DNA of 64,000 bases from Halalkalicoccus sp. CG83 (GTDB lineage Archaea; Halobacteriota; Halobacteria; Halobacteriales; Halalkalicoccaceae): NCBI RefSeq assembly GCF_037081715.1, contig NZ_JAZDDH010000001.1:2294001-2358000 (forward strand), read 5' to 3'. A program made the translations under genes and the position numbers. The notes under the pieces are model-generated. The model saw only the letters and a list, made by a program, of their open reading frames with translations, was not told the DNA's origin and did no database searches. This document shows, one piece after another, positions 1-64,000 of this stretch; the stretch's first letter is position 1, and each line of letters starts with the position of its first letter.

Positions 1-1
1 C

Positions 2-214
2 CGGCTCGAGAGGGCGTTGACGGCGCTCGTGCTCTACGGCCCTCGCCTGCCCGCGCGGCTCGCTCGACCCCTGCTCCGGACGGCGCTCCCCCTCGCCCCG
101 AGGAGCCCGCAGGCCCGCCGAACCGCGGAGCTGTTCGCGTATGGGCCGGAGCCCGTCACCGTCGACGACTCGTGGTTCGTCGATCGGGAAGCACAACCGA
201 CTTCCGGGCGGTGA
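2..214 (+). CDS. C-terminal part of an unidentified protein (5' end outside window)
   Basis: An open frame enters from the left edge and ends with TGA. About 70 residues are visible, with a hydrophobic, proline/arginine-rich stretch followed by a polar tail. Third codon positions are GC-rich, as in neighbouring genes, so this looks like the end of a real gene. I do not recognise the family. It stops 17 bases before the peroxiredoxin start. Confidence 0.45.
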   Translation, partial: RLERALTALVLYGPRLPARLARPLLRTALPLAPRSPQARRTAELFAYGPEPVTVDDSWFVDREAQPTSGR

Positions 215-231
215 CCGTAACACCGGACGAT

Positions 232-708
232 ATGGTCGACGAAGGCGACGAGGCGCCCGACTTCACCGCACCGCTCGCCCACGACGGGGTCGAACCGTTC
301 ACGCTCTCGGAGAACCTCGGGGACGACCCGGTCGTCCTCGCGTTCTTCCCGGGGGCGTTCACGAGCGTCTGTACCTCCGAGATGGCCACGTTCCAGGAGG
401 AGCTCGACGCCTTCGAGGAGGCCGGCGCGACCGTCTACGGGATCAGCGTCGACTCGCCGTTCTCGCTCAACGAGTTCCGCGAGCAGGAGGGGATCGAGTA
501 CGGGATGATCAGCGACACGAACAAGGAGGTCATCGACGCCTACGACGTTCGGATGGACTTCGCCGACATGGGCTACGAGGGCGTCGCCAAGCGGGCGATC
601 TTCGTCCTCGACGGCGACGGCGAGATCACGTACAAGTGGGAGAGCGACGATCCCGGCGTCGAACCCGACTACGCCGAGGTCGCCGAGGCCGCCAGCGCCG
701 CCGCGTAG
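232..708 (+). CDS. Peroxiredoxin (AhpC/TSA, BCP-like)
   Basis: Thiol peroxidase of 158 residues that would reduce hydrogen peroxide and organic peroxides in the cytoplasm. The N-terminal APDF segment and the peroxidatic cysteine in FTSVCTSE (about Cys47) are typical of the AhpC/TSA family. No second cysteine is visible, so it is probably a 1-Cys enzyme that needs an external thiol. An upstream in-frame start at 172 would overlap the preceding gene. The ATG at 232, which gives the usual short acidic N-terminus, is preferred. Confidence 0.9.
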   Translation: MVDEGDEAPDFTAPLAHDGVEPFTLSENLGDDPVVLAFFPGAFTSVCTSEMATFQEELDAFEEAGATVYGISVDSPFSLNEFREQEGIEYGMISDTNKEVIDAYDVRMDFADMGYEGVAKRAIFVLDGDGEITYKWESDDPGVEPDYAEVAEAASAAA

Positions 709-759
709 CTCCGTCCGAGCGACCTGAAGGGTTTTCTATCCGGCACCCCGACGACCCGT

Positions 760-1578
760 ATGAACGACCCGGCGCAGACGGCCGGCAACGGCCGAACCTA
801 CGACCCCGACGCGGAGCACGCCTTTCCGGACGAACGCGTCAACGAGGTGCTCGAATACGTCGACGACGACGAGGAGATCCGGACGTATCTGAAGGCCCAG
901 AACGTCAATCCCGTCGCGAGGAAACAGTACAACGACCACGGCGAGAAGCACATCGAGATCGTTCGCAACCGGGCGCTCTGTCTGTACGACCTGCTCAAGC
1001 GCGGCGGCGTCGAGTTCAACGGCGCAGCCCAGCAGGGACTCGACGAGGCCGACGAGGCGGTGATCGTCGCGCTCGCGGCGGTGCTCCACGACATTGGTCA
1101 CGTCGTCCACCGCGACGAGCACGCCTACTACTCGATCCCGCTGGCGGCGGACGTTCTCGATCGGATCCTGCCGGAGTTCGGCTTCTACGACGTCGCCGAG
1201 CGCGTCCGCGTGAAGGGCGAGGTGCTCCACGCCATCCTCTGTCACCACACCGAGGAGACGCCGCTCACGCTCGAGGCGGGCGTGATCCGCGTCTGTGACG
1301 GCCTCGACATGGAGCGGGGACGCTCGCGAATCCCCTACGAGAAGGGCGGACGCGGCATCAACACCGTCTCCAGCCAGGCGATCGAGCGCGTCTCGCTCCA
1401 GGAGGGAGAGTCGACCCCGGTCCACGTCGAGATCGAGATGACCGACGCCGCCGGCGTCTACCAGGTCGATACGCTGTTGAAGTCGAAGCTCCGGGACTCG
1501 GGGCTCGAGGAGTACGTCCGGATCGTCGCGTTGAACACGAGCGAGCAGGACGAACTGGTCGCCCGGATCGAACTGTAG
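760..1578 (+). CDS. HD-domain metal-dependent phosphohydrolase
   Basis: Protein of 272 residues with an HD superfamily core. A histidine near residue 52 (NDHGEKH) precedes the signature LHDIGHVVHR around residues 109-118, and a CHHTEE motif follows near residue 160. These are the metal ligands expected in HD phosphohydrolases, which act on nucleotides or phosphate esters. The substrate cannot be inferred. A TTTTCTA element lies about 30 bases before the ATG. The gene stands alone between peroxiredoxin and the phosphate transporter, and haloarchaea keep similar conserved proteins of unknown role. Confidence 0.85.
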   Translation: MNDPAQTAGNGRTYDPDAEHAFPDERVNEVLEYVDDDEEIRTYLKAQNVNPVARKQYNDHGEKHIEIVRNRALCLYDLLKRGGVEFNGAAQQGLDEADEAVIVALAAVLHDIGHVVHRDEHAYYSIPLAADVLDRILPEFGFYDVAERVRVKGEVLHAILCHHTEETPLTLEAGVIRVCDGLDMERGRSRIPYEKGGRGINTVSSQAIERVSLQEGESTPVHVEIEMTDAAGVYQVDTLLKSKLRDSGLEEYVRIVALNTSEQDELVARIEL

Positions 1579-1661
1579 TCACGGGACGGCGAACCGTCGA
1601 ACCACCCCGACGGCGAGTGCGGATGGCACGCCTTATCCGATATCGACCCGTCGATCGAGCC

Positions 1662-2837
1662 ATGAGCGGAGTTCTTCTCCTCGTCGGTCTCGTCGTGGCG
1701 GTGTTCGTCGGCTACAACATCGGCGGCTCATCGACGGGCCCCGCCTTCGGTCCCGCCGTCGGCGCGAACGCCATCTCGAAGGTCGGCGCGGCGGCCCTGA
1801 TGACGGTCTTCTTCTTCGTCGGTGGCTGGACGATCGGCCGCGAGGTCGTCCTGACGCTCGGCGGTGAGATCGTCCCCGGTGCGCTGTTCACGCTCGAGGT
1901 CAGCATCGTCGTCCTCTTCTTCATCGGCGGTGCGCTGTTCGTGGGCAACGTCTTCGGCGTCCCGGCCTCGACCTCGATGAGCGCGGTCGGCTCGATCGCC
2001 GGCCTCGGCATCGCGACCGGCGAACTCAACTGGGAGACGATGGGCGTGATCGTCTCGTGGTGGATCGTCGCGCCCGTGATCGCCTTCTGGGTCAGCGGCG
2101 TCATCGGGCGGTACTTCTACTCCACCATCAACCGGATGGTCGCGATCCCCCAGACCGAGGAGCCGACGTTCGTCCTCGATCGCTCCGGTACGATCCCGCA
2201 GATAACCACCAGCGAGGGGACCGATACCCGGGAGGCGGTCGGCACACTCGTTCTGATCGTCATCGGCTGTTACATGGCGTTCAGCGCCGGCGCCAGCAAC
2301 GTCGCGAACGCGGTCGCGCCGCTGGTGGGTAGCGGCGAACTGGCGATGAACCCCGCGATCCTACTCGCAGCCGCGGCGACGGGGCTCGGCGCCTTTACCA
2401 TCGCCCGTCGCACCCTCGAGACGCTCGGTAACGACATCACCGACCTCCCGCTGACGGCGGCGATCGTCGTCGCAATCGTCAGCGCGACGATCATCTCGCT
2501 GCTCTCGGCGGCGGGCATCCCCGCGAGCTTCGTCGTCGTCGCCACGATGAGCATCATCGGGCTCGGCTGGGGCCGGGCGACCCGGACGACGACCATCTCC
2601 GACAGCGTCCGAGGGCAGCGCGAGACCAACGTCTCGGTCGGCGCGCTGGCGGCCGACCAGGAGGGCGAACGGCTACCGAAGATCGGCGACGAGGAGCCCG
2701 GGGAGATCCCCGCCGCCTCGGACCTGTTCGACCCGGCGACGACCGGGCGCGTCATCCTACTTCAGAACTTCGTTCCGGCGCTCGCGACCGTCGGCGCGTA
2801 CCTCACCTTCCGGTTCGTTCCCCTCTTCGGTTTCTGA
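1662..2837 (+). CDS. Inorganic phosphate transporter, PiT family
   Basis: Polytopic membrane protein of 391 residues. Both halves carry the PiT signature: GANAISKVGAAALM near residue 30 and GASNVANAVAPLVGSGE near residue 208. The family uses a cation gradient (Na+ or H+) to import phosphate. The frame could begin at a GTG at 1617, but that adds an arginine-rich non-membrane leader. The ATG at 1662 opens directly into the first transmembrane helix. A hydrophilic loop separates the last two helices. The SLC13-type permease follows on the same strand. Confidence 0.9.
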   Translation: MSGVLLLVGLVVAVFVGYNIGGSSTGPAFGPAVGANAISKVGAAALMTVFFFVGGWTIGREVVLTLGGEIVPGALFTLEVSIVVLFFIGGALFVGNVFGVPASTSMSAVGSIAGLGIATGELNWETMGVIVSWWIVAPVIAFWVSGVIGRYFYSTINRMVAIPQTEEPTFVLDRSGTIPQITTSEGTDTREAVGTLVLIVIGCYMAFSAGASNVANAVAPLVGSGELAMNPAILLAAAATGLGAFTIARRTLETLGNDITDLPLTAAIVVAIVSATIISLLSAAGIPASFVVVATMSIIGLGWGRATRTTTISDSVRGQRETNVSVGALAADQEGERLPKIGDEEPGEIPAASDLFDPATTGRVILLQNFVPALATVGAYLTFRFVPLFGF

Positions 2838-2879
2838 GGATCGGCATGTATTTTCGACCGGCAGCTCTCCGTCCAGAAC

Positions 2880-4718
2880 GTGTTCGAGCACGTCGTGTCG
2901 CTGCAGATCGGGGTGGGGCCGATGGCGCCGGGGATGCTCGTCGTCTTCGGGATCGTCCTCCTCGCGCTGGTGTTCTTCGTCCTCGAACCGGTGCCGATCG
3001 ACGTCACCGCGATCGGGATCATCGTCGTGCTGGTCGCGCTCGAGCCCTGGACGACGATCTCCCCCGAGGACGGCGTCGCGGGCTTCTCCAGTCCGGCGAC
3101 GGTCACCGTCCTCGCGATGTTCATCATCAGCGAGGGGGTGCGTCGGACGGGCGTCGTCCAGCGGATCGGCGACTGGATCGTCGAGGCCACCCGCGGCGAT
3201 CCCCGACGCCAGCTCGCGGCCGTTATCGGGCTCTCGGGGGGATCGGCGGGGTTCATCAACAACACCCCGGTCGTCGCGATCATGATCCCGATGGTGATGA
3301 ACATCGCAAAGCAGACCCGAACCTCGCCGTCGAAGCTGCTCCTTCCCGTCTCCTTCGCCTCGATGATGGGCGGGACCTTGACGCTGATCGGCACCTCGAC
3401 GAACATTCTCGCGAGCGACGTCTCCGCACGGCTGCTCGATCGCCCGTTCTCGATGTTCGAGTTCACCGCGCTCGGCGTGCTCGTGCTCGTCACCGGCGTC
3501 GTCTACCTCCTCCTGGTCGCGGATCGACTCATTCCCGAGCGGATCCAGCCCGAAGAGGAGCTCATCGAGGAGTACGAGATGGCCGACTACCTCACGGAGG
3601 TGCTCGTTCGGGAGGACTCGCCGCTGGTGGGCATGACCGTCGAGAGGACGCTCGAGGAGCTAGAGTTCGACGGCGACATCGTCCAGGTGATCCGCCACGG
3701 CGAGGCGTTCATCGAGCCACTCGCACGAAAAGAGCTGCGCGAGGGCGACGTGCTGATGCTCCGGACCGACCGGGCGACGCTGGTCGATCTGATCGACGCG
3801 GAGGAAGTCGATCTGCTACCCGAGGTACAGCTCCACGACGCGGACCTCGAACGGGCCGAGGAGGCGCGCAACCTCGTCGAGGTGGTGGTCCTGCCGGACA
3901 CGGCGCTGGTCGGCGAGACGCTCAACAGCCTCAACTTCCGCCAGCGCTACGACGCGACGGTGCTCGCGATCCGTCGCGGCGGCGAGGTCATCCGCCAGCG
4001 AATGGACAAGACGCCACTCAGGGGCGGCGATACCCTGTTGATCCAGGCGCCCGAGGAGACGATCACTCGACTCGACCGCGACCGGGCGTTCGTCGTCGCC
4101 GACGAGATCGTTCGCCCGGAGTTCCGGACCGGAAAGCTGCCGATCGCCATCGTCATCGTCGCCGGGGTGGTCGCGCTCGCCGCGCTCGAGGTGTTCCCGA
4201 TCCTCATCACCGCGCTCGCCGGGGTGGTCGCGATGGTCGCGACCGGCTGTCTCAGGCCGACCGAGATGTACGAGGCCGTCGACTGGAACGTGATCTTCCT
4301 GCTCGCGGGCGTCATCCCGCTGGGCGTGGCGATGGAGCGTACCGGCGGTGCCGAGTGGATCGCCTCGTTGGTCGTCTCGGGCTCGTCGACGCTTCCTGCG
4401 ATCGCCGTGTTAGGCGTGTTCTACCTGCTGACCGCGCTTCTGACGAACGTCGTTAGCAACAACGCGAGCGTCGTCCTCATGATTCCCGTCGCCGTCGACG
4501 CTGCGGCAGCGATCGGCGCGAACGCGTTCTCGTTCGTGCTCGCGGTCACCTTCGCCGCCTCGACGGCCTTCATCACGCCGATCGGCTACCAGACGAACCT
4601 GATGGTCTACGGTCCCGGCGGCTACCGCTTCAGCGACTTCGCTCGCCTCGGCGCGCCGCTTCAGTTGCTACTCGCGGTCGTCACGACGCTCGGCATCGCC
4701 GCCATCTGGGGCGTCTGA
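2880..4718 (+). CDS. SLC13-family anion permease with two TrkA-C domains
   Basis: Membrane protein of up to 612 residues with the usual architecture: an N-terminal helix set (about residues 15-215), two cytoplasmic RCK_C/TrkA-C modules (about 237-403), then a second helix set. GSAGFINNTPVVAIMIP and LLTNVVSNNASVVLMIPVA are the two clamshell SNT/NNAS motifs that bind sodium and dicarboxylate, sulfate or phosphate. The start may be GTG 2880 or ATG 2922. It follows the PiT gene by about 40 bases, so phosphate or sulfate uptake is plausible. A decayed copy of its C-terminus lies at 45194-45478. Confidence 0.88.
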   Translation: MFEHVVSLQIGVGPMAPGMLVVFGIVLLALVFFVLEPVPIDVTAIGIIVVLVALEPWTTISPEDGVAGFSSPATVTVLAMFIISEGVRRTGVVQRIGDWIVEATRGDPRRQLAAVIGLSGGSAGFINNTPVVAIMIPMVMNIAKQTRTSPSKLLLPVSFASMMGGTLTLIGTSTNILASDVSARLLDRPFSMFEFTALGVLVLVTGVVYLLLVADRLIPERIQPEEELIEEYEMADYLTEVLVREDSPLVGMTVERTLEELEFDGDIVQVIRHGEAFIEPLARKELREGDVLMLRTDRATLVDLIDAEEVDLLPEVQLHDADLERAEEARNLVEVVVLPDTALVGETLNSLNFRQRYDATVLAIRRGGEVIRQRMDKTPLRGGDTLLIQAPEETITRLDRDRAFVVADEIVRPEFRTGKLPIAIVIVAGVVALAALEVFPILITALAGVVAMVATGCLRPTEMYEAVDWNVIFLLAGVIPLGVAMERTGGAEWIASLVVSGSSTLPAIAVLGVFYLLTALLTNVVSNNASVVLMIPVAVDAAAAIGANAFSFVLAVTFAASTAFITPIGYQTNLMVYGPGGYRFSDFARLGAPLQLLLAVVTTLGIAAIWGV

Positions 4719-4726
4719 ACGCGAAG

Positions 4727-4999
4727 CTATCGTCGCCAGCGTCGGACGTGCTCGGTCTCGTCCACCCGGACGCCGGTCTCGTCCGTCGTCCGGATCCAAC
4801 GGACGAACGGCCGGAGGCGATCCGCGTTGCGAAGCGCCTCGATCGTGTCGTACTCCCGTTTGAGCTCGGCGTGGGTGAAGCTCGCGTGGACCTGCTGATG
4901 ACAGGGCTTGCACAGCTGCGCGGTGGGACTCTCCGTTCGGTTCTTCGGGACGAGGTGGTGGATCGTGGTCTCGATCGACCGCCCACGGAGTTCAATATC
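4727..4999 (-). pseudogene. Truncated HNH-endonuclease-like remnant
   Basis: One minus-strand frame reads as the conserved core and C-terminus of small haloarchaeal HNH proteins: an IHHLVPKN histidine segment, then LCKPCHQQVH, ending HVRRWRR-stop. Going upstream the frame has no ATG, GTG or TTG before a stop near 5053. The N-terminal CxxC half of the zinc site expected in this family is missing. The region just upstream is the promoter of the divergent uspA-like gene. I read this as a 5'-deleted gene. An unusual ATT start would be the only alternative. Confidence 0.6.
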
Positions 5000-5074
5000 A
5001 ATAACGGAACGAAGGCGCGGGACTAAAACTCCGCTCCGGCGCCCTTTTTACCGTCGGAGGGCGTCGGGACGCGT

Positions 5075-5470
5075 ATGCACGTGCTCGTCCCGATCGACGG
5101 CTCGGAGAGCAGCCTCAACGCGCTGGAGTTCGGCGCGCTGTTCGCCCGGGAGTTCGAGGCCGACCTCGACGTCGTCCACGTTACCAACGAACGGACCGCC
5201 GACACAGAGGAGCTGTTCGAGCGCGCCCGAGCCCTCCTCCGGGACGTCGGCGTCGATAGCGAGCCCGAGGCGGTCATCGACGACGTCGTTACCGAATCGG
5301 AGGCCGCACGCAAGGTCGGCCGACGGCTCATCGCGCTCGCCGACGAGCGGGACTACGACCACGTCGTGATGGGTCGGGAGTCGGGCGGCCGGCTCGAGCG
5401 GTTCGTCGTCGGCAGCGCGAGCGAGACGCTCGTCGAGGAGAGTGACCTGCCGTTGACGCTCGTCCCCTGA
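5075..5470 (+). CDS. Universal stress protein (UspA family)
   Basis: UspA-fold protein of 131 residues. It opens with the beta strand MHVLVPIDGSESS and has the late MGRESGGRLERFVVGSASE segment, close to the Gx2Gx9G(S/T) ATP-binding pattern. Such proteins bind nucleotides and respond to stress; haloarchaea have many paralogues. A CTTTTTA TATA-like element about 28 bases before the ATG suggests a leaderless transcript. Confidence 0.92.
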   Translation: MHVLVPIDGSESSLNALEFGALFAREFEADLDVVHVTNERTADTEELFERARALLRDVGVDSEPEAVIDDVVTESEAARKVGRRLIALADERDYDHVVMGRESGGRLERFVVGSASETLVEESDLPLTLVP

Positions 5471-5521
5471 CTCGCTCGAGACCCGACCACCGCCCGTACC
5501 GGCCCGACTCGTGACCGCTCG

Positions 5522-5719
5522 ATGACCGGCGGCGATAGCGGTCTCGCGAACGCTCGTGCTCACGAACCGGATCGAGTACTACCCCCGAAGGCCGCCCTCC
5601 CCGAGCGTCGTCGGGAGAACTGGGACGTCCTCGATCTCGAGCTGAGCGGAGCGATGGAGCGGATCTTCGAAGCGCATATCGGCCTCGACGAGGAGCGCCG
5701 GTCGCTGCTCGGCTACTGA
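5522..5719 (+). CDS. Possible small hypothetical protein
   Basis: A 65-codon frame between the stress protein and a DUF2243 gene. The second half (about 35 codons, ending in LLGY) has GC-rich third positions and an acidic, helix-compatible composition, as real genes here do. The first half is less convincing, and I recognise no domain. It may be a real small gene or a remnant. Confidence 0.25.
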   Translation: MTGGDSGLANARAHEPDRVLPPKAALPERRRENWDVLDLELSGAMERIFEAHIGLDEERRSLLGY

Positions 5720-5803
5720 CCGAACCCCGTGGTTCGTGGCGAACGAACCTCGCCGTGCACGGGCCTGCCACAGGTTTTTGCCGAGGACGGCCGAACCGCC
5801 TTC

Positions 5804-6307
5804 ATGAGCGATACGGTCGACGACCACCGCCGATCGCTGCTGGTGTGGGGTGGCGTCCTCGGCTTCGGTCTGGGCGCGCTGGTCGACGTGATGGTCTTCC
5901 ATCAGGTCTTCCAGACCCATCACCTGTTGTCGAGCTTCTACGACCCGATGACCTACGACGGACTGCGGACGAACGTCATGTTCGACGGGCTGTTCTCGCT
6001 GGCGATGCTCGGAATCGCGGGCGTCGGGATGGTGATGCTCTGGCGGACGGTGAACCGCGCGACCCGACCCCTCCCCTCGCTCGTCGTCGTCGGCGGGGGC
6101 CTCGTCGGCGCCGGGGTCTTCAACGTCTACGACGGGATCGTCGACCACTACCTGCTGGGCCTGCACGACGTGGTCCACGGCACCGAGGCGTACAACCCCC
6201 ACTGGGTCGTCGTCAGCCTGCTCATGCTCGGAGCGGGACTGGCCACCCTGTGGCTGGCCGAGCGCCGCGGCGGCAGGGCCACGGCTACCGAGAAGCCCGC
6301 GGACTGA
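5804..6307 (+). CDS. DUF2243 membrane protein
   Basis: Protein of 167 residues with four predicted transmembrane helices and conserved histidine/aspartate residues in LVDVMVFHQVFQTHH, NVYDGIVDHYLLGLH and the loop before the last helix. This pattern is characteristic of DUF2243, a predicted integral membrane family of unknown function. The residues look suited to metal or haem binding. The ATG at 5804 is preferred over an upstream in-frame start because it begins just ahead of helix 1. The 3' end overlaps the convergent lipoprotein gene by about 23 bases. Confidence 0.85.
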   Translation: MSDTVDDHRRSLLVWGGVLGFGLGALVDVMVFHQVFQTHHLLSSFYDPMTYDGLRTNVMFDGLFSLAMLGIAGVGMVMLWRTVNRATRPLPSLVVVGGGLVGAGVFNVYDGIVDHYLLGLHDVVHGTEAYNPHWVVVSLLMLGAGLATLWLAERRGGRATATEKPAD

Positions 6308-7349
6308 TCTCCGGTCGGTCGAAGAACGCCGTCTCGTACCCCTCGTGGCGCGTGAGCTGTGGCGGCGTCTCGACGGCGACCGTCAGTTCGGAGCGGGAGA
6401 ACGGATCGACGACCGCCCCGTAGTGGTGGCCGAACGCGGGGTGGGTCGCCTCGTCGAGCGTCACCGACTCGATCCCCGTCCCCTCGCGATCGATCGCGGC
6501 CGAGAGCGAGCAGAACGGGAGCGGATACCCGTTGTAGCGCGTCCGCGGCGAGACGACCAGGTACCGACCCGACTCGTGGCTTGCCGTCGCCACGACGATC
6601 GCGTAGTCGTTCGCCACCGTGGCGTCGATCACCGTCGGGAGGGCGTCTGGCGACGGTGCCGTCGGAACCGGCGGATGGTCGTCCGAATCGCCGTGATCGT
6701 CATCGTCGCGATCCATCGGCTCGACGGCCCCGGGGCGGCCCCGGCGCGACTCCTCGAGGATCGTCCGATCGAGCGCCTCGATCTCTTCGGGATCGTACTC
6801 GAACCCGACTTCGAGCGACGCCGGCTCGAACCCTCCCTCGAACCCGCCGCGGTACTCGACGTCCCGCGGCACTACTCGAATCGTCGCGCGGTAGCTCCCG
6901 GCCGCGGGAAGCGAGACGTTATCACCGTAGTGGACGCCCATGCGCTGTGAGAGCATCGGCCAGAGCGTCCGGTCGACCGACCGCTCGTCGCTACGATCGA
7001 TCGAGATCGACACCTCGGCGGGGAGGAGGCGGCGGGTGTCCGACTCCCGGACCGAGACCATGAGGTGGGCGGAGTGGGCGTCGCGCATCGCGATCTGGTT
7101 CGTCTCAGTGCCCGTGACCGTCCAGAACCGATGCGGGCGGGTCGCCGACAGCACGACCGAGTACGCGTCCGTGCTCACGCTCCCCCAGACGGCCATCCCG
7201 TCGGTCTTCGGCGGGACGTAGATCTCGTCGGGACGGTCGACGACGAGGTCCCGCCAGGCCGAGTCGGACCCGAGCGCGTCGAGACAGCCGGCCAGCGACG
7301 CTCCGCCGAGGAGGGCCATCGCCGATCGAAGAGCGTCGCGACGCTGCAT
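6285..7349 (-). CDS. Lipoprotein, P19/Tp34-like (periplasmic iron/metal-binding type)
   Basis: Protein of 354 residues with a twin-arginine-type lipoprotein signal (RRDALRSAM, then the lipobox LAGC at about residue 22). It is expected to be exported and lipid-anchored outside the membrane. The middle has MRDAHSAHLMVSV and MGVHYGDNVSLP, resembling the methionine/histidine copper- and iron-binding sites of the P19/Tp34 family. A charged linker with DDDDHGDSDDH near residue 220 precedes a second beta-rich domain of unknown type. A role in iron or copper uptake is inferred from this resemblance. Confidence 0.7.
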   Translation of the reverse strand: MQRRDALRSAMALLGGASLAGCLDALGSDSAWRDLVVDRPDEIYVPPKTDGMAVWGSVSTDAYSVVLSATRPHRFWTVTGTETNQIAMRDAHSAHLMVSVRESDTRRLLPAEVSISIDRSDERSVDRTLWPMLSQRMGVHYGDNVSLPAAGSYRATIRVVPRDVEYRGGFEGGFEPASLEVGFEYDPEEIEALDRTILEESRRGRPGAVEPMDRDDDDHGDSDDHPPVPTAPSPDALPTVIDATVANDYAIVVATASHESGRYLVVSPRTRYNGYPLPFCSLSAAIDREGTGIESVTLDEATHPAFGHHYGAVVDPFSRSELTVAVETPPQLTRHEGYETAFFDRPEISPRASR

Positions 7350-7413
7350 GAGTAGTGGTCGGGCGGGAGGGGCCTATGGTCTCGGGTTGCGTAGTTCGGC
7401 GGTCTCCGGAGGA

Positions 7414-7719
7414 TCAGTCGAGGCCGAGGCTCTCGAAGTCGAACCGGTCTTTCGCACGATCGAGCAGCGCGTCGATCCGGTCCTGGAACTCCTCGACCGA
7501 ACGCTCGACGTAGTGGACGCGCTCCTTGGGGATGCGTCGCACGACGTCGTTGCCCTCGTCGTCCTCGCCGTACTTCACCTGCCAGTGGTCCTGAAAGTAG
7601 ATGATGTACTCGTTGTCGACGGTGGCGTGTTCGGTCTCGCCGTCGGGCCGCTCAAAGACGATCGTCGCCTTTCCGAGCTCCGGATCCGGCATGTCGAGGT
7701 CGCCGTTCGATTCGGACAT
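7414..7719 (-). CDS. Conserved small haloarchaeal protein of unknown function
   Basis: Protein of 101 residues, start chosen at ATG 7719 (MSESNGDLD). An upstream in-frame extension would be arginine-rich and overlap the divergent gene. The sequence is acidic, has a beta-rich core (TIVFERPDGETEHATV, then IIYFQDHWQVKY) and ends in a charged helix. I recognise no catalytic motif. Confidence 0.65.
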   Translation of the reverse strand: MSESNGDLDMPDPELGKATIVFERPDGETEHATVDNEYIIYFQDHWQVKYGEDDEGNDVVRRIPKERVHYVERSVEEFQDRIDALLDRAKDRFDFESLGLD

Positions 7720-7870
7720 GGCTGTACCGACTCGCGCCAGCGTGAAAACGGTGGGGCTTGCTCCTCGTCCGGCGTCGTTTACGGTCCGCTGCCAGCGGCC
7801 GCGAGATCGGGACACGGGACGGCAGCGGAAGCCGGTACGTACTTCGGGGATCGGAGCGTAGAACGGGACC

Positions 7871-8359
7871 ATGGCCGACAGCGTGGCCGAGGCGGTGCGA
7901 TCCTACCGCGAGCGGATCCGAGCGGAGTTCGAGGCGGCGTTCGCGGAGGACCACACCCCGCACGAGGTTGGCGCCAGTTTCGGCATCGGCGTCTTCCTCA
8001 CGGCGCTCCCGACGTTCGGACTAGGGCTGGTCGCGTTCGTCGTTCTCGTCGCCGTCTTCGACCGAATCAGCAAGGTCGCCATCTTCGCCTCGGTGGCGGT
8101 GTTGAATCCGGCGCTCAAGCCCTTCGTCTATCTCGGGAGCTACCGGATCGGCGATCGGCTCCTCGGAACGGGGTCGATCGGGTTCTTCGACGGCGGCCTC
8201 GGCACGGCGACTGACGCCACGCTCCGGCTGCTGGTGGGCAACGTCCTGCTCGCCGCCGTCCTCGCGGCGATCGGCTACGTCGGCGTTCGCCGGCTGACCG
8301 TGACGTACCGCCGGCGCGACATCGACGTCGTCGAGCGGCTGGTCGATCTCGACCCGTAG
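7871..8359 (+). CDS. DUF2062 membrane protein
   Basis: Protein of 162 residues. A charged N-terminal helix (about 1-35) is followed by two glycine-rich hydrophobic hairpins (about 36-85) with the DUF2062-type HEVGASFGIGVFLTALPTFG and NPALKPFVY segments, then one or two further helices. DUF2062 proteins are small integral membrane proteins of unknown role. The gene is divergent from the 101-residue hypothetical gene. Confidence 0.8.
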   Translation: MADSVAEAVRSYRERIRAEFEAAFAEDHTPHEVGASFGIGVFLTALPTFGLGLVAFVVLVAVFDRISKVAIFASVAVLNPALKPFVYLGSYRIGDRLLGTGSIGFFDGGLGTATDATLRLLVGNVLLAAVLAAIGYVGVRRLTVTYRRRDIDVVERLVDLDP

Positions 8360-8518
8360 GCGTACGATCCGCGTCGAGGCCGTGGCCGCGTTCGGACGTC
8401 GATTCTCGGGACGGTCGTGACCGAGGACGAGACGACGACCTGGGCGGGTGGTCGCGGAGGTGCGGATCGGCGTCCCGACGCTAAGCGGTAAGTAGCAGCA
8501 GGTGATAGGATAAGGAGC

Positions 8519-9040
8519 ATGTCAGAGAGTAACTTACAGGAGGAGCAGGCGCCGCTGAAGGAACGATACGAGGAGAACCCCGAGGAGGCCCGGATCACGC
8601 TCTCGGCGACCGGCGAGGAACAGGCCGACGTACGCTCCTGTAACGTCGACATCGGACGAGCGGTCTACGAGGCCGAACTCCACGAGGGCGCGGCGGGGCC
8701 GGGAACGGGTGCCTGTTCGGGCGATCTGCTGTTGGGGGCGTTGGCCGCGTGTGCACAGCTGACGGCGCAGGCGGTCGCGGACGCGTTCGACGCCGACGTC
8801 TCGATCGGGACGGAGGTGAGCGGCGACCTCGACCTCCGTGGGACGATGGGGATCGACCGGGACGTGCCGGTCGGGTTCGAGGAGATCAGGCTTGACGTGA
8901 CCGTCGACGGGGAGATCGACGAGGAGACGGCCGCGGCGCTCCAGGAGTACACCGAACGCTACTGCGTGGTCTACCGGACGCTCGTCGAGTCCCCGGAGCT
9001 GGAGACGGCGTGGCGGTTCGAGCGAGACGAGGACGACTGA
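8519..9040 (+). CDS. OsmC family protein
   Basis: OsmC/Ohr-fold protein of 173 residues. Members are thiol-dependent peroxidases that detoxify organic hydroperoxides. The first cysteine lies in the N-terminal beta region and the second in the central helix (LLLGALAACAQLTAQAVAD), the usual position of the second catalytic cysteine. A GACSGDLLLG turn precedes that helix. AAGGAG lies one base before the ATG, too close to be a normal ribosome-binding site. Confidence 0.85.
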   Translation: MSESNLQEEQAPLKERYEENPEEARITLSATGEEQADVRSCNVDIGRAVYEAELHEGAAGPGTGACSGDLLLGALAACAQLTAQAVADAFDADVSIGTEVSGDLDLRGTMGIDRDVPVGFEEIRLDVTVDGEIDEETAAALQEYTERYCVVYRTLVESPELETAWRFERDEDD

Positions 9041-9069
9041 CCGACGCGATCACCGGTGTTCGAGACTCC

Positions 9070-9234
9070 TCAGAGATACCCGAGATATCCACAGCCGTCA
9101 CAGCGAAGGACGTCCCGCTCCTTTCGGACCCACCCCCCCTCACAGTGAGCGCACGGCCGGCCGGGCATTCGTTGTCGATAACGCTCGATCCGGTTCTCGA
9201 GCGCCTTCAGCTGCTTCTCCGCGGACGAGGTCAT
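9070..9234 (-). CDS. Small zinc-finger protein (54 aa)
   Basis: A 54-codon gene starting at ATG 9234. A short charged helix (about residues 5-22) is followed by a zinc-ribbon with two CxxC pairs, CAHC and CDGC, 14 residues apart, ending LGYL. Haloarchaea encode many such one-domain zinc fingers of under 60 residues, mostly without known function. The gene is convergent with the OsmC gene, whose stop is about 30 bases away. Confidence 0.65.
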   Translation of the reverse strand: MTSSAEKQLKALENRIERYRQRMPGRPCAHCEGGWVRKERDVLRCDGCGYLGYL

Positions 9235-10004
9235 GCTATACGCTCATCGGGCCAGTAGCGGCAATCGGCTTCTGTTTTCAGAGGCAGGGTGTTGAAATAG
9301 TACGGCGTAACCGACCGTTCCTCGATCCGGTATGGTTCTGGAATTCGCGTCTCTAAGTGCGTTTTCCGCGCGAATACCACGATCCCGGAACGGTGCGTCG
9401 GCCGGGATTCGAACTCCGTGGGACGGTCGGTCCGCTTCGCTCGGCCGCTACGACTCGCGTGCTCGAATCCAACGCAGCGTGTTTCTGCTCGCATGAGTGC
9501 TCGCAGAGATGGCATGTCCGGTTCATCGAGAACTGCTCGACGCCGTCGCTCCTACTGTGGGTTGGATTCCGTCATCTCGCTCACCGATGTGATCCCCATC
9601 AAATACGTTTCTCCTGACTAATATTGGAAAATATAAGAGATGAAGCGAAAACCGATCTAGGCTTCGTGAACCAGTCGTAGGAACGGCCTCTATCCCTCCC
9701 ATGAGATCTTAGCTAGTCTGATGTACTAATCGCTGACTCGACTCATATTCGGCTACTACTCGGAAACCGCCAGAAAATCCAATTCCGTTCCGTCTCCGAT
9801 GAGAACCGATCAAAGGAGGGGACTCCCTCCTCGTAGCCGCCGAATCGAATGCCGCATTACCTGCAACGTAGTACGGACATACCACTACCCTCATTCGTTT
9901 TCTCGCCGAAGACTGCTTGGATCTATATTTGTATCGTCTTATATAATATATATCATGATTCCACGAAGTTTTATGTTAACGTCGAACGCAACCCTCCCGA
10001 GAGT
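9235..10004. other. AT-rich non-coding left flank of the oxidase islet
   Basis: About 770 bases with no convincing gene. It is visibly richer in A and T than the surroundings, has short frames only, and includes a tRNA-3'-end-like fragment at 9394-9415. Near the right end there is a run of TATATAA-type sequence (about 9938-9956) and a second TATA-like TTTTATG at 9969-9975. Either could drive the multicopper oxidase. Confidence 0.7.
9394..9512 (-). repeat. tRNA 3'-end-like fragment with tail, left copy
   Basis: Reading the minus strand, the unit ends in TTCGAATCCCGGCCGACGC-A, the T-loop/acceptor form of a tRNA 3' end. The T-stem does not pair properly and no anticodon arm can be drawn, so it is not a working tRNA. 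About 60 bases further (TTCGCTCGGCCGCTACGACT on the plus strand) resemble the tail of the copy at 11958-12080. Both lie in the same orientation on either side of the multicopper oxidase gene. Confidence 0.5.
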
Positions 10005-10046
10005 ATGAGTGGCACACTGGCGTCGAACGCAGAAGGTCAACGATGA
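10005..10046 (+). CDS. Possible 13-codon leader peptide of the oxidase gene
   Basis: A short frame starting ATG 10005 encodes 13 residues. It ends in TGA that overlaps the ATG of the oxidase gene (ATGA at 10043-10046). TTTTATG about 30 bases upstream could be its TATA box. The overlap would allow translational coupling. The frame is very short and could be chance. Confidence 0.25.
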   Translation: MSGTLASNAEGQR

Positions 10047-11755
10047 ACAACCCATCCAGGCGACGCGTGCTCAAAGTCGGCACCGCTCTGGGAATCACCG
10101 GCGTTCTCCCGTTCAATACCGGAACAGCACTCGCACGATCGTCTCCGGATCTCGAGAAGTTCGTTCAGCCGTTACCGATTCCAGACGTGAGAGAACCCGA
10201 CGGCAAACGCGACGGTGCCGACTATTACGACGTCTCGGTGACCCAATTCACGCAAAGTCTCCACCCAGACCTTCCGGATACTACGCTCTGGGGGTTCGAT
10301 GGGCAGTTCCCTGGACCGATCATCCATGCTCGCCGAAACGAGCGGATCAAGGTGCGCTTCGACAACAGTCATCTGCCTACGGATCACCTGCTGCCCGTTG
10401 ACGAGCGGATCAGCGGAGCGAATCCCGATTACGATGGATCGCTTCCAGAAGTTCGAACAGTGACGCACTTCCACGGACTCAACGTCGAACCCGAAAGTGA
10501 CGGTCAAGCCGAGATGTGGACCTCTCCTCAGGGAGTTACTGGTCCCCGATTCGTCAAGCACGTCCATGACATCCCGAACCGTCAATCCCGGCTAACATCG
10601 ACGTACCACGATCACACGCTCGGTCTCAGTCGCCTCAACGTCTATGCCGGCCTGGTCGGTTTCTACTTCATCCGGAGTCAGGTAGAGGAGCAGCTCGACT
10701 TACCGAACGGCGAGTACGATATCCCCCTGCTGCTCCAGGACCGGACGTTCAACGAGGACGGGTCGTTACACTATCCGGAGTCCTTCGAACCGAACGTCGC
10801 CGGTGACACGGCCGTTATCAACGGCGCTGTTTGGCCGTCTCTAGAGGTGGAACCTCGTCGGTACCGTCTCCGGTTCATAAACGCATCGAACGGCCGGACG
10901 TACGATCTCCAGTTGGAGAAGGAATCCGGGACGAGCGTCCCGGTCCTGTATCAGTTCGCTGCCGGTCATGGGTTCTTGGAACGGGTGGTACCGATCGGTC
11001 CGGAGGGCGATCTCGACTCGCTGTTGCTCGGTGCGTTTGAGCGAGGGGACGTCATCGTCGACTTTTCCGATCATGCAGGCGAGACGTTCACCGTAACCAA
11101 CGATGCTCCATTCCCGTTCAAGGGCCTCGATGATCGTGACGACCATGACGAGCACGACGATCCCGATGGGCACTCGGAGTCCGGTCCATCTCTCGATGAA
11201 CTCCTGCAGATTCAGGTCACAGACTCCAGCGAGGCGTCAGAGGATACTGGCACGAATCCAACGGAACTGCGGCTACCATCGTCTTCTGAGATCGACGAAC
11301 ACGCCGCGAAGGAGACCCGGCGGTTGACAATGGACATGCAGATGGACGAAGGCCTGCATCTGCTGAACGGCCGGCGTTCCTACGAGGAGACGGTTATCAA
11401 ACCGCAACTCGGGACAACTGAGGTCTGGGAGCTCGAAAACGACACCCATCACACTCACCCGATCCATCTCCACCTGGTGACGTTCGACGTACTCGGTCGT
11501 GGCCCGGACGGCAGTCACGACCCGGACCCGAACGAGCGGGTAGGAAAGGATACCGTGCGGGTCAATCCTGACGAGACGGTTCGAATCGCCGTTCAGTTCG
11601 GAGACTTTTCCGGCCAGTTTCCCTGGCACTGTCACGTTCTCGAACATGAGGATCACGATATGATGCGTCCGTTCGAGGTCGTGACGGGCGATGCCGACGA
11701 GACCGGTGAAAACCGGGAACAAGGCGCGCAAAACCGCCCCTTTCTCGACGGATAG
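10043..11755 (+). CDS. Multicopper oxidase (laccase/CotA-like), Tat-exported
   Basis: Protein of 570 residues with a twin-arginine signal (SRRRVLKVGTALG) ending in an alanine-rich cleavage region near residue 33. All four copper motifs are present: THFHG (His142/His144), YHDH (His189/His191), HTHPIHLH (His469-His477) and HCHVLEH (His529-His535, with methionines nearby as axial ligand candidates). It should oxidise phenols or metal ions with O2 outside the cell. A histidine/aspartate-rich insertion lies around residues 365-375. Codon choice is less GC-biased than in neighbours, and the gene sits alone between tRNA-end repeats, suggesting acquisition. Confidence 0.92.
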   Translation: MNNPSRRRVLKVGTALGITGVLPFNTGTALARSSPDLEKFVQPLPIPDVREPDGKRDGADYYDVSVTQFTQSLHPDLPDTTLWGFDGQFPGPIIHARRNERIKVRFDNSHLPTDHLLPVDERISGANPDYDGSLPEVRTVTHFHGLNVEPESDGQAEMWTSPQGVTGPRFVKHVHDIPNRQSRLTSTYHDHTLGLSRLNVYAGLVGFYFIRSQVEEQLDLPNGEYDIPLLLQDRTFNEDGSLHYPESFEPNVAGDTAVINGAVWPSLEVEPRRYRLRFINASNGRTYDLQLEKESGTSVPVLYQFAAGHGFLERVVPIGPEGDLDSLLLGAFERGDVIVDFSDHAGETFTVTNDAPFPFKGLDDRDDHDEHDDPDGHSESGPSLDELLQIQVTDSSEASEDTGTNPTELRLPSSSEIDEHAAKETRRLTMDMQMDEGLHLLNGRRSYEETVIKPQLGTTEVWELENDTHHTHPIHLHLVTFDVLGRGPDGSHDPDPNERVGKDTVRVNPDETVRIAVQFGDFSGQFPWHCHVLEHEDHDMMRPFEVVTGDADETGENREQGAQNRPFLDG

Positions 11756-12080
11756 ATAGCCGACGAACACCAGGTCAAGTGTAGCCCCGCAACGAATCGA
11801 ACGCCAGCGATCCTTCGTCGACCGCCTTTTACTGGAATTTCACTCGTGAGAGCTGTACACGCCATCTCAGAACGGGGATGGATCCCTAACCGACTGTATT
11901 TCCCGAATTAAACCGGGATGGTTTGGGCGCTCGGCTGGCCATCGGACGAACGTAGAATGCGCCGGCCGGGATTTGAACCGAGCCGAGACGATCGTCCTCC
12001 CTTCGTTCGAACGTTGCGACTCGTCGGGTTCAGAACCGCCGGCGTGACGCATTCGCTCGTCACGTCCGTTCCTCGCAGAA
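11756..12080. other. Non-coding right flank of the oxidase islet
   Basis: About 325 bases without a credible gene. It contains the right tRNA-3'-end copy (from 11954) and its roughly 100-base tail, which runs directly into the true tRNA-Gly gene. Confidence 0.6.
11954..11979 (-). repeat. 26-bp perfect direct repeat of the tRNA-Gly 3' end
   Basis: The 26 bases 11954-11979 are identical to 12077-12102, which cover the 3' end (acceptor strand, T-stem strand and T-loop) of the intact tRNA-Gly. Bases outside the 26 differ. Duplicated tRNA 3' ends are the usual footprint of integrases that use tRNA genes as attachment sites. No integrase gene is visible here. Confidence 0.75.
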
Positions 12081-12102
12081 TGCGCCGGCCGGGATTTGAA
12101 CC
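12077..12102 (-). repeat. 26-bp direct repeat, copy inside the intact tRNA-Gly
   Basis: Second copy of the perfect 26-base repeat, 123 bases from the first. It forms the 3' part of the functional tRNA gene, so it would be the attachment site if an element integrated here. Confidence 0.75.
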
Positions 12103-12151
12103 CGGGCCATGAGCTTGGAAGGCTCAGGTCCTGCCACTAGACCACCGGCGC
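12081..12151 (-). tRNA. tRNA-Gly (anticodon TCC)
   Basis: A complete cloverleaf of 71 bases with no intron. The acceptor GCGCCGG pairs with CCGGCGC and is followed by discriminator A. The D arm contains GTCTAGTGGC-AGGAC. The anticodon stem TGAGC/GCTCA encloses loop CTTCCAA, giving anticodon TCC, which reads GGA and GGG. The T arm is CCGGG-TTCAAAT-CCCGG. CCA is not encoded. Confidence 0.95.
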
Positions 12152-12183
12152 TTCGCTCACTTCGTTCGCTCGCGCCGAGACTC

Positions 12184-12202
12184 GCAAACCCGAAGGGTTT
12201 GC
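12184..12202. repeat. Perfect hairpin next to the tRNA
   Basis: Inverted repeat GCAAACCC-GAA-GGGTTTGC, stem 8 with a GAA loop, upstream of the tRNA-Gly 5' end. The design (8-bp stem, GAA loop) matches hairpins in the gyrB-gyrA spacer. Confidence 0.5.
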
Positions 12203-12356
12203 TCACCACCGGCACACGGCATCACACGGAACGTCAGCGGACGACGTTCTCGTTCGCACTCACATTTCTCGTGCCCCGGTTAAGGGCCTTACTGTTCCAC
12301 CCGGGGATCCTCTCCGGCCGTCTCGTCCACTCTACCATTTATTTAGTTGTCAAAAG

Positions 12357-12368
12357 AACGAATATATG
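12357..12368 (+). promoter_or_regulatory. TATA-box promoter of the epimerase-like lipoprotein
   Basis: A short AT-rich stretch (AACGAATATATG) lies about 30 bases before ATG 12397. Transcription starting about 26 bases after the box would begin near 12389. That excludes the GTG at 12385 and supports the ATG at 12397 as the start. Confidence 0.5.
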
Positions 12369-12396
12369 AACCAGTTATTAATTCGTGTCCGTTGTC

Positions 12397-13557
12397 ATGA
12401 GTCGCATGAGAGACGGCTATTCGACACGACGACGGCTCCTCCGATCGCTCGGCGTCGTTGGGGTCCCGCTGACGGCGGGCTGTTCCGGCGAGACGGGGCC
12501 CACCAGGGAGAGCGAGACGACCGACGAAGTCAGAGCGGAAAACGAAGGAAACGAAACGGAACACGAGGAGCCAGAGTATCCCGACCGAGAGGAGATAAAT
12601 GGCATACCAGTTTACAGAAGGAGGTATGAGCTGGCGGAGCTCCCGATCGAGGAGTGGCCCCAGTACGGCGAGGATCGGATCCTGCCGCCGTACTGCGAGT
12701 ACCCCGACGCCGCGGTCGTCGACGAGGAGATTCCCGACCTTCGGACGAATACGGTGACGCTGTTCGACGTCGAGGACGACGAGGGCCATCACCCGCTTCG
12801 GACCGGCCGGACGATGATGCGCCTGGTCCACTGCTACCGCGAGAGCGACGACGAACGCTACCTCGAGAAGACCGAATCGATCTCCGAGGCGATGGTCGAG
12901 ATCGCCACCGAGCAGGACGGCGCGCTCTACTTTCCCTATACGTTCGACTGGAGAAGCCCCGGCGGCGACCAGCCGCTTCAGGCACCGTGGTTCAGCGGGA
13001 TGTCGCAGGGGGCCGTGCTCACCGCCTATGCTCACCTGTACGAGGCAACCGGCGACGACCACTACCGCCGGCTCGCGGATCAGGTGTTCCGCAGCTTCAC
13101 GAACGTCCGGCGCACGACCGGCGACATATGGACGACGGTCGTCACCAGGACGCCGACGGAGTTCACCGATCCCGGGGACGACGGGCCCGGCCACTTCTGG
13201 ATCGAGGAGTATCCGACCGAGCCGCCGAACCACGTGTTGAACGGGTTCGGCGTCGGGCTGTTCGGGCTCTACGATTACTGGCTCCACGTCGACCGCGAGG
13301 CCGGATACGACCCGCTGTGTGCGGCGCTCACCACCGTCGAGGACCACATCGAGGCGTACCGCGAGCCCGGCGAGATCAGCTGGTACGCCCTGAGCCGTGG
13401 TTTTCGCGGCAACGCCCACTACCACAGCACCCACATCAACCAGTTCGAGCTGCTCGCGAACCTCTCCGGCGAGGAGCGGTTCGCCGAGGCCGCGGAGACA
13501 TTCAGGGATGACCACCCCTACGAGGAGTACCGGCCCGATCGACGTGATTGGGCCTGA
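12397..13557 (+). CDS. Lipoprotein with D-glucuronyl C5-epimerase-like domain
   Basis: Protein of 386 residues. A twin-arginine lipoprotein signal (RRRLLRSLGVVGVPLTAGCS) is followed by an acidic linker to about residue 60. The rest has the hallmarks of the D-glucuronyl C5-epimerase C-terminal (alpha/alpha-barrel) domain: WFSGMSQGAVLTAY, then FWIEEYP, then PPNHVLNGFGVGLFGLYDY, and a YHSTHINQFELL segment near the end. In animals and some bacteria this domain converts glucuronate to iduronate in polysaccharides. Here the substrate would be an extracellular glycan, perhaps of the S-layer or capsule. No partner glycan genes are adjacent. Confidence 0.75.
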   Translation: MSRMRDGYSTRRRLLRSLGVVGVPLTAGCSGETGPTRESETTDEVRAENEGNETEHEEPEYPDREEINGIPVYRRRYELAELPIEEWPQYGEDRILPPYCEYPDAAVVDEEIPDLRTNTVTLFDVEDDEGHHPLRTGRTMMRLVHCYRESDDERYLEKTESISEAMVEIATEQDGALYFPYTFDWRSPGGDQPLQAPWFSGMSQGAVLTAYAHLYEATGDDHYRRLADQVFRSFTNVRRTTGDIWTTVVTRTPTEFTDPGDDGPGHFWIEEYPTEPPNHVLNGFGVGLFGLYDYWLHVDREAGYDPLCAALTTVEDHIEAYREPGEISWYALSRGFRGNAHYHSTHINQFELLANLSGEERFAEAAETFRDDHPYEEYRPDRRDWA

Positions 13558-13574
13558 ACCCAGTCCCCTCGCTC

Positions 13575-14225
13575 TCAGTCCGCCGCCCGCACCGTCGCGT
13601 AGCAGTTCCCGCTCGAGAGCTCGAACGAGACCGTCTCCAACGCGCTGGTCGCGAGGTCGGCCTCGAACTCCGCCGGTGCGTAGATGTGGTAGAACCGAGG
13701 GACCGTCTCGCCGTCGGGGAGCGTCCAGTCGACGGTGGTGTCGAACCCTTCGCCGTTCGACCCTCGATCCGCGAACCGGCCGTGGGCGGTGCTCCACGCG
13801 CTCACCAGCGCTCGCCCGCCGGGTGCGAGCACCCGCGCGAGTTCGTCGAGGCTCGCCACCCGCGTCTCCCGTTCGGGGAGGTGATGGAGCGTCGCGACGT
13901 AGACTCCGACGTCGATACGCGACGAGCGGATCGGCAGCGAGGCGGCGTCGGCCTGCAGGAGTTCGACCGCAACGGCGCGTTCGCGTGCCCGACGGCGGGC
14001 CTCCTCCAGCAGCCCCCTGCTGAGATCCGCCCCCACGACGTGATCGACGCGCTCGGCGAGGAGTTCGGCGTGGCGTCCGTTGCCACAGCCGATGTCGAGT
14101 CCGACGCCTCCGGACGGACGGTCGCGAACGAACGCCTCGACCTCGGGCCAGGCGTACTCGCGGGTGGCGGCGAAGTGGCCCGCGATCCGATCGTACGTCC
14201 GCCGAAGGTCGCGCGGATCGTCCAT
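13575..14225 (-). CDS. Class I SAM-dependent methyltransferase (Trm9/ALKBH8-like)
   Basis: Protein of 216 residues with motif I LDIGCGNGR (about residues 43-51) for SAM binding. An aspartate ends the next strand (GADLS), followed by LQADAASLP, and the post-core LHHLPERETRVASLDELARVL resembles Trm9/ALKBH8 family members. Eukaryotic relatives methylate the wobble uridine side chain of tRNA. A tRNA substrate in this archaeon is plausible but unproven. The gene is convergent with the lipoprotein gene, with stops 17 bases apart. Confidence 0.8.
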   Translation of the reverse strand: MDDPRDLRRTYDRIAGHFAATREYAWPEVEAFVRDRPSGGVGLDIGCGNGRHAELLAERVDHVVGADLSRGLLEEARRRARERAVAVELLQADAASLPIRSSRIDVGVYVATLHHLPERETRVASLDELARVLAPGGRALVSAWSTAHGRFADRGSNGEGFDTTVDWTLPDGETVPRFYHIYAPAEFEADLATSALETVSFELSSGNCYATVRAAD

Positions 14226-14350
14226 GACCGGCGAGTCGCCGTCGGACGGGTAAACGCCTACGATCGATCGGGATCGACCGGGACGTCACGTCGGCTGATG
14301 GTGCTGCCGTTACGTTCTTACCCCCGCAGTTCATACGCTTCAACGATTGA

Positions 14351-14824
14351 ATGAGGCGCGATTACTTCACGCTCGACGTCGGGGGGGTGGACTGGGTCGA
14401 AGGGGGTGGCGAGCCGGCGACGCCCACCGTCGTTATCGACTTCGAGGGACCGCCGGAGGAGTTCGAACGGCGTCTCACCAGCTTTGACGGCGATCTGCTC
14501 GGGGCCACAGAGACCGACGTCGCCCTGCGCCTCCAGTCCGACCTCGATGACGAGGAGGCGAGGGGGGTCGTGAGCGTCACCAACCGTGAGACCGGGGACT
14601 TCGTGCTCGAACTGAACGAGGACGCGGAGAACGTCCTGCAGTTCATCCGCGCGGCGCGCGCCTACGGCAAGGAGGCGAACGCCGACGAGGGTCGCTACCG
14701 GGTTCGCATCGAGGTCGACGGAGAGGAACTGGTTACCTACGACAAATCGACGTTCCTCGTCTACGATCGGGATGGGAACCTGCTTCGGCAGCACAGTCTG
14801 ATCCCCAGCGGAATCGAACTCTAG
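14351..14824 (+). CDS. DUF5793-type conserved haloarchaeal protein
   Basis: Acidic protein of 157 residues starting MRRDYFTLDV, the N-terminus I associate with the haloarchaeal DUF5793 family. It alternates beta strands and charged helices, with no signal peptide, membrane segment or catalytic motif. The function is unknown. The phosphosugar mutase begins 55 bases downstream. Confidence 0.7.
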   Translation: MRRDYFTLDVGGVDWVEGGGEPATPTVVIDFEGPPEEFERRLTSFDGDLLGATETDVALRLQSDLDDEEARGVVSVTNRETGDFVLELNEDAENVLQFIRAARAYGKEANADEGRYRVRIEVDGEELVTYDKSTFLVYDRDGNLLRQHSLIPSGIEL

Positions 14825-14878
14825 TCCGCCCCGGTCGAAACGGCGAGGTCTATATGGCTGCCGTCGCAACTCGTTTCC

Positions 14879-16234
14879 ATGCTTCGTTTCGGTACCGCGG
14901 GGATCCGCGGACCCGCCCGCGAGAAGGTGACGCCCGCGCGCTGTCTCGCGGTCGGTCAGGCCGCCGCCGCGGATGGCGAGGAGTTCGTTCTCGGACGTGA
15001 CGGCCGCGAGACCGGTCCGGCGCTCGCCGACGCCGTAGCCGCCGGCCTCGAGAGCGCCGGCACACGGGTGATCCGGATCGGGGTCGTTCCGACCCCCGCG
15101 GTCGCGTTCGCCTCACAGGGTCGCCGGGGCGTGATGCTCACCGCCAGCCACAACCCGCCCGCCGACAACGGAATCAAACTGTTCGACGACGGCGTCGAGT
15201 ACGACCGCGAGGCCGAACGCCGGATCGAGGAGCGCCTCGAAACCGGTACCGAACCGGCCGAGTGGGGCCGATGGGAGGACTCGATCGAGCGGGACGTCCT
15301 GGACGAGTATCGCCGATCCGTCCGAGAGTACGCCGAGCGTTTCGGCACCTCCACCGAGGGACTCCGGATCGCCGTCGACTGTGGAAACGGAATGGCGAGC
15401 CTGGCGACGCCCCAGGTGCTCTCGGATCTCGGCGCCTCCGTAACGGCACTCAACGCGAACGTCGACGGCCACTTTCCCGGCCGCGGCAGCAAGCCGACGC
15501 CGGAGACGCTCGCGGATCTGCGCGGCTTCCTCGCCGACGGCGAGTTCGACTTCGGGATCGGTCACGACGGCGACGCCGACCGGATCGTGATCGTCGACGG
15601 GAGCGGCGAGGTGGTCCACGAGGACACGATCCTCGCGATCCTCGCCGAGCGCTACGTCGCCGCGAGCGCCGCCGCCGATCCGGTGGTCGTGACGACGCCG
15701 AACGCCTCCGGACGGATCGACGAGCGCGTCGAGGCCGCCGGCGGGCGGACCGAACGCGTCCGTCTGGGAGCGCTTCACGAGGGGATCGCCCGGGTTCGCC
15801 GCGAGGGCGATGACGCGACGGCCGTCGTCTTCGCCGCCGAACCCTGGAAGCACGTCCACCCCGCGTTGGGCGGGTGGATCGACGGCGTCGCGAGCGCCGC
15901 AGTCCTCGCCCGACTGGTCGCGGAGGCCGGCGGGATCGTCCCCCTCCGGGAGCCCGTCTCGGAACGTCCCTACCGGAAGGTGGCGATCGACTGCCCCGAC
16001 GAACGTAAGGACGCGACGATGCAGCGACTCGAGCGAACGCTCCCCGAGCGGTTCCCCCAGGCTGCGGTCGACACCTCCTACGGCGTGCGTCTCGAGTGGC
16101 CCGACGGCTCGTGGATCCTCGTCCGGCCCAGCGGCACCGAGTCCTACGTCCGGCTGTACGCGGAGAGCGAGGAGATCGACCCGCTGATCGAGGCGGCGAG
16201 CGAGGCGATCCGCCGGGCCGTCGCGAGCGAGTAG
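14879..16234 (+). CDS. glmM: Phosphoglucosamine/phosphomannomutase
   Basis: Alpha-D-phosphohexomutase of 451 residues with all key motifs: catalytic TASHNP (Ser90 accepts the phosphate), metal-binding DGDADR (about 230-235), and phosphate-binding RPSGTE (about 416-421). It interconverts glucosamine-6-P/-1-P or mannose-6-P/-1-P for nucleotide-sugar and glycan synthesis. The short N-terminus, FGTAGIRG, favours the archaeal GlmM/ManB group. The sequence cannot decide the exact substrate. Confidence 0.85.
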   Translation: MLRFGTAGIRGPAREKVTPARCLAVGQAAAADGEEFVLGRDGRETGPALADAVAAGLESAGTRVIRIGVVPTPAVAFASQGRRGVMLTASHNPPADNGIKLFDDGVEYDREAERRIEERLETGTEPAEWGRWEDSIERDVLDEYRRSVREYAERFGTSTEGLRIAVDCGNGMASLATPQVLSDLGASVTALNANVDGHFPGRGSKPTPETLADLRGFLADGEFDFGIGHDGDADRIVIVDGSGEVVHEDTILAILAERYVAASAAADPVVVTTPNASGRIDERVEAAGGRTERVRLGALHEGIARVRREGDDATAVVFAAEPWKHVHPALGGWIDGVASAAVLARLVAEAGGIVPLREPVSERPYRKVAIDCPDERKDATMQRLERTLPERFPQAAVDTSYGVRLEWPDGSWILVRPSGTESYVRLYAESEEIDPLIEAASEAIRRAVASE

Positions 16235-16258
16235 GCGGTTTATACGATCGAACCACGT

Positions 16259-16660
16259 ATGACGACCATGGACGTCGAGGACCTCATCCAGGCCGCCCGC
16301 GAGATCCAGTCGGAGGCACACGTCCCCTACTCCGAGTACCGCGTCGGCGCAGCCCTCCAGACCGTCGACGGCACCGTCTTCGTCGGCTGCAACATCGAGA
16401 ACGCGAACTACTCGAACAGCCTCCACGCCGAGGAGGTGGCCCTCTCGCAGGCGGTCGCCACCGGCCACCGCGACTTCTCGCGTATCGCGGTGAGTTCGGA
16501 CCGGCGCGACGGGGTCACTCCCTGCGGGATGTGCCGACAGACCCTCGCGGAGTTCTGTGAGGAGTCGTTCGTCGTGATCACGGACAGCGGCGACGACTGG
16601 AAAGAGTACACGCTGGGGGAACTGCTACCGGAGACGATCACGCAGGAACACCTCGAGTAG
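16259..16660 (+). CDS. cdd: Cytidine deaminase
   Basis: Homotetrameric-type cytidine deaminase of 133 residues that converts cytidine/deoxycytidine to uridine/deoxyuridine. The catalytic HAE (His56, Glu58) and PCGMCR (Cys89, Cys92) form the zinc site, and FVGCNIENANYSNSLHAEE is typical. TTTATAC about 17 bases before the ATG is a TATA candidate; a second ATG at 16268 would fit better with leaderless transcription. It lies near a uridine-phosphorylase-like gene, suggesting a pyrimidine salvage pair. Confidence 0.93.
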   Translation: MTTMDVEDLIQAAREIQSEAHVPYSEYRVGAALQTVDGTVFVGCNIENANYSNSLHAEEVALSQAVATGHRDFSRIAVSSDRRDGVTPCGMCRQTLAEFCEESFVVITDSGDDWKEYTLGELLPETITQEHLE

Positions 16661-16699
16661 CCCGGATAGCTTTTAGTCGACGGCCGTTCCCGTGGCGGT

Positions 16700-16906
16700 A
16701 TGACCTGTCCGTACCTCGAGTACCGTTCCGAGGGTGACGGCCGCTCGTTCGAGACGGCGCGCGCCTACTGCAGCGCCGCGGGTCGGTTCGTCCAGCCGAT
16801 GCGCGCCGATCTCTGTAACGATCGCTACGACCTCTCACACGCCGAGTGCGAGATCTATTTGAACCACGAAAGCGAGGAGAGCGACCGAAACGGGGACGAG
16901 CGATGA
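16700..16906 (+). CDS. Small conserved four-cysteine protein (68 aa)
   Basis: Starts MTCPYLEYRSE and has four cysteines (about residues 3, 24, 39 and 50), spaced irregularly (20, 14 and 10 residues between them) rather than as CxxC pairs. This could suit a metal or iron-sulfur site. CTTTTAG about 30 bases before the ATG is a plausible TATA box. The stop overlaps the next gene's ATG (ATGA), so the two are probably co-translated. The function is unknown. Confidence 0.7.
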   Translation: MTCPYLEYRSEGDGRSFETARAYCSAAGRFVQPMRADLCNDRYDLSHAECEIYLNHESEESDRNGDER

Positions 16907-17745
16907 ACTATCACGACTACCTCGCCGGTGAGCCGCTGATCGTCACCGTCGCGCCGACCGGCGGCGTCCACGGCAAGGAGGCCCATCCGAACCTCCCGGA
17001 GACGCCCGAAGAGGTCGCCGAGGCCGCGGCCGCCTGCGAGGAGGCCGGCGCGTCGATCGTCCATCTCCACGCCCGCCGCGGGAACGGCGAGCGCGCGTTC
17101 TCGCGCGAGCGGTTCCAGGCGCTCACCGAGGCGGTACGGGCGGCGACCGACGACGTCATCGTCCAGCACTCGACGGGCGGGACCGGCGTCCCCCTGGAGA
17201 AGCGGCTCGAACCCCTCCGGACGGATCCGGCGCCGGAGATGGCGAGTCTCGACATGGGGCCGGTCAACCGGTACCAGCACCTCACGAGCGAGAACCCGCG
17301 GGGAATGGTCGACGCGCTCCACGACGAGATGCAGGTACGAGGAATCAAACCCGAGATGGAGGCGTTCAACCCCGGCCACCTCAACGAGGTACACGCCTTC
17401 CTCGAGCGGGCCGACGTGGCCGACCCACCGTACGTGAACGTCCTCCTCGGCGGCGGGACGCTCACCGTTCCCCGTCCGCGAAACCTGTTCAACCTCGTCG
17501 AGAACCTCCCTGACGGAGCAGTCTTCAACACGCTCGCGACGGGCCGCCACCAGCTGCCGTTGACGACGATGGGGATCCTGCTGGGCGGGCACGTCCGCGT
17601 CGGCTTCGAGGACAACCTCCACTACCGCCGGGGCGAACGCGCCGAGAGCAACGCCCAGCTGGTCGAGCGCACCCGCGAGATCGCCGAACTGCTCGGTCGA
17701 CCGGTCGCGACGCCCGCCGAGGCCCGCGAGATACTCGGGATCTGA
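16903..17745 (+). CDS. 3-keto-5-aminohexanoate cleavage (BKACE) family enzyme
   Basis: TIM-barrel protein of 280 residues. The zinc-binding VHLHARRGNG segment lies near residue 52 and QHSTGGTG near residue 87. Later NVLLGGG and GHVRVGFEDN blocks are also typical of BKACE. These enzymes condense a beta-keto acid with acetyl-CoA to give acetoacetate and a new CoA ester; the substrate varies by subfamily. ATG 16903 overlaps the preceding stop by four bases. A longer frame from 16846 is out of context. Confidence 0.85.
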   Translation: MNYHDYLAGEPLIVTVAPTGGVHGKEAHPNLPETPEEVAEAAAACEEAGASIVHLHARRGNGERAFSRERFQALTEAVRAATDDVIVQHSTGGTGVPLEKRLEPLRTDPAPEMASLDMGPVNRYQHLTSENPRGMVDALHDEMQVRGIKPEMEAFNPGHLNEVHAFLERADVADPPYVNVLLGGGTLTVPRPRNLFNLVENLPDGAVFNTLATGRHQLPLTTMGILLGGHVRVGFEDNLHYRRGERAESNAQLVERTREIAELLGRPVATPAEAREILGI

Positions 17746-17790
17746 GGCGAACGGCAGGCTATTTGGCCGTCCGTCGTGAACCCGCGGGGC

Positions 17791-18612
17791 ATGGTCGAGG
17801 ACAGCGAGGATCCCAGCGAGGAGACGCAGTACCACATCGACGTCGGCCCCGAGGACGTCGCCTCCTCCGTGCTGCTCCCGGGCAACCCCGAGCGCGTCGA
17901 GAAGATCACCGCCCACTGGAAGGACGCCGAGGAGCAGGGCAGTCACCGAGAGTACCGCACCGTCACGGGTAGCTACGAGGAGGTACCGATCTCGGTCACG
18001 TCGACGGGGATCGGCAGTCCCTCGGCTGCGATCGCCGTCGAGGAGCTAGCGAGGGTCGGCGCCGACACGTTCATCCGGGTCGGCTCCTGCGGCGCGATCC
18101 AGGAGGGGATGGCGGTTGGCGACCTGGTGATCACCACGGGCGCGGTCCGCCAGGAGGGAACGAGCGGGGAGTACGTCCGCGAGGATTACCCCGCGAGCGC
18201 CGATCACGAGGTCGTGTGTGCGCTCGTGGCCGCCGCCGAACGGCTGGGCTACGACTACCACACCGGGATCACGATGAGCGCCGATTCCTTCTACGCCGGC
18301 CAGGGACGCCCCGGGTTCGAGGGGTTCGAGGCGTCGGGTAGCGACGACCTCGTGGAGGCGCTCCGGGAGGCTAACGTGAAGAACATCGAGATGGAGGCGA
18401 GCGCGATCCTCACGATCGCGAACGTCTACGGACTGCGCGCGGGTGCGGTCTGCTCGGTCTACGCGAACCGCATCACCGGCGAATTCAGGACCGAGGGCGA
18501 GTCACGTGCCGCCGAAACCGCCTCGCTCGCGGTGGCGCTGCTCGCGCGGATGGACGAGGTGAAGGAGCGCGAGGGAGTCGAGAAGTGGCACGCGGGGCTA
18601 TCGCTCGACTGA
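17791..18612 (+). CDS. udp: Nucleoside (uridine) phosphorylase
   Basis: Purine/uridine phosphorylase superfamily 1 protein of about 273 residues that splits nucleosides with phosphate into base and ribose-1-phosphate. The signature STGIGSPSAAIAVEEL and RVGSCGAIQ segments and the later IEMEASAILTIA match uridine phosphorylases. ATG 17791 is chosen, though a GTG at 17776 is also in frame. Together with cdd upstream it could channel cytidine to uracil and ribose-1-phosphate. Confidence 0.85.
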   Translation: MVEDSEDPSEETQYHIDVGPEDVASSVLLPGNPERVEKITAHWKDAEEQGSHREYRTVTGSYEEVPISVTSTGIGSPSAAIAVEELARVGADTFIRVGSCGAIQEGMAVGDLVITTGAVRQEGTSGEYVREDYPASADHEVVCALVAAAERLGYDYHTGITMSADSFYAGQGRPGFEGFEASGSDDLVEALREANVKNIEMEASAILTIANVYGLRAGAVCSVYANRITGEFRTEGESRAAETASLAVALLARMDEVKEREGVEKWHAGLSLD

Positions 18613-18762
18613 TCTGATACCGTGTGCGGACGCGGCGAGCGAGTGGGAGCACGGGAGAGCAACGTTCTGCGGGAGGAGCGAGCCGCGCTTTTTGGTGCAG
18701 ATTTTTGCGGCGAGTGGTTCGGTCACAGAGTGACCGAATCCCGAGCCGGAAAAAGGTGCGTT
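18613..18762. terminator. Convergent intergenic region with T-runs and hairpin
   Basis: The spacer has two T5 runs (about 18690-18694 and 18712-18716), typical of archaeal termination after the phosphorylase gene. A perfect hairpin follows, TTCGGTCAC-AGA-GTGACCGAA at 18718-18738. Both genes end here, so bidirectional termination is likely. Confidence 0.5.
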
Positions 18763-19914
18763 TTAGAGGTACTTCCAGGCACGCTTCGCACGCTTCGGCG
18801 AGGAGACGTCGGCGATCCAGCGGGCGGCGACGGCCTTCTTCAGCGTCTCGGCGCCGATCCAGCCGAACGTGTTGATCGGCAGCCCCTGGATGTCGTTCGC
18901 GACCGCCTCGTCGCCGATCGAGATGAGCGTCCCCTTGTCCTTGTACGTCCAGGTCTTCAGCGGTCGACCCTCGATCGCGCGCGCGACGTTCTCGCCGACG
19001 AGTTCGGCGGCCTGCCAGGCGGCCTGCGCGGTCGGCGGGGCGGGCGCCTCGCCCTGGTTGATCACGGCCGAGTCGCCAAGCGCGAAGACGCGCTCGTCGC
19101 TGGTCTGGAACGTCGACTCCGTGACGACGCGGTTGTGTTCCTTCTCGACGTTCGCACCCTCGAGCGCCTCGCGGCCGGTGATGCCGCCGGTCCAGACGAA
19201 GACGTCGTAGTCGAGAGGTTCGCCCTCGTCGAAGTGGATGGCCTCCTCGTCGGCCTCCGTGATGGGATCGTCGGTGAGGATCTCGATCTCCTTCTCGTTC
19301 AGGCGCTTCTTCACCGCACCCTGGAGTTCGGGGTCCTGACCGGGCATGATCTCGGGCAGCGCTTCGATCAGCGTCACCTCGATCGGCGCGTTGTGCTTGT
19401 CGCGGAACTCCGCGACCTCGCCGGCGCTCTGGATGCCCGACAGCCCCGCGCCGCCGATGGCGACCTGTGCGGGCTCCTCGCGCGTGGCCTCCCGGGCGGC
19501 CTCCTTGACCGAGCGGTGGATCTCGAGGGCGTCGTCGAGGCTCTTCAGCGTTAGCGAGTGCTCGTCGAGGCCGGGGATACCGTAGTAGGCCGTTGAGGAG
19601 CCGAGCGCCACGACCACGTAGTCGTACTCGACGTCGGTGCCGTCGTCGAGCGAGACGACGCGCTCGTCGGTGTCGACGTTCGTCACCTCACCCTCGAGGA
19701 AGCGGGTGCTGGGGGACTTGACCTCGGAGACGGGGATCTTGACGTGCTCCTGGACGCTCGGGTTGCGGATGACCCGGTGGGTCTCGTGGAGCACGAGGTG
19801 GTAGTCCGTCTCCGAGATCCAGGTGATCCGGGCGTCCTCTAGCTCGTCCTCGAGGGTCTGGACTGCGCCGGCACCCGCGTAGCCGGCACCGAGCACGGCG
19901 ACCTCTGTAGTCAT
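18763..19914 (-). CDS. NAD(P)/FAD-dependent oxidoreductase, type II NADH dehydrogenase-like
   Basis: Protein of 383 residues with two Rossmann motifs: VLGAGYAGAGAV at the N-terminus for FAD and GGAGLSGIQSAGE near residue 155 for NAD(P)H. ALGDSAVINQGEAPAPPTAQ near residue 300 is the second FAD motif of NDH-2. It would pass electrons from NADH to quinone at the inner membrane face without pumping protons. Start ATG 19914 puts the glycine motif at the extreme N-terminus. An upstream in-frame start adds only seven residues. Confidence 0.88.
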   Translation of the reverse strand: MTTEVAVLGAGYAGAGAVQTLEDELEDARITWISETDYHLVLHETHRVIRNPSVQEHVKIPVSEVKSPSTRFLEGEVTNVDTDERVVSLDDGTDVEYDYVVVALGSSTAYYGIPGLDEHSLTLKSLDDALEIHRSVKEAAREATREEPAQVAIGGAGLSGIQSAGEVAEFRDKHNAPIEVTLIEALPEIMPGQDPELQGAVKKRLNEKEIEILTDDPITEADEEAIHFDEGEPLDYDVFVWTGGITGREALEGANVEKEHNRVVTESTFQTSDERVFALGDSAVINQGEAPAPPTAQAAWQAAELVGENVARAIEGRPLKTWTYKDKGTLISIGDEAVANDIQGLPINTFGWIGAETLKKAVAARWIADVSSPKRAKRAWKYL

Positions 19915-19983
19915 ACCTCGCTCTGAGGTAGCCACCGATACAAAGGTGTTGAAACCCCCGCGCGGCTGTGAGCGGTTGACAGC

Positions 19984-20517
19984 CTAGTGCTCGGCGTCAC
20001 CGACCGGCGCCTCCATGTCGTCGATCTGGAGGATGAGGATGTTGCCCGTGTCGTCCTTCCCGTCGACGGTGCCCTCGATGACGAGCTTCGAGAGCGGCGT
20101 CGGGCCGACGGTCACCGAGTCGCCCTCGTGGTACTCGCGGACCGACCCCTGGATGTGGATCTCCGCACGGCAGAGTTCGGGATGGTGGACGCTCGAGAGG
20201 TCGATCTCCACGACGTTTACGTCCTCGACGGACTCGCCGTTGTGCTGGAGCGGAACCGAGGCGGGCTCGTCCATCTGCTGGACGTCGAGCGCCTCGTAGG
20301 CGGTCGCCGTCGGTTTGTAGCCGCCCTTCGGACCCGGTACCCCTTCGACCAGCTGAAGCGCCTTCAGGCTCTGCATCTGGTTGCGGATCGTTCCGGGATT
20401 GCGATCGACCTCCGTGGCGATGTCCTCGCCCTTGACTGCGTCCTCGGCTTCCCGATGGAGATTGATCAACGCGGTGAGTATGGTCTTCTGGCTCGGCGTC
20501 AGTTCGATCGATGACAT
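19984..20517 (-). CDS. Winged-helix transcription regulator (Rrf2/HTH type)
   Basis: Protein of 177 residues. Residues 5-75 form a winged helix (LTPSQKTILTALINL, then a recognition helix near RNPGTIRNQMQSLKALQLV, then a basic wing GPKGGYKPT). The C-terminal half is a beta-rich acidic domain that may sense a ligand. Haloarchaeal databases often label this conserved family Rrf2-like, but no Fe-S cysteine cluster is present (one cysteine only). A palindrome just upstream may be its own operator. Confidence 0.75.
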   Translation of the reverse strand: MSSIELTPSQKTILTALINLHREAEDAVKGEDIATEVDRNPGTIRNQMQSLKALQLVEGVPGPKGGYKPTATAYEALDVQQMDEPASVPLQHNGESVEDVNVVEIDLSSVHHPELCRAEIHIQGSVREYHEGDSVTVGPTPLSKLVIEGTVDGKDDTGNILILQIDDMEAPVGDAEH

Positions 20518-20521
20518 GGCC

Positions 20522-20535
20522 TGTCATTCGTGACA
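20522..20535 (-). promoter_or_regulatory. Palindrome between TATA box and start of the HTH gene
   Basis: TGTCA-TTCG-TGACA lies 5-18 bases upstream of the regulator's ATG. A TATA-like ATTTAAG sits about 30 bases from the ATG on the same strand. A repressor bound here would block transcription, so autoregulation is the simple reading. Confidence 0.4.
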
Positions 20536-20669
20536 AGCTCGCTTAAATCCGACGAATAACCGCGCAGACACTCTCGTATCCGTAGACAGGGGTAGTATCG
20601 GTCGGTAATCCTTACGAATAATGAGACGAAACCGTGGGGGTTATTCCTGAGGAAAGGGGAGAGGGGTGC

Positions 20670-21572
20670 ATGAGACGAGAGGTTCGGATCATCGGCGCAC
20701 CGACCGACTACGGCGCGAACCGTCGCGGCGTCGACATGGGACCCTCCGCGATTCGATACGCCGGCCTCGCCGCCGAACTCGACTCGCTCGGGCGAACCTG
20801 TACCGACGACGGCGATCTGACGGTCGCCCGTGCCGAGGAGCGTAATCCGGACGCTGCCTCGACCATCGGCTCCGCGAAGTTCCTCCGAGAGGTGCGCGAG
20901 GTCTGTGAGCGGTTGTCCGAGGAGGTCGCGGCCACCATCGCCGACGGCGCGTTTCCCCTGGTGCTCGGCGGGGACCACTCGATCGCCATCGGGACGATGA
21001 ACGGCGCGAACCGTGACGCCGACGCCGGCGTGGTCTGGTTCGACGCCCACGCCGACTTCAACACGCCAGAGACCTCCCCGAGCGGCAACGTCCACGGGAT
21101 GCCGCTGGCCGCGGCGCTCGGTTACGGCGAGTTCGGCGAGGGATGGAACCCCTCGGCGGGGATCGATCCGTCGAACGTCGCGCTCGTCGGGCTGCGCGAT
21201 CTGGACGAACCCGAGAGAGTCGCCGTTCGAGAGAGCGACGTGACGGCGTTCACGATGTCCGACATCGACGAACGCGGCGTCGGTCCGGTGACCGAGGAGG
21301 CCCTCGAGGTCGCGGCCGACGGGACGACCGGCGTTCACGTCAGCCTCGATCTCGACTGGCTCGATCCCAACGAGGCTCCCGGCGTCGGGACGCCGGTTCG
21401 GGGCGGAGTGACCTACCGTGAGGCCCACGCCGCCATGGAGATCGTCGCCGATCAGGGCGCACTGCGGTCGCTCGAACTCGTCGAGGTCAACCCGGTGCTT
21501 GACGAACGAAACGAGACCGCGTCGCTCGCGACGGAGCTGGCTGCAAGCGCGTTTGGAAAGAGAGTGATATAA
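20670..21572 (+). CDS. rocF: Arginase (ureohydrolase family)
   Basis: Protein of 300 residues with the three manganese-binding blocks of ureohydrolases: GGDHS (Asp102-His103), DAHADFNTP (Asp125, His127, Asp129) and SLDLDWLDP (Asp227, Asp229). The NTPETSPSGNVHGMPLA loop matches arginases rather than agmatinases. It would hydrolyse arginine to ornithine and urea. ATG 20670 is preferred over a GTG at 20634, whose leader is non-conserved in character. No arc fermentation genes are adjacent. Confidence 0.88.
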   Translation: MRREVRIIGAPTDYGANRRGVDMGPSAIRYAGLAAELDSLGRTCTDDGDLTVARAEERNPDAASTIGSAKFLREVREVCERLSEEVAATIADGAFPLVLGGDHSIAIGTMNGANRDADAGVVWFDAHADFNTPETSPSGNVHGMPLAAALGYGEFGEGWNPSAGIDPSNVALVGLRDLDEPERVAVRESDVTAFTMSDIDERGVGPVTEEALEVAADGTTGVHVSLDLDWLDPNEAPGVGTPVRGGVTYREAHAAMEIVADQGALRSLELVEVNPVLDERNETASLATELAASAFGKRVI

Positions 21573-21628
21573 CACCAAAGGTATTAGGCTATGAATTTAA
21601 TCGTCTCTGGCGCGTCCTCGTAGACGTA

Positions 21629-22018
21629 ATGGACCGCAGTGCCGTGTTGAACGTGAACGAGGTCGAGAACCGATCACCGACCGAACGCCCTCCCGCGTCG
21701 CTGACGACGGATCGGCTGCTCGATACGCTCGCGAACGCCCACCGCCGCCGTGTCGTTCGGCGGTTGTTCGAACGTGACGCCCCCGTCCCGTTCGAACGGC
21801 TCGTCGACGACCTGGCGACCACGCAGGCTGCCGAAACCGGCGAGGCCGACCGTGAGGCCGTACGGATCGCCCTCCATCACACCCACCTCCCGAAGCTGGT
21901 CGACGACGGCGTCGTCACCTTCGACCGCGAGGAGAGCATCGTCGAGCCCGGACCGCAGCTCCGCGTGGTCGCGGCCTGTCTCGACGCGCTCGAACGTACC
22001 CGCGAGCGGGTTCGCTGA
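21629..22018 (+). CDS. Winged-helix protein with DUF7344-like domain
   Basis: Protein of 129 residues. A short N-terminal arm is followed by TTDRLLDTLANAHRRRVVRRLFE and then IALHHTHLPKLVDDGVVTFD, the arrangement found in many haloarchaeal DUF7344 HTH proteins. The same HTHLPKLdd-GVVT pattern recurs in the gene at 34983-35570. It is probably a DNA-binding regulator with an unknown target. Confidence 0.75.
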   Translation: MDRSAVLNVNEVENRSPTERPPASLTTDRLLDTLANAHRRRVVRRLFERDAPVPFERLVDDLATTQAAETGEADREAVRIALHHTHLPKLVDDGVVTFDREESIVEPGPQLRVVAACLDALERTRERVR

Positions 22019-22074
22019 GCGACGCGGTCCGTTCTGCGAACCGATCGCGGCGAGAACGAGTCGAGACGAGACGG

Positions 22075-24516
22075 CTACGTGACGTCCGGAACGACGTCGA
22101 CGCTGGCGACGGTGTCGTCCGCCGCGAGACGCATCACGATGACGCCCATCGTGTTGCGCCCGACTCTGGAGATGTCGGCGGCGTGGATGCGCATGATCTG
22201 GGCGTCGTCGCTCATCAGCGCGAGGTCGTCGCTCTCGGCGACGGACTCGACCGCGGCGACGGGGCCGTTTCGCTCGCCGGTCTTGATGTCGATCAGTCCC
22301 TTACCGTAGCGCGACTGGACCCGGTACTCCGAGAACGGCGTCCGTTTGCCGTAGCCGTTCTCCGTTATCGTCAGGAGGTCGCGGCCCTCCTGTGCGACGA
22401 CGAGTCCGACCACGCGGTCGTCACCCTGGAGCCTGATTCCGTTGACTCCACGGGCGGTTCGGCCCATCGCGCGGGCCTCGCTCTCGGGAAACCGGATCGC
22501 CATTCCGTTTCGGGTGGCGAGCAGGAGGTCCGCCGAGCCGTCCGTCACCGTGACGTCGACGAGCCGATCGCCCTCCTCGAGCGAGGCGGCGATCAGCCCC
22601 GACGAGCGGACCCGCTCGAACGCGCTCGCCGCCGTTCGCTTGACGTAGCCCCGTTCGGTCACCATCGTGAGGTACTCGTCGTCCTCGAACTCGTCGGTAC
22701 CGACGACCGCGGTGAGCTCCTCGCCCTCGTCGAGGTCGAGGACGTTCACCGCGGACTTCCCCCTGGCGGTTCGGCCCATCTCGGGGATCTCGAAACCCCG
22801 AAGTTGGTAGGCCTTCCCGTGATTCGTAAAGCAGAGCAGGTAGTCGTGGGTGTTCGCGCGGAACACCTTCGAGACGCGATCGCCCTCCTTCAGGTTCGCG
22901 CCGATGATCCCCTTGCCGCCGCGACCCTGGGGGTCGAACGTCGAGACCGGCATTCGCTTCACGTAGTCGTCCTCGGTGATCACCACGAGCACGTCCTCCT
23001 CGGGAATGAGGTCCTCGTGGGCGACGGTGCTCGTCCCCTCGATGATTCGGGTTCGTCGCTCGTCGCCGTACTCCTCGCGCATCTCGCGGAGCTCCTCCTT
23101 GATGACGCCCAACAGTTCGGACTCCTCGGCGAGGATCGTCTCCAGTCGATCGATCTCCTCGAGGAGTCCGTCGTACTCCTCCTCAATCTCCTCGCGCTCG
23201 AGCGAGGTGAGGCTGCCCAGCTGCATCCGAACGATGTGTTCGGCCTGCGCCTCGGAGAACTCGAACTCCGCCCCGAGGGCCTCCTTGGCCGCATCGCGGT
23301 TCTCCGCGTTGCGGATCAGTTCGACCACGCTCTCGGCGTTCTCGAGCGCCCGAAGCCGTCCCTCGAGGATGTGGGCGCGGTCCTCGGCCTCCGCGAGGTC
23401 GTACTCGCTGCGCCGGCGGACGACCTCCTTTCGATGCGCGACGTAGTGTTCGAGCGTCTCCTTCAGGTCGAGCACCTCGGGCTGGCCGTCGACCAGCGCG
23501 AGGTTGATCACGCCGAAGGTGGTCTCGAGGTGGCGCTCGAGCAGCTGGTTCTCGACGACGTCGGCGTTCGCTCCGCGTTTGAGATCGATCGCGATTCGGA
23601 TGCCGTCACGGTCGGACTCGTCGCGGAGGTCGCTGATCCCCTCGATCTTCCCCTCGTTGACGTCGTCGGCGATGCGCTCGACCAGGCGGGCCTTGTTCTG
23701 CTGGTAGGGCAGTTCGGTGATGACGATGCGCTCGCGTCGGCCGGCCTCCTCGCGTTCGAACTCCGCGCGCACGCGGATCCGGCCGCGGCCCGTCGTGTAC
23801 GCGGAGTGGATCGCCTCTCGGCCGACGATGTTCGCACCCGTCGGGAAGTCCGGTCCCTTTACGTGCTCCATCAGGTCGGCGATCGAGCAGCCGGGATCGT
23901 CGATCAGGTGGATCGTCGCGTCGATCACCTCTCTCAAATTATGCGGCGGGACGTTCGTGCTCATCCCGACGGCGATTCCCGACGAGCCGTTCACGAGGAG
24001 ATTGGGGATCGCTGACGGCAGCACGTCGGGCTCCTCGAGGCGGTCGTCGTAGTTCGAGCTGAAGTCGACGGTGTCCTTCCCGATGTCCGAGAGCAGCTCC
24101 TCGGAGATCGGGCTCATGCGTGCCTCGGTGTAGCGCATCGCCGCCGGCGGGTCGCCGTCGACGCTCCCGAAGTTGCCCTGGCCGTCGACGAGCGGGTAAC
24201 GCATCGAGAAGCCCTGGGCCATGCGAACGAGCGCGTCGTAGATCGCACTGTCGCCGTGTGGGTGGTAGTCTCCCATCGTGTCCCCGACGACCGAGGAGGA
24301 CTTGCGGTGGCCCGCCCGGGAGGTGACGCCCTCGGCGTGCATCGCGTAGAGGATGCGCCGGTGGACGGGTTTCAGCCCGTCCCGGACGTCGGGAAGTGCA
24401 CGACCCGCGATGACGCTCATCGCGTAGTCGATGTAGGACTGCTCCATCTCGTCCTCGATGCGGACGGTGTCGATTCGTGCGGCGTCGATGTCGGGGTCGG
24501 GAATGTCCGAGCTCAT
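22075..24516 (-). CDS. gyrA: DNA gyrase subunit A
   Basis: Protein of 813 residues. The breakage-reunion domain contains the catalytic tyrosine in [10 protein letters not shown] (about Tyr129). The C-terminal half has six beta-pinwheel blades of the GyrA-C type ([43 protein letters not shown] and similar), with the GyrA-box-like QGRGGKG. With GyrB it introduces negative supercoils using ATP. It lies downstream of gyrB on the same strand, with an unusually long, hairpin-filled 397-base spacer. Confidence 0.97.
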
Positions 24517-24913
24517 TTCGTGGGGGGTTCAGGGTGTGGTCGTCTTCGATACTGCTGGCGATACGGCTGCCGCGGCTGGCGGCGCGGTGACCAGCGCGAG
24601 ATCGCTTTGCGATCTCGCTGGCGAACGGGACGGTTCACGTCCCGTAAGCGGCGTGAGCGGAGCCGCCACTCTCGGCGGCTCCGCGAACGGAGCGGGGAAG
24701 GGCTGGTCTCGGAAGCGCCGTGCGATCGCACGGCGCGACTCGGCGGTGCCTGGCGCTCTCCGAAAACCTCCGGTTTTCGGGATCTCGCAAGACCGGAGGT
24801 CTTGCGTACCTCGCGGCGACGAAGTCGCCGCTCAGCCCGAAAAGACCACAGAGCGGTCTTTTCTTGGACATGCAAAGGGCGAGAAACGGACGCCAGTCCG
24901 TTTCGAGGACTCT
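24517..24913 (-). repeat. gyrB-gyrA spacer with nine tandem hairpins
   Basis: No gene is supported here. Nine separate inverted repeats follow each other: 24596-24618, 24625-24645, 24658-24683, 24715-24736, 24760-24780, 24786-24806, 24813-24831, 24839-24863 and 24883-24904. Stems are 7-11 bp and loops mostly 3-7 bases (TTT, TCC, GGA and GAA among them). Each stem has a different sequence, so this is an array of similar structures, not a simple repeat. Confidence 0.85.
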
Positions 24914-27150
<2,237 letters not shown>

Positions 27151-29529
27151 ATGACGTCGTTCCAGTCGACACTCGCGGATGAAGGGGGTGTCGCCGACGA
27201 GCTCGCCGCGAACCAACGGGAGATCTCCATCGCCGAGTTCTTCGAGAAGAACAAGCATATGCTCGGCTTCGACAGCGGAGCCCGGGGGCTCGTGACGGCA
27301 GTCAAGGAGGCCGTCGACAACGCCCTCGACGCAACCGAGGAGGCGGGCATCCTCCCGGACATCTACGTCGAGGTCGAGGAGGCCGGCGGCTACTACCGAC
27401 TGATCGTCGAGGACAACGGGCCCGGCATCACGAAGGAGCAGATCCCGAAGGTGTTCGGGAAGCTGCTCTACGGCTCGCGGTTTCACGCTCGCGAACAGTC
27501 CCGGGGCCAGCAGGGGATCGGCATCTCGGCGGCGGTGCTCTACAGCCAGCTCACCTCGGGCAAACCCGCGAAGATCACGTCGCGAACCCAGGGCAACGAC
27601 GAGGCACAGTACTTCGAGCTGATCATCGACACCGACACGAACGAACCGGAGATCCGCCGCGAGGAGACCACCTCCTGGGACCGCCCCCACGGCACTCGCA
27701 TCGAGCTGGAGATGGAGGCGAACATGCGTGCACGCGGCCAGCTCCACGACTACATCAAACACACGGCCGTGGTGAACCCTCACGCTCGGGTCGAGCTCCA
27801 CGAGCCCGCTGACTCGTTCAAGGCCGAACGCGCCACCGACCAGCTCCCAGCCGAGACCGAGGAGATCCGCCCCCATCCACACGGCGTCGAACTGGGGACG
27901 GTGATCAAGATGCTCGGCGCGACCGACTCACACTCGCTGTCGGGCTTCCTCCAGGAGGAGTTCACCCGCGTCGGGAAGAAGACCGCGGAGAAGGTGCTCG
28001 ATGCCTTCCGCGACGAGCACTTCGGCCGCGAGATGGCGTGGCGGCCCCCCGACGAGGACGAGATCGAGGCGGCCGTCCGGGAGTCGACCGCCAACAAGGG
28101 ACCCGAGGCGACCGACGCCTTCGCGACGGGGATCGCAGCGGCCGTCTCGGCCCGCGACCGGCTCGCCCACCACCAGCTCGAGGCGATCGGCGATGAGGTC
28201 GCGACGGAGATCGCGGAGGAGCACGGCACCTTCGGGACGACCGTCCGGGAGAACGCCGTCGGGGCGGCGTGGGAAGCGATCACGGCCGAACGCGAGGCCG
28301 ACTGCTACGAACTCGTCGACGGCGCGACGAGCAGCCGGAAGAACGAGGCGACGATCGAGGCGCTCGCACAGCGAATCGCCGCGAAGTTCGGCGAGGATCC
28401 CCGCGATCGGATCACGCGAAAGGGCCTCCGCGAGTACGTCGACCGCGCGGCGGAGATGACCCAGGAACGCGACGACGTCTCGGTGGGCGAGACCGCCCGC
28501 GAGAACATCGCCTCGGAGCTCTGGTCGGTCATGCTGACGGTCCCCGACGACCTTCCGGCGGTACGGGAGGTAGCGGACGACCGCGACGCCGCGAGCGAGC
28601 TGGTCGAGGCGATGCGCACGACCGACATCATCGCGCCGCCGACGAACTGTCTCGCACCCATCACCGCCGAACTCGTCGAGGCCGGGCTCCGCAAGGAGTT
28701 CGACGCCGACTTCTACGCCGCCGCGACGCGCGATGCCGAGGTACACGGCGGCGACCCGTTCATCGTCGAGGCGGGCATCGCCTACGGCGGGGAGATCCCC
28801 TCGGAAGGATCGATCGAGGTGATGCGCTTCGCGAACCGCGTTCCCCTCGTCTACCAGCGCGGAGCGTGTGCGACCACCGACGTCGTGAAGTCGATCGGCT
28901 GGCGAAACTACGGGCTGGATCAGCCCGGCGACAGCGGCCTTCCCAACGGTCCCGCCGTCGTCATGATCCACGTCGCCTCGACGAACGTTCCGTTCACCAG
29001 CGAGTCGAAAGACGCCATCGCGAACGTCCCCGCGATCGAGGACGAGATCGAGCTCGCGATCCGCGAGGCGGCCCGCCAGCTGAAGTCCCATCTGAACGAA
29101 CAGCGCTCGATCGCGCAACGTCGGAAGAAACAGGACGTGCTGGCGACGATCCTGCCCGAGATGGCCGAGAAGGTCGCGGAGGTCACGGGTCGAGAGCCGC
29201 CGAACATCGACGCGGCGCTCGCTCGCATCATGAACAACGTGCAGGTCTCCCGCGTCGCCGAGAACGGTTCGGTCCGTCTGAGCGTCGAGAACCACTCAAG
29301 CCGCTCGGAGGAGCTCGACGTCACCGAGATCGTCTCGACCGAGCCGACCGACCTCTCCGAGGAGACCACCGTCGTCGAGATGGACGGGGAGTGGTTCGTG
29401 AAGTGGTCGCCGACGATCCCCGGCGGCGAGACGGCCATCCTCGAGTACGCCGTCGACGAGGAGGCATCGTTCGACCTCGACGTGAGCGGGGTCGAGACCG
29501 CGAAACTCACCATCGACCAGGAACAATGA
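27151..29529 (+). CDS. top6B: DNA topoisomerase VI subunit B
   Basis: ATPase subunit of the type IIB topoisomerase, 792 residues. The GHKL motifs are clear: [23 protein letters not shown] and the [11 protein letters not shown] lid. A helix-two-turn-helix, a transducer and a C-terminal Ig-like domain of the size seen in haloarchaea follow. It pairs with Top6A to relax supercoils and decatenate DNA by strand passage. The stop overlaps the top6A ATG by three bases. Confidence 0.96.
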
Positions 29530-30626
29530 GCACCGACACAGACGCTACTGACTCCGACGCACGCGAGCAGCTGATCGAGCTCGCCGCCGAGTTCTACGAC
29601 CAGTTCGCCGACGGCGAGGTCCCCTCGATGAGCATCCCGACGCGGACCAAGAGCAACATCGAGTACGACGAGGACTCGCGGGTGTGGGTCTACGGCGACC
29701 GTCACAGCACCCGCAGCGCGAACTCCGTCCGCGGGGCCCGCAAGCTGCTGAAGGCGATCTACACCATCGACTTCCTCGCCGAACAGCTCGGCGAGGACCG
29801 CTCCTCGACGCTTCGTGAGCTCTACTACCTCTCGGAGAGCTGGGAGAACGAGGAGGCGCAGTTCAACGACCAGGACGAGTCCAACCAGCTGATCGAGGAC
29901 CTCGAGATCGTCTCGGAGGTCACCCGCGAGGACTTCCACATGCGCCCCGAGGAGTCGGGCGCGACGCTGATGGGCCCGCTCGAGCTCCGCGAGCAGACCC
30001 GCCGCGGAGAACGAGTCATCCACTGTCAGGAGGACGTCGGCGAGGGCGGCTACCAGATCCCGAACAACCCCGACACGATCGAGTTTCTCGACAACGACGC
30101 GAAGTTCATCCTCTGCGTCGAGACCGGCGGGATGCGCGATCGGCTCGTCGAGAACGGCTTCGACGAGGACTACAACGTCATCGTCGTCCACCTCAAGGGT
30201 CAGCCCGCCCGTGCGACCCGCCGCATCACCAAGCGGCTCCACGACGAGCTCGAGCTTCCCGTCACCGTCTTCACCGACGGCGACCCGTGGTCGTATCGCA
30301 TCTTCGGCTCCGTGGCGTACGGCTCGATCAAGTCCGCCCACCTCTCGGAGTACCTCGCGACGCCCGAGGCACAGTTCGTCGGGATCCAGCCCTCGGACAT
30401 CGTCGAGTACGACCTCCCGACGGACCCGCTCTCGGATTCGGACGTCAACGCCCTCGAGAACGAACTCGAGGACCCCCGGTTCCAGACCGACTACTGGCGA
30501 GAGCAGATCGAGCTCCAACTCGAGATCGGCAAGAAGGCAGAACAACAGGCGCTTGCCTCCCGCGGGCTTGACTTCGTCACCGACACCTACCTCCCCGAGC
30601 GGCTGGACGAGATGGGCGTGCTGTAG
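29526..30626 (+). CDS. top6A: DNA topoisomerase VI subunit A (Spo11-like)
   Basis: Cleavage subunit of 366 residues. The catalytic tyrosine lies in RELYYLSE (Tyr100/Tyr101) within the winged-helix CAP domain. The TOPRIM acidic residues are in VETGGMRDR and [13 protein letters not shown] 29526 overlaps the top6B stop (ATGA), so the subunits are translationally coupled. It belongs to the same family as eukaryotic Spo11. Confidence 0.96.
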
Positions 30627-30788
30627 CCGAGAGGCGGCTCCCACACGTCTGTACAGCGCGTGAAACGGCCTCACCGCGGATCTTCGCCGCCGTACCGTGA
30701 TCCCGGTCGACGAACTCGCGAACCGCCGGAGTCGACCCGTCGTGAGCGCTCGAGACTCGAACCCTCGAGACGGGGATCGGGACCCGGG

Positions 30789-31955
30789 TCAGTCGTCGAC
30801 GACCGGCGTCGGTTCCTCCTCGTGGTCCACGGTCACCGGCGACTCCTGCTCCGGCCCGCCGAACTCACCGAGCCGCGTCTGGTGTGCGGGCGTGTTCTCG
30901 CCCCAGAGGACGTACGGCAGGAGGATCTGGGTGGCGTTGATGAGGAGGATCAGCAGGATCGGGAGCAGGAAGATCCCGTAGAAGCCGAAGACGGTCGGGC
31001 CGACGATGTAGCTGAGGATTAGCATCCCGGTGTGGGTGTTGTCGCCGCTGATGAGCGCGCGGATGAAGAAGTCGGGGATGAAGTCGACGAAGATCCCCGA
31101 GACGACGAGGAAGACCCCGACGTAGAACAGGAGTGCGGTCTGGCCGGCCGCGAAGACGGCGGCCGCGAGCCCGATTCCGACGGGGACGTAGACGAGTTTG
31201 ATCCCGATGACGGGGATCAGACTCCCGATCCCGGCCAGCGCACCGAGCAGGCCGGGAAACGGTATCTGGGCGGCGCCGGGCGCGAAGAAGTTGTAGGTGA
31301 AGAAGACGATGACGGCGACGATCGCAGTGATGAACACGTTAACGATGTTGCCGAAGAGCGTCATCGAGAGCTCGGGATCGATCTCGTCGAAGTACTCGCG
31401 GACGATCCCGGTGTCGTCGAAGTTCGCGACGACCCACTCGCGTAGTCGCGGTCCGTCGACGAGCATGTAGTAGGTGATGACGACGAGGATCAGGAGCTGG
31501 ATGAGCGCGCTGCTGACGATGCTCAGCGCGCCAGAGAGGCTGAACAGCGCCGTGAGGATCGACCCCTGAGCACCCGCGGTAGTGATCGTCTGCTGCAGGG
31601 TCTCGAGATCCAACGTGGCGATGTCGACCTGCTCTAGGGTTTGACTGAGAACCTGGTCCTGGATGTCGTAGGTCGCGATGAACGACTGGGCCTCGATGAC
31701 GATGATCGCGATCGTGTAGACGAGCAGGATCAGGAAGGGGACGCCGAAGAGAACGATCGAGAGCAGCGCCCGCAACCGCCGCGGGAGGCCGAACCGACGG
31801 AGGAACCGGTGGATCGGGCGGACCGAGTAGTAGAGGAAGACCGCGAACACGACCACGGCGAGGAACGCCTCGATGACGTAGGCGGTGACGGCGAACAGCA
31901 CCAACAGAACGAGTCCGAGCCCGAGTCGTCGTCCGAGTTCCCGATCGTACTCCAT
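30789..31955 (-). CDS. AI-2E family transporter (UPF0118/PerM-like)
   Basis: Membrane protein of 388 residues with about eight helices in the AI-2E/PerM layout: N-terminal hairpins, a long amphipathic segment near residues 95-130, then four to five C-terminal helices including ALAGIGSLIPVIGIKLVYVP, the family's most conserved block. Members export small molecules or act as Na+/H+ antiporters. The substrate is unknown here. ATG 31955 is chosen over an upstream start because it immediately precedes helix 1. The C-terminal tail is acidic. Confidence 0.85.
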   Translation of the reverse strand: MEYDRELGRRLGLGLVLLVLFAVTAYVIEAFLAVVVFAVFLYYSVRPIHRFLRRFGLPRRLRALLSIVLFGVPFLILLVYTIAIIVIEAQSFIATYDIQDQVLSQTLEQVDIATLDLETLQQTITTAGAQGSILTALFSLSGALSIVSSALIQLLILVVITYYMLVDGPRLREWVVANFDDTGIVREYFDEIDPELSMTLFGNIVNVFITAIVAVIVFFTYNFFAPGAAQIPFPGLLGALAGIGSLIPVIGIKLVYVPVGIGLAAAVFAAGQTALLFYVGVFLVVSGIFVDFIPDFFIRALISGDNTHTGMLILSYIVGPTVFGFYGIFLLPILLILLINATQILLPYVLWGENTPAHQTRLGEFGGPEQESPVTVDHEEEPTPVVDD

Positions 31956-32139
31956 TACGCCCTCTCGGGGATCGCGATGCATCAATCCCAGGGGCCCGAA
32001 CCGGGTCAGGGGATTCGTCGGCAGGTCACTGCGTTCTCATGGGTCCGGAATCCGCGACTCGGCGGGACCGCGAACCCCTCGAACGACGAGGATCACTCGT
32101 CGATCGAGAGCGCAAAGCCGCGCTCCCGCGATCGTGTCC

Positions 32140-32436
32140 GTGTTTTTCATTCGGGCACCGCTCCAACCGACGGCCGGGGCCGAGAAGACCCTCAACGAGG
32201 AACGACTCAGCCGATCGGAGGCCGTAGAACAGCTCCGCACGCTCGCGGACGAACTCGACGCCGAGAGCGACGAGGACGACGAAGGCAGTGAGATCAGCGT
32301 CTCCGTCGGCAACAGGCACGTCCGCCTCTCGCCTCCTGAGACGATCGGCTACGAGATCGGCGTCCGCGAGGGCTCTTCGGTGCTTCGGGGTAGCCGCGAG
32401 ACCGTCTCCATCAGGCTCGACTGGAAGCCCGAGTAG
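32140..32436 (+). CDS. amphi-Trp domain protein
   Basis: The frame encodes EERLSRSEAVEQLRTLADEL followed by a two-stranded VGNRHVRLSPP segment and ends TVSIRLDWKPE, the pattern of the small amphi-Trp domain (function unknown, frequent in haloarchaea). No ATG lies near the expected start. GTG 32140 or 32134 is used, adding a short hydrophobic lead-in. The 5' end may therefore be altered, and the start is uncertain. Confidence 0.55.
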   Translation: MFFIRAPLQPTAGAEKTLNEERLSRSEAVEQLRTLADELDAESDEDDEGSEISVSVGNRHVRLSPPETIGYEIGVREGSSVLRGSRETVSIRLDWKPE

Positions 32437-32729
32437 TCGGTCGATAGTTCCCTACCGTGCGGTGGTCTCGCCTCGGTGATCTCGTTCGACGAGCTCCGTG
32501 AGCGTGAGCCGTCGCCGTGTCGGCTCGCGTCCGGACGAAACGTACGGCAACAGGATCCGATTCGCGTCGATGGGTCGGAAACAGGAACGGTCCCGAAATC
32601 GAGGTTGGCGGGCCCGACGACGCAACAGCGGATCAGCATCCCAGTGTGAGCATCCTTGTTGCTCGATACCTCCCGTCGCCCGTTCGATTCCGCAAGGAGG
32701 TCGATCCAACGAGTTCATCGATGAGATCG

Positions 32730-32966
32730 CTACCGGCGGTCGGGCGGGCTCCGGTCACGGGCGTAACTGAGCGCTGCGTACGCGACGAAGAGGAGGAAGG
32801 CGAGCGGGATCACGAAGAAGATGAGCGTTGGAATCGTGAGCATGACCGCACCCTGATCGAGGAAGGGGGGTGCGATGGACACTGCTCGATCACCGATGAA
32901 CAGTGATGCGGGTAACAGCAGTCCGACCGCGACGAGCGCGGCGATCTGTTCTCGCTTACTCAGCAT
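32730..32966 (-). CDS. Small two-helix membrane protein (78 aa)
   Basis: Starts at ATG 32966, inside the last codons of the upstream ATP-grasp fusion gene (11-base overlap), so it is probably translated with it. Two transmembrane helices (about residues 6-25 and 38-63) are joined by a short exposed loop, and the C-terminus is charged. No known family. The coupling suggests a partner subunit for the membrane ATP-grasp protein. Confidence 0.65.
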   Translation of the reverse strand: MLSKREQIAALVAVGLLLPASLFIGDRAVSIAPPFLDQGAVMLTIPTLIFFVIPLAFLLFVAYAALSYARDRSPPDRR

Positions 32967-34755
32967 CGCCGGGCACCTCCCAGCCGTTCTCATCCCAGCG
33001 TCGGGCGAGTTCGATCTTCTCGTCGGCCGACTTCAACTCGTACGACGGTGGCAGCGAGTCGATCGCGTCGATCCGTTCGAGGGTACCCTCGAACGTGGCG
33101 TTCTGGATGCCCAACCCGGGGTGGGCGTTCACCTCCAGAACGACGGGGCCGAGTTCCTCGTCGATGACGATGTCGACGCCGGCGTATCTGAGCCGTGAAA
33201 CCGCCGTTGCGTGCGTCGCCACCTCGAGGATCTCGTCCCAGCCGGGGATCCGGAACTCCTGGAGGTCGACGCCCGTATCGGGGTGGGTCTCGAACCACTT
33301 CTGGCGGCTCTGATAGCCGCCGAGCGCCTGGCCGGAGGCGATCGAGAGGCCGACGCCGATCGCGCCCATGTGGAGGTTCGCAGCGCCATCCGACTCCTCG
33401 GTCGGCAGCCGCGTCATCGACATGATCGGATAACCCTTGAAGACGATGACGCGAATGTCGGGGACGCCGAGTCCGGCGATGTCCAACAGGAAATCGTCGG
33501 GTTCGATGAGCTGTTCGATGAGCACGTTTCCGCGCAGACCCATCTCGGCGTACTGGCCCTCGATGATGTTCCGCATGTGGCCGAGGAGCTCGTCCTTCGC
33601 GAGCGTGCCCTTGGAGGTGTCGTACGCTCCCGACTCGGTTCGTCCCGTAACGACGATGATCCCCTCGCCGCCGTAGCCGCTGTCGGGCTTGATGACGAAC
33701 TCCTCTCGGTCCTCGAGGAGACGCTCCGCTAGATCGAGTTGGGAGAGCTCTTCGACGACGAGATACGTCTCCGGGGTAGGTACGCCGGCGTCGTGGAACG
33801 CCTTCTTCATCGACACCTTATCGAGAATCGGGTTCAGCTCCGGCGGGTTGTACTCGTTGATGTACTGATTCCGTCGCCGGATCGCGAGGACGTCGTTCTC
33901 CTCGAGGTAGTTCCGATCGCTGCCGAACAGACGAGCGACGTACGTCCGAGCGTTGTGCAGTCGCGTTCTGAGGGCGATGAAGAACTCGGTGACGACGGGG
34001 CGATCGAACAGCCGTCTGAACCGGAGATACTCCTTCAATCGGAGCGATCCCCGCGAACCGAACCAGACGTTCGCGACCAGCACGGCGACCCAGGCTTCGG
34101 GCGTGTGGATGAACCAGTTCACGAGCGCCTCGTTGCGAAGGACGAGGTAGGCCGTCAGTATCGAGACGATCGTCCAGATGAATCGGATCGAGGGCGACCG
34201 CCAGCCGCGTTCGTTGAGGTCACGAGCGAAGCGGTCGGCGTACCAGCCCGTGATGATCGCCGGGAAGAAGACGCCGAGGCCGTCGAGGGTGTCGGAGAGT
34301 ATTCGCAGGTCGGCCATGAGGTGGATGACCGTGATGGCGATCCCGACGGTCACGATCATCGTTCCGATGCGGTGGGCCGTGCCGAGATTGAACGGCTCGA
34401 TCGTCACGTAGGTGACCAGCGCGATCAGAAAGAGGTTGACGAAGAGGAACGTTCCCCAGAACACGCCGCTTTCGAGCAGCATGTACGAGATGATGATCGG
34501 CCCGAAGACGCCGTAGGTGACGAGTCCGACCTTGCTACGCAGCAGGGAGATGACGAAGCCGGCGACGATGAGTTCGAAGAAGAGCCGGTACTGCATCAAC
34601 GGCTCCGTCCCGAGGTCGATCGTCGCGCGAAGCGCCCAGCCCGTCAACAGGAACGTGACGACCAGCACCGCGAACGGGCCGATCACCCCGATCGTCTCCC
34701 GGATGCGCTCACGCGTCGCTAGTGACGTTCGGCTTCCCCCCCACTTCTCGAGCAT
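32956..34755 (-). CDS. 7TM domain fused to RimK-like ATP-grasp ligase
   Basis: Protein of 599 residues. Roughly residues 20-250 hold about seven transmembrane helices. From about 290 onward it is an ATP-grasp enzyme resembling the alpha-L-glutamate ligase (RimK) group, with FVIKPDSGYGGEGIIVV (lysine of the ATP site), EQLIEPDD, DIRVIVFKGYP and VLEVNAHPGLGIQNA (metal ligands). In several bacteria a 7TM protein and such a ligase are separate neighbouring genes; here they are one chain. It should form an amide bond near the membrane. The substrate is unknown. Confidence 0.8.
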   Translation of the reverse strand: MLEKWGGSRTSLATRERIRETIGVIGPFAVLVVTFLLTGWALRATIDLGTEPLMQYRLFFELIVAGFVISLLRSKVGLVTYGVFGPIIISYMLLESGVFWGTFLFVNLFLIALVTYVTIEPFNLGTAHRIGTMIVTVGIAITVIHLMADLRILSDTLDGLGVFFPAIITGWYADRFARDLNERGWRSPSIRFIWTIVSILTAYLVLRNEALVNWFIHTPEAWVAVLVANVWFGSRGSLRLKEYLRFRRLFDRPVVTEFFIALRTRLHNARTYVARLFGSDRNYLEENDVLAIRRRNQYINEYNPPELNPILDKVSMKKAFHDAGVPTPETYLVVEELSQLDLAERLLEDREEFVIKPDSGYGGEGIIVVTGRTESGAYDTSKGTLAKDELLGHMRNIIEGQYAEMGLRGNVLIEQLIEPDDFLLDIAGLGVPDIRVIVFKGYPIMSMTRLPTEESDGAANLHMGAIGVGLSIASGQALGGYQSRQKWFETHPDTGVDLQEFRIPGWDEILEVATHATAVSRLRYAGVDIVIDEELGPVVLEVNAHPGLGIQNATFEGTLERIDAIDSLPPSYELKSADEKIELARRWDENGWEVPGDAE

Positions 34756-34982
34756 TCATCCAAACCACGGATCGTTCGCGCATAAATGTTTCTGATCTGA
34801 TAAGTGTCTACGGACATACTACCAGTTATCTTAAATATAGACGAGTATGGGATCGTCTTATCGTCGAATCAGACGTAAATAGAGCGGGAAACCGAGACGG
34901 CCGGCTCAGCTCCCGACTTTCGCCCGATGACACTGACGATCAAACGGGAAGGGATCGCCCTCGGAGCGCACGACGCGCACCG

Positions 34983-35570
34983 TCAGTCTACGGCACGAGA
35001 CCACCGGTCGCCGCCTCGATGAGCGAGCGCCACGGCGATCAGCGCCGTCCAAGTCGCAACGAGCAGCACGAACGCCGGAAGCAGCCCCAGCCAACCGACG
35101 ACGAGGACCGTCGGACCGGCTACGTAGACGGCGAGTTCGTACGTACCGACTGCTGATAGCCGCGGTCGGCCGGCGTGAGTCGGCTCGTCGGACTCGTCGA
35201 GATACGGTGCGAGCCGATCCGCGCGCTCGGTTCGCTCGATGATCCCGCGGGACTGGTCGTACGTGACGACGCCGTAGTCGTCGAGCTTCGGGAGGTGCGT
35301 CTGATACAGCGCGATGTAGACGCGCTGGCGCTCCTGCGAGGAGAGCTGCTGGACGGTCGTCTCCTGCTCCCAGGCGGCGACCTGTTCGGCGAGGTCACGC
35401 ATGTCGACGGGCTCGTCGCGACCCGTCAGGTACCGGAGCGTGTCGCGACGGCGGCGGTTCGACAGGAGGTGGAACATCTCGTCCTTCGAGAGGGCGTCCA
35501 CGGACTCGGTGCTAACCTCCTCCGACTGCTGGGTTTCCATCAGTCGTCGTTGTTGATAGTTATCACTCAT
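34983..35570 (-). CDS. Membrane-anchored winged-helix regulator (DUF7344-like)
   Basis: Protein of 195 residues (start ATG 35570; a second ATG at 35540 is possible). A glutamine/serine-rich arm precedes the HTH region (SKDEMFHLLSNRRRRDTLRY, then YIALYQTHLPKLDDYGVVTY). Two C-terminal helices (about residues 140-185) would anchor it in the membrane. This layout is common in haloarchaea. A one-component sensor-regulator role is inferred. Confidence 0.75.
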   Translation of the reverse strand: MSDNYQQRRLMETQQSEEVSTESVDALSKDEMFHLLSNRRRRDTLRYLTGRDEPVDMRDLAEQVAAWEQETTVQQLSSQERQRVYIALYQTHLPKLDDYGVVTYDQSRGIIERTERADRLAPYLDESDEPTHAGRPRLSAVGTYELAVYVAGPTVLVVGWLGLLPAFVLLVATWTALIAVALAHRGGDRWSRAVD

Positions 35571-35814
35571 GTGTGTACCGGCCGCGTTTCGACGGCAGCA
35601 GTCACGCGCGGGGACGCGGATCCGGCGTCGATCTCGGGAGGAGTCGGCCTTCGACCGTCCGACGGCGCGTCGGGATGTGTCCGACCGGCGTTCGTCCCGA
35701 ACCGCGAGGGTTCGATCCGTGGTCACCGATCCGGAGTCGACCACCCGTGGGAGGCGTGTTCGCACACGGTAGGGCTAAAGGCAAACGGGTCGTGTGAATA
35801 GACGGATCGAATAC

Positions 35815-37206
35815 ATGGTGGGAGACTCGACGGAGAACGGGCGCATCGAGACGACGACGGATCACGAAACGATCAGGCGCTGGATCGAGGAGCGCGGTTC
35901 GACCGCGGCTCGGGTGACCGAGCCCACCGGCGACGACCCCGGCAGCCTCGCGGTCGTTCCCGAGGGCACGGACGACGAGTCGGTCGAGGAGATCACCTGG
36001 GAGGCGTTCTTCCGGATCTTCGAGGAGGAGAACCTCTCGTTCGTCTACCAGACCGCCAGGGACGACCCAAACGAGCGCTGGTTCTGTCGTTTCATCGACC
36101 GCGAACGCGAGGTGGACGAGGCCGTGTTCGAAGCCGAACGGTCGGGACCGGCGTGGAACGCCGATGGACGACACGGGGGAGCGACGCGTGTCGAGGGAGC
36201 AAGCGAACGCACCAACGCGGTGGATCACATCGAGGACGTAAGCGGCGAGAGCGCCGTCGAGGAGGGTGAGGTCGCCGAGACCGAGATCACGAGGACCGAG
36301 ATCGTCGAACGGGAGGTCGTCGTAACCGACCGAGTCCGGAGCCGGGTCGTCGACAGCGAGATCGTCGAACGAAACACCCTCGACAGCGAGGTCGTCGGCC
36401 GGGAGATCGAACGGTGCGAGATCGTCGACGACCAGACCATCGAGACCGAGGTGCTCGAGACCCGCCAGGTGACCGAGGAGGTCTTCGAGGCACACACGGT
36501 CGAGAGCGAGGTGGTGGACCGCGAGACCGTCGAACGGGAGCGATCGGAGGATCGGTCCGACGCGATCGGCGAACCGACGACGGGAGAGCCGACGGTCGAA
36601 CTCGCGGACAGCGGGCTCGAACACGGGACGATCGTCGAGAACGAGATCGTGAGGCGAGATCTCAAGTCGGCGACGCTCGTGGAGGGCGAGGTCCTCCAAA
36701 CGGAGGTCGTCGAACGGCGCGTCGTCGAGACGGAGGTCGTCGATCGGATTCGCATCCGGAGCGACATCGAGAGCGTCGAGCGCATCGACGGCCGACTCGT
36801 CGAGAGCGAGATAGTCGAGAGCGAGGTCATCGATCGCGACCCGGACGAACGCGCGGTCATCGACGCGACGACCGACGAGGAGTTCGGATCCACGGGCACG
36901 GACACGGCGGCGTCTGGGCCGACGAAAGCGACGGCATCCGGTATCGGGTCGGAGGGTGAACCGGCCGAACCGTCGACCAGGGCCACCGAGGCCGAGACGG
37001 GTAAGACCGTGGTGAACGCCCGTGGCGAGGAGGTCGGTGTCGTCTCCACCGTTCAGGGAGGGACCCTCTACGTCGATCCCAGCCCGGGGCTCGCGGAGCG
37101 GGTCAGATCGAGTCTCGGGTGGGGCAGTGACGACGAGTCATACCCGATCGAGGAGGAGCGGATAACGCGGATCGACGACGACGAGATCGAGATCGCCGAG
37201 CCCTGA
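35815..37206 (+). CDS. Acidic protein with repeated valine/glutamate segments and PRC-barrel-like C-terminus
   Basis: Protein of 463 residues. About residues 1-105 form a compact domain with WEAFFRIFEEENLSFVYQ. From about 145 to 345 the chain is built of short repeats of the kind EIVEREVV, DSEIVER, ESEVVDRE, alternating beta-branched and charged residues as in stacked beta strands. The last 65 residues (VVNARGEEVGVVSTVQGGTLYVD) look like a PRC-barrel. No signal peptide or membrane helix. An upstream GTG at 35794 is possible. The function is unknown. Confidence 0.65.
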   Translation: MVGDSTENGRIETTTDHETIRRWIEERGSTAARVTEPTGDDPGSLAVVPEGTDDESVEEITWEAFFRIFEEENLSFVYQTARDDPNERWFCRFIDREREVDEAVFEAERSGPAWNADGRHGGATRVEGASERTNAVDHIEDVSGESAVEEGEVAETEITRTEIVEREVVVTDRVRSRVVDSEIVERNTLDSEVVGREIERCEIVDDQTIETEVLETRQVTEEVFEAHTVESEVVDRETVERERSEDRSDAIGEPTTGEPTVELADSGLEHGTIVENEIVRRDLKSATLVEGEVLQTEVVERRVVETEVVDRIRIRSDIESVERIDGRLVESEIVESEVIDRDPDERAVIDATTDEEFGSTGTDTAASGPTKATASGIGSEGEPAEPSTRATEAETGKTVVNARGEEVGVVSTVQGGTLYVDPSPGLAERVRSSLGWGSDDESYPIEEERITRIDDDEIEIAEP

Positions 37207-37396
37207 AGGAGGGGAACGATCCTCTCGAGAACCGTGAGAAGCACGTCTCGTTTTTCGGTGAGCGGTGAGACCCGTAGTTTCGAAGACGTCGTCTATTAGC
37301 GTCGACGCCGTCCGGGTACGGGGATCTCGGAGCGACTGGCGGGACTCGCCGAGGATCAGTGACCGAGCGAACGAGAAGGGGACGCGAGACGGCGAT

Positions 37397-38200
37397 TCAG
37401 TCGTCGAGGTCGGGGTTCGTCCCGCTCGTGCCGGATCCGCGCGTCTCGGGGCGAGTGTCCGGCGTCTCGACCTGGGCGCTGGCCTGGCCGGCCCAGTCGT
37501 CGATGTTCTCGGCGACGTAGTCACGCGCACCGAAGCCGAAGGCGATGCCGAAGCCGATCGCGAGCGCGAGACCGAGGCCGCCGGCGATGGCCGCCGCGAA
37601 GATGTAGAGGATCCCGACGTCCACCTGCATCGTATCGAGGCCGACCACGATCACGATGAAGTAGAGGAAGACACGGACCCCGTTCGCCATCACCGACGTG
37701 ATTCCCGAGTGGGTCGTCGCCCGCGTTCGTTCGATCACGTCACCGACGAAGTCGGCGACGATGAAACCGACGACGATGATCAGCAACCCGGCGATGAAGG
37801 CCGGCAGATACGAGGCGGCGTCGGCGATCCACGCCGAGAGCAGCGGAATCTGCAGGGCGTTCGCCGCGGCGAGGATCGCGAGGAAGTAGACGTAGTACGC
37901 CGAGACCGTCCCGAAGGCGTTCGAGATCGTCCGCTCGGTCCCGCCGAGCATGTCGCCGATCGGCGTCTGCATCGTCCGACGATCGATCTCGGTACGGTCG
38001 GCGAGGGTGCTGACGACGCGAGCGACGATTCGGCCGACGAACCAGCCGATCAACAGGATGATCAGCGCGCCGATCAGTCGGGGGATCAGCAGGATGAGGT
38101 CGCTGAGCACCTGCCCGAGGAAGTCGGGTATCTCTTGGAGCTGTGCCGGTACGAGTGTGGCTTCGAGGTCGTGTTGTCCTTTCATCGCGTTCGAGGCCAT
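37397..38200 (-). CDS. Mechanosensitive-channel-like membrane protein (TM-helix repeat)
   Basis: Protein of 267 residues with about five hydrophobic helices. LIGALIILLIGWFVGRIVARVV and LPAFIAGLLIIVVGFIVADFV are copies of the conserved TM-helix repeat (PF05552) found in MscS-type channels. The MscS beta domain is missing, so this is the short version. A glycine-rich LALAIGFGIAFGFGARDYVAE segment resembles the MscS pore helix. It probably senses membrane tension during osmotic change. Confidence 0.8.
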   Translation of the reverse strand: MASNAMKGQHDLEATLVPAQLQEIPDFLGQVLSDLILLIPRLIGALIILLIGWFVGRIVARVVSTLADRTEIDRRTMQTPIGDMLGGTERTISNAFGTVSAYYVYFLAILAAANALQIPLLSAWIADAASYLPAFIAGLLIIVVGFIVADFVGDVIERTRATTHSGITSVMANGVRVFLYFIVIVVGLDTMQVDVGILYIFAAAIAGGLGLALAIGFGIAFGFGARDYVAENIDDWAGQASAQVETPDTRPETRGSGTSGTNPDLDD

Positions 38201-38411
38201 GACCCTTGCGGGGATTACTACGCGGCAACCAAACGTTCCGCAATCCGTAGGCGACGTTGCGATTCGCCGTCCTCTCGAGGGACCGGCCGCGCTTCGAGGT
38301 TGTGGATCGCGTTAAATTGCCTGTAGTCGTGCGGTTTCTCCGAGCGCCGCTTCGCGAACGCCCGGCAGACGCCGGCCGCAGGCTCAACCGAACGTCTCGC
38401 TATCGAAGGAT

Positions 38412-38711
38412 ATGGGAAAGGAGAAGATAAGTCTCACACTCCACGAGTCACAGGTGCGAGAGATATCCGACCTCCAAGAGGAGGGCTACGAGAGCCGCTC
38501 GGAGACCGTTCGCGCCCTCGTCGACAAGGGACTCGCATACGACGACGTCGAGGCCGAACGCGACGAGATCCGGCGTGAGCTACTGTCGTTCGACGGGATG
38601 GACGACGTCGTTGGCTACGTCCGCCGACGCCAGATGCTCGCCGGCGTCCCGATCTGGCGGCGGATTCGCTGGCGGATCACGGGGGTCCCTGACGAGGCCC
38701 GCGACCAGTAG
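38412..38711 (+). CDS. Ribbon-helix-helix (CopG-like) protein
   Basis: Protein of 99 residues. The N-terminal KISLTLHESQVREISDL strand-helix and SRSETVRALVDKGLAY second helix form a typical RHH DNA-binding dimer fold. The C-terminus is basic (RRIRWRITG). No toxin partner is adjacent: the next gene is a large ligase-family enzyme 50 bases away. A role as regulator is inferred. Confidence 0.8.
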   Translation: MGKEKISLTLHESQVREISDLQEEGYESRSETVRALVDKGLAYDDVEAERDEIRRELLSFDGMDDVVGYVRRRQMLAGVPIWRRIRWRITGVPDEARDQ

Positions 38712-38761
38712 TCCGACACAACACTCCCACATTGAAGGGGGTCGACTGCCGACTGGGGGCA

Positions 38762-40333
38762 ATGACCGAGTCCGATCTGGCGGCGGCGGTGCGGGACGCG
38801 CTGGCGATCGACGCGACGACGTTTCACCGGCGAGCCGCCGAGGAGGCGGACGTGCTCATCGAGGGGCTCGCCGAGGGTGTCTTCGACAACCCACAGGCGA
38901 TCGTCGGCTTCGAGTACGAGTTCTACGCGGTCGACGACGAGACCAGCGCGCTCAGGCGCGTTCCCCGTCGGCTGCTCGAGTACATCGGCTTCGAGAAGGA
39001 GCTCGGACTACACAACGCCGAGATGTCGACCAGCCCCCAGCCACTGAACGCCGACGGGCTCCTCGCCCAGGAGGCCGAGATCAGAAGCCGGCTCGCGACC
39101 GCGCTCGACTGTACCCGGCCCGAGGGGATCACGCTAGTCAGCGACGGCCTCTGGACGATCCCCCCCGAGGGTGAGACGGCGCAGGACTATCTCACCGACT
39201 ACGTCGAGGACGGCGGGATCCGGATCGCGACCAACATGAGCGACTCCGTCAGGTATCACGCGATGGCCAACGCCGAGGGCGAGACGACGCCGTCCCAGCG
39301 CCTCGACGTGCCGAACGTCTCGCTCGTCTCGGAGACGGTGATGCTCGAGAGCCTCATCACCTCGATCCAGCCCCACTATCAGGTCCCTCACGCTGACGAC
39401 CTTCCGACCTACTTCAATTACGCGCTGCGCATCGCCGGCCCGCTGCTGGCGATGGGTGCGAACTCGCCCTTTTTCCCGCCGGATCTCTACGACGTTCGCG
39501 AATCGTCCGATTCGCGGGCCGACCAGAACTCGAAGGGTTCTCGTGACGACGTCCTCGACGAGCGGATCCTCGACGACGCGTGGATGGCGAACCGAATCCC
39601 CGTCTTCGAGTCGGTGCTGAACGAGAGTCCCGAGGGGAAGGTCCGCTTCCCGCACGACCTCTCGAGCGTCGAGGAGGCGGTCGACCGCGTCGTCGCCGAC
39701 GACACCATCGTCCCGATGCCCGCCGGCACGTCCGACCGGTTCGACGACGAGTTCGCCCACTTTCGGCTGAAACACGGCACCTACTGGCGGTGGGTCCGGC
39801 CCGTCTTCGACGGGGCGACTCGCTCTGCGGCGAACGCCCGCATCGAGTTCCGCCCCATCGGCGCCCAGCCCACCGTCCGGGACTCGGTGGCGTTTCTCGC
39901 CGTCTTCGCCGGACTGCTCGAGAGCCTGCCGCGGCGCGAACACCCCGTCGTCGGACTGGACTGGAACGACGCCCGCGAGAACTTCTACACGGCGATGCGC
40001 GACGGGCTCGCGGCCGACCTCTCGTGGATCACCACCAACGGCGAGGAGACGACCGACTACGAGACGATCTACTCGGATCTGTTCGACCACGCCCGCGATG
40101 GACTGAAGCTCCGCGGGCTCTCCGACACCGAGGTCGAGAAGTATCTCTGGCCGCTTCGACACCGCGCCCGTCACGGTCGATCCCCTGCGGAGTGGCGCCA
40201 CGCGCGGGTCGAGGAACGGGTCGAGGACGGCGAACCGATCGGCGAGGCGATCCACGCCGTCCAGCGCGAGTACATCAGCCACCAGCGCGAGACGCTGTTG
40301 GAGGGTGGGTTCGCCGACTGGGACACCCGATAG
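38762..40333 (+). CDS. Glutamate-cysteine ligase family (GCS2-like) enzyme
   Basis: Protein of 523 residues. The VGFEYEFYAVDDE motif near residue 50 and LHNAEMSTSPQPL near residue 85 match the Glu-rich metal/ATP site of GCS2-type carboxylate-amine ligases. ARIEFRPIGAQPT near residue 360 is a further conserved block. Haloarchaea make gamma-glutamylcysteine as their main thiol, but the recognised haloarchaeal GshA is shorter, so this may be a relative with another amine substrate. ATG 38762 is used. The TTG start at 38732 adds only ten residues. Confidence 0.7.
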   Translation: MTESDLAAAVRDALAIDATTFHRRAAEEADVLIEGLAEGVFDNPQAIVGFEYEFYAVDDETSALRRVPRRLLEYIGFEKELGLHNAEMSTSPQPLNADGLLAQEAEIRSRLATALDCTRPEGITLVSDGLWTIPPEGETAQDYLTDYVEDGGIRIATNMSDSVRYHAMANAEGETTPSQRLDVPNVSLVSETVMLESLITSIQPHYQVPHADDLPTYFNYALRIAGPLLAMGANSPFFPPDLYDVRESSDSRADQNSKGSRDDVLDERILDDAWMANRIPVFESVLNESPEGKVRFPHDLSSVEEAVDRVVADDTIVPMPAGTSDRFDDEFAHFRLKHGTYWRWVRPVFDGATRSAANARIEFRPIGAQPTVRDSVAFLAVFAGLLESLPRREHPVVGLDWNDARENFYTAMRDGLAADLSWITTNGEETTDYETIYSDLFDHARDGLKLRGLSDTEVEKYLWPLRHRARHGRSPAEWRHARVEERVEDGEPIGEAIHAVQREYISHQRETLLEGGFADWDTR

Positions 40334-40729
40334 GACCGTTCGGATTCCGTCGATTCAGCCATCGGCCGATTCAAGCACGATCGGATAGGCGAGTGGTGAG
40401 GACGATCGAACCGCCCGTTCCGCAACGGGCTTTCGACGGTTCAACCGACGGTCCGTGGTCACGTCGTTGCTGCCGTCGGGGTCGCCCTCGAGTCGAGGGG
40501 ACACGAGATGCGCACCGACGCGAGGGGATCGCGCTGATCGGCGTCAGCGTAGCGCTCCTCGTCCCGTTTTGGTCGTCGTTCTGCCGCCTGCATCCGCGCC
40601 ACCCGAATGGCCGTCGCTCCGTCGAGAGGGCCGTCCGAAATGAGAGGAGGTGACCGCATCGGGTACGATCGATCCGTTCGATACGCGCCGTCGCTACCTA
40701 CGGTTCGAAGCGCCGACCGAGCCGGACGG
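40334..40729. other. Intergenic region without a supported gene
   Basis: About 395 bases between two genes that both end here. Short frames exist, one with a hydrophobic run near 40540-40590, but none has a good start, conserved motif or consistent codon bias. It may hold gene debris. Confidence 0.5.
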
Positions 40730-41461
40730 TCAGAAGGCGTCGAGGCCTTCGAAGTCCTCGTAGCGTTCGATCTCGACGCCGTCGTCGGTGACGGTGGCGA
40801 TGTTGAGGCCGTTGCCGCTGGCGGTGTCGCGCTCGACTGCGCTGCTGACGCTGCGGATCGCGACGTCGCGGGCCTCTTCGACGTCGAGGCCCTCCTCGTA
40901 GTGCTGTTCGAGGACGCCGAGCGCGAACTGCGAGCCCGAGCCGCTCACGGCGTAGTCCTCCTCGGTGGTACCGCCGAGCGCGTCCATGCTGTAGACGTGG
41001 GGACCCTCGTCGTCGACGCCGCCCAGTACGGGAACGACGATGAAGAAGGCACCGCTTCGGAGCAGGTTCCGGGTGAGCGTCGAGAGCGCGGTCATGCTCA
41101 TGACCTCGCCACGGCGGTTGTCGTAGAGATTGGCCTCGACCTGCAGGGTGTCGATCAGCGACTGGGCGGCGCTGACCGAGCCCGCGATGGTGAGCGCACC
41201 CGTGGGGTGGACCTGCTCGACCTTCTGGACGGTCTTGCTCGAGACCATGTTGCCCAGGCTCGCACGCATGTCCGTCGCCATGACGACGCCGTCCTCGGCC
41301 CGCAGGCCGACGGTGGTCGTCCCCGTCTTGAGCTCCGCGGCGTCGGCGCCCTCCGGGAGTTCCGCGTCGGGGAGGGTGCCGAGCTCAGGCTCGTAGGGGT
41401 TGGGCTGACCGGCGGACGACAGTGCACCGTTGGAGAAGTCCGAATGATCTGGCGTTCGCAT
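40730..41461 (-). CDS. psmB: Proteasome subunit beta
   Basis: Catalytic subunit of the archaeal 20S proteasome, 243 residues. An N-terminal propeptide of about 47 residues is removed to expose the nucleophile Thr48 in KTGTTTVGL. Lys and Asp of the active site lie in DMRASLGNMVSSKT, and the later YAVSGSGSQFALGVLE is also typical. The alpha subunit gene is not in the window. Confidence 0.95.
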   Translation of the reverse strand: MRTPDHSDFSNGALSSAGQPNPYEPELGTLPDAELPEGADAAELKTGTTTVGLRAEDGVVMATDMRASLGNMVSSKTVQKVEQVHPTGALTIAGSVSAAQSLIDTLQVEANLYDNRRGEVMSMTALSTLTRNLLRSGAFFIVVPVLGGVDDEGPHVYSMDALGGTTEEDYAVSGSGSQFALGVLEQHYEEGLDVEEARDVAIRSVSSAVERDTASGNGLNIATVTDDGVEIERYEDFEGLDAF

Positions 41462-41509
41462 TACCCGCAGTTGCCGCCGCGGACTGATAAACCCACTCGT
41501 TTCGGAAGA

Positions 41510-41686
41510 TCACTCCGTCGCGTTGCGGGACTCGTAGGCGCGTTCGGTGAGTTCGACGAGGCGGTGGATCGGCAGGCTGAGGCCGACGCGCTTCATCATC
41601 ACCGCGACCGGGAGGAGCATGATCCCGACGGCGACGCTCGACTGGTACAGGGCGAACAGCAGTGTCCGGTACGTTCGATCGATCAT
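41510..41686 (-). CDS. Small hypothetical protein with one membrane segment (58 aa)
   Basis: ATG 41686 to TGA. Hydrophobic residues 8-30 (LLFALYQSSVAVGIMLLPVA) form one helix, followed by basic and acidic helical residues. It ends about 50 bases before psmB on the same strand, so the two may be co-transcribed. No known family. Confidence 0.6.
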   Translation of the reverse strand: MIDRTYRTLLFALYQSSVAVGIMLLPVAVMMKRVGLSLPIHRLVELTERAYESRNATE

Positions 41687-41964
41687 CTGCTACTCCCCGC
41701 TCACATCCCATCCCTATATAAATCTTGTCGCCGACCGAGAACGTAACGATCGTTTCTCCGTTACTCGAGAGCGCTTCCGTCGTGCGGTTCTCGGATTCGA
41801 GTCCTCGTCCGATCGACGCGTCGTCCTCGATCCGACGAGACCCGGCGAGCGTCGAATCACGCCCGTTGGCGAGCGGAGCCTCATCCGTAACGTATGGCGA
41901 TCATCGGGTTCACGTGCGCGCTCGAACCGCAACACACTCCCCGCCGCGCGAGCGAGGGGAGGGC

Positions 41965-42318
41965 ATGAACTATCTCGTAGTGATGGAGGCGGCGTGGCTG
42001 GTACGGGACGTCGACGAGATCGACGACGCCATCGGCGTCGCCGTGAGCGAGGCCGGAAAGCGACTGAACCAACAGGAGATGGACTACGTCGAGGTGGAGG
42101 TCGGCGCGACCCCCTGTCCGGCCTGCGGCGAGCCGTTCGACTCGGCGTACATCGCCGCCGACACCGCGCTCGTCGGCCTGGTTCTCGAGATGACGGTGTT
42201 CAACGCCGACGGGACGGAGCACGCCCAGCGGATCGCCAAGAGCGAGGTCGGCGGGGCGCTCCGGGACGTCCCTCTCTCGGTGATCGAGACGATCGAAACG
42301 GGCGAGGAGGAGGGTTAG
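41965..42318 (+). CDS. DUF555 (UPF0212) family protein
   Basis: Protein of 117 residues starting MNYLVVMEAAWLVRDVD, the conserved opening of archaeal UPF0212/DUF555 proteins. A CPACGEPF knuckle near residue 50 could hold a metal with help from elsewhere. The function is unknown. ATG 41965 is chosen because upstream codons lack coding character. The stop overlaps the stop of the convergent ligase gene. Confidence 0.85.
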   Translation: MNYLVVMEAAWLVRDVDEIDDAIGVAVSEAGKRLNQQEMDYVEVEVGATPCPACGEPFDSAYIAADTALVGLVLEMTVFNADGTEHAQRIAKSEVGGALRDVPLSVIETIETGEEEG

Positions 42319-44003
42319 TCGGTCGCGTCCGGCGCCGCCTCCTCGGGGACGTTCCCCTCGACCAGCGACTGGTCGTTGTACTCCTCGCGAAGTACCTTCT
42401 TGTCGAACTTCCCGGTCGAGGTCTTCGGCACCTCGTCGATGAACAGCACGTCGTCGGGCGTCCACCACTTGGGGTACTCCTCGCGGACCATCGAGAGCAG
42501 TTCCTCGCTCAACGTCCCCTCGTCGGCCCCCCCGGCAGGGACGACGAACGCGACCGGCCGCTCCTGCCAGCGTTCGTGGGGAACGCCCACCACGGTCGCC
42601 TCGGCGACGTCGTCGTGGCCCATCAGCGTGTTCTCGAGTTCGACCGAGGAGATCCACTCCCCGCCTGATTTGATGACGTCCTTCGCCCGGTCGACGATCT
42701 TGATGTAGCCCTCGGGATCGATCGTCACGACGTCGCCGGTCTTGAGCCAGCCGTCCTCGACGTCCTCCTCGGTGGCCTCGGGGCGCTCGAAGTACTCCGT
42801 GGTGACCCAGGGGCCGCGCACCCAGAGTTCGCCGAACGCCTCGCCGTCCCACTCGACTTCCTCGCCGTCCTCGTCGATCACGCGCATCTCGAGGCCAGGT
42901 ACGAGAAGTCCCTGTTTCGCGCGTTTCTGGTCGCGGCGCTCGTCGTCCCACTCCTCCATGCCGGGCTTGAGGTGCGAGACGCTGCCGATCGGCGACATCT
43001 CGGTCATCCCCCACGCGTGGAGCACCTCGACGTCGTACTCCTCGTCGAACGTCCGGATGAGGCTCTCGGGGGCGGCGCTGCCGCCGATGATCAGCCGTTC
43101 GAGGCTGGAGAGGTCGATTTCGTTCTCGCGACCGTACTCGAGCAGGCCGAGCCAGACGGTGGGAACGCCCGCCGACAGCGTCACACCCTCCTCCTCGATG
43201 AGCTTCGCGAGGTCCGCCGGCTCCGGCGACGGCCCGGGATAGACGTGCTTCGCGCCGGCCGCAGTGGTGGTGAAGGGCATCCCCCACGCGTTGACGTGGA
43301 ACATCGGGACGACGGGCATCACGACGTCCTCGGCACGGATGTCGAGGCCCGAGGCGGGCAGCGTCGCCATCGTGTGTGACCAGAGCATCTGCTGGGTGTA
43401 TTCGACGCCCTTGGGGTTGCCCGTCGTCCCGGACGTGTAGCACATCCCCGCGGGCTGGTCCTCGTCGAGGTCGGGCCAGTCGTACTCCGTCGGCTGGTCC
43501 GCGATGAACGACTCGTAGTCGGTCACGGGCGAGAGCGACGTCTCCGGAACGGCGTCGCCCATGATGACGTACTGCTCGACGACGTCGAACGTCTCGCTCT
43601 CGGCGGGCCCCTCGAGCTTCTCGACCAGCGAGGGGTCGACGAACAACACGCGGTCCTCGGCGTCGCTCACGATGTGCTCGAGGTGATGATCCGGGAGGAG
43701 GGGATTGATCGTGTGGAGCTGTGCGCCGACGCTCGGGACGCCGAAGTAGGTCTCGAAGTGACGATGGTGGTTCCAGCAAAACGTCCCTACGCGGTCTCCC
43801 TGTTCGACCCCCGCCTCATCGAGGGCGTGAGCGAGCTGGGCGACGCGCTCGCCGTAGGTCTCGTAGTCGTAGCGTTCGATACCGTCCGCGGTTCGGGAGA
43901 CGACCTCCCGATCGGGAAACATTCGTTCTGCTCTCCAGAGAAACGGACGAAGCGTCTGATCGGTTCCACCTGGCATACGCGTCGGTACAGAGCGGACGTT
44001 CAT
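42315..44003 (-). CDS. Acyl-CoA synthetase (AMP-binding, fatty-acid--CoA ligase type)
   Basis: Enzyme of 562 residues that activates a carboxylic acid to its acyl-AMP and then CoA thioester. The P-loop YTSGTTGNPKGVEYT near residue 190, HAWGMTEMSPIG near 330, LKTGDVVTIDPEGYIKIVDR near 440, and the C-terminal lysine in KTSTGKFDKK are all present. This set matches medium/long-chain acyl-CoA ligases. A TATA element about 28 bases before ATG 44003 favours that start over ATG 43976. It is divergent from the CBS-domain regulator gene. Confidence 0.9.
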   Translation of the reverse strand: MNVRSVPTRMPGGTDQTLRPFLWRAERMFPDREVVSRTADGIERYDYETYGERVAQLAHALDEAGVEQGDRVGTFCWNHHRHFETYFGVPSVGAQLHTINPLLPDHHLEHIVSDAEDRVLFVDPSLVEKLEGPAESETFDVVEQYVIMGDAVPETSLSPVTDYESFIADQPTEYDWPDLDEDQPAGMCYTSGTTGNPKGVEYTQQMLWSHTMATLPASGLDIRAEDVVMPVVPMFHVNAWGMPFTTTAAGAKHVYPGPSPEPADLAKLIEEEGVTLSAGVPTVWLGLLEYGRENEIDLSSLERLIIGGSAAPESLIRTFDEEYDVEVLHAWGMTEMSPIGSVSHLKPGMEEWDDERRDQKRAKQGLLVPGLEMRVIDEDGEEVEWDGEAFGELWVRGPWVTTEYFERPEATEEDVEDGWLKTGDVVTIDPEGYIKIVDRAKDVIKSGGEWISSVELENTLMGHDDVAEATVVGVPHERWQERPVAFVVPAGGADEGTLSEELLSMVREEYPKWWTPDDVLFIDEVPKTSTGKFDKKVLREEYNDQSLVEGNVPEEAAPDATD

Positions 44004-44025
44004 GAAGGTTCCCCGCAACCCAACC

Positions 44026-44047
44026 TTTTAGTATAACCTATAGTTAT
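44026..44047. promoter_or_regulatory. Shared divergent promoter with palindrome
   Basis: TTTAGTATAAC (about 44027-44037) is 20-30 bases from both start codons. It overlaps the inverted repeat ATAAC-CTATA-GTTAT (44033-44047). A regulator bound here could control both the acyl-CoA ligase and the HTH-CBS gene. Confidence 0.45.
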
Positions 44048-44055
44048 GAATCGGT

Positions 44056-44595
44056 ATGGATCTCCCGTCCCCCCAGGATCTGCGTGAACGCCGGATCGAG
44101 CTGGATCTGACCCAGAGCACGCTCGCCGAACGGGCGGGCGTCTCCCAGCCGCTGATCGCCCGGATCGAGGGTGGCGACGTCGATCCGCGCCTCTCGACGC
44201 TGCGCCGGATCGTCAACGCCCTCGAGGAGGCCGAGGGCGGCATCGTCCGCGCGGCCGAACTGATGAACACCGAAGTGATCCACGTCGAACCCGATGACGC
44301 GATCCGCGAGGCGGTCAAGCGGATGGACGAGGAGGCGTACTCCCAGCTTCCCGTGCTGCAGAACGGCATTCCCGTGGGGAGCATCAGCCAGAGCGACCTC
44401 GTCCACCTCGACGCCGAGGCCCGCGACGAACCGGTCGTCGAACACATGGGCGAGAGCTTTCCCACGGTGTCCCGGGAGGCGACGCTCGACGAGATCGGCA
44501 ACCTACTCGACCACTACAAGGCCGTGATGGTGACCGACACGGGCGAGACCGTCGGCATCGTCACCGAGGCCGACGTCGCCTCGCGGCTCTCATAG
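44056..44595 (+). CDS. HTH (XRE) regulator with CBS pair
   Basis: Protein of 179 residues. Residues 8-60 are an XRE-type helix-turn-helix (LRERRIELDLTQSTLAERAG and SQPLIARIEGG). Residues 70-178 are two CBS motifs (MNTEVIHVEPDDAIREAV; MVTDTGETVGIVTEADV), which usually bind adenosyl ligands such as AMP, ATP or SAM. It may sense energy charge and control the divergent acyl-CoA ligase. Confidence 0.88.
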   Translation: MDLPSPQDLRERRIELDLTQSTLAERAGVSQPLIARIEGGDVDPRLSTLRRIVNALEEAEGGIVRAAELMNTEVIHVEPDDAIREAVKRMDEEAYSQLPVLQNGIPVGSISQSDLVHLDAEARDEPVVEHMGESFPTVSREATLDEIGNLLDHYKAVMVTDTGETVGIVTEADVASRLS

Positions 44596-44792
44596 TATGG
44601 AATGACGTGATCCTACACCCATCCCGGTGTAACGGATAACTGATCTAACGGGATCGTCATGATGAACAGAGGGGATGTAGGCACCGTCGTGACGAGCCGG
44701 AGACGAAGTGGAGCCACTCGGATCGGTAGATCGCGGGCGTTCCGCTACTCCGTAGAACCAAACGTCATGCCTTGGGCGAACGATCTACACGG

Positions 44793-45029
44793 ATGGACGA
44801 GTACGAGGCGACGTTCGAGGTCGAGTCGAAAACTGACGCGCACACCGTCGAGCGATTGATGAATCGTCTGTACGATATGCCTCGAGAGGAATCACGGACG
44901 AGACGCGAGGGATCCGTCGATTCGACGGAGGTGTTAGAGCAGTTCGAGGCGATACGCGATGCCACTCACCGACTGACGCCCGGTAAACTGACGAGAGTCT
45001 ACGAATCCAAGAGCACGGAATTCGAGTAA
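44793..45029 (+). CDS. Small hypothetical acidic protein (78 aa)
   Basis: Starts ATG 44793. The sequence is acidic at both ends, has helix-forming residues and a TRREGSVDSTEVLEQFEAIRD segment, and shows no known motif. It lies at the edge of a decayed patch. Codon use is less GC-biased than in core genes, so confidence is moderate. Confidence 0.45.
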   Translation: MDEYEATFEVESKTDAHTVERLMNRLYDMPREESRTRREGSVDSTEVLEQFEAIRDATHRLTPGKLTRVYESKSTEFE

Positions 45030-45061
45030 CGAGCGGTCGCTACGGCTCCGACCGTCTGTAC

Positions 45062-45096
45062 GATACGCACTCTCCATTCAGCACGCCGGTTCTAAC
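45062..45096 (-). repeat. Dispersed ~35-bp repeat, copy A
   Basis: Shares the core TTCAG-(C/T)-ACG-(C/T)-CG-(G/T)-TT and an upstream pyrimidine-rich CTC segment with copies at 46026-46064 and 46704-46750. It is present in both orientations within 1.7 kb. Confidence 0.45.
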
Positions 45097-45193
45097 GACG
45101 GAAGGGATACGCAACTCGAAGGCCGAAGATCGGGCAAAGCCGGAGGCTCGGTCAACTAGTCCTTCGGGTCAGTGAAGTACCGACTGTATCGAT

Positions 45194-45478
45194 GTCACCT
45201 TCGCCGCCTCGACCGCGTTCATGACCCCCGTCGGCTACCAGCCGAACCTACCGGTCTACGCCCCCGATGGCTACACGTTCGCCGACGTCCTCCGCGTCGG
45301 TACGCCGTCGGAACCGTTGCTCGCGGTCGTCACGACCCCCGGGATCGCCTTCATCTGGGGCTCTGAACTACGGCCGAACGACGAGGACGGCGCTCTTCGC
45401 CCCTCCGACCGCCCGTTCGGCGACGCTGCCGACGACGAGGGCAAGGCCGTTCTCGCCCAACTCCAGATAAGCGTCTGA
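45194..45478 (+). pseudogene. C-terminal fragment of an SLC13 permease
   Basis: The frame from 45194 reads VTFAASTAFMTPVGYQPNL and later LLAVVTTPGIAFIWG. It is collinear with the C-terminal 56 residues of the intact permease at 2880-4718 (VTFAASTAFITPIGYQTNL and LLAVVTTLGIAAIWG). Nothing upstream matches the remaining 550 residues. After the homologous part the frame runs on about 37 residues into unrelated sequence. This is a remnant of a duplicated or acquired permease. Confidence 0.75.
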
Positions 45479-45498
45479 TTTGATTTCGCTGGACCAGG

Positions 45499-45795
45499 TC
45501 ATTTCAACATGTTCGTCCAGGCGTTCGTTAGATCTGTCGATCCCTCGAACACCTTCTGCATCTGCTGAAGGTACTCCTGAGTCATATCAGGCGGACTTCC
45601 GCCGTAGACAAAGACCACTTCCTCATCCCTGTCTTCGTCCGTAAACCGGAGTTCATAGCTTCCCTCCTCGAGCTTAAACTCCCGTTCGACATCATACTCC
45701 GGATCAGCGAAGTAGGAGAACGCCAAGCGAGTAAAGGACTCCCACCGATTCGTCTCGATCCGTGTGTTGTATCTGGTAGTGTCCTCGGTTGCCAT
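45499..45795 (-). CDS. Hypothetical protein (98 aa)
   Basis: Acidic protein of 98 residues starting ATG 45795, with a WESFTRLAFSYFADPEYDVE segment followed by a beta-type EGSYELRFTDEDRDEEVVFV and a helical C-terminus. No known domain and no membrane segment. Its third codon positions are less GC-rich than in the core, in line with a transferred patch. Confidence 0.55.
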   Translation of the reverse strand: MATEDTTRYNTRIETNRWESFTRLAFSYFADPEYDVEREFKLEEGSYELRFTDEDRDEEVVFVYGGSPPDMTQEYLQQMQKVFEGSTDLTNAWTNMLK

Positions 45796-46199
45796 GCTAT
45801 CACATCACCATTACTGAATCGTTCTCTCCCGTCATAAATGAATCCTACCCCCGATACACGGAGGAACTGAACGCTTCATTAAGTCAAAGGCGGCTACATC
45901 GTCGCCGGCGATGATTGGGTGTGTGACTTCATCCAACACGGAAACTCGCGATTATCGGTGACGAGGTGGCCTACTTCGAACGAGCAAAAGTCCGCATGCT
46001 CTCTGATTATCAGGTTAGGGATCCATCGAACCGACGTGCTGAATACAGAGGGTGTATGCAGCAGCGTACCAACCTACCCATGGAAAACGCGGTGATTTGC
46101 TGTTTCGAGTGTATAGACACTCCGCTGGTCCACACGAAGGTTGCATACCAGGATTCTACGCGCAGCTATTTAGGGTTAGACAGTATTTTTAAGTCAAGA
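45796..46199. other. Intergenic region with dispersed repeat copy B
   Basis: About 400 bases, lower in GC. The long frame running in from 45966 lacks coding character before 46200. Repeat copy B is at 46026-46064. A TATTTTTAA element at about 46183-46191 would be too close for a standard TATA box; GCTATTTAGGG at about 46165-46175 is a better-spaced candidate for the next gene. Confidence 0.5.
46026..46064 (+). repeat. Dispersed ~35-bp repeat, copy B
   Basis: Opposite orientation to copies A and C. The reverse complement contains ATTCAGCACGTCGGTTCG, matching the shared core with few changes. Confidence 0.45.
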
Positions 46200-46670
46200 A
46201 TGATATTGAAAGAGACCACAGCTGTTGAGACACCTTCGGAAGAAGTCTATCGATTTTTCGAGGAGATGGAGGAGAACTACGAGCGCTGGCACCCCGATCA
46301 CATCACGTTCCGCTGGATAGAGGGGGTTGGGTTGGAACAGGGCGCGGAGGCCTATTTCGAGGAACGGATTGCAGGAAAGTTACAGAAAAAGACGGTAAAG
46401 TTCGTAAAGGTGACTCCCGATCGATACATGGAGTTCAAGCCGACGTCACTACTGATCGGGCTGCTTATGCCTCACATCAGCTTCACGATCAATACTCGTC
46501 CGGACGGCTGTGAACTTACCCAGCGAATCAAAGTACGAACTGGACCGATCGGTGCTCGGCTCAACAAGAGAGAATTCGACGCCGTCCGAACGCACATGCG
46601 AGAAGAGGGCGAGAATTTGAAACGCATACTCGAAAATGAGGATCGAGTCCCCTCAGGAAAGAAACCGTAG
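46200..46670 (+). CDS. SRPBCC (START-like) family protein
   Basis: Protein of 156 residues. It opens with ILKETTAVETPSEEVYRFF, the first strand and helix of the polyketide-cyclase/START-like fold. ENYERWHPDHITFRWIEG and later FTINTRPDGCELTQRIKVR strands line the expected hydrophobic cavity. Relatives bind hydrophobic ligands. ATG 46200 is chosen because coding character and homology begin there. A plausible AT-rich promoter lies just upstream. Confidence 0.75.
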   Translation: MILKETTAVETPSEEVYRFFEEMEENYERWHPDHITFRWIEGVGLEQGAEAYFEERIAGKLQKKTVKFVKVTPDRYMEFKPTSLLIGLLMPHISFTINTRPDGCELTQRIKVRTGPIGARLNKREFDAVRTHMREEGENLKRILENEDRVPSGKKP

Positions 46671-46703
46671 GTGATGAGTCAGGGGGGTTCTCTTTCAGTC
46701 CTG

Positions 46704-46750
46704 GTTGTGCTGTATATGCGCCCTCATTCAGTACGCCGTTTTCACCAGAT
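46704..46750 (-). repeat. Dispersed ~35-bp repeat, copy C
   Basis: Contains CATTCAGTACGCCGTTTTC, similar to copy A (CATTCAGCACGCCGGTTCT). Copies C and B bracket the SRPBCC gene in opposite orientation. Confidence 0.45.
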
Positions 46751-46792
46751 GTCCAATAACTCGGAGACGGGTGGGCTCCCGATCCGTATCGG

Positions 46793-47941
46793 CTACAGGT
46801 AGTCCTCGCTCGCCAGCCGGTCTATCGCCTCACGGATCCGCTCCTCGCTGTTGGCGTACGAGAGCCGTGCGTAGCCGGGCGTGCCGAACGCGCTTCCCGG
46901 CACGGTCGCGACGTGGGCGTCCTGGATCGCGCCCTCGCACCACGCCTGGTCGTCGTCGTCGACGGGTACCATCATGTAGAAGGCACCCTCGGGCGCGCGG
47001 ACCTCGATGCCGTGGTCCTTGAACAGCTCGACCAGCAGGTCCCGTCGGCGCTCGAACGCCTCGACCATCTCCTCGACGTCGCTCTCGGTGTTCTCGAGCG
47101 CTTCGATTCCGGCGTGCTGGACGAAGTTCGTCGCACACGAGACCGAGTGCGAGTGGAGCTTGCTCGCCTCGTCGACGAGCTCCTCGGGAGCGGCGAGATA
47201 ACCCAGCCGCCAACCGGTCATCGAGTAAGCCTTCGAGAAGCCGTTGATCGTGACCGTCCGCTCGTCCATTCCCTCGAGCGAGGCCAGCGGCGTCGGGTCC
47301 GCACCGTAGGTGATGCGCTCGTAGATCTCGTCGGCGATCACCGCGACGTCGTGCTCGACGGCGAGGTCGCGCACCCCTTCGAGGGCGGCGTCGGAGTAGA
47401 CGGCTCCTGACGGATTGCTCGGGGAGTTGACGACCAGCAGCGCGGCGTCGTCGCTCACCACGTCGGCGAGGTCCTCGAGCGCGGGCTCGAGGCGGAAGTC
47501 GTGGGCCGAGAGGTCGACCCGCGAGAGCTCGCCGCCCGCGAGCTTCGCCATCGCCTCGTAGGAGACCCACGCCGGGTCCAGCAGGACGACCTCCTCGCCG
47601 TCGTCGACGAGCGTCTGGAACGTCTCGTAGAGCGCCTGTTTCGCACCGGGGGTGACGATCACCTTCTCGGGGTCGTACTCGAGGCCGTCACCCCGCAGCT
47701 TCTCGCTGATCGCCTCGCGCAGCTCGGGAATGCCGTTCGAGCCGGTGTAGCCGGTGTGGCCGGCGTCCATCGCCTCCTTACCCGCCTCGACGACGTTCTC
47801 TGGCGTGGGAAAGTCGGGTTCGCCCACTGAGAGGTCGACGACGTCCGCCCCCTCCGCCTCGAGTTCGGAGGCCAGCTGGCTGATCGCGAGGGTCGCGCTC
47901 GGTTCGACACGGCCGATACGGTTCGTGAATTCGAAGCTCAT
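46793..47941 (-). CDS. PLP-dependent aminotransferase (aspartate aminotransferase type)
   Basis: Fold-type I aminotransferase of 382 residues. The PLP lysine is about Lys237 in INGFSKAYSMTGWRLGY. Other class I/II marks are NSPSNPSGAVY (about 172-182), an aspartate in VAVIADEIYE, and the C-terminal arginine in GYARLSYANSEERI. It would swap amino groups between aspartate or another amino acid and 2-oxoglutarate. Its 5' end overlaps the ribH stop by four bases. Confidence 0.9.
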   Translation of the reverse strand: MSFEFTNRIGRVEPSATLAISQLASELEAEGADVVDLSVGEPDFPTPENVVEAGKEAMDAGHTGYTGSNGIPELREAISEKLRGDGLEYDPEKVIVTPGAKQALYETFQTLVDDGEEVVLLDPAWVSYEAMAKLAGGELSRVDLSAHDFRLEPALEDLADVVSDDAALLVVNSPSNPSGAVYSDAALEGVRDLAVEHDVAVIADEIYERITYGADPTPLASLEGMDERTVTINGFSKAYSMTGWRLGYLAAPEELVDEASKLHSHSVSCATNFVQHAGIEALENTESDVEEMVEAFERRRDLLVELFKDHGIEVRAPEGAFYMMVPVDDDDQAWCEGAIQDAHVATVPGSAFGTPGYARLSYANSEERIREAIDRLASEDYL

Positions 47942-48339
47942 AGTTCTTCCATCAGGTCGATCGCACTCTCGACGGCGCGTGCGCCGTAATCGGTTCGCGC
48001 CCGGGCCTCGTCGGCGGTCATCCCCGGACCGGAGATTCCGAACGTCACGGGGACGTCGCGGTCGAGGCTCACCTCGGTCAGCCCGCGTGCGGCGGCGTCG
48101 GCGATGGTCCGATCGTGGTCGGTGGCGCCCGTGACGATCGCGCCGAGCGCCACGACGGCGTCGATTCCCTCGCGGCGCGCCAGTCGATCGGCCGCGAGCG
48201 GCGTGTCGTACGCGCCGGGAACGTAGAGGGTCTCCTCGACCGTCGCCCCCCGGTCAGCGGCCGCCTCGTGGGCGGCCTCCTCCATCGCCTCGGTGACCTC
48301 GCGGTTGAACCGCGCGACCACCAGTCCGAGCGTGACCAT
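47938..48339 (-). CDS. ribH: 6,7-dimethyl-8-ribityllumazine synthase
   Basis: Penultimate enzyme of riboflavin synthesis, 133 residues. It carries FNREVTEAM near the N-terminus, VPGAYDTPL (substrate loop), VALGAIVTGATDHDRTI, and a conserved VPVTFGISG strand. The length and start MVTLGLVVARFN agree with archaeal RibH. The stop overlaps the aminotransferase start (ATGA), so the two form an operon. Riboflavin precursors have no obvious link to the gas vesicle genes next door. Confidence 0.92.
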   Translation of the reverse strand: MVTLGLVVARFNREVTEAMEEAAHEAAADRGATVEETLYVPGAYDTPLAADRLARREGIDAVVALGAIVTGATDHDRTIADAAARGLTEVSLDRDVPVTFGISGPGMTADEARARTDYGARAVESAIDLMEEL

Positions 48340-48370
48340 ACGCGAGGGTGGCCCACCGCCGGCAAAGAGC

Positions 48371-48694
48371 TTACCGTTCGTCGGAGCCGGAGTCGGAGTC
48401 GGAGTCGGAGTCCGAATCCGACTCGGCGTCGGAGTGTGGGACCGTCGGCGCGGGCCGCTTGCCGAACGACGAGCGTCGCTCCTCGCTCATGCGGCGTTTC
48501 TCGACGTCCCAGTTCTCGAAGAAGCCGTACTCGGTCATCGTCGTCATCCCCGCGATCGCCGCCTGGAGGTTGATCCCGATCAGCGGGATGTCGGCGACCG
48601 TGATCAGCACGTCCGCCTGGATCATCGCTCCCTCGCGCAGAAGCACGTCGAGCACGTCGACGATCGCGTGGTCGGGCTCCTTGGTCGGTTTCAC
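48371..48694 (-). CDS. gvpM: Gas vesicle protein GvpM
   Basis: Protein of 107 residues. Residues 8-65 belong to the GvpA/J/M family (AIVDVLDVLLREGAMIQADV and LITVADIPLIGINLQAAIAG). The last 20 residues are a serine-aspartate ladder (SDSDSDSDSD), produced by a run of GAGTCG hexamers. GTG 48694 overlaps the gvpL stop. GvpM is a minor, essential protein thought to act in initial vesicle nucleation. It is the last gene of the minus-strand operon. Confidence 0.92.
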   Translation of the reverse strand: MKPTKEPDHAIVDVLDVLLREGAMIQADVLITVADIPLIGINLQAAIAGMTTMTEYGFFENWDVEKRRMSEERRSSFGKRPAPTVPHSDAESDSDSDSDSDSGSDER

Positions 48695-49524
48695 TGGGCC
48701 TCACCCCCGATCTGTGGCGCGTAGCTGTACGGCGGCCACGGGCCGGTGTAGCGTACCTCGTGGGCGGGACGTCCGTTGATCTCCTCGAGTGCCTCCCCGA
48801 TCGCCTCCTCGTTCTCGCGGGGGGCGAGCACCGAGATTTGGGCGACCCGATCGAGCTCGTCGTCCGTCTCGGTCGAGACGACGTTCGAGCCGCCGCCCGA
48901 TCGCTGGATCTCGACGGCGTGGGGTTCGACGAGTCCGTAGAGCGTCTCCGCGACCGCGTCGCGTCGCTCCTGAAGGCGCTCGTTGAGCCGCTGTTCGTAC
49001 TGCTTCTCGAGCAGGTACCCCGTCCCCTCGCTCGCCTCCTCGGTGCGTGCCGCGAGCTCCTGAAGCTCCTCGTCCCCCTCGAGAACCGTCTCGCGCATCG
49101 AGGCCTCGTCCCACCGGACCTCGATGCGGTACTCCCACCGGCCCGCGAGCGTCTCGAGGGCGTCGTCGATCTCCTCGCGACGTTCGGCGAGCCACTCGTA
49201 GACCGTCTCGTCGTCGCCTTTGATGATCGTGTCGAACCGGAAGGGAAGCGGCGTACCGAAGCGCTGGCCGGCCTCGTCGACGACCTGCTGGTGGGCCAAC
49301 AGCCAGCTTCGAACCCGCGTCATGTCGTCGGAGTCGTAGACGGAGTCGACGGGCTGGGTGACCACGCCGATCCCGTTCCGGACGAGAAGCGAGGTCGTTC
49401 CGTCCTCGATCCCCTCCGCGGTGAAGCTCTCGTCGTCGGCGGCGCGGACCGCACAGTAGAGATATCGTCCCTCGTCGAACTCGAGGTCGGCGTTCGCGCC
49501 GCCGGGGTCGGTTGTGTCGGTCAT
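48691..49524 (-). CDS. gvpL: Gas vesicle protein GvpL
   Basis: Protein of 277 residues of the GvpL/GvpF family. It starts with an acidic leader, then GRYLYCAVRA, VTQPVDSVYDSDDMTRVRSW, TPLPFRFDTII, and the C-terminal PAHEVRYTGPWPPYSYAPQIG that mirrors GvpF. In Halobacterium GvpL interacts with several other accessory Gvps. It overlaps gvpM and gvpK by four bases on each side. Confidence 0.93.
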   Translation of the reverse strand: MTDTTDPGGANADLEFDEGRYLYCAVRAADDESFTAEGIEDGTTSLLVRNGIGVVTQPVDSVYDSDDMTRVRSWLLAHQQVVDEAGQRFGTPLPFRFDTIIKGDDETVYEWLAERREEIDDALETLAGRWEYRIEVRWDEASMRETVLEGDEELQELAARTEEASEGTGYLLEKQYEQRLNERLQERRDAVAETLYGLVEPHAVEIQRSGGGSNVVSTETDDELDRVAQISVLAPRENEEAIGEALEEINGRPAHEVRYTGPWPPYSYAPQIGGEAQ

Positions 49525-49832
49525 TCCGGGAGCTCCTGATCGCGGACCTGCTCGACCGCGTCGGTGACGAGCGAGTCGAGGTCGCCCCGGAGCTGCTCGA
49601 CGTCGTCCTCGATTCCCTCTCGCTCCTTGATCGCCGCGACCTCCTCCTCGAGCGCCTGTAGCTGGGCGCCGAGCCGCTCGATCTCCTCGGGGTCGAGCTG
49701 TCCCGATTCCATCCGGCGGATCGCCTCGCGTTCCATCGTCTCGATCAGCAGCTCGATGACGGTCACGACGAGCGCGAGCAGCCCCGAGGCGCCGCCGTCG
49801 TCCTCGTCCTCGTCGAGCTCGATGTGTTTCAT
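49521..49832 (-). CDS. gvpK: Gas vesicle protein GvpK
   Basis: Protein of 103 residues with the family core LLALVVTVIELLIETMEREAIRRMESGQL, followed by a helical ERLGAQLQALEEEV region. An acidic N-terminal stretch (ELDEDEDDGG) is haloarchaeal in style. It is one of the eight genes essential for vesicle formation in Halobacterium. ATGA overlaps with both neighbours indicate tight translational coupling. Confidence 0.95.
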   Translation of the reverse strand: MKHIELDEDEDDGGASGLLALVVTVIELLIETMEREAIRRMESGQLDPEEIERLGAQLQALEEEVAAIKEREGIEDDVEQLRGDLDSLVTDAVEQVRDQELPE

Positions 49833-50338
49833 GACTCCTCCGAACCCCCCGCGTCGTCGGCCTCCCCGTCAGCGTCGCTTCCCTCATTGGCGTCGCCGTC
49901 CTCGGAGTCCTCGTCTCCAAGGAAGTCGCTCGCCTCGGCGTCGACGCTTCCCTCGTCGACCGGGGTCCGCGGATCGGGTCGCTTTCGCGGCGGGTTCTGC
50001 GGGGAGTCCGTCCCATCCTCGTTGCTCGCGCCGCCCTTGCTCGCCTCGATCCCGAGGTCGATCGTCTCGCCGTCCTCTCCCTCGAGGGGCTCGCGGCCGG
50101 AGGCCTGCTCGACCCGACGCATGTCGGTGCCGCTGGGGAAGGCGAGCCCGTACTTCGCGGCGGTCTCGAACGAGGCGATCGCCGCGCGGATCTCGATGCC
50201 GATCATCTCGGTCTCTCCGACGGTGATGGCGATGTCCGCGTTGATCACGATGCCCTTGTCGAGCACCATCTCCAGTACGTCTGCGAGGTCGGCCTGTTTG
50301 CGCGTGGGTTTCGCACTGCTTCCGTAGTCTCTACTCAT
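49829..50338 (-). CDS. gvpJ: Gas vesicle protein GvpJ, with long acidic tail
   Basis: Protein of 169 residues. Residues 14-75 are GvpA-like (LADVLEMVLDKGIVINADIA and MIGIEIRAAIASFETAAKYG). The remaining ~95 residues are disordered and acidic (GDEDSEDGDANEGSDADGEA), with a proline-rich NPPRKRPDPRTP stretch. GvpJ is a minor essential component. The tail is longer than in the well-known p-gvp GvpJ. Confidence 0.92.
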   Translation of the reverse strand: MSRDYGSSAKPTRKQADLADVLEMVLDKGIVINADIAITVGETEMIGIEIRAAIASFETAAKYGLAFPSGTDMRRVEQASGREPLEGEDGETIDLGIEASKGGASNEDGTDSPQNPPRKRPDPRTPVDEGSVDAEASDFLGDEDSEDGDANEGSDADGEADDAGGSEES

Positions 50339-51299
50339 TGTTTTCCACCTCGATCGCCTCGGATTCCTCGTCTGCGTCGGTCGTCTCGTCTTCGTCCTCG
50401 TCCGTCCGGTTCGTCGCCTCGGATCCGTTCTCGTCAGCGTCGGCCTTTCGTTTCTCCTTCGTGAACCGACGCCCGTAGATCCGCCGGGGGTTCTCCACCT
50501 TCGAGTACTTCACCTGCGCGGGTACCGTCGAGCGCCGCGTCGAGGCCGAGTCGGGGACCGGCCCCGGCGGCAGCGACGAGTACGCCGTCGGGTTCAGCGA
50601 GTCGGGCTGGCGGCCCGGCTGGCCGAGCTTCTGCTGGTTCAGCTCGTAGAGCCTGTGGAGCTTGTCGTGGGTCGAGAGCAGTACCGATCGGAACTTCTCG
50701 ACGGCGGTCTTGATCTTGTCCTCGAGGAACGCCTGGCGCGCCTCGGCGTCGAACTGGACGTGTGCACCCTCGGTGCCGATCACGTTGTCGGTGTCGAGCA
50801 GCCCGTCGTCCTCCTCGTCGTCACCCAACAGACCGCCGTCGTCATCGTCCCCGACGAGACCGTCATCGCCGAGCAGGCCGCCGTCGTCCTCGCCCTCGTC
50901 GGAGGTGACGTCGTCGACCTCGTTCTCGAGCTGCTGTTTCTCCTCGCGAAGCTCCATGAGATCGACCGCGTCCCACAGCTCCCGGAGGTTGACCGCCTCG
51001 CGGACGGTGCTCAGTTCGATCGCGGTCTCGTCCTCGTCGAGCAGTCCCTCGGGGATGTCCTCGATGTCGACGTTCTCGCCGAGCTCCTCGAGGTCGATCG
51101 CCTCGGGTACCTCCTCGAAGTCGATCGTCTCGAGGACGTCCTGGGTCTCGTCGAGAACGTCCCACAGATCCTCCGCGAGTTCGATCAGATCGGTCTGGTC
51201 GTCGTCCTCGACGATCGCCCGTTTCAGGTCCGTGAGGAGCCTCCCGATCGTCTCGGAGTGCTCCGCGAGCTGTTCGACGTTCAGGCCGTCGTCGCTCAT
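50331..51299 (-). CDS. gvpI: Gas vesicle protein GvpI with large N-terminal acidic extension
   Basis: Protein of 322 residues in the gvpI position between H and J. Residues 190-290 look like GvpI: a helical FLEDKIKTAVEKFRSVLLST, then PTAYSSLPPGPVP, and basic YSKVENPRRIYGRRFTKEKR. The first ~180 residues are an unusual acidic domain with repeated short LEEL/NLRELWDAVDLMEL motifs and GLLGDDG linkers. Known GvpI is about half this size. In Halobacterium GvpI is dispensable and affects vesicle shape. The assignment rests on position and the C-terminus. Confidence 0.7.
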   Translation of the reverse strand: MSDDGLNVEQLAEHSETIGRLLTDLKRAIVEDDDQTDLIELAEDLWDVLDETQDVLETIDFEEVPEAIDLEELGENVDIEDIPEGLLDEDETAIELSTVREAVNLRELWDAVDLMELREEKQQLENEVDDVTSDEGEDDGGLLGDDGLVGDDDDGGLLGDDEEDDGLLDTDNVIGTEGAHVQFDAEARQAFLEDKIKTAVEKFRSVLLSTHDKLHRLYELNQQKLGQPGRQPDSLNPTAYSSLPPGPVPDSASTRRSTVPAQVKYSKVENPRRIYGRRFTKEKRKADADENGSEATNRTDEDEDETTDADEESEAIEVENNE

Positions 51300-51775
51300 C
51301 GCTCTTCCTCCTCCGGCGTGAACCGGAGCTCGAGGACGCCGTGCTGGAACCGGCTCTCGACGTCGGCGACGGGCCAGGGGAGCTCGATCCGGTCGACCGA
51401 CCGGTTCTCGACGCCGATGACGAGCTCGTTTCGGTCACGGTCGAGGCCGACGGTCAGCTCGTCGGCCTCCACCTCCGGGAGGTCGGCGACGACCAGCAGC
51501 TCCTCGTCCGCGTCGTCGTATCGGACGTCGACCAGATACGGCGACTCCTCCTCGGTTCGGTGCGTCGACCCCCCGTCCTCCTCGGACGACTCCGAGGAGC
51601 CGATCCGCCCCGAGAAGCCGTACTGGGTCGTGAAGTGTCCCTTCGGGATCCGTCCGGTGCCTTGGGCGCCGCTCCTACCCTCGCGTTCGGCGTCGACCAG
51701 CGAGTCGATCACGTGTCGAATCGCGCCGAACAGGCTGGTCTCTCGGTCGTCGTGTTCGTCGTGTTCGTCGTTCAT
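51296..51775 (-). CDS. gvpH: Gas vesicle protein GvpH (Hsp20-like)
   Basis: Protein of 159 residues. The C-terminal 90 residues form an alpha-crystallin-like beta sandwich (YLVDVRYDDADEELLVVADL, VGLDRDRNELVIGV, FQHGVLELRFTP). A histidine/aspartate-rich start and a TGRIPKGHFTTQYGF segment precede it. GvpH is a small-heat-shock-like chaperone; in Halobacterium it is not essential. The gene overlaps gvpG (1 base) and gvpI (4 bases). Confidence 0.9.
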   Translation of the reverse strand: MNDEHDEHDDRETSLFGAIRHVIDSLVDAEREGRSGAQGTGRIPKGHFTTQYGFSGRIGSSESSEEDGGSTHRTEEESPYLVDVRYDDADEELLVVADLPEVEADELTVGLDRDRNELVIGVENRSVDRIELPWPVADVESRFQHGVLELRFTPEEEER

Positions 51776-52029
51776 TAGCCTTGTATCTCGATCGTCTTGT
51801 TTCGGAGTTGTTCGTGGGCCGCACGAGCGATCTCCATCTCCTCCTCGAGTTCGCGTCTGCGCTGTTCGTACTCCTCCTTCGAACGCTCTCCGAGTTCGTA
51901 GAGGAGCTGGTTCTCCTTCAGCTCGTCCTGGATCGCCTCGACGTCGTAGAGCTCGTTCATCGCGAGGGTGTGGAGCGCGTCGAGGATCGAGATGAACGGT
52001 TTGAACAGGAGGTCGTCGAGAATGAACAT
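51775..52029 (-). CDS. gvpG: Gas vesicle protein GvpG
   Basis: Protein of 84 residues starting MFILDDLLFKPFISILDALH, the standard GvpG opening. A coiled-coil helix follows (SKEEYEQRRRELEEEMEIA). ATG 52029 overlaps the gvpF stop, excluding an in-frame upstream start. It is essential for vesicle formation in Halobacterium. Confidence 0.94.
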   Translation of the reverse strand: MFILDDLLFKPFISILDALHTLAMNELYDVEAIQDELKENQLLYELGERSKEEYEQRRRELEEEMEIARAAHEQLRNKTIEIQG

Positions 52030-52658
52030 TATCTCTGGGCCCCGATCTCGATGTCCACGAAGTTGTACGGCGCCCATGGACCGGTGTACTGAACGAGCAG
52101 TTCCTCGTGGTCGTCCTCGAACTCCCCGACTGCGCGGTCGAACGCCTCGCGCTCGTCGCGGTCGATCAGGAACGAGCGGTTCACGATCAGCCGGTCGCTG
52201 AACAGGTCGTCGCTGGTTACGCTGATCGCGCGTTCGTCGAACCGTTCGGTCACCTCCTCGCGGATCGCCTCCTCGTCGACCTCGGCGCCCTCCTCGGTGA
52301 GCACCTTCAGACCGAGTTCGACGTCGTTCTCGACCTCCCGAAGCGCGCGGGTGAACGCGGGACGGGCCTCGCGCAGCACGCTCTTGAGGGTTCGGGCGTT
52401 CTTGAACGCCATTCCGTACTGCATCGGTACGACGGTCCGGCCGCCGTCGTACTGGAGCAACTGCTGGAGCACCTCGTCGTGCGCACGCGTGTTCTCGTCG
52501 GACTGCTCCGGTTCGACGGTGTCGATGTCGGTGACGAGCGCCGACAGGGTCTGGTAGCCGACGGTGTAGGCCCGCTCGGCCCCGTTCACGCCGTCGGTCT
52601 CGAACTCGACGTCCTCGCGTTCGATGACCCCGTAGGCGTATAGCGCAGTGTCTCCCAT
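52029..52658 (-). CDS. gvpF: Gas vesicle protein GvpF
   Basis: Protein of 209 residues: LYAYGVIE start, then GGRTVVPMQYGMAFKN, RLIVNRSFLIDRDE and the C-terminal LVQYTGPWAPYNFVDIEIG. GvpF binds GvpA and may control its assembly. ATG 52658 is preferred over upstream in-frame starts because the TATA box (TTATAAAC complement at 52704-52712) predicts transcription near 52680. It is the first gene of the minus-strand operon. gvpD and gvpE, which usually precede it, are missing. Confidence 0.93.
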   Translation of the reverse strand: MGDTALYAYGVIEREDVEFETDGVNGAERAYTVGYQTLSALVTDIDTVEPEQSDENTRAHDEVLQQLLQYDGGRTVVPMQYGMAFKNARTLKSVLREARPAFTRALREVENDVELGLKVLTEEGAEVDEEAIREEVTERFDERAISVTSDDLFSDRLIVNRSFLIDRDEREAFDRAVGEFEDDHEELLVQYTGPWAPYNFVDIEIGAQR

Positions 52659-52703
52659 GCTGTGTTGTTCCCCCGCGTGTCCTGTAATACCTATCGGCTC
52701 GAA

Positions 52704-52750
52704 GTTATAAACAGTGGTGCGCTTGCAACTGCCTGCCGAACGATAAGGTA
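52704..52750. promoter_or_regulatory. Divergent gvpF/gvpA promoter region
   Basis: On the minus strand GTTTATAAC (52704-52712) lies about 47 bases from the gvpF ATG. On the plus strand CGATAAGGTA (about 52741-52750) lies about 40 bases from the gvpA ATG, fitting the roughly 20-base leader known for Halobacterium gvpA. The whole space between start codons is about 130 bases, enough for an activator site between the two boxes. Confidence 0.5.
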
Positions 52751-52788
52751 CATGTGTGAGGCACCCCTTGACCCAGAGGGACAACAGT

Positions 52789-53052
52789 ATGAGTCAAGCA
52801 AGACCCAGCACCTCAAGTCTGGCGGAAGTGCTCGACCGGATCCTGGACAAGGGTGCGGTCATCGACATCTGGGTACGCGTCTCGCTGGTGGGGATCGAGA
52901 TCCTCACCGTCGAAGCCCGTGTCGTGATCGCGTCGGTCGACACCTTCCTCCACTACGCGAGGGAGATCTCGAAGATCGAGGCCGCCGAGGAGGAGGGCGA
53001 CCTCGACGACCTCGAGGACATCGAGATCGAGGCCTCCGCCGAAGCCCAGTAG
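52789..53052 (+). CDS. gvpA: Major gas vesicle shell protein GvpA
   Basis: Small hydrophobic shell protein of 87 residues forming the 4.6-nm ribs. The core is [20 protein letters not shown] followed by [20 protein letters not shown], as in all GvpA proteins. The C-terminus is acidic ([20 protein letters not shown]). ATG 52789 gives the family start. It begins the plus-strand operon. Confidence 0.97.
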
Positions 53053-53072
53053 CCTGACGGGACCATCCGACG

Positions 53073-53537
53073 ATGTCCGCCTCCGACGACGAACAGTGTA
53101 AGGCGCTCACCGCGGACGGTGAGCGGTGTACGCGACCCGCTCAAAGCGACGGCTACTGCTATCAGCACGACTCGGACGACGAGACGATCGAGGGGGGCGA
53201 GGAGACCGAAGAAGACACAACGGACGCGGGTGAAGACCAGGAAACAGATATGGCAGACGACGAAACCAACATCGACGACACTGAGATCGGTCAGATCCGA
53301 AACAAAGTCCGAAACATCGCTGAAGACGTGGTCGGCTATCCCCTCAGCGGGATCCTCGCCATCGACCGCGAAGACGACGGCTGGCGCGTCGCCGTCGAGG
53401 TGATCGAACGAAGCAGCGTCCCGGACACGCAGGACATCCTCGGCCGCTACGAGATCACGCTGGACGAGGATCGGACGGTCACCGGCTATCGGCGGACCCA
53501 CAGATACCGGCGCGACGACATGGAACAGGACATCTAG
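53073..53537 (+). CDS. gvpO: Gas vesicle protein GvpO with N-terminal Cys/His segment
   Basis: Protein of 154 residues. The last ~90 residues are GvpO (RNKVRNIAEDVVGYPLSGIL, then WRVAVEVIERSSVPDTQD and YEITLDEDRTVTGYRR). An N-terminal segment CKALTADGERCTRP and YCYQHD provides three cysteines and one histidine, a probable zinc site. An acidic linker joins the two parts. In typical clusters gvpC and gvpN lie between gvpA and gvpO; here only 20 bases separate the genes. GvpO is essential in Halobacterium. Confidence 0.9.
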   Translation: MSASDDEQCKALTADGERCTRPAQSDGYCYQHDSDDETIEGGEETEEDTTDAGEDQETDMADDETNIDDTEIGQIRNKVRNIAEDVVGYPLSGILAIDREDDGWRVAVEVIERSSVPDTQDILGRYEITLDEDRTVTGYRRTHRYRRDDMEQDI

Positions 53538-53590
53538 CTCCTGTCACACGGTCGGATGTTCTTTAACGCCTCGGGGCCTGAGAGACGTCT

Positions 53591-53932
53591 ATGAGCGAGA
53601 GTGAGAAAGTCAACGTCCCGTGGATCGACGAGCCGGTCGAGCTCTCGGAGGCGGTAGAGATGATCGCGCAGGCCGACGAGGACGACGAGGACGCGATACA
53701 GGACCTCGCGGCTCGCGTCGACCGTCTCGAACGTCGAATCGCCACGCTGGAGGACGGTAGCTCGATCGAATGCCCCTCCTGTGACAGCGAGGACGCGGTG
53801 TACAAGGCCGGCGTCGGTGCCGCGATACTCGCGAGCTTGGACGCCCTCAGCGACGCGAATGCGGACGCGCTCAACAGGGACTCGCACGTCTGTATCGACT
53901 GTCGAAAGTCGTTCACTCCCGCGTTCGACTGA
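53591..53932 (+). CDS. Zinc-ribbon protein downstream of gvpO
   Basis: Protein of 113 residues. An acidic N-terminus is followed by a short coiled coil (LAARVDRLERRIATLE) and a zinc ribbon with CPSC and CIDC knuckles separated by about 40 residues of alanine-rich helix. TTCTTTAA about 30 bases upstream looks like its own TATA box. It is not a known Gvp, but it is collinear with gvpA-gvpO and may be co-regulated. Confidence 0.7.
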   Translation: MSESEKVNVPWIDEPVELSEAVEMIAQADEDDEDAIQDLAARVDRLERRIATLEDGSSIECPSCDSEDAVYKAGVGAAILASLDALSDANADALNRDSHVCIDCRKSFTPAFD

Positions 53933-53986
53933 CCGGAACCTCCTGCAAGCACCCTTTTTAAGTGAGTCCGTTGATACGGGAGAGTG

Positions 53987-56302
53987 ATGGGTGAGGAATC
54001 GACAACCGATAACGAGGATGGTACCGGTGTGCGCGTATTACTTCCCGATGGCGGTGAACCCGAGGACGACGACGAGGCGGGTGGGGGCGACGAAGCGGAC
54101 GAGAACGGCGACGGTGGGAATGACGGAGACGGCGAAGTAGAAACGCCCGAAGAAAACGACGAGGAAGAAGAGTCCGAAACTGACGGGGAGGACGAACCGG
54201 AGGGCGATGGAGAGGACGACGAAGCTGAGGACGAAGCGGACGGGGAAAATGGAGAAGCCGAAGGCGAAGGTGAAGCGTCAGAAGAGGACGACGGGAACGG
54301 GGAGGACGAACCGGAGACACACGAGCTGACGGTAACCGTCGAGAACGAGGATGGCGAGCCCGTTCCGGGGGCACCCCTTACGGTAGAGAGCAAGGACATG
54401 GGCCTCATCGAGGGGTTTCTCGACGAGGCCGAAGACGCAGAAACGGACGACAGCGGCGAAGCCTCCTTCGAGTTGGAGAACGCCGAATACAGCGTCCAAA
54501 CCGAAATCGACGACGAGCAGGCCGAAGAGCGGGTCGATATCGACGGTGACGACGAGGAGGTCACGCTCTCTCTCGACGTCGAAGAGGGTGAAGGAGAAGA
54601 AGACGAAGAGGGGGACGAGGGTGGAGAGGAAGAAGGCGAAGAGGAAGCGGAGGATGAAGGTGACCAAGAGGCGGATGGAGAAGAAGGAGAAGCCGACGAA
54701 GAGACGTACGAGCTAACGGTAACCGTCGAGAACGACCAGGGCGAGTACATTCAGGGAGCCACCGTCACGGTCGAGGACAAGGACGGCGACGCGTTCGAAT
54801 CGGGTGAACGGCAGGATACCGGGACCGACGGCGAGGCCACCTTCCTCCTTGAAAACGGCGACTACGCCGTCGAGGTCGACGCCGACGAGGGGAGCGCCGA
54901 AGAGCAGTTCACCCTCGAGGACGACGAGGAGATCACGCTCACCGTCGTTCCGGACGAGGAGACGTACGATCTGATGGTGACCGTCCAGAACGCCGAGGGC
55001 GACCCCGTCCCAGGGGCCTCGATCACGGTCGAAAGCGGGGACAAGGGCGTCATCGAGGGCTTTCGTGGGCAGCCCTCCGAGGCCGAAACCGACGATAGCG
55101 GTCAGAGTTCCTTCGAGTTAGCGGAGGGCCAGTACAGGGTCACGGTCGAGGCCGACAACGAAACGAACGACCAAGCAGTCGAGATCGAGGGCGGGGACGA
55201 AGAGGCCACGCTCACCCTCGACGTCGAGCAGGAAGAAGAGGAAGAGGAGGAGGAGGGCCGGAAAGGTCCGAAGGAGGCCGAGGGCGAGGTCGACGAGGAC
55301 GAATCCGCAAGCCACGGGACCGACCGTGGGTCGACAGTGCTGTATCTCGATCTCGAAGGACTGTTTCTCGACCTCCTCGGACTCGAGGTCGATCTCCACG
55401 AGGTCGTGCTGGACATCCGAGCGATCACCGGACCGGGGAACCTGCTCGGGAACCTGCTGTCGGCGGTCGCGGGGCTGTTGGACCCGCTGTCAGGGCTGCT
55501 CAATCGCCTGCTCAACTCCGTCCTGAACCTGTTGAGCTACATCACCTCGCCGCTCAAGTGGCTCTGGAACCAGATCAAAAAGCCGTTCAAGTGGCTGCGC
55601 AGCCTCGGAACCCGTATCGCGAACACGCTTTCAGCCCCGATCAGCGCGCTACGCAGTGCTGCGAGCCGGGTCTGGGACGTAGTGACCTCGCCGATCAGCG
55701 CGCTTCGAAGCGCGTTGGGTCGGGTCTGGGGCGTCCTGAGCTCGCCGATCAGTGCACTTCGGAACGCGCTGGGTCGGGTCCGAAACGCGTTGACCTCGCC
55801 GATCAGCTGGCTGAAAAGCGTCGGGAGTCGCGTTCGGGACGCCCTGGGAGTGCCGGCCGACGGGCTGCGTGCCGTCGTGAATCGCCTCGGGAACTCCGTG
55901 GAAAAAGCGATCGCCCGACTGCGTGGTCTGATCGGCGGAGGCGCTGAAGACGAAGGGGAAGCAGACGACGAGAACGGTCTGCTGAGCGGCATCGTCGGCA
56001 GTATCTCGGATCGAGTAAGCAGCGTCTCCGAATGGGCGAGCAGCATCGGAGACAGGATCTCGAACCGGATGAGTGACGTCGCAACCAGAATTTCGAACTG
56101 GGTACGCAACGTAGCAAGCAGGATCTCGAACTGGATACGCAACGTCCTGAACTGGCTGACCGACCCGGTTAGTATGCTGCTCTCGTCCATCCCGGTCGAG
56201 GAGATGCTCAACGAACTGATCAAGCAACTAGTCGGCGAGTCGGAGGGCGATGAGCCGACCAACGACGAGTCGAACGGAACGGAGACCGAAGCAGCCGAGT
56301 GA
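53987..56302 (+). CDS. Large acidic protein: carboxypeptidase-regulatory-like repeats plus amphipathic helix repeats
   Basis: Protein of 771 residues with no signal peptide. (1) Acidic leader, residues 1-110. (2) Three ~85-residue beta-sandwich-like repeats (starting near 54319, 54709 and 54964), each opening with a form of ELTVTVEN.G and resembling CarboxypepD_reg or Ig-like modules. (3) From about residue 445 a helical region: four exact 18-residue repeats of the type SPISALRSALGRVWGVLS (55634-55849) and three 11-residue repeats RISNWVRNVAS (56054-56152). These periods are whole numbers of helix turns, as in surface-binding amphipathic helices. CCTTTTTAAG about 30 bases upstream is a TATA box. 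Confidence 0.75.
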   Translation: MGEESTTDNEDGTGVRVLLPDGGEPEDDDEAGGGDEADENGDGGNDGDGEVETPEENDEEEESETDGEDEPEGDGEDDEAEDEADGENGEAEGEGEASEEDDGNGEDEPETHELTVTVENEDGEPVPGAPLTVESKDMGLIEGFLDEAEDAETDDSGEASFELENAEYSVQTEIDDEQAEERVDIDGDDEEVTLSLDVEEGEGEEDEEGDEGGEEEGEEEAEDEGDQEADGEEGEADEETYELTVTVENDQGEYIQGATVTVEDKDGDAFESGERQDTGTDGEATFLLENGDYAVEVDADEGSAEEQFTLEDDEEITLTVVPDEETYDLMVTVQNAEGDPVPGASITVESGDKGVIEGFRGQPSEAETDDSGQSSFELAEGQYRVTVEADNETNDQAVEIEGGDEEATLTLDVEQEEEEEEEEGRKGPKEAEGEVDEDESASHGTDRGSTVLYLDLEGLFLDLLGLEVDLHEVVLDIRAITGPGNLLGNLLSAVAGLLDPLSGLLNRLLNSVLNLLSYITSPLKWLWNQIKKPFKWLRSLGTRIANTLSAPISALRSAASRVWDVVTSPISALRSALGRVWGVLSSPISALRNALGRVRNALTSPISWLKSVGSRVRDALGVPADGLRAVVNRLGNSVEKAIARLRGLIGGGAEDEGEADDENGLLSGIVGSISDRVSSVSEWASSIGDRISNRMSDVATRISNWVRNVASRISNWIRNVLNWLTDPVSMLLSSIPVEEMLNELIKQLVGESEGDEPTNDESNGTETEAAE
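55634..55849 (+). repeat. Four tandem 54-bp repeats (18 codons)
   Basis: Units at 55634, 55688, 55742 and 55796, each encoding a variant of (S/A)PISALRSALGRVW-GVLS. The period is exact, and most changes are at surface positions such as W/R and G/N. They lie inside the large acidic protein. Confidence 0.9.
56054..56152 (+). repeat. Three tandem 33-bp repeats (11 codons)
   Basis: Units at 56054, 56087 and 56120 encoding RISNRMSDVAT, RISNWVRNVAS and RISNWIRNVLN. Eleven residues make three helix turns, the period used by apolipoprotein, perilipin and synuclein surface helices. Confidence 0.9.
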
Positions 56303-56449
56303 GTCGTCTCATGAGAGGATCCCTTCGACTGCTTCGATTGGCGGACGGGCTACAGTCCGGTCCGACGGATTCGCCACTGCGGATCGACGACGAGGTCTGC
56401 GACGGTATAGACTACGAACGCACGCGGCTGTAGAACCTACGAGAACACC

Positions 56450-56923
56450 ATGAGTGATAACGGAAACGACAACGGTAACGGTACTGACAACGGAAACGAC
56501 AACGGTAACGGCGACGGTCCGTCGATGCTCGAACCCCTCGAATCGGCGATCGGAGACATCGATTTCGAAAAGATATTCGAGGGAACACAACTGGAGGACG
56601 CCTTCGACGAGGACGAGGAAAACACCGGGGTAGCGATCGGGCGCGCCCTCGGCGAGATCGCCGGTCAAAAGCTCGGCGAGATCATCGGTCGAGAGATCGC
56701 GGAGATGATCGTAAAGGAGCTATCCGAGAGCGAGGAGGACGAAGAAGGGAAAGATGAGGGAGACGAAGAGGAGGAGGACGAAGAGGAGGAGGACGAAGGG
56801 AACGGCGACGAGGAGAACGGCGACGAGGGGGACGACGAAAACGGAGCCGAGGGGGACGACGAAAACGAGGATGAGAGCGACGAGGGAGAGGACGGTGAAG
56901 ACGGGTCGGACGGGGATGACTGA
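56450..56923 (+). CDS. Acidic glycine-zipper protein 1 (157 aa)
   Basis: N-terminal asparagine/glycine/aspartate repeats (residues 2-24), then PLESAIGDIDFEKIFEGTQL and DEDEENTG, then a helix with glycines at residues 64, 68, 72, 76 and 80 (AIGRALGEIAGQKLGEIIGR). The final ~65 residues are almost pure Glu/Asp/Gly. GxxxG ladders pack helices against each other, often in membranes or homo-oligomers. No known family. It is the first of three consecutive genes with this motif. Confidence 0.7.
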   Translation: MSDNGNDNGNGTDNGNDNGNGDGPSMLEPLESAIGDIDFEKIFEGTQLEDAFDEDEENTGVAIGRALGEIAGQKLGEIIGREIAEMIVKELSESEEDEEGKDEGDEEEEDEEEEDEGNGDEENGDEGDDENGAEGDDENEDESDEGEDGEDGSDGDD

Positions 56924-57077
56924 TCACAGATGAGGGGAAGCTATCAGCTATCTCGATCATCGATCGAACCGACGGTACGACGGACCGATCGATCCGGCGG
57001 CGAGGGTCGAGAACGTACTGTACGAAGCGGGATGAACCACGGCCGTACGCGACTACTGAAGGGAGGCTCTGACACCC

Positions 57078-57869
57078 ATGAGTGAAACCAACAACGGCGA
57101 CGACGATACCGGTAGCTCGATGCTCGAGAGCGTCGACACGGAGGAACTACTCGAAGGCACGAAATTGGAAGACGCCGTCGACGAGGACGACAAGAACCTC
57201 GGCGAGGCGATCGGCCGCGCGATCGGTGCGATCATCGGCAGGCAGATCGGCGAACTGGTCGGGCGGATGGTCACGGAACGGCTCCGCGGAGGGAGCAAAG
57301 AGGACGAGGAAGAGGAAACACACGAGCTGACGGTATCGGTCGAGAACGAAGACGGCGATCCCGTTGAGAATGCGACCGTTACCGTCGAAGACGAGGACAG
57401 TGGCCTCCTGGGAAGTCTGATCGGGGGCGGTGAAACCGACGAAACCGACGAGGATGGCGAGGTGACCCTCCAGCTCCAAAGCGGTGACTACACCATCGAA
57501 GCCGACGCCGAGGGCGGCAGTGCCGAAGACGAGATGACCATTGAAGGCGACGACGAAGCGGTCTCGCTGACTATCGAGGAGGAAGGAGACGAGGACGAAG
57601 AAGACGAAGGCGAGGAAGAGGAGACCGGGGACGAAGACGAAGACGAAGGCGAGGGCGAAAGCGACGTAGACGAGGAAGAGGGGACCGAGGACGAAGACGA
57701 ACGCGAGGAGACGGAGGAAGACGAGGAGTCCGAAGAGGATGAAGATGGAGACGACGACGAACCGGAGGACGATGAAGACGAGGAGGACGAAGGCGACGAA
57801 GAGGATGAAGACGACGAGGAGGAAGGCGAGGACGAGAACGGTAACGAGGACGACGAAGACGAAGAATGA
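57078..57869 (+). CDS. Acidic glycine-zipper protein 2 with regulatory-like repeat (263 aa)
   Basis: Residues 10-70 match protein 1: LLEGTKLEDAVDEDDKNLG, then AIGRAIGAIIGRQIGELVGR with glycines at 46, 50, 54, 58 and 62. Residues 81-168 are one carboxypeptidase-regulatory-like module (ELTVSVENEDGDPVENATV), very close to the repeats of the 771-residue protein. The last ~95 residues are a Glu/Asp tail. It therefore links the zipper family to the large repeat protein and argues that the genes work together. Confidence 0.7.
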   Translation: MSETNNGDDDTGSSMLESVDTEELLEGTKLEDAVDEDDKNLGEAIGRAIGAIIGRQIGELVGRMVTERLRGGSKEDEEEETHELTVSVENEDGDPVENATVTVEDEDSGLLGSLIGGGETDETDEDGEVTLQLQSGDYTIEADAEGGSAEDEMTIEGDDEAVSLTIEEEGDEDEEDEGEEEETGDEDEDEGEGESDVDEEEGTEDEDEREETEEDEESEEDEDGDDDEPEDDEDEEDEGDEEDEDDEEEGEDENGNEDDEDEE

Positions 57870-57919
57870 GGACGTAAAAGGATGATCATAAGGAGCGCTC
57901 TATCGACGAGGTGGCGATC

Positions 57920-59107
57920 ATGAGTAACGAGTCGATCATCGAGGCCATCGATACCGGGACGCTGCTCGAAGCCATCGACATCGGTGATCTACTCGAAGAA
58001 GCCGATCTCGGCGAGCTGGCCGAACGAGAGGACGTCAACGTGGCGATCAAGGAGATCGCCGCGGTTCTCGGTCGCGAGTTCGGGGCGGCACTCGGCCGAG
58101 AACTCGGGGAGGTCATCGCACGAGCGATCTCCGAGCGCCCCTCGATCGACGAGCTAATCGAGGACGTTAAAGGGGCGATCGGAGACGCGTTCAGGGAGCT
58201 GTTCGTGAACCCGGACGCTCGGGCGTCACTCAAGGAGGACCTCAAATCCATCGGCAAGGACCAGCTCTCCGGCGATCTCGTCGCAGACGCTGTGAGTGGT
58301 ACACTCGGCGATGAGGGTGAGAGTGAAGACGAGACGGACGATGAACAAGCGGAAGAAGCCGAGGAGAGCGAGTCCGTGGACTCGGAGAGCGACGAGGAAG
58401 ACGAGGAAACCGAGGAAGCGGACGAGTCGGAAGAGGAGCAGGACGCCGAGGAGTCCGAGGAAGGAGACGGTAACGAGAGCGACGGCGAAGACGACGAGGA
58501 CGACGGTGACTCGCTCGGCAGCCAGATCGGCATCGGGGATGCCATCAAGGAGGGACTCAGCAGCGACGATGGCGACGAGTCGGAAGCGGACGAGGAGACC
58601 GAAGAGGACGCCGAGGAAGGAGACGGTGACGAGGGGTCGGAAGGAGACGAGGCCGCGGAGGAAGACGAAGGAGATGAGGACGAGGAAGACGAGACCGAGG
58701 ACACGGACGAGGAAGACGAAGGAGATGAGGACGAGGAAGACGAGACCGAGGACACGGACGAGGAAGATGAAGAGGATGAAGAGGAAGACGAAGGAGATGA
58801 GGACGAGGGAGGCGACGAAGAGGAGGACGAGGAAGGCGAAGGAGAAGGCGACGAAGAGGAGGAAGACGAAGGAGATGAGGACGAGGAGGCGGAGGGTGAG
58901 GAAGACGAGACCGAGGACACGGACGAGGAAGATGAAGAGGACGACGACGTTCCCGAGACCGCCGACGAGCTCGCGGACCTCTCCTACCGCGAGCTACAGT
59001 CGCTCGCGAAGGAACGGGACATCCAGGCCAACCTCAGTCGCGAGGAGCTAACCGAGGAGCTCAGCGACGTGCTCGGGATCGAGAACGAGAACGAGGACGA
59101 GGAGTAG
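57920..59107 (+). CDS. Acidic glycine-zipper protein 3 with SAP/Rho-N-like C-terminus (395 aa)
   Basis: Start ATG 57920 (GTG 57911 also in frame). The N-terminal region IEAIDTGTLLEAIDIGDLLE precedes the zipper VLGREFGAALGRELGEVIA (glycines 51, 55, 59 and 63). A second helical region extends to about residue 130. The middle 220 residues are a highly repetitive acidic tract, including an exact 51-bp duplication. The C-terminal ~40 residues (ELADLSYRELQSLAKERDI and LSREELTEEL) resemble SAP/Rho-N/HeH domains, which bind nucleic acid or proteins. Confidence 0.7.
   Translation: MSNESIIEAIDTGTLLEAIDIGDLLEEADLGELAEREDVNVAIKEIAAVLGREFGAALGRELGEVIARAISERPSIDELIEDVKGAIGDAFRELFVNPDARASLKEDLKSIGKDQLSGDLVADAVSGTLGDEGESEDETDDEQAEEAEESESVDSESDEEDEETEEADESEEEQDAEESEEGDGNESDGEDDEDDGDSLGSQIGIGDAIKEGLSSDDGDESEADEETEEDAEEGDGDEGSEGDEAAEEDEGDEDEEDETEDTDEEDEGDEDEEDETEDTDEEDEEDEEEDEGDEDEGGDEEEDEEGEGEGDEEEEDEGDEDEEAEGEEDETEDTDEEDEEDDDVPETADELADLSYRELQSLAKERDIQANLSREELTEELSDVLGIENENEDEE
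58661..58762 (+). repeat. Exact tandem duplication of 51 bp
   Basis: Copies at 58661-58711 and 58712-58762 are identical, encoding 17 acidic residues each. A third, degenerate copy begins near 58864. Identity at synonymous positions points to a recent duplication. Confidence 0.9.
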
Positions 59108-59116
59108 GGCGATCGA

Positions 59117-59269
59117 TCAGTCGGTCGGCGGCGCATCGGTACGCCGTTCGAGCGGCGATCCGCCGCACTCGACGCAGACGTACTGCCCGTCGGTCGTACG
59201 GGTCACTGGGGCGTTGCAGTCGATACACTTGATTCGTGCGCTGCGTGCTTCACGTGGATAGCGACTCAT
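59117..59269 (-). CDS. Small zinc-finger protein (50 aa)
   Basis: A 50-codon gene (ATG 59269, overlapping the otsB stop by four bases). Two knuckles, CIDC and CVEC, are separated by 14 residues around TRTTDGQY, as in zinc-ribbon microproteins. It is the last gene of the trehalose operon. Its role is unknown. Confidence 0.65.
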   Translation of the reverse strand: MSRYPREARSARIKCIDCNAPVTRTTDGQYVCVECGGSPLERRTDAPPTD

Positions 59270-60096
59270 GGATCTGTAGAAGTGATGGGGCGCGTAGTCG
59301 GGTCGTCGAGCCACTCGCCGAGCGCGCCGAGCGCTTCTGCGACGCCCGACTGGGTCGGAATCTGGTAGCTGGCGTCCGTCTCGCCGGTGCCGACGTGAAT
59401 GGCGATCCCCTCGGGCAGCACCGCGCGGAACGCCGACTCGTCGGTGGTGTCGTCGCCGATGTAGATCGGCAACCAGTCGTCGGGCTGGGACGCCGCGATC
59501 AGCGAGACGGCCATTCCCTTGTGCCAGCGGACCGCCGGACGGAGCTCGAGGATCTGCTTGCCGTCGGTACATCGGATTCCGCCGTCGCCGAAGCGTTCGA
59601 CGCTCTCCTCGACCGCCTCGACGACCTCCTCGACCCGCTCGTCGGGCGTCTCGCGGAAGTGAACGGTCACGGTGGCCCCCTTGTCCTCGATCGCGGCCCC
59701 CTCGATCCGTGCGAGGCGGTCCTCGAGGTGCTCGACGATTCGCCGGAGCCGCCGGCGTCGTTTGACGGCGACCGGGTGGACCGTCGTCGAACCGTTCCGG
59801 TGGAGTTCGAGACCGTGGTTGCCCGCGTAGGCGAGTCCATCGATGCCGACGCGCTCGCGGACGTCGTCGAGCGCACGTCCGCTAACGACGGCGACGCGGA
59901 CGCGATCGTGCTCTCGCAACGCCTCGAGCATCCGCCGGTTCTCGGGCGTGATCTCGGGGGCGTCGGGATCGGTCTCGATCGGCGCGAGCGTACCGTCGAA
60001 GTCCACACAGAGGACGAGTCCCGGCGCGTTCGCGATCCGCTCGTGGATCTCGTCTCGGTGGTCGTCAAACCGGGGGAGTGCGGCGGTCTCAGGCAT
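59266..60096 (-). CDS. otsB: Trehalose-6-phosphate phosphatase
   Basis: HAD-family phosphatase of 276 residues. Motif I is VDFDGTLAP (nucleophile and acid aspartates near residue 32), motif II is VVSGR, a lysine lies in TVHFRETPDERVEE/KGMAVSLI, and motif IV is IYIGDDTTDESAF. The order and length fit OtsB. It removes phosphate from trehalose-6-P to give trehalose, an osmolyte. ATG 60096 is preferred and overlaps the otsA stop by eight bases. Confidence 0.93.
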   Translation of the reverse strand: MPETAALPRFDDHRDEIHERIANAPGLVLCVDFDGTLAPIETDPDAPEITPENRRMLEALREHDRVRVAVVSGRALDDVRERVGIDGLAYAGNHGLELHRNGSTTVHPVAVKRRRRLRRIVEHLEDRLARIEGAAIEDKGATVTVHFRETPDERVEEVVEAVEESVERFGDGGIRCTDGKQILELRPAVRWHKGMAVSLIAASQPDDWLPIYIGDDTTDESAFRAVLPEGIAIHVGTGETDASYQIPTQSGVAEALGALGEWLDDPTTRPITSTDP

Positions 60097-61591
60097 GTTC
60101 GGAGACGATTTCGTCGCGGTTCCCCTCACAGTCCAGCGCCGCCGAGAGCACGTCGTCCATCCAGGCCACCAGGTCGTACGAGTTCACCCGTTCACGAAGG
60201 GTCGTCATGCGTTCGCGTCGCTCCTCCTCGGGGAGCGCCAGCGCTCGGTCGATGGCGTCGGCGACCCCCTGGGTGTCGTAGGGGTTGATCGTCACCGCGT
60301 CGTCACCGAGTTCCTCGTGGGCGCCCGCGAACTCGCTCAACAACAGGACGCCCTCGCTGTCGAGTTGGGCCGCGACGAACTCCTTGGCGACGAGGTTCAT
60401 CCCGTCGCGAAGCGGCGTGACCAGCGCGAGGTCGCTATGTCTGTACAGCGCGTACAGCTCCTCCTTCGGGAGGTGTTCCTGGACGCGGATGATCGGCCGC
60501 CAGTCGTCGGTTCCGAACCGGTCGTTGACTCGCTCGATCGAGCGGTCGACCCGGTCCTGCAGGTGTTGGTAGGCCTCGATCTCCTCACGGCTCCCCGTCC
60601 CCTTCTGAACGTAGGTGAGATCGCCGCGCCGTTCGGGGTGGTCCTCGAAGAACCGTTCGAGCGCATCGATTCGCTCGGGGATCCCCTTGGTGTAGTCCAA
60701 CCGATCGACGCCGAGTGCGATGGTCCGGTCCTCGAGTCGGTGGCGCCGTTCGAGATCCGGCCAGGCGTCGCGTTCGGCCAGATCGGTGATTCGACCGGCG
60801 TCGACCCCGAGCGGGAACGCCACGACGGTGGTGGTGTGGTCGTCGTAGGCGACCGCACCGTTCGAACGATCGACCGTCGCCTCGGGGACCGCCGCCTCGA
60901 CGCAGTCGAGGAAGTTCCCGACGTACTCCGGGGTGTGAAAGACCAGCAGGTCGTTCGCGAGCAGGCTCGCGACGATCGTCTCGGCGGACGGACAGACGCG
61001 AAAGGTGTCCCACGTCGGCCACGGGATGTGCCAGAACTGCGTCAACACCGCGCCACCGACGTCGCCGCGGACCATCCGTGGAGCGAGTCCGAAGTGGTAG
61101 TCCTGAAACCAGATCAGGGCGTCGTCGTCATCGTCGATCCGATCGACCACGGCGTCGGCGAACCGACGGTTGACCTGCCGGTAGTGTTCGAAGTCGCGAC
61201 CGTCACAGCGTGCGGTACCGATCATGCCGTGACAGAGCGGCCAGAGCGCGCGGTTGCTGTAGCCGTAGTAGTAGCCCTCGACGTCCTCCTCGGAGAGGCG
61301 GACCCGCGAGAGGGTGTAGGAGGGATCGTCCGGCGGGACGCGCACTCGTCCCTCCTCGTCGGCGACCTCGAAGTCGGCGTCGCCGTCGCCCCAGGCGATC
61401 CACGTCCCCTCCGCGCGCTGCATCACCGGATCGAGACCGGCAGTCAGCCCGCCGGCGGGACGGGAGACGGTGATCTCGCCGTCGTCGTAGTCGTGGGCGT
61501 ACGGCTGGCGGTTCGAGACGACGACGAGGTCGCGATCCGAGAACGCGTCGGTAACGCGGTCGCTGAGCGCCGCCGATCCCGGGTTCGTCAT
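60089..61591 (-). CDS. otsA: Trehalose-6-phosphate synthase
   Basis: GT20 glycosyltransferase of 500 residues that joins UDP-glucose (or another nucleotide-glucose) with glucose-6-P. SNRQPYAHD and RPAGGLTAGLDPV lie near the N-terminus; WFQDYHFGLAPRM, QFWHIPWPTWDTF, LGVDRLDYTKGIPERI and LVTPLRDGMNLVAKEF are the classical OtsA blocks. ATG 61591 overlaps the upstream hypothetical gene's stop. Trehalose is a known compatible solute in haloarchaea. Confidence 0.95.
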   Translation of the reverse strand: MTNPGSAALSDRVTDAFSDRDLVVVSNRQPYAHDYDDGEITVSRPAGGLTAGLDPVMQRAEGTWIAWGDGDADFEVADEEGRVRVPPDDPSYTLSRVRLSEEDVEGYYYGYSNRALWPLCHGMIGTARCDGRDFEHYRQVNRRFADAVVDRIDDDDDALIWFQDYHFGLAPRMVRGDVGGAVLTQFWHIPWPTWDTFRVCPSAETIVASLLANDLLVFHTPEYVGNFLDCVEAAVPEATVDRSNGAVAYDDHTTTVVAFPLGVDAGRITDLAERDAWPDLERRHRLEDRTIALGVDRLDYTKGIPERIDALERFFEDHPERRGDLTYVQKGTGSREEIEAYQHLQDRVDRSIERVNDRFGTDDWRPIIRVQEHLPKEELYALYRHSDLALVTPLRDGMNLVAKEFVAAQLDSEGVLLLSEFAGAHEELGDDAVTINPYDTQGVADAIDRALALPEEERRERMTTLRERVNSYDLVAWMDDVLSAALDCEGNRDEIVSEHA

Positions 61592-61998
61592 GGACTGAGT
61601 TCTTCGGCGATGCGCTTCGTCGTCCGCGTTCGGTCGTCGAGATCGTCGATCGTGGTCCTCCCGGCGAGCAGGTCGACCATCGCGCCCGATGAGAGGCCGA
61701 CCTCACCTTCGATCGTCTCGTTGATGCGTTCCATATGCTTCAGTACGGTATCGAGTGCGACCTCCCTTGTAGTTACGTACCCGATGGTAACGGCGCTGCT
61801 CGCCTCGCCGGCGCGCTGGCGACAGCGAAGCTCCCACCCATGGCTCGAGGACGGATCGGAACGCGGCGGACATCCCTCGCTTCGTACCGCGGAGATGGTG
61901 AACCGGTCGTCGTCCCGTCTGAACTCCATTCTGTCGGCGCTGAACTCCTTACGGAGCCAGTGACAGGGAAGGAGGACGTCGTCTGGCACGGGATTCAT
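61588..61998 (-). CDS. Conserved hypothetical protein, first gene of the trehalose operon
   Basis: Protein of 136 residues starting ATG 61998 (an upstream frame start at 62052 would add an arginine-rich non-conserved leader). It opens MNPVPDDVLLPCHWLRKEF, has a middle beta segment, and a C-terminal helix-turn region with EGEVGLSSGAMVDLLAGR. Its stop overlaps otsA, so it is coupled to trehalose synthesis. A regulatory or sensor role is plausible, without direct evidence. Confidence 0.6.
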   Translation of the reverse strand: MNPVPDDVLLPCHWLRKEFSADRMEFRRDDDRFTISAVRSEGCPPRSDPSSSHGWELRCRQRAGEASSAVTIGYVTTREVALDTVLKHMERINETIEGEVGLSSGAMVDLLAGRTTIDDLDDRTRTTKRIAEELSP

Positions 61999-62248
61999 GA
62001 CTTCTTCCGTTCTGAGTAGGACGCTCCTCCGGGTCGAACTTCTGCCTGCCATACCGTGGGATTTATATGATGATCGCCGGTTTTCATCTACCGATCTATA
62101 TTTGTATCAAGTGATTTGGGATTGAATCTTCCTCTACACCCGCCGGAAACGGTGATATGGATGTGAAGAGGACGCGCACGCAGGCCTTCCGTATTTATCA
62201 TGCAGTACCCCAGTAGATGACGACTCCACGTTCGACGATGGAGAAGAT
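61999..62248. promoter_or_regulatory. Divergent region between the trehalose operon and sulfatases
   Basis: About 250 bases with an AT-rich centre. TTATATGATG (about 62063-62072) and CTATATTTG (about 62096-62104) are TATA candidates, and a further GTATTTATC at about 62190-62198 could serve the sulfatase gene. No gene is supported. Confidence 0.4.
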
Positions 62249-63703
62249 ATGATGGATCAACCGAACATTGCAGTGGTCGTCATGGACACGGCTCGAGCGA
62301 CGGACACCGTCCCGGCGGATCCCTCCCTGACGCCGACGCTCGCGGAGCTCGCGGATGAGGGGGTCGCCTACGAACGGGCGTTCACGAGTGCCCCGTGGAC
62401 GCTGCCGTCGCACGCCTCGCTCTTTACGGGCACGTACTCGTCGAGGCACGGTGCCCACGGCGACCATACGTACCTCGAGGAGGAGTGGACGACGCTCGCG
62501 GAGGCGTTCTCGGCAGCGGGTTACGAGACGGTGGGAGTGTCGAGCAACACGTGGCTCACCGAGGAGTTCGGGTTCGCGCGCGGGTTCGAGTCGTTCTATC
62601 GGACCTGGCAGTTCATCCAGTCGGGCACCGACCTGGGAGAGCTCACCCGGATCAAACACTCGAGCGGAAAGGTCGACGCCTTCCTCTCGCGGCTGCTCGA
62701 CGGGAACCCACTGGTGAACGGCGTGAACGCCTTCTACGACCAGTTCATCCGTGGAACGGACGACGACGGTGCCGAGCGAGCGACGAGCATGCTCGCCGAC
62801 TGGCTCGGCGAGCGCGAGGGGGATCGCCCCTTCTTCTGCTTCGCGAACTACATCGAGCCCCACGTCGAGTACAGCCCGCCCCGTGAGGTCGCAGAACGGT
62901 TCCTCCCCGAGGGCAGCTACGAGACCGCACGCGAGATCAGACAGCAGCCACGCGCCTACGACGTCGACGAGTACGACCTCACCGAGACGGAGTTCTCGCT
63001 GCTGCGCGGACTCTATCGGGGAGAGCTCGCCTACCTCGACTCGCAGATCGCCTCGCTGCGCGAGGCGTTGATCGAGGCCGGCGAGTGGGAGGACACCGTG
63101 CTCGTGGTCTGTGGTGATCACGGCGAAAACATCGGCGATCACGGCTTCTTCGGACACCAGTACAACGTCTACGACACGCTGTTGCACGTCCCGCTGATCG
63201 TCCACGGCGAGGGGTTCGACCCCGCCGCGGGCGAGGACGAACTCGTTCAACTGCTCGACCTGTTCCCGACGCTGCTCGACGTCGCCGACCTCGACGCGCC
63301 GGCGGCCCGCGAGCAGGCACAGGGGCGGTCGTTGCTCGAGCGCGACGAGCCCCGCGAGGCGGTGTTCGCCGAGTACGTCGCCCCTCAGCCCTCGATGGAA
63401 CAGCTCGAGGAGCGTTTCGGCGAGATCCCCGAGGCCGTCTACGAGTACGACCGCTCGCTGCGGGCGATCCGGACGGACGACTACAAGTATCTCCGCGCCT
63501 CCGACGGGCTCCAGGAGCTCTACGACGTCAAGCGCGACCCCCAGGAGACGGTCGACCTCGCGGATGACGAGCCGGCGCTGGTCGAGGAGTTCGACGACCG
63601 CCTCGACGCCTGGGTCGACTCCTTCGAGCACGCCGACGGCGGCGGCGAGGTAGAGATGACCGACGCCACCAAAGGCCGGCTTCGCGATCTGGGCTACCTA
63701 TGA
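62249..63703 (+). CDS. Sulfatase-superfamily hydrolase, atypical active site
   Basis: Protein of 484 residues in the alkaline phosphatase/sulfatase fold: NIAVVVMDTARATD (first metal aspartate), APWTLPSHASLFTG, VCGDHGENIGDHG (second metal site) and FFGHQYNVYDTLLHVPLIV. Sulfatases need a Cys or Ser turned to formylglycine in C/S-x-P-S-R; here the site reads TLPSH, so it may use Thr or act as a phosphodiesterase. It ends LRDLGYL, like many haloarchaeal sulfatase-like proteins near glycan clusters. It overlaps the next gene. Confidence 0.85.
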   Translation: MMDQPNIAVVVMDTARATDTVPADPSLTPTLAELADEGVAYERAFTSAPWTLPSHASLFTGTYSSRHGAHGDHTYLEEEWTTLAEAFSAAGYETVGVSSNTWLTEEFGFARGFESFYRTWQFIQSGTDLGELTRIKHSSGKVDAFLSRLLDGNPLVNGVNAFYDQFIRGTDDDGAERATSMLADWLGEREGDRPFFCFANYIEPHVEYSPPREVAERFLPEGSYETAREIRQQPRAYDVDEYDLTETEFSLLRGLYRGELAYLDSQIASLREALIEAGEWEDTVLVVCGDHGENIGDHGFFGHQYNVYDTLLHVPLIVHGEGFDPAAGEDELVQLLDLFPTLLDVADLDAPAAREQAQGRSLLERDEPREAVFAEYVAPQPSMEQLEERFGEIPEAVYEYDRSLRAIRTDDYKYLRASDGLQELYDVKRDPQETVDLADDEPALVEEFDDRLDAWVDSFEHADGGGEVEMTDATKGRLRDLGYL

Positions 63704-64000
63704 GCGATCGTCCAAACGTTCTCTTCCTGCTGACCGACCAGGAGCGCTACGACCTCACCCTCCCCGGCTCCCCCGTCGAGACCCCCAACCTGGATCGGTT
63801 GAGCGAGGAGGGAATGCGATTCACGCGGGCGTACACCCCGATCAGTATCTGCTCGAGCGCGCGGGCGTCGCTGCTCACGGGGCTCTACCCCCACAACCAC
63901 GGGATGCTGAACAACTCCCACGAGTCCGACGCGATCCAGCCGAACCTCCCGACGGAGCTGCCGACGTTCGGGGAGTTGCTCTCGGAGGCGGGCTACACGA
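63700..64000 (+). CDS. Sulfatase (N-terminal part, cut by window edge)
   Basis: ATG 63700 overlaps the previous stop (ATGA). The first 100 codons show NVLFLLTDQERYD and the active-site SICSSARASLLTGLYPHNHG, the Cys-type C-x-x-x-R sulfatase signature needed for formylglycine formation, unlike its neighbour. It continues past the right edge. The substrate would be a sulfated polysaccharide or small sulfate ester. Confidence 0.85.
   Translation, partial: MSDRPNVLFLLTDQERYDLTLPGSPVETPNLDRLSEEGMRFTRAYTPISICSSARASLLTGLYPHNHGMLNNSHESDAIQPNLPTELPTFGELLSEAGYT

Follow-up and report, generated by a model that had tools for sequence, protein, structure and literature searches.

GvpC proteins, which usually strengthen the gas-vesicle shell by binding its outer GvpA surface and raising the collapse pressure, are the closest described counterparts of the protein reported here. 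In cyanobacterial GvpC, one 33-residue repeat spans four monomers of the shell protein GvpA, each of about 12.7 A (PMC9994262). Many haloarchaeal gvp clusters lack gvpC, and several haloarchaea with gvpC-less clusters are reported as Vac-negative, with no visible vesicles (PMC4390858). Where a GvpC gene is present, it classically lies between gvpA and gvpN. In the window (the whole 64,000-nucleotide stretch of Halalkalicoccus sp. CG83 DNA analysed here), a gene for a 771-residue repeat protein instead lies directly after gvpA-gvpO (Table 1); neither gvpC nor gvpN gave a match in the window's cluster, and nothing occupies the sites that they classically take between gvpA and gvpO. We read this protein, with slightly better than even confidence, as a member of an undescribed haloarchaeal gas-vesicle shell or assembly family that stands in for GvpC but is not homologous to it.

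Other gvp genes lie elsewhere in the source genome. A solitary gvpN (G000:C1:1278911-1279699) is separated from the gvp cluster by about 1.07 Mb, with no further gvp gene in the 19 kb surrounding it. Five more gvpA-like genes lie outside the window cluster (G000:C1:634753, C1:1088457, C3:154482, C3:250246, and C4:942), one of which encodes a protein identical to the window GvpA, and C3 carries gvpJ- and gvpH-like pieces as well. At the gvpI position (window 50331-51299) we observed a 322-residue protein with repeated GLLGDD-type acidic segments, which is longer than classical GvpI and has no Pfam match.

Table 1. Features of the gvp cluster, the repeat protein gene, and the adjoining partner genes (window positions).
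Feature	Position	Strand	Evidence
gvpF-G-H-I-J-K-L-M, divergent from gvpA	48371..52655	-	profile and family matches
gvpA, major shell protein	52789..53052	+	PF00741, tblastn
gvpO, halophile type	53073..53537	+	PF05800 (E 2e-25), NF045806
771-residue repeat protein gene	53987..56302	+	ORF list
Three transthyretin/Ig-like beta domains (CarboxypepD_reg) with acidic linkers	54314..55213	+	PF13620
Family core, residues 449-500, GSTVLYLDLEGLFLDLLGLEVDLHEVVLDIRAITGPGNLLGNLLSAVAGLLD	55328..55483	+	alignments A1, A3; AlphaFold
Amphipathic helix running into the repeat array	55484..55630	+	
Four 54-bp / 18-residue units, one proline per unit	55631..55846	+	Tandem Repeats Finder, wheel analysis
Decayed fifth 18-mer unit	55847..55900	+	
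Acidic break separating the 18-mer and 11-mer arrays	55937..55981	+	sequence
Decayed 11-mer helix	from 55982, before the 11-mer units	+	
Three 33-bp / 11-residue units	56048..56146	+	Tandem Repeats Finder
C-terminal amphipathic segment SSIPVEEMLNELIKQLV	56147..56239	+	family comparison
P0002, partner: glycine-zipper helix and acidic tail	56450..56923	+	family A6, G000:C1:2350555
P0003: glycine-zipper helix, one CarboxypepD_reg domain, acidic tail	57078..57869	+	
P0004: glycine-zipper helix, long acidic tail	57911..59107	+	

The open reading frame spans 53984-56302, with its ATG at 53987 and a TATA-like TTTTTAAG approximately 25-32 bp upstream of that ATG. PF13620 matched the protein in three stretches (54314-54568, 54704-54940, and 54956-55213) with an E-value of 9e-25 and 87.3 bits against a curated cut-off of 32.3. 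The 771-residue sequence has no apparent signal peptide, as would suit a protein of a cytoplasmic organelle. The four consecutive, gap-free 18-residue units read SAPISALRSAASRVWDVV, TSPISALRSALGRVWGVL, SSPISALRNALGRVRNAL, and TSPISWLKSVGSRVRDAL, and the 11-residue units read GDRISNRMSDV, ATRISNWVRNV, and ASRISNWIRNV. Tandem Repeats Finder detects both arrays (54 bp with 77% matches and 33 bp with 78%). The initial annotation had called these units perfect: the number of units (four of 54 bp and three of 33 bp) and their common reading frame hold, but the repeats are exact only in length and frame and are inexact in sequence, with pairwise identities of just 59-76% (DNA) and 50-72% (protein) among the 54-bp units and 64-85% (DNA) and 45-82% (protein) among the 33-bp units.

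The same annotation had proposed that each repeat keeps one constant face, and the helical wheel and hydrophobic moment calculations bear this out: the face is hydrophobic, with 18 residues making five helical turns and 11 making about three. Treated as one helix, residues 513-650 (138 residues) have a hydrophobic moment of 0.485, with its maximum at exactly 100 degrees and a z of 10.4 relative to shuffled sequences, and the 11-mers have a helical periodicity z of 6.3. The coherence of the array reached 0.53 over 90 residues, compared to at most 0.33 in the other open reading frames tested, which comprised the other long ones of the window and 366 from further stretches of the source genome. 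On the wheel of the 18-mer, isoleucine, leucine, valine, and proline fill one side and arginine stands at both borders. Polar and apolar sides are sorted, unlike the unsorted wheels that the initial annotation had named as one contrary outcome. Over 49 arrays, arginine and lysine edge the hydrophobic face, mostly 60-140 degrees to either side of its centre, and aspartate and glutamate lie opposite to it (mean 171 degrees). This combination of a basic interface and an acidic polar centre is that of a class A amphipathic helix. The array has a net charge of +17 within a protein whose net charge is -177.

Proline placement is also ordered. Across the family, proline spacings cluster at 8, 11, 14, 18, and 22 residues, all of which are near whole turns, so that the prolines come to lie on one helix face, which is the hydrophobic one. 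The resultant of the proline phase is 0.72, a value inflated by sequence relatedness; over 2000 control trials it averaged 0.09 and never exceeded 0.27. This proline face is constant across relatives, although their arrays differ.

AlphaFold predicted four beta strands followed by a long helix for the core (pLDDT 77, pTM 0.42) and long separate helices for the C-terminal half (pLDDT 70, pTM 0.28). The array was thus modelled as an extended helix and not as the compact globular bundle that the initial annotation had named as the other contrary outcome, although overall confidence in the model was low. In such models a low pTM means that packing is unpredicted, not that it is excluded. Foldseek comparison of either model to the PDB returned no match with E < 1. 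Sequence searches of the PDB matched only designed coiled coils in the helix part of the core, and the array gave a weak match to FtbJ (E 0.004).

When relatives were searched with the C-terminal half of the protein, the conserved part of the family proved to be the 52-residue core that precedes the array and not the array itself. The core motif, LDLxGLFLDLLGLEVDL...GNLLGNLLS, has invariant columns in alignment A1, and the 771-residue protein, itself one of the rows, matches the core with an E-value of 6e-29. Pfam has no model for the core, and the motif was not found printed in the literature searched; the core family is an undescribed, widespread domain absent from Pfam. Arrays of 18-mers occur in Halococcus thailandensis and relatives, and arrays of 11-mers of the GKPREWLSGLF type occur in Natrinema, Natronococcus, and others. 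Many members with the same core have no array at all (e.g. in Haladaptatus, Halogeometricum, and some congeners of the source organism), which indicates that the array is dispensable for the family. Within one genus, the members of two species (L013 and L014) have arrays that differ by a single 11-mer unit. The C-terminal segment SSIPVEEMLNELIKQLV is discernible in most family members, with or without an array. A tblastn search of a plasmid collection with array and core gave no match, yet it also missed a known core gene on a Haladaptatus plasmid (L099), probably through low-complexity filtering, and so carries no weight as a negative.

The core is also found at the end of secreted bacterial proteins, mostly actinobacterial and Chloroflexi, where it carries a pair of cysteines. 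Over 81 aligned rows both cysteines are absent in 31, both are present in 49, and one only is present in 1, an agreement inflated by relatedness; their joint presence or absence in 80 of the 81 fits a disulfide that the cytoplasmic versions have lost. The 771-residue protein is without the pair. We also observed that an undescribed domain, CxILxLxLGPLxLxLLGL...GNLLGNLLCAVAGLLD, closes many secreted bacterial proteins (L106, L112, L115, L122, L137, L168, and others); its paired cysteine suggests a disulfide. Three small core-domain proteins of Kribbella (L127, L128, and L132) have no apparent signal peptide, and their genes lie near gvp genes.

The distribution of the core was compared to that of GvpG and GvpC across a sample of 293 genomes from the order, each at least 90% complete. 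True GvpG was defined by an E-value of at most 1e-11, a cut placed at a clear gap in the match list, and weaker matches were left out as likely coiled-coil noise. The core is present in 100 genomes and true GvpG in 122, with 98 genomes holding both: GvpG accompanies 98 of the 100 core-positive genomes compared to 24 of the 193 core-negative ones (Fisher P about 1e-51, from counts without correction for phylogeny), and the core is present in 98 of the 122 gvp-positive genomes. Multi-repeat haloarchaeal GvpC occurs in eight genomes, all of them gvp-positive and core-negative, and in none of the 98 with both core and GvpG (P 8e-7 among gvp-positive genomes, again without phylogeny correction). 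PF05465 found no match in the source genome or in the other core-positive genomes, apart from a weak single match in one (G072, E 7e-4), and it recovered seven repeats in the positive control, pNRC100. The link to gas vesicles put forward in the initial annotation is thereby much strengthened: core and gvp genes turn up together, and within this sample the core family and GvpC exclude each other. The genome counts are clustered by family and are not phylogenetically independent. Three families (f4, f5, and f13) hold both core and GvpC species, and one genus (g25) includes a species of each. Linkage alone does not account for co-occurrence in another family (f8), where core gene and gvp cluster are widely separated (e.g. 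> 1 Mb in G292). Core and GvpC are both missing from 16 gvp-positive genomes, and the seven of these that we inspected contain otherwise ordinary gvp clusters.

Downstream of the repeat protein gene lie three genes for glycine-zipper proteins. The Ig-like domain of P0003 is of a type common to it and the 771-residue protein. The tails of P0003 and P0004 contain long acidic tandem repeats (window 57575-58950). The zipper partner family occurs in 87 genomes, of which 86 are core-positive, and adjoins the core gene; in Halococcus a similar zipper-like helix is fused to the C-terminus of the core protein (by E-values from a tiny database). One genome has core and zipper without true GvpG (G197) and another has GvpG and zipper without the core (G241), both possibly recent losses.

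Being nearly confined to gvp-bearing species and never found with GvpC in the sample, the core family is probably a separately evolved GvpC replacement. We hypothesize that the core domain and the glycine-zipper partners anchor the protein at the gvp machinery or the shell, and that the phase-locked amphipathic array follows a surface, in the simplest case that of the GvpA ribs, its hydrophobic face turned inward and its arginines on either side of the contact. The array would stiffen the shell or control its shape, and the acidic stretches and Ig-like domains, remaining in the salty cytoplasm, would keep the vesicle soluble. The extent of contact would depend on the length of the array, which may vary by whole helical turns. 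We infer shell binding, its direction, and a mechanical role from these features, and likewise the placement of the helix on the GvpA shell instead of on lipid or a different partner. An 18-residue helix measures 27 A, which is 6% more than two GvpA monomers and makes a strict lattice register doubtful for the window array; a single 11-mer does not match one monomer, and three 11-mers (33 residues) equal the length of four. Several observations count against a GvpC substitute: the array-less members, the 16 genomes with neither protein, the Vac-negative gvpC-less species, the core in secreted bacterial proteins, the AlphaFold pTM of just 0.28, and the phylogenetic dependence of the genome counts.

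Lipid is the best-known partner of class A helices. The array could accordingly be a lipid-binding helix by which vesicles, or the site where they are assembled, are tethered to the cell membrane or to inclusions of lipid or polymer, with core and zippers contacting the gvp machinery. The broad hydrophobic face with its basic interface and opposing acidic residues would fit this, as would the strongly basic array inside an acidic protein, but lipid binding alone leaves the mutual exclusivity with GvpC unexplained and no membrane partner is linked to the gene, and we regard it as unlikely. An assembly factor rather than a coat, acting as a scaffold or ruler during vesicle nucleation or growth, would resemble in principle the tape measure of phage tails. 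Phage tail tape-measure proteins (PHROG 58 and others) share long amphipathic helical repeats with the array, which matches their profiles (phrog_58, E 1e-12), and the single-unit difference between close relatives is what a ruler might show. The reversed array sequence, however, matches the same profiles equally well (6e-13), so that the match reflects pattern and not descent; there are no phage genes in the cluster, whose context is gvp, and the many array-less members speak against an assembly ruler, which we consider improbable.

The protein could also be secreted or displayed on the cell surface and share the neighbourhood without any relation to gas vesicles. Related cores terminate both Tat-type haloarchaeal proteins and bacterial secreted proteins that have a signal peptide and a cysteine pair, and Ig-like domains are common outside cells; the 771-residue protein has neither signal peptide nor cysteine pair, and core and gvp genes co-occur even where unlinked, which leaves this explanation a slim chance. 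The slimmest of all is that core family and gvp genes have only been gained and lost together without working together. The clustering of genome counts by family would allow for it, but a large family keeps core and gvp cluster together though they lie far apart, and GvpC and core alternate within families and within one genus.

Replacement of GvpC by the core family therefore remains our preferred reading, and it makes the family a specific, testable candidate for what may strengthen gvpC-less vesicles. More generally, and here with a little less than even confidence, we propose that a second, unrelated haloarchaeal system of gas-vesicle reinforcement, made of the core protein and its zipper partners, substitutes for GvpC in the majority of species that bear gvp genes, its proline-phased arrays lengthening and shortening by whole turns to tune the shell; the Kribbella cores would suggest a reach beyond archaea. 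Engineers adjust how vesicles respond to ultrasound by altering GvpC (PMC9994262), and if the proposal is true, an unrelated substitute with modular units of 11 and 18 residues would offer a new engineering handle.

Among known systems, the secreted bacterial C...GNLLC-core proteins (Nocardioides, Kribbella, and Chloroflexi) share a homologous 52-residue core with about 50-60% identity in alignment A3, but differ in their signal peptide, cysteine pair, and lack of an array. Apolipoprotein-type class A helices have the same basic interface, acidic polar centre, and proline-punctuated whole-turn repeats; the 771-residue protein is prokaryotic and joins its array to an unrelated core, and its lipid binding is putative. 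Cyanobacterial GvpC has one conserved helix face (leucine, phenylalanine, and arginine) and a 33-residue repeat equal to three 11-mers (PMC9994262), but its repeat sequence is different and it has no core; a search of 59 genomes with PF01304, its Pfam family, gave no match, nor did the control, so that we give this negative no weight. Haloarchaeal GvpC (PF05465, Halobacterium salinarum pNRC100) is likewise gvp-encoded, with a repeated amphipathic helix, no signal peptide, and acidic C-terminal parts. The core has no sequence or profile similarity to GvpC (profile comparison probability 1%) and does not resemble GvpA (0.3%). The repeats of haloarchaeal GvpC are acidic and 32 residues long (net -53 over 256 residues) with a weaker moment that is off register, 0.24 at 103 degrees, whereas those of the 771-residue protein are basic and 18 residues long and peak at exactly 100 degrees. 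The two families nonetheless have the same phyletic role, and each holds it in different genomes of the sample.
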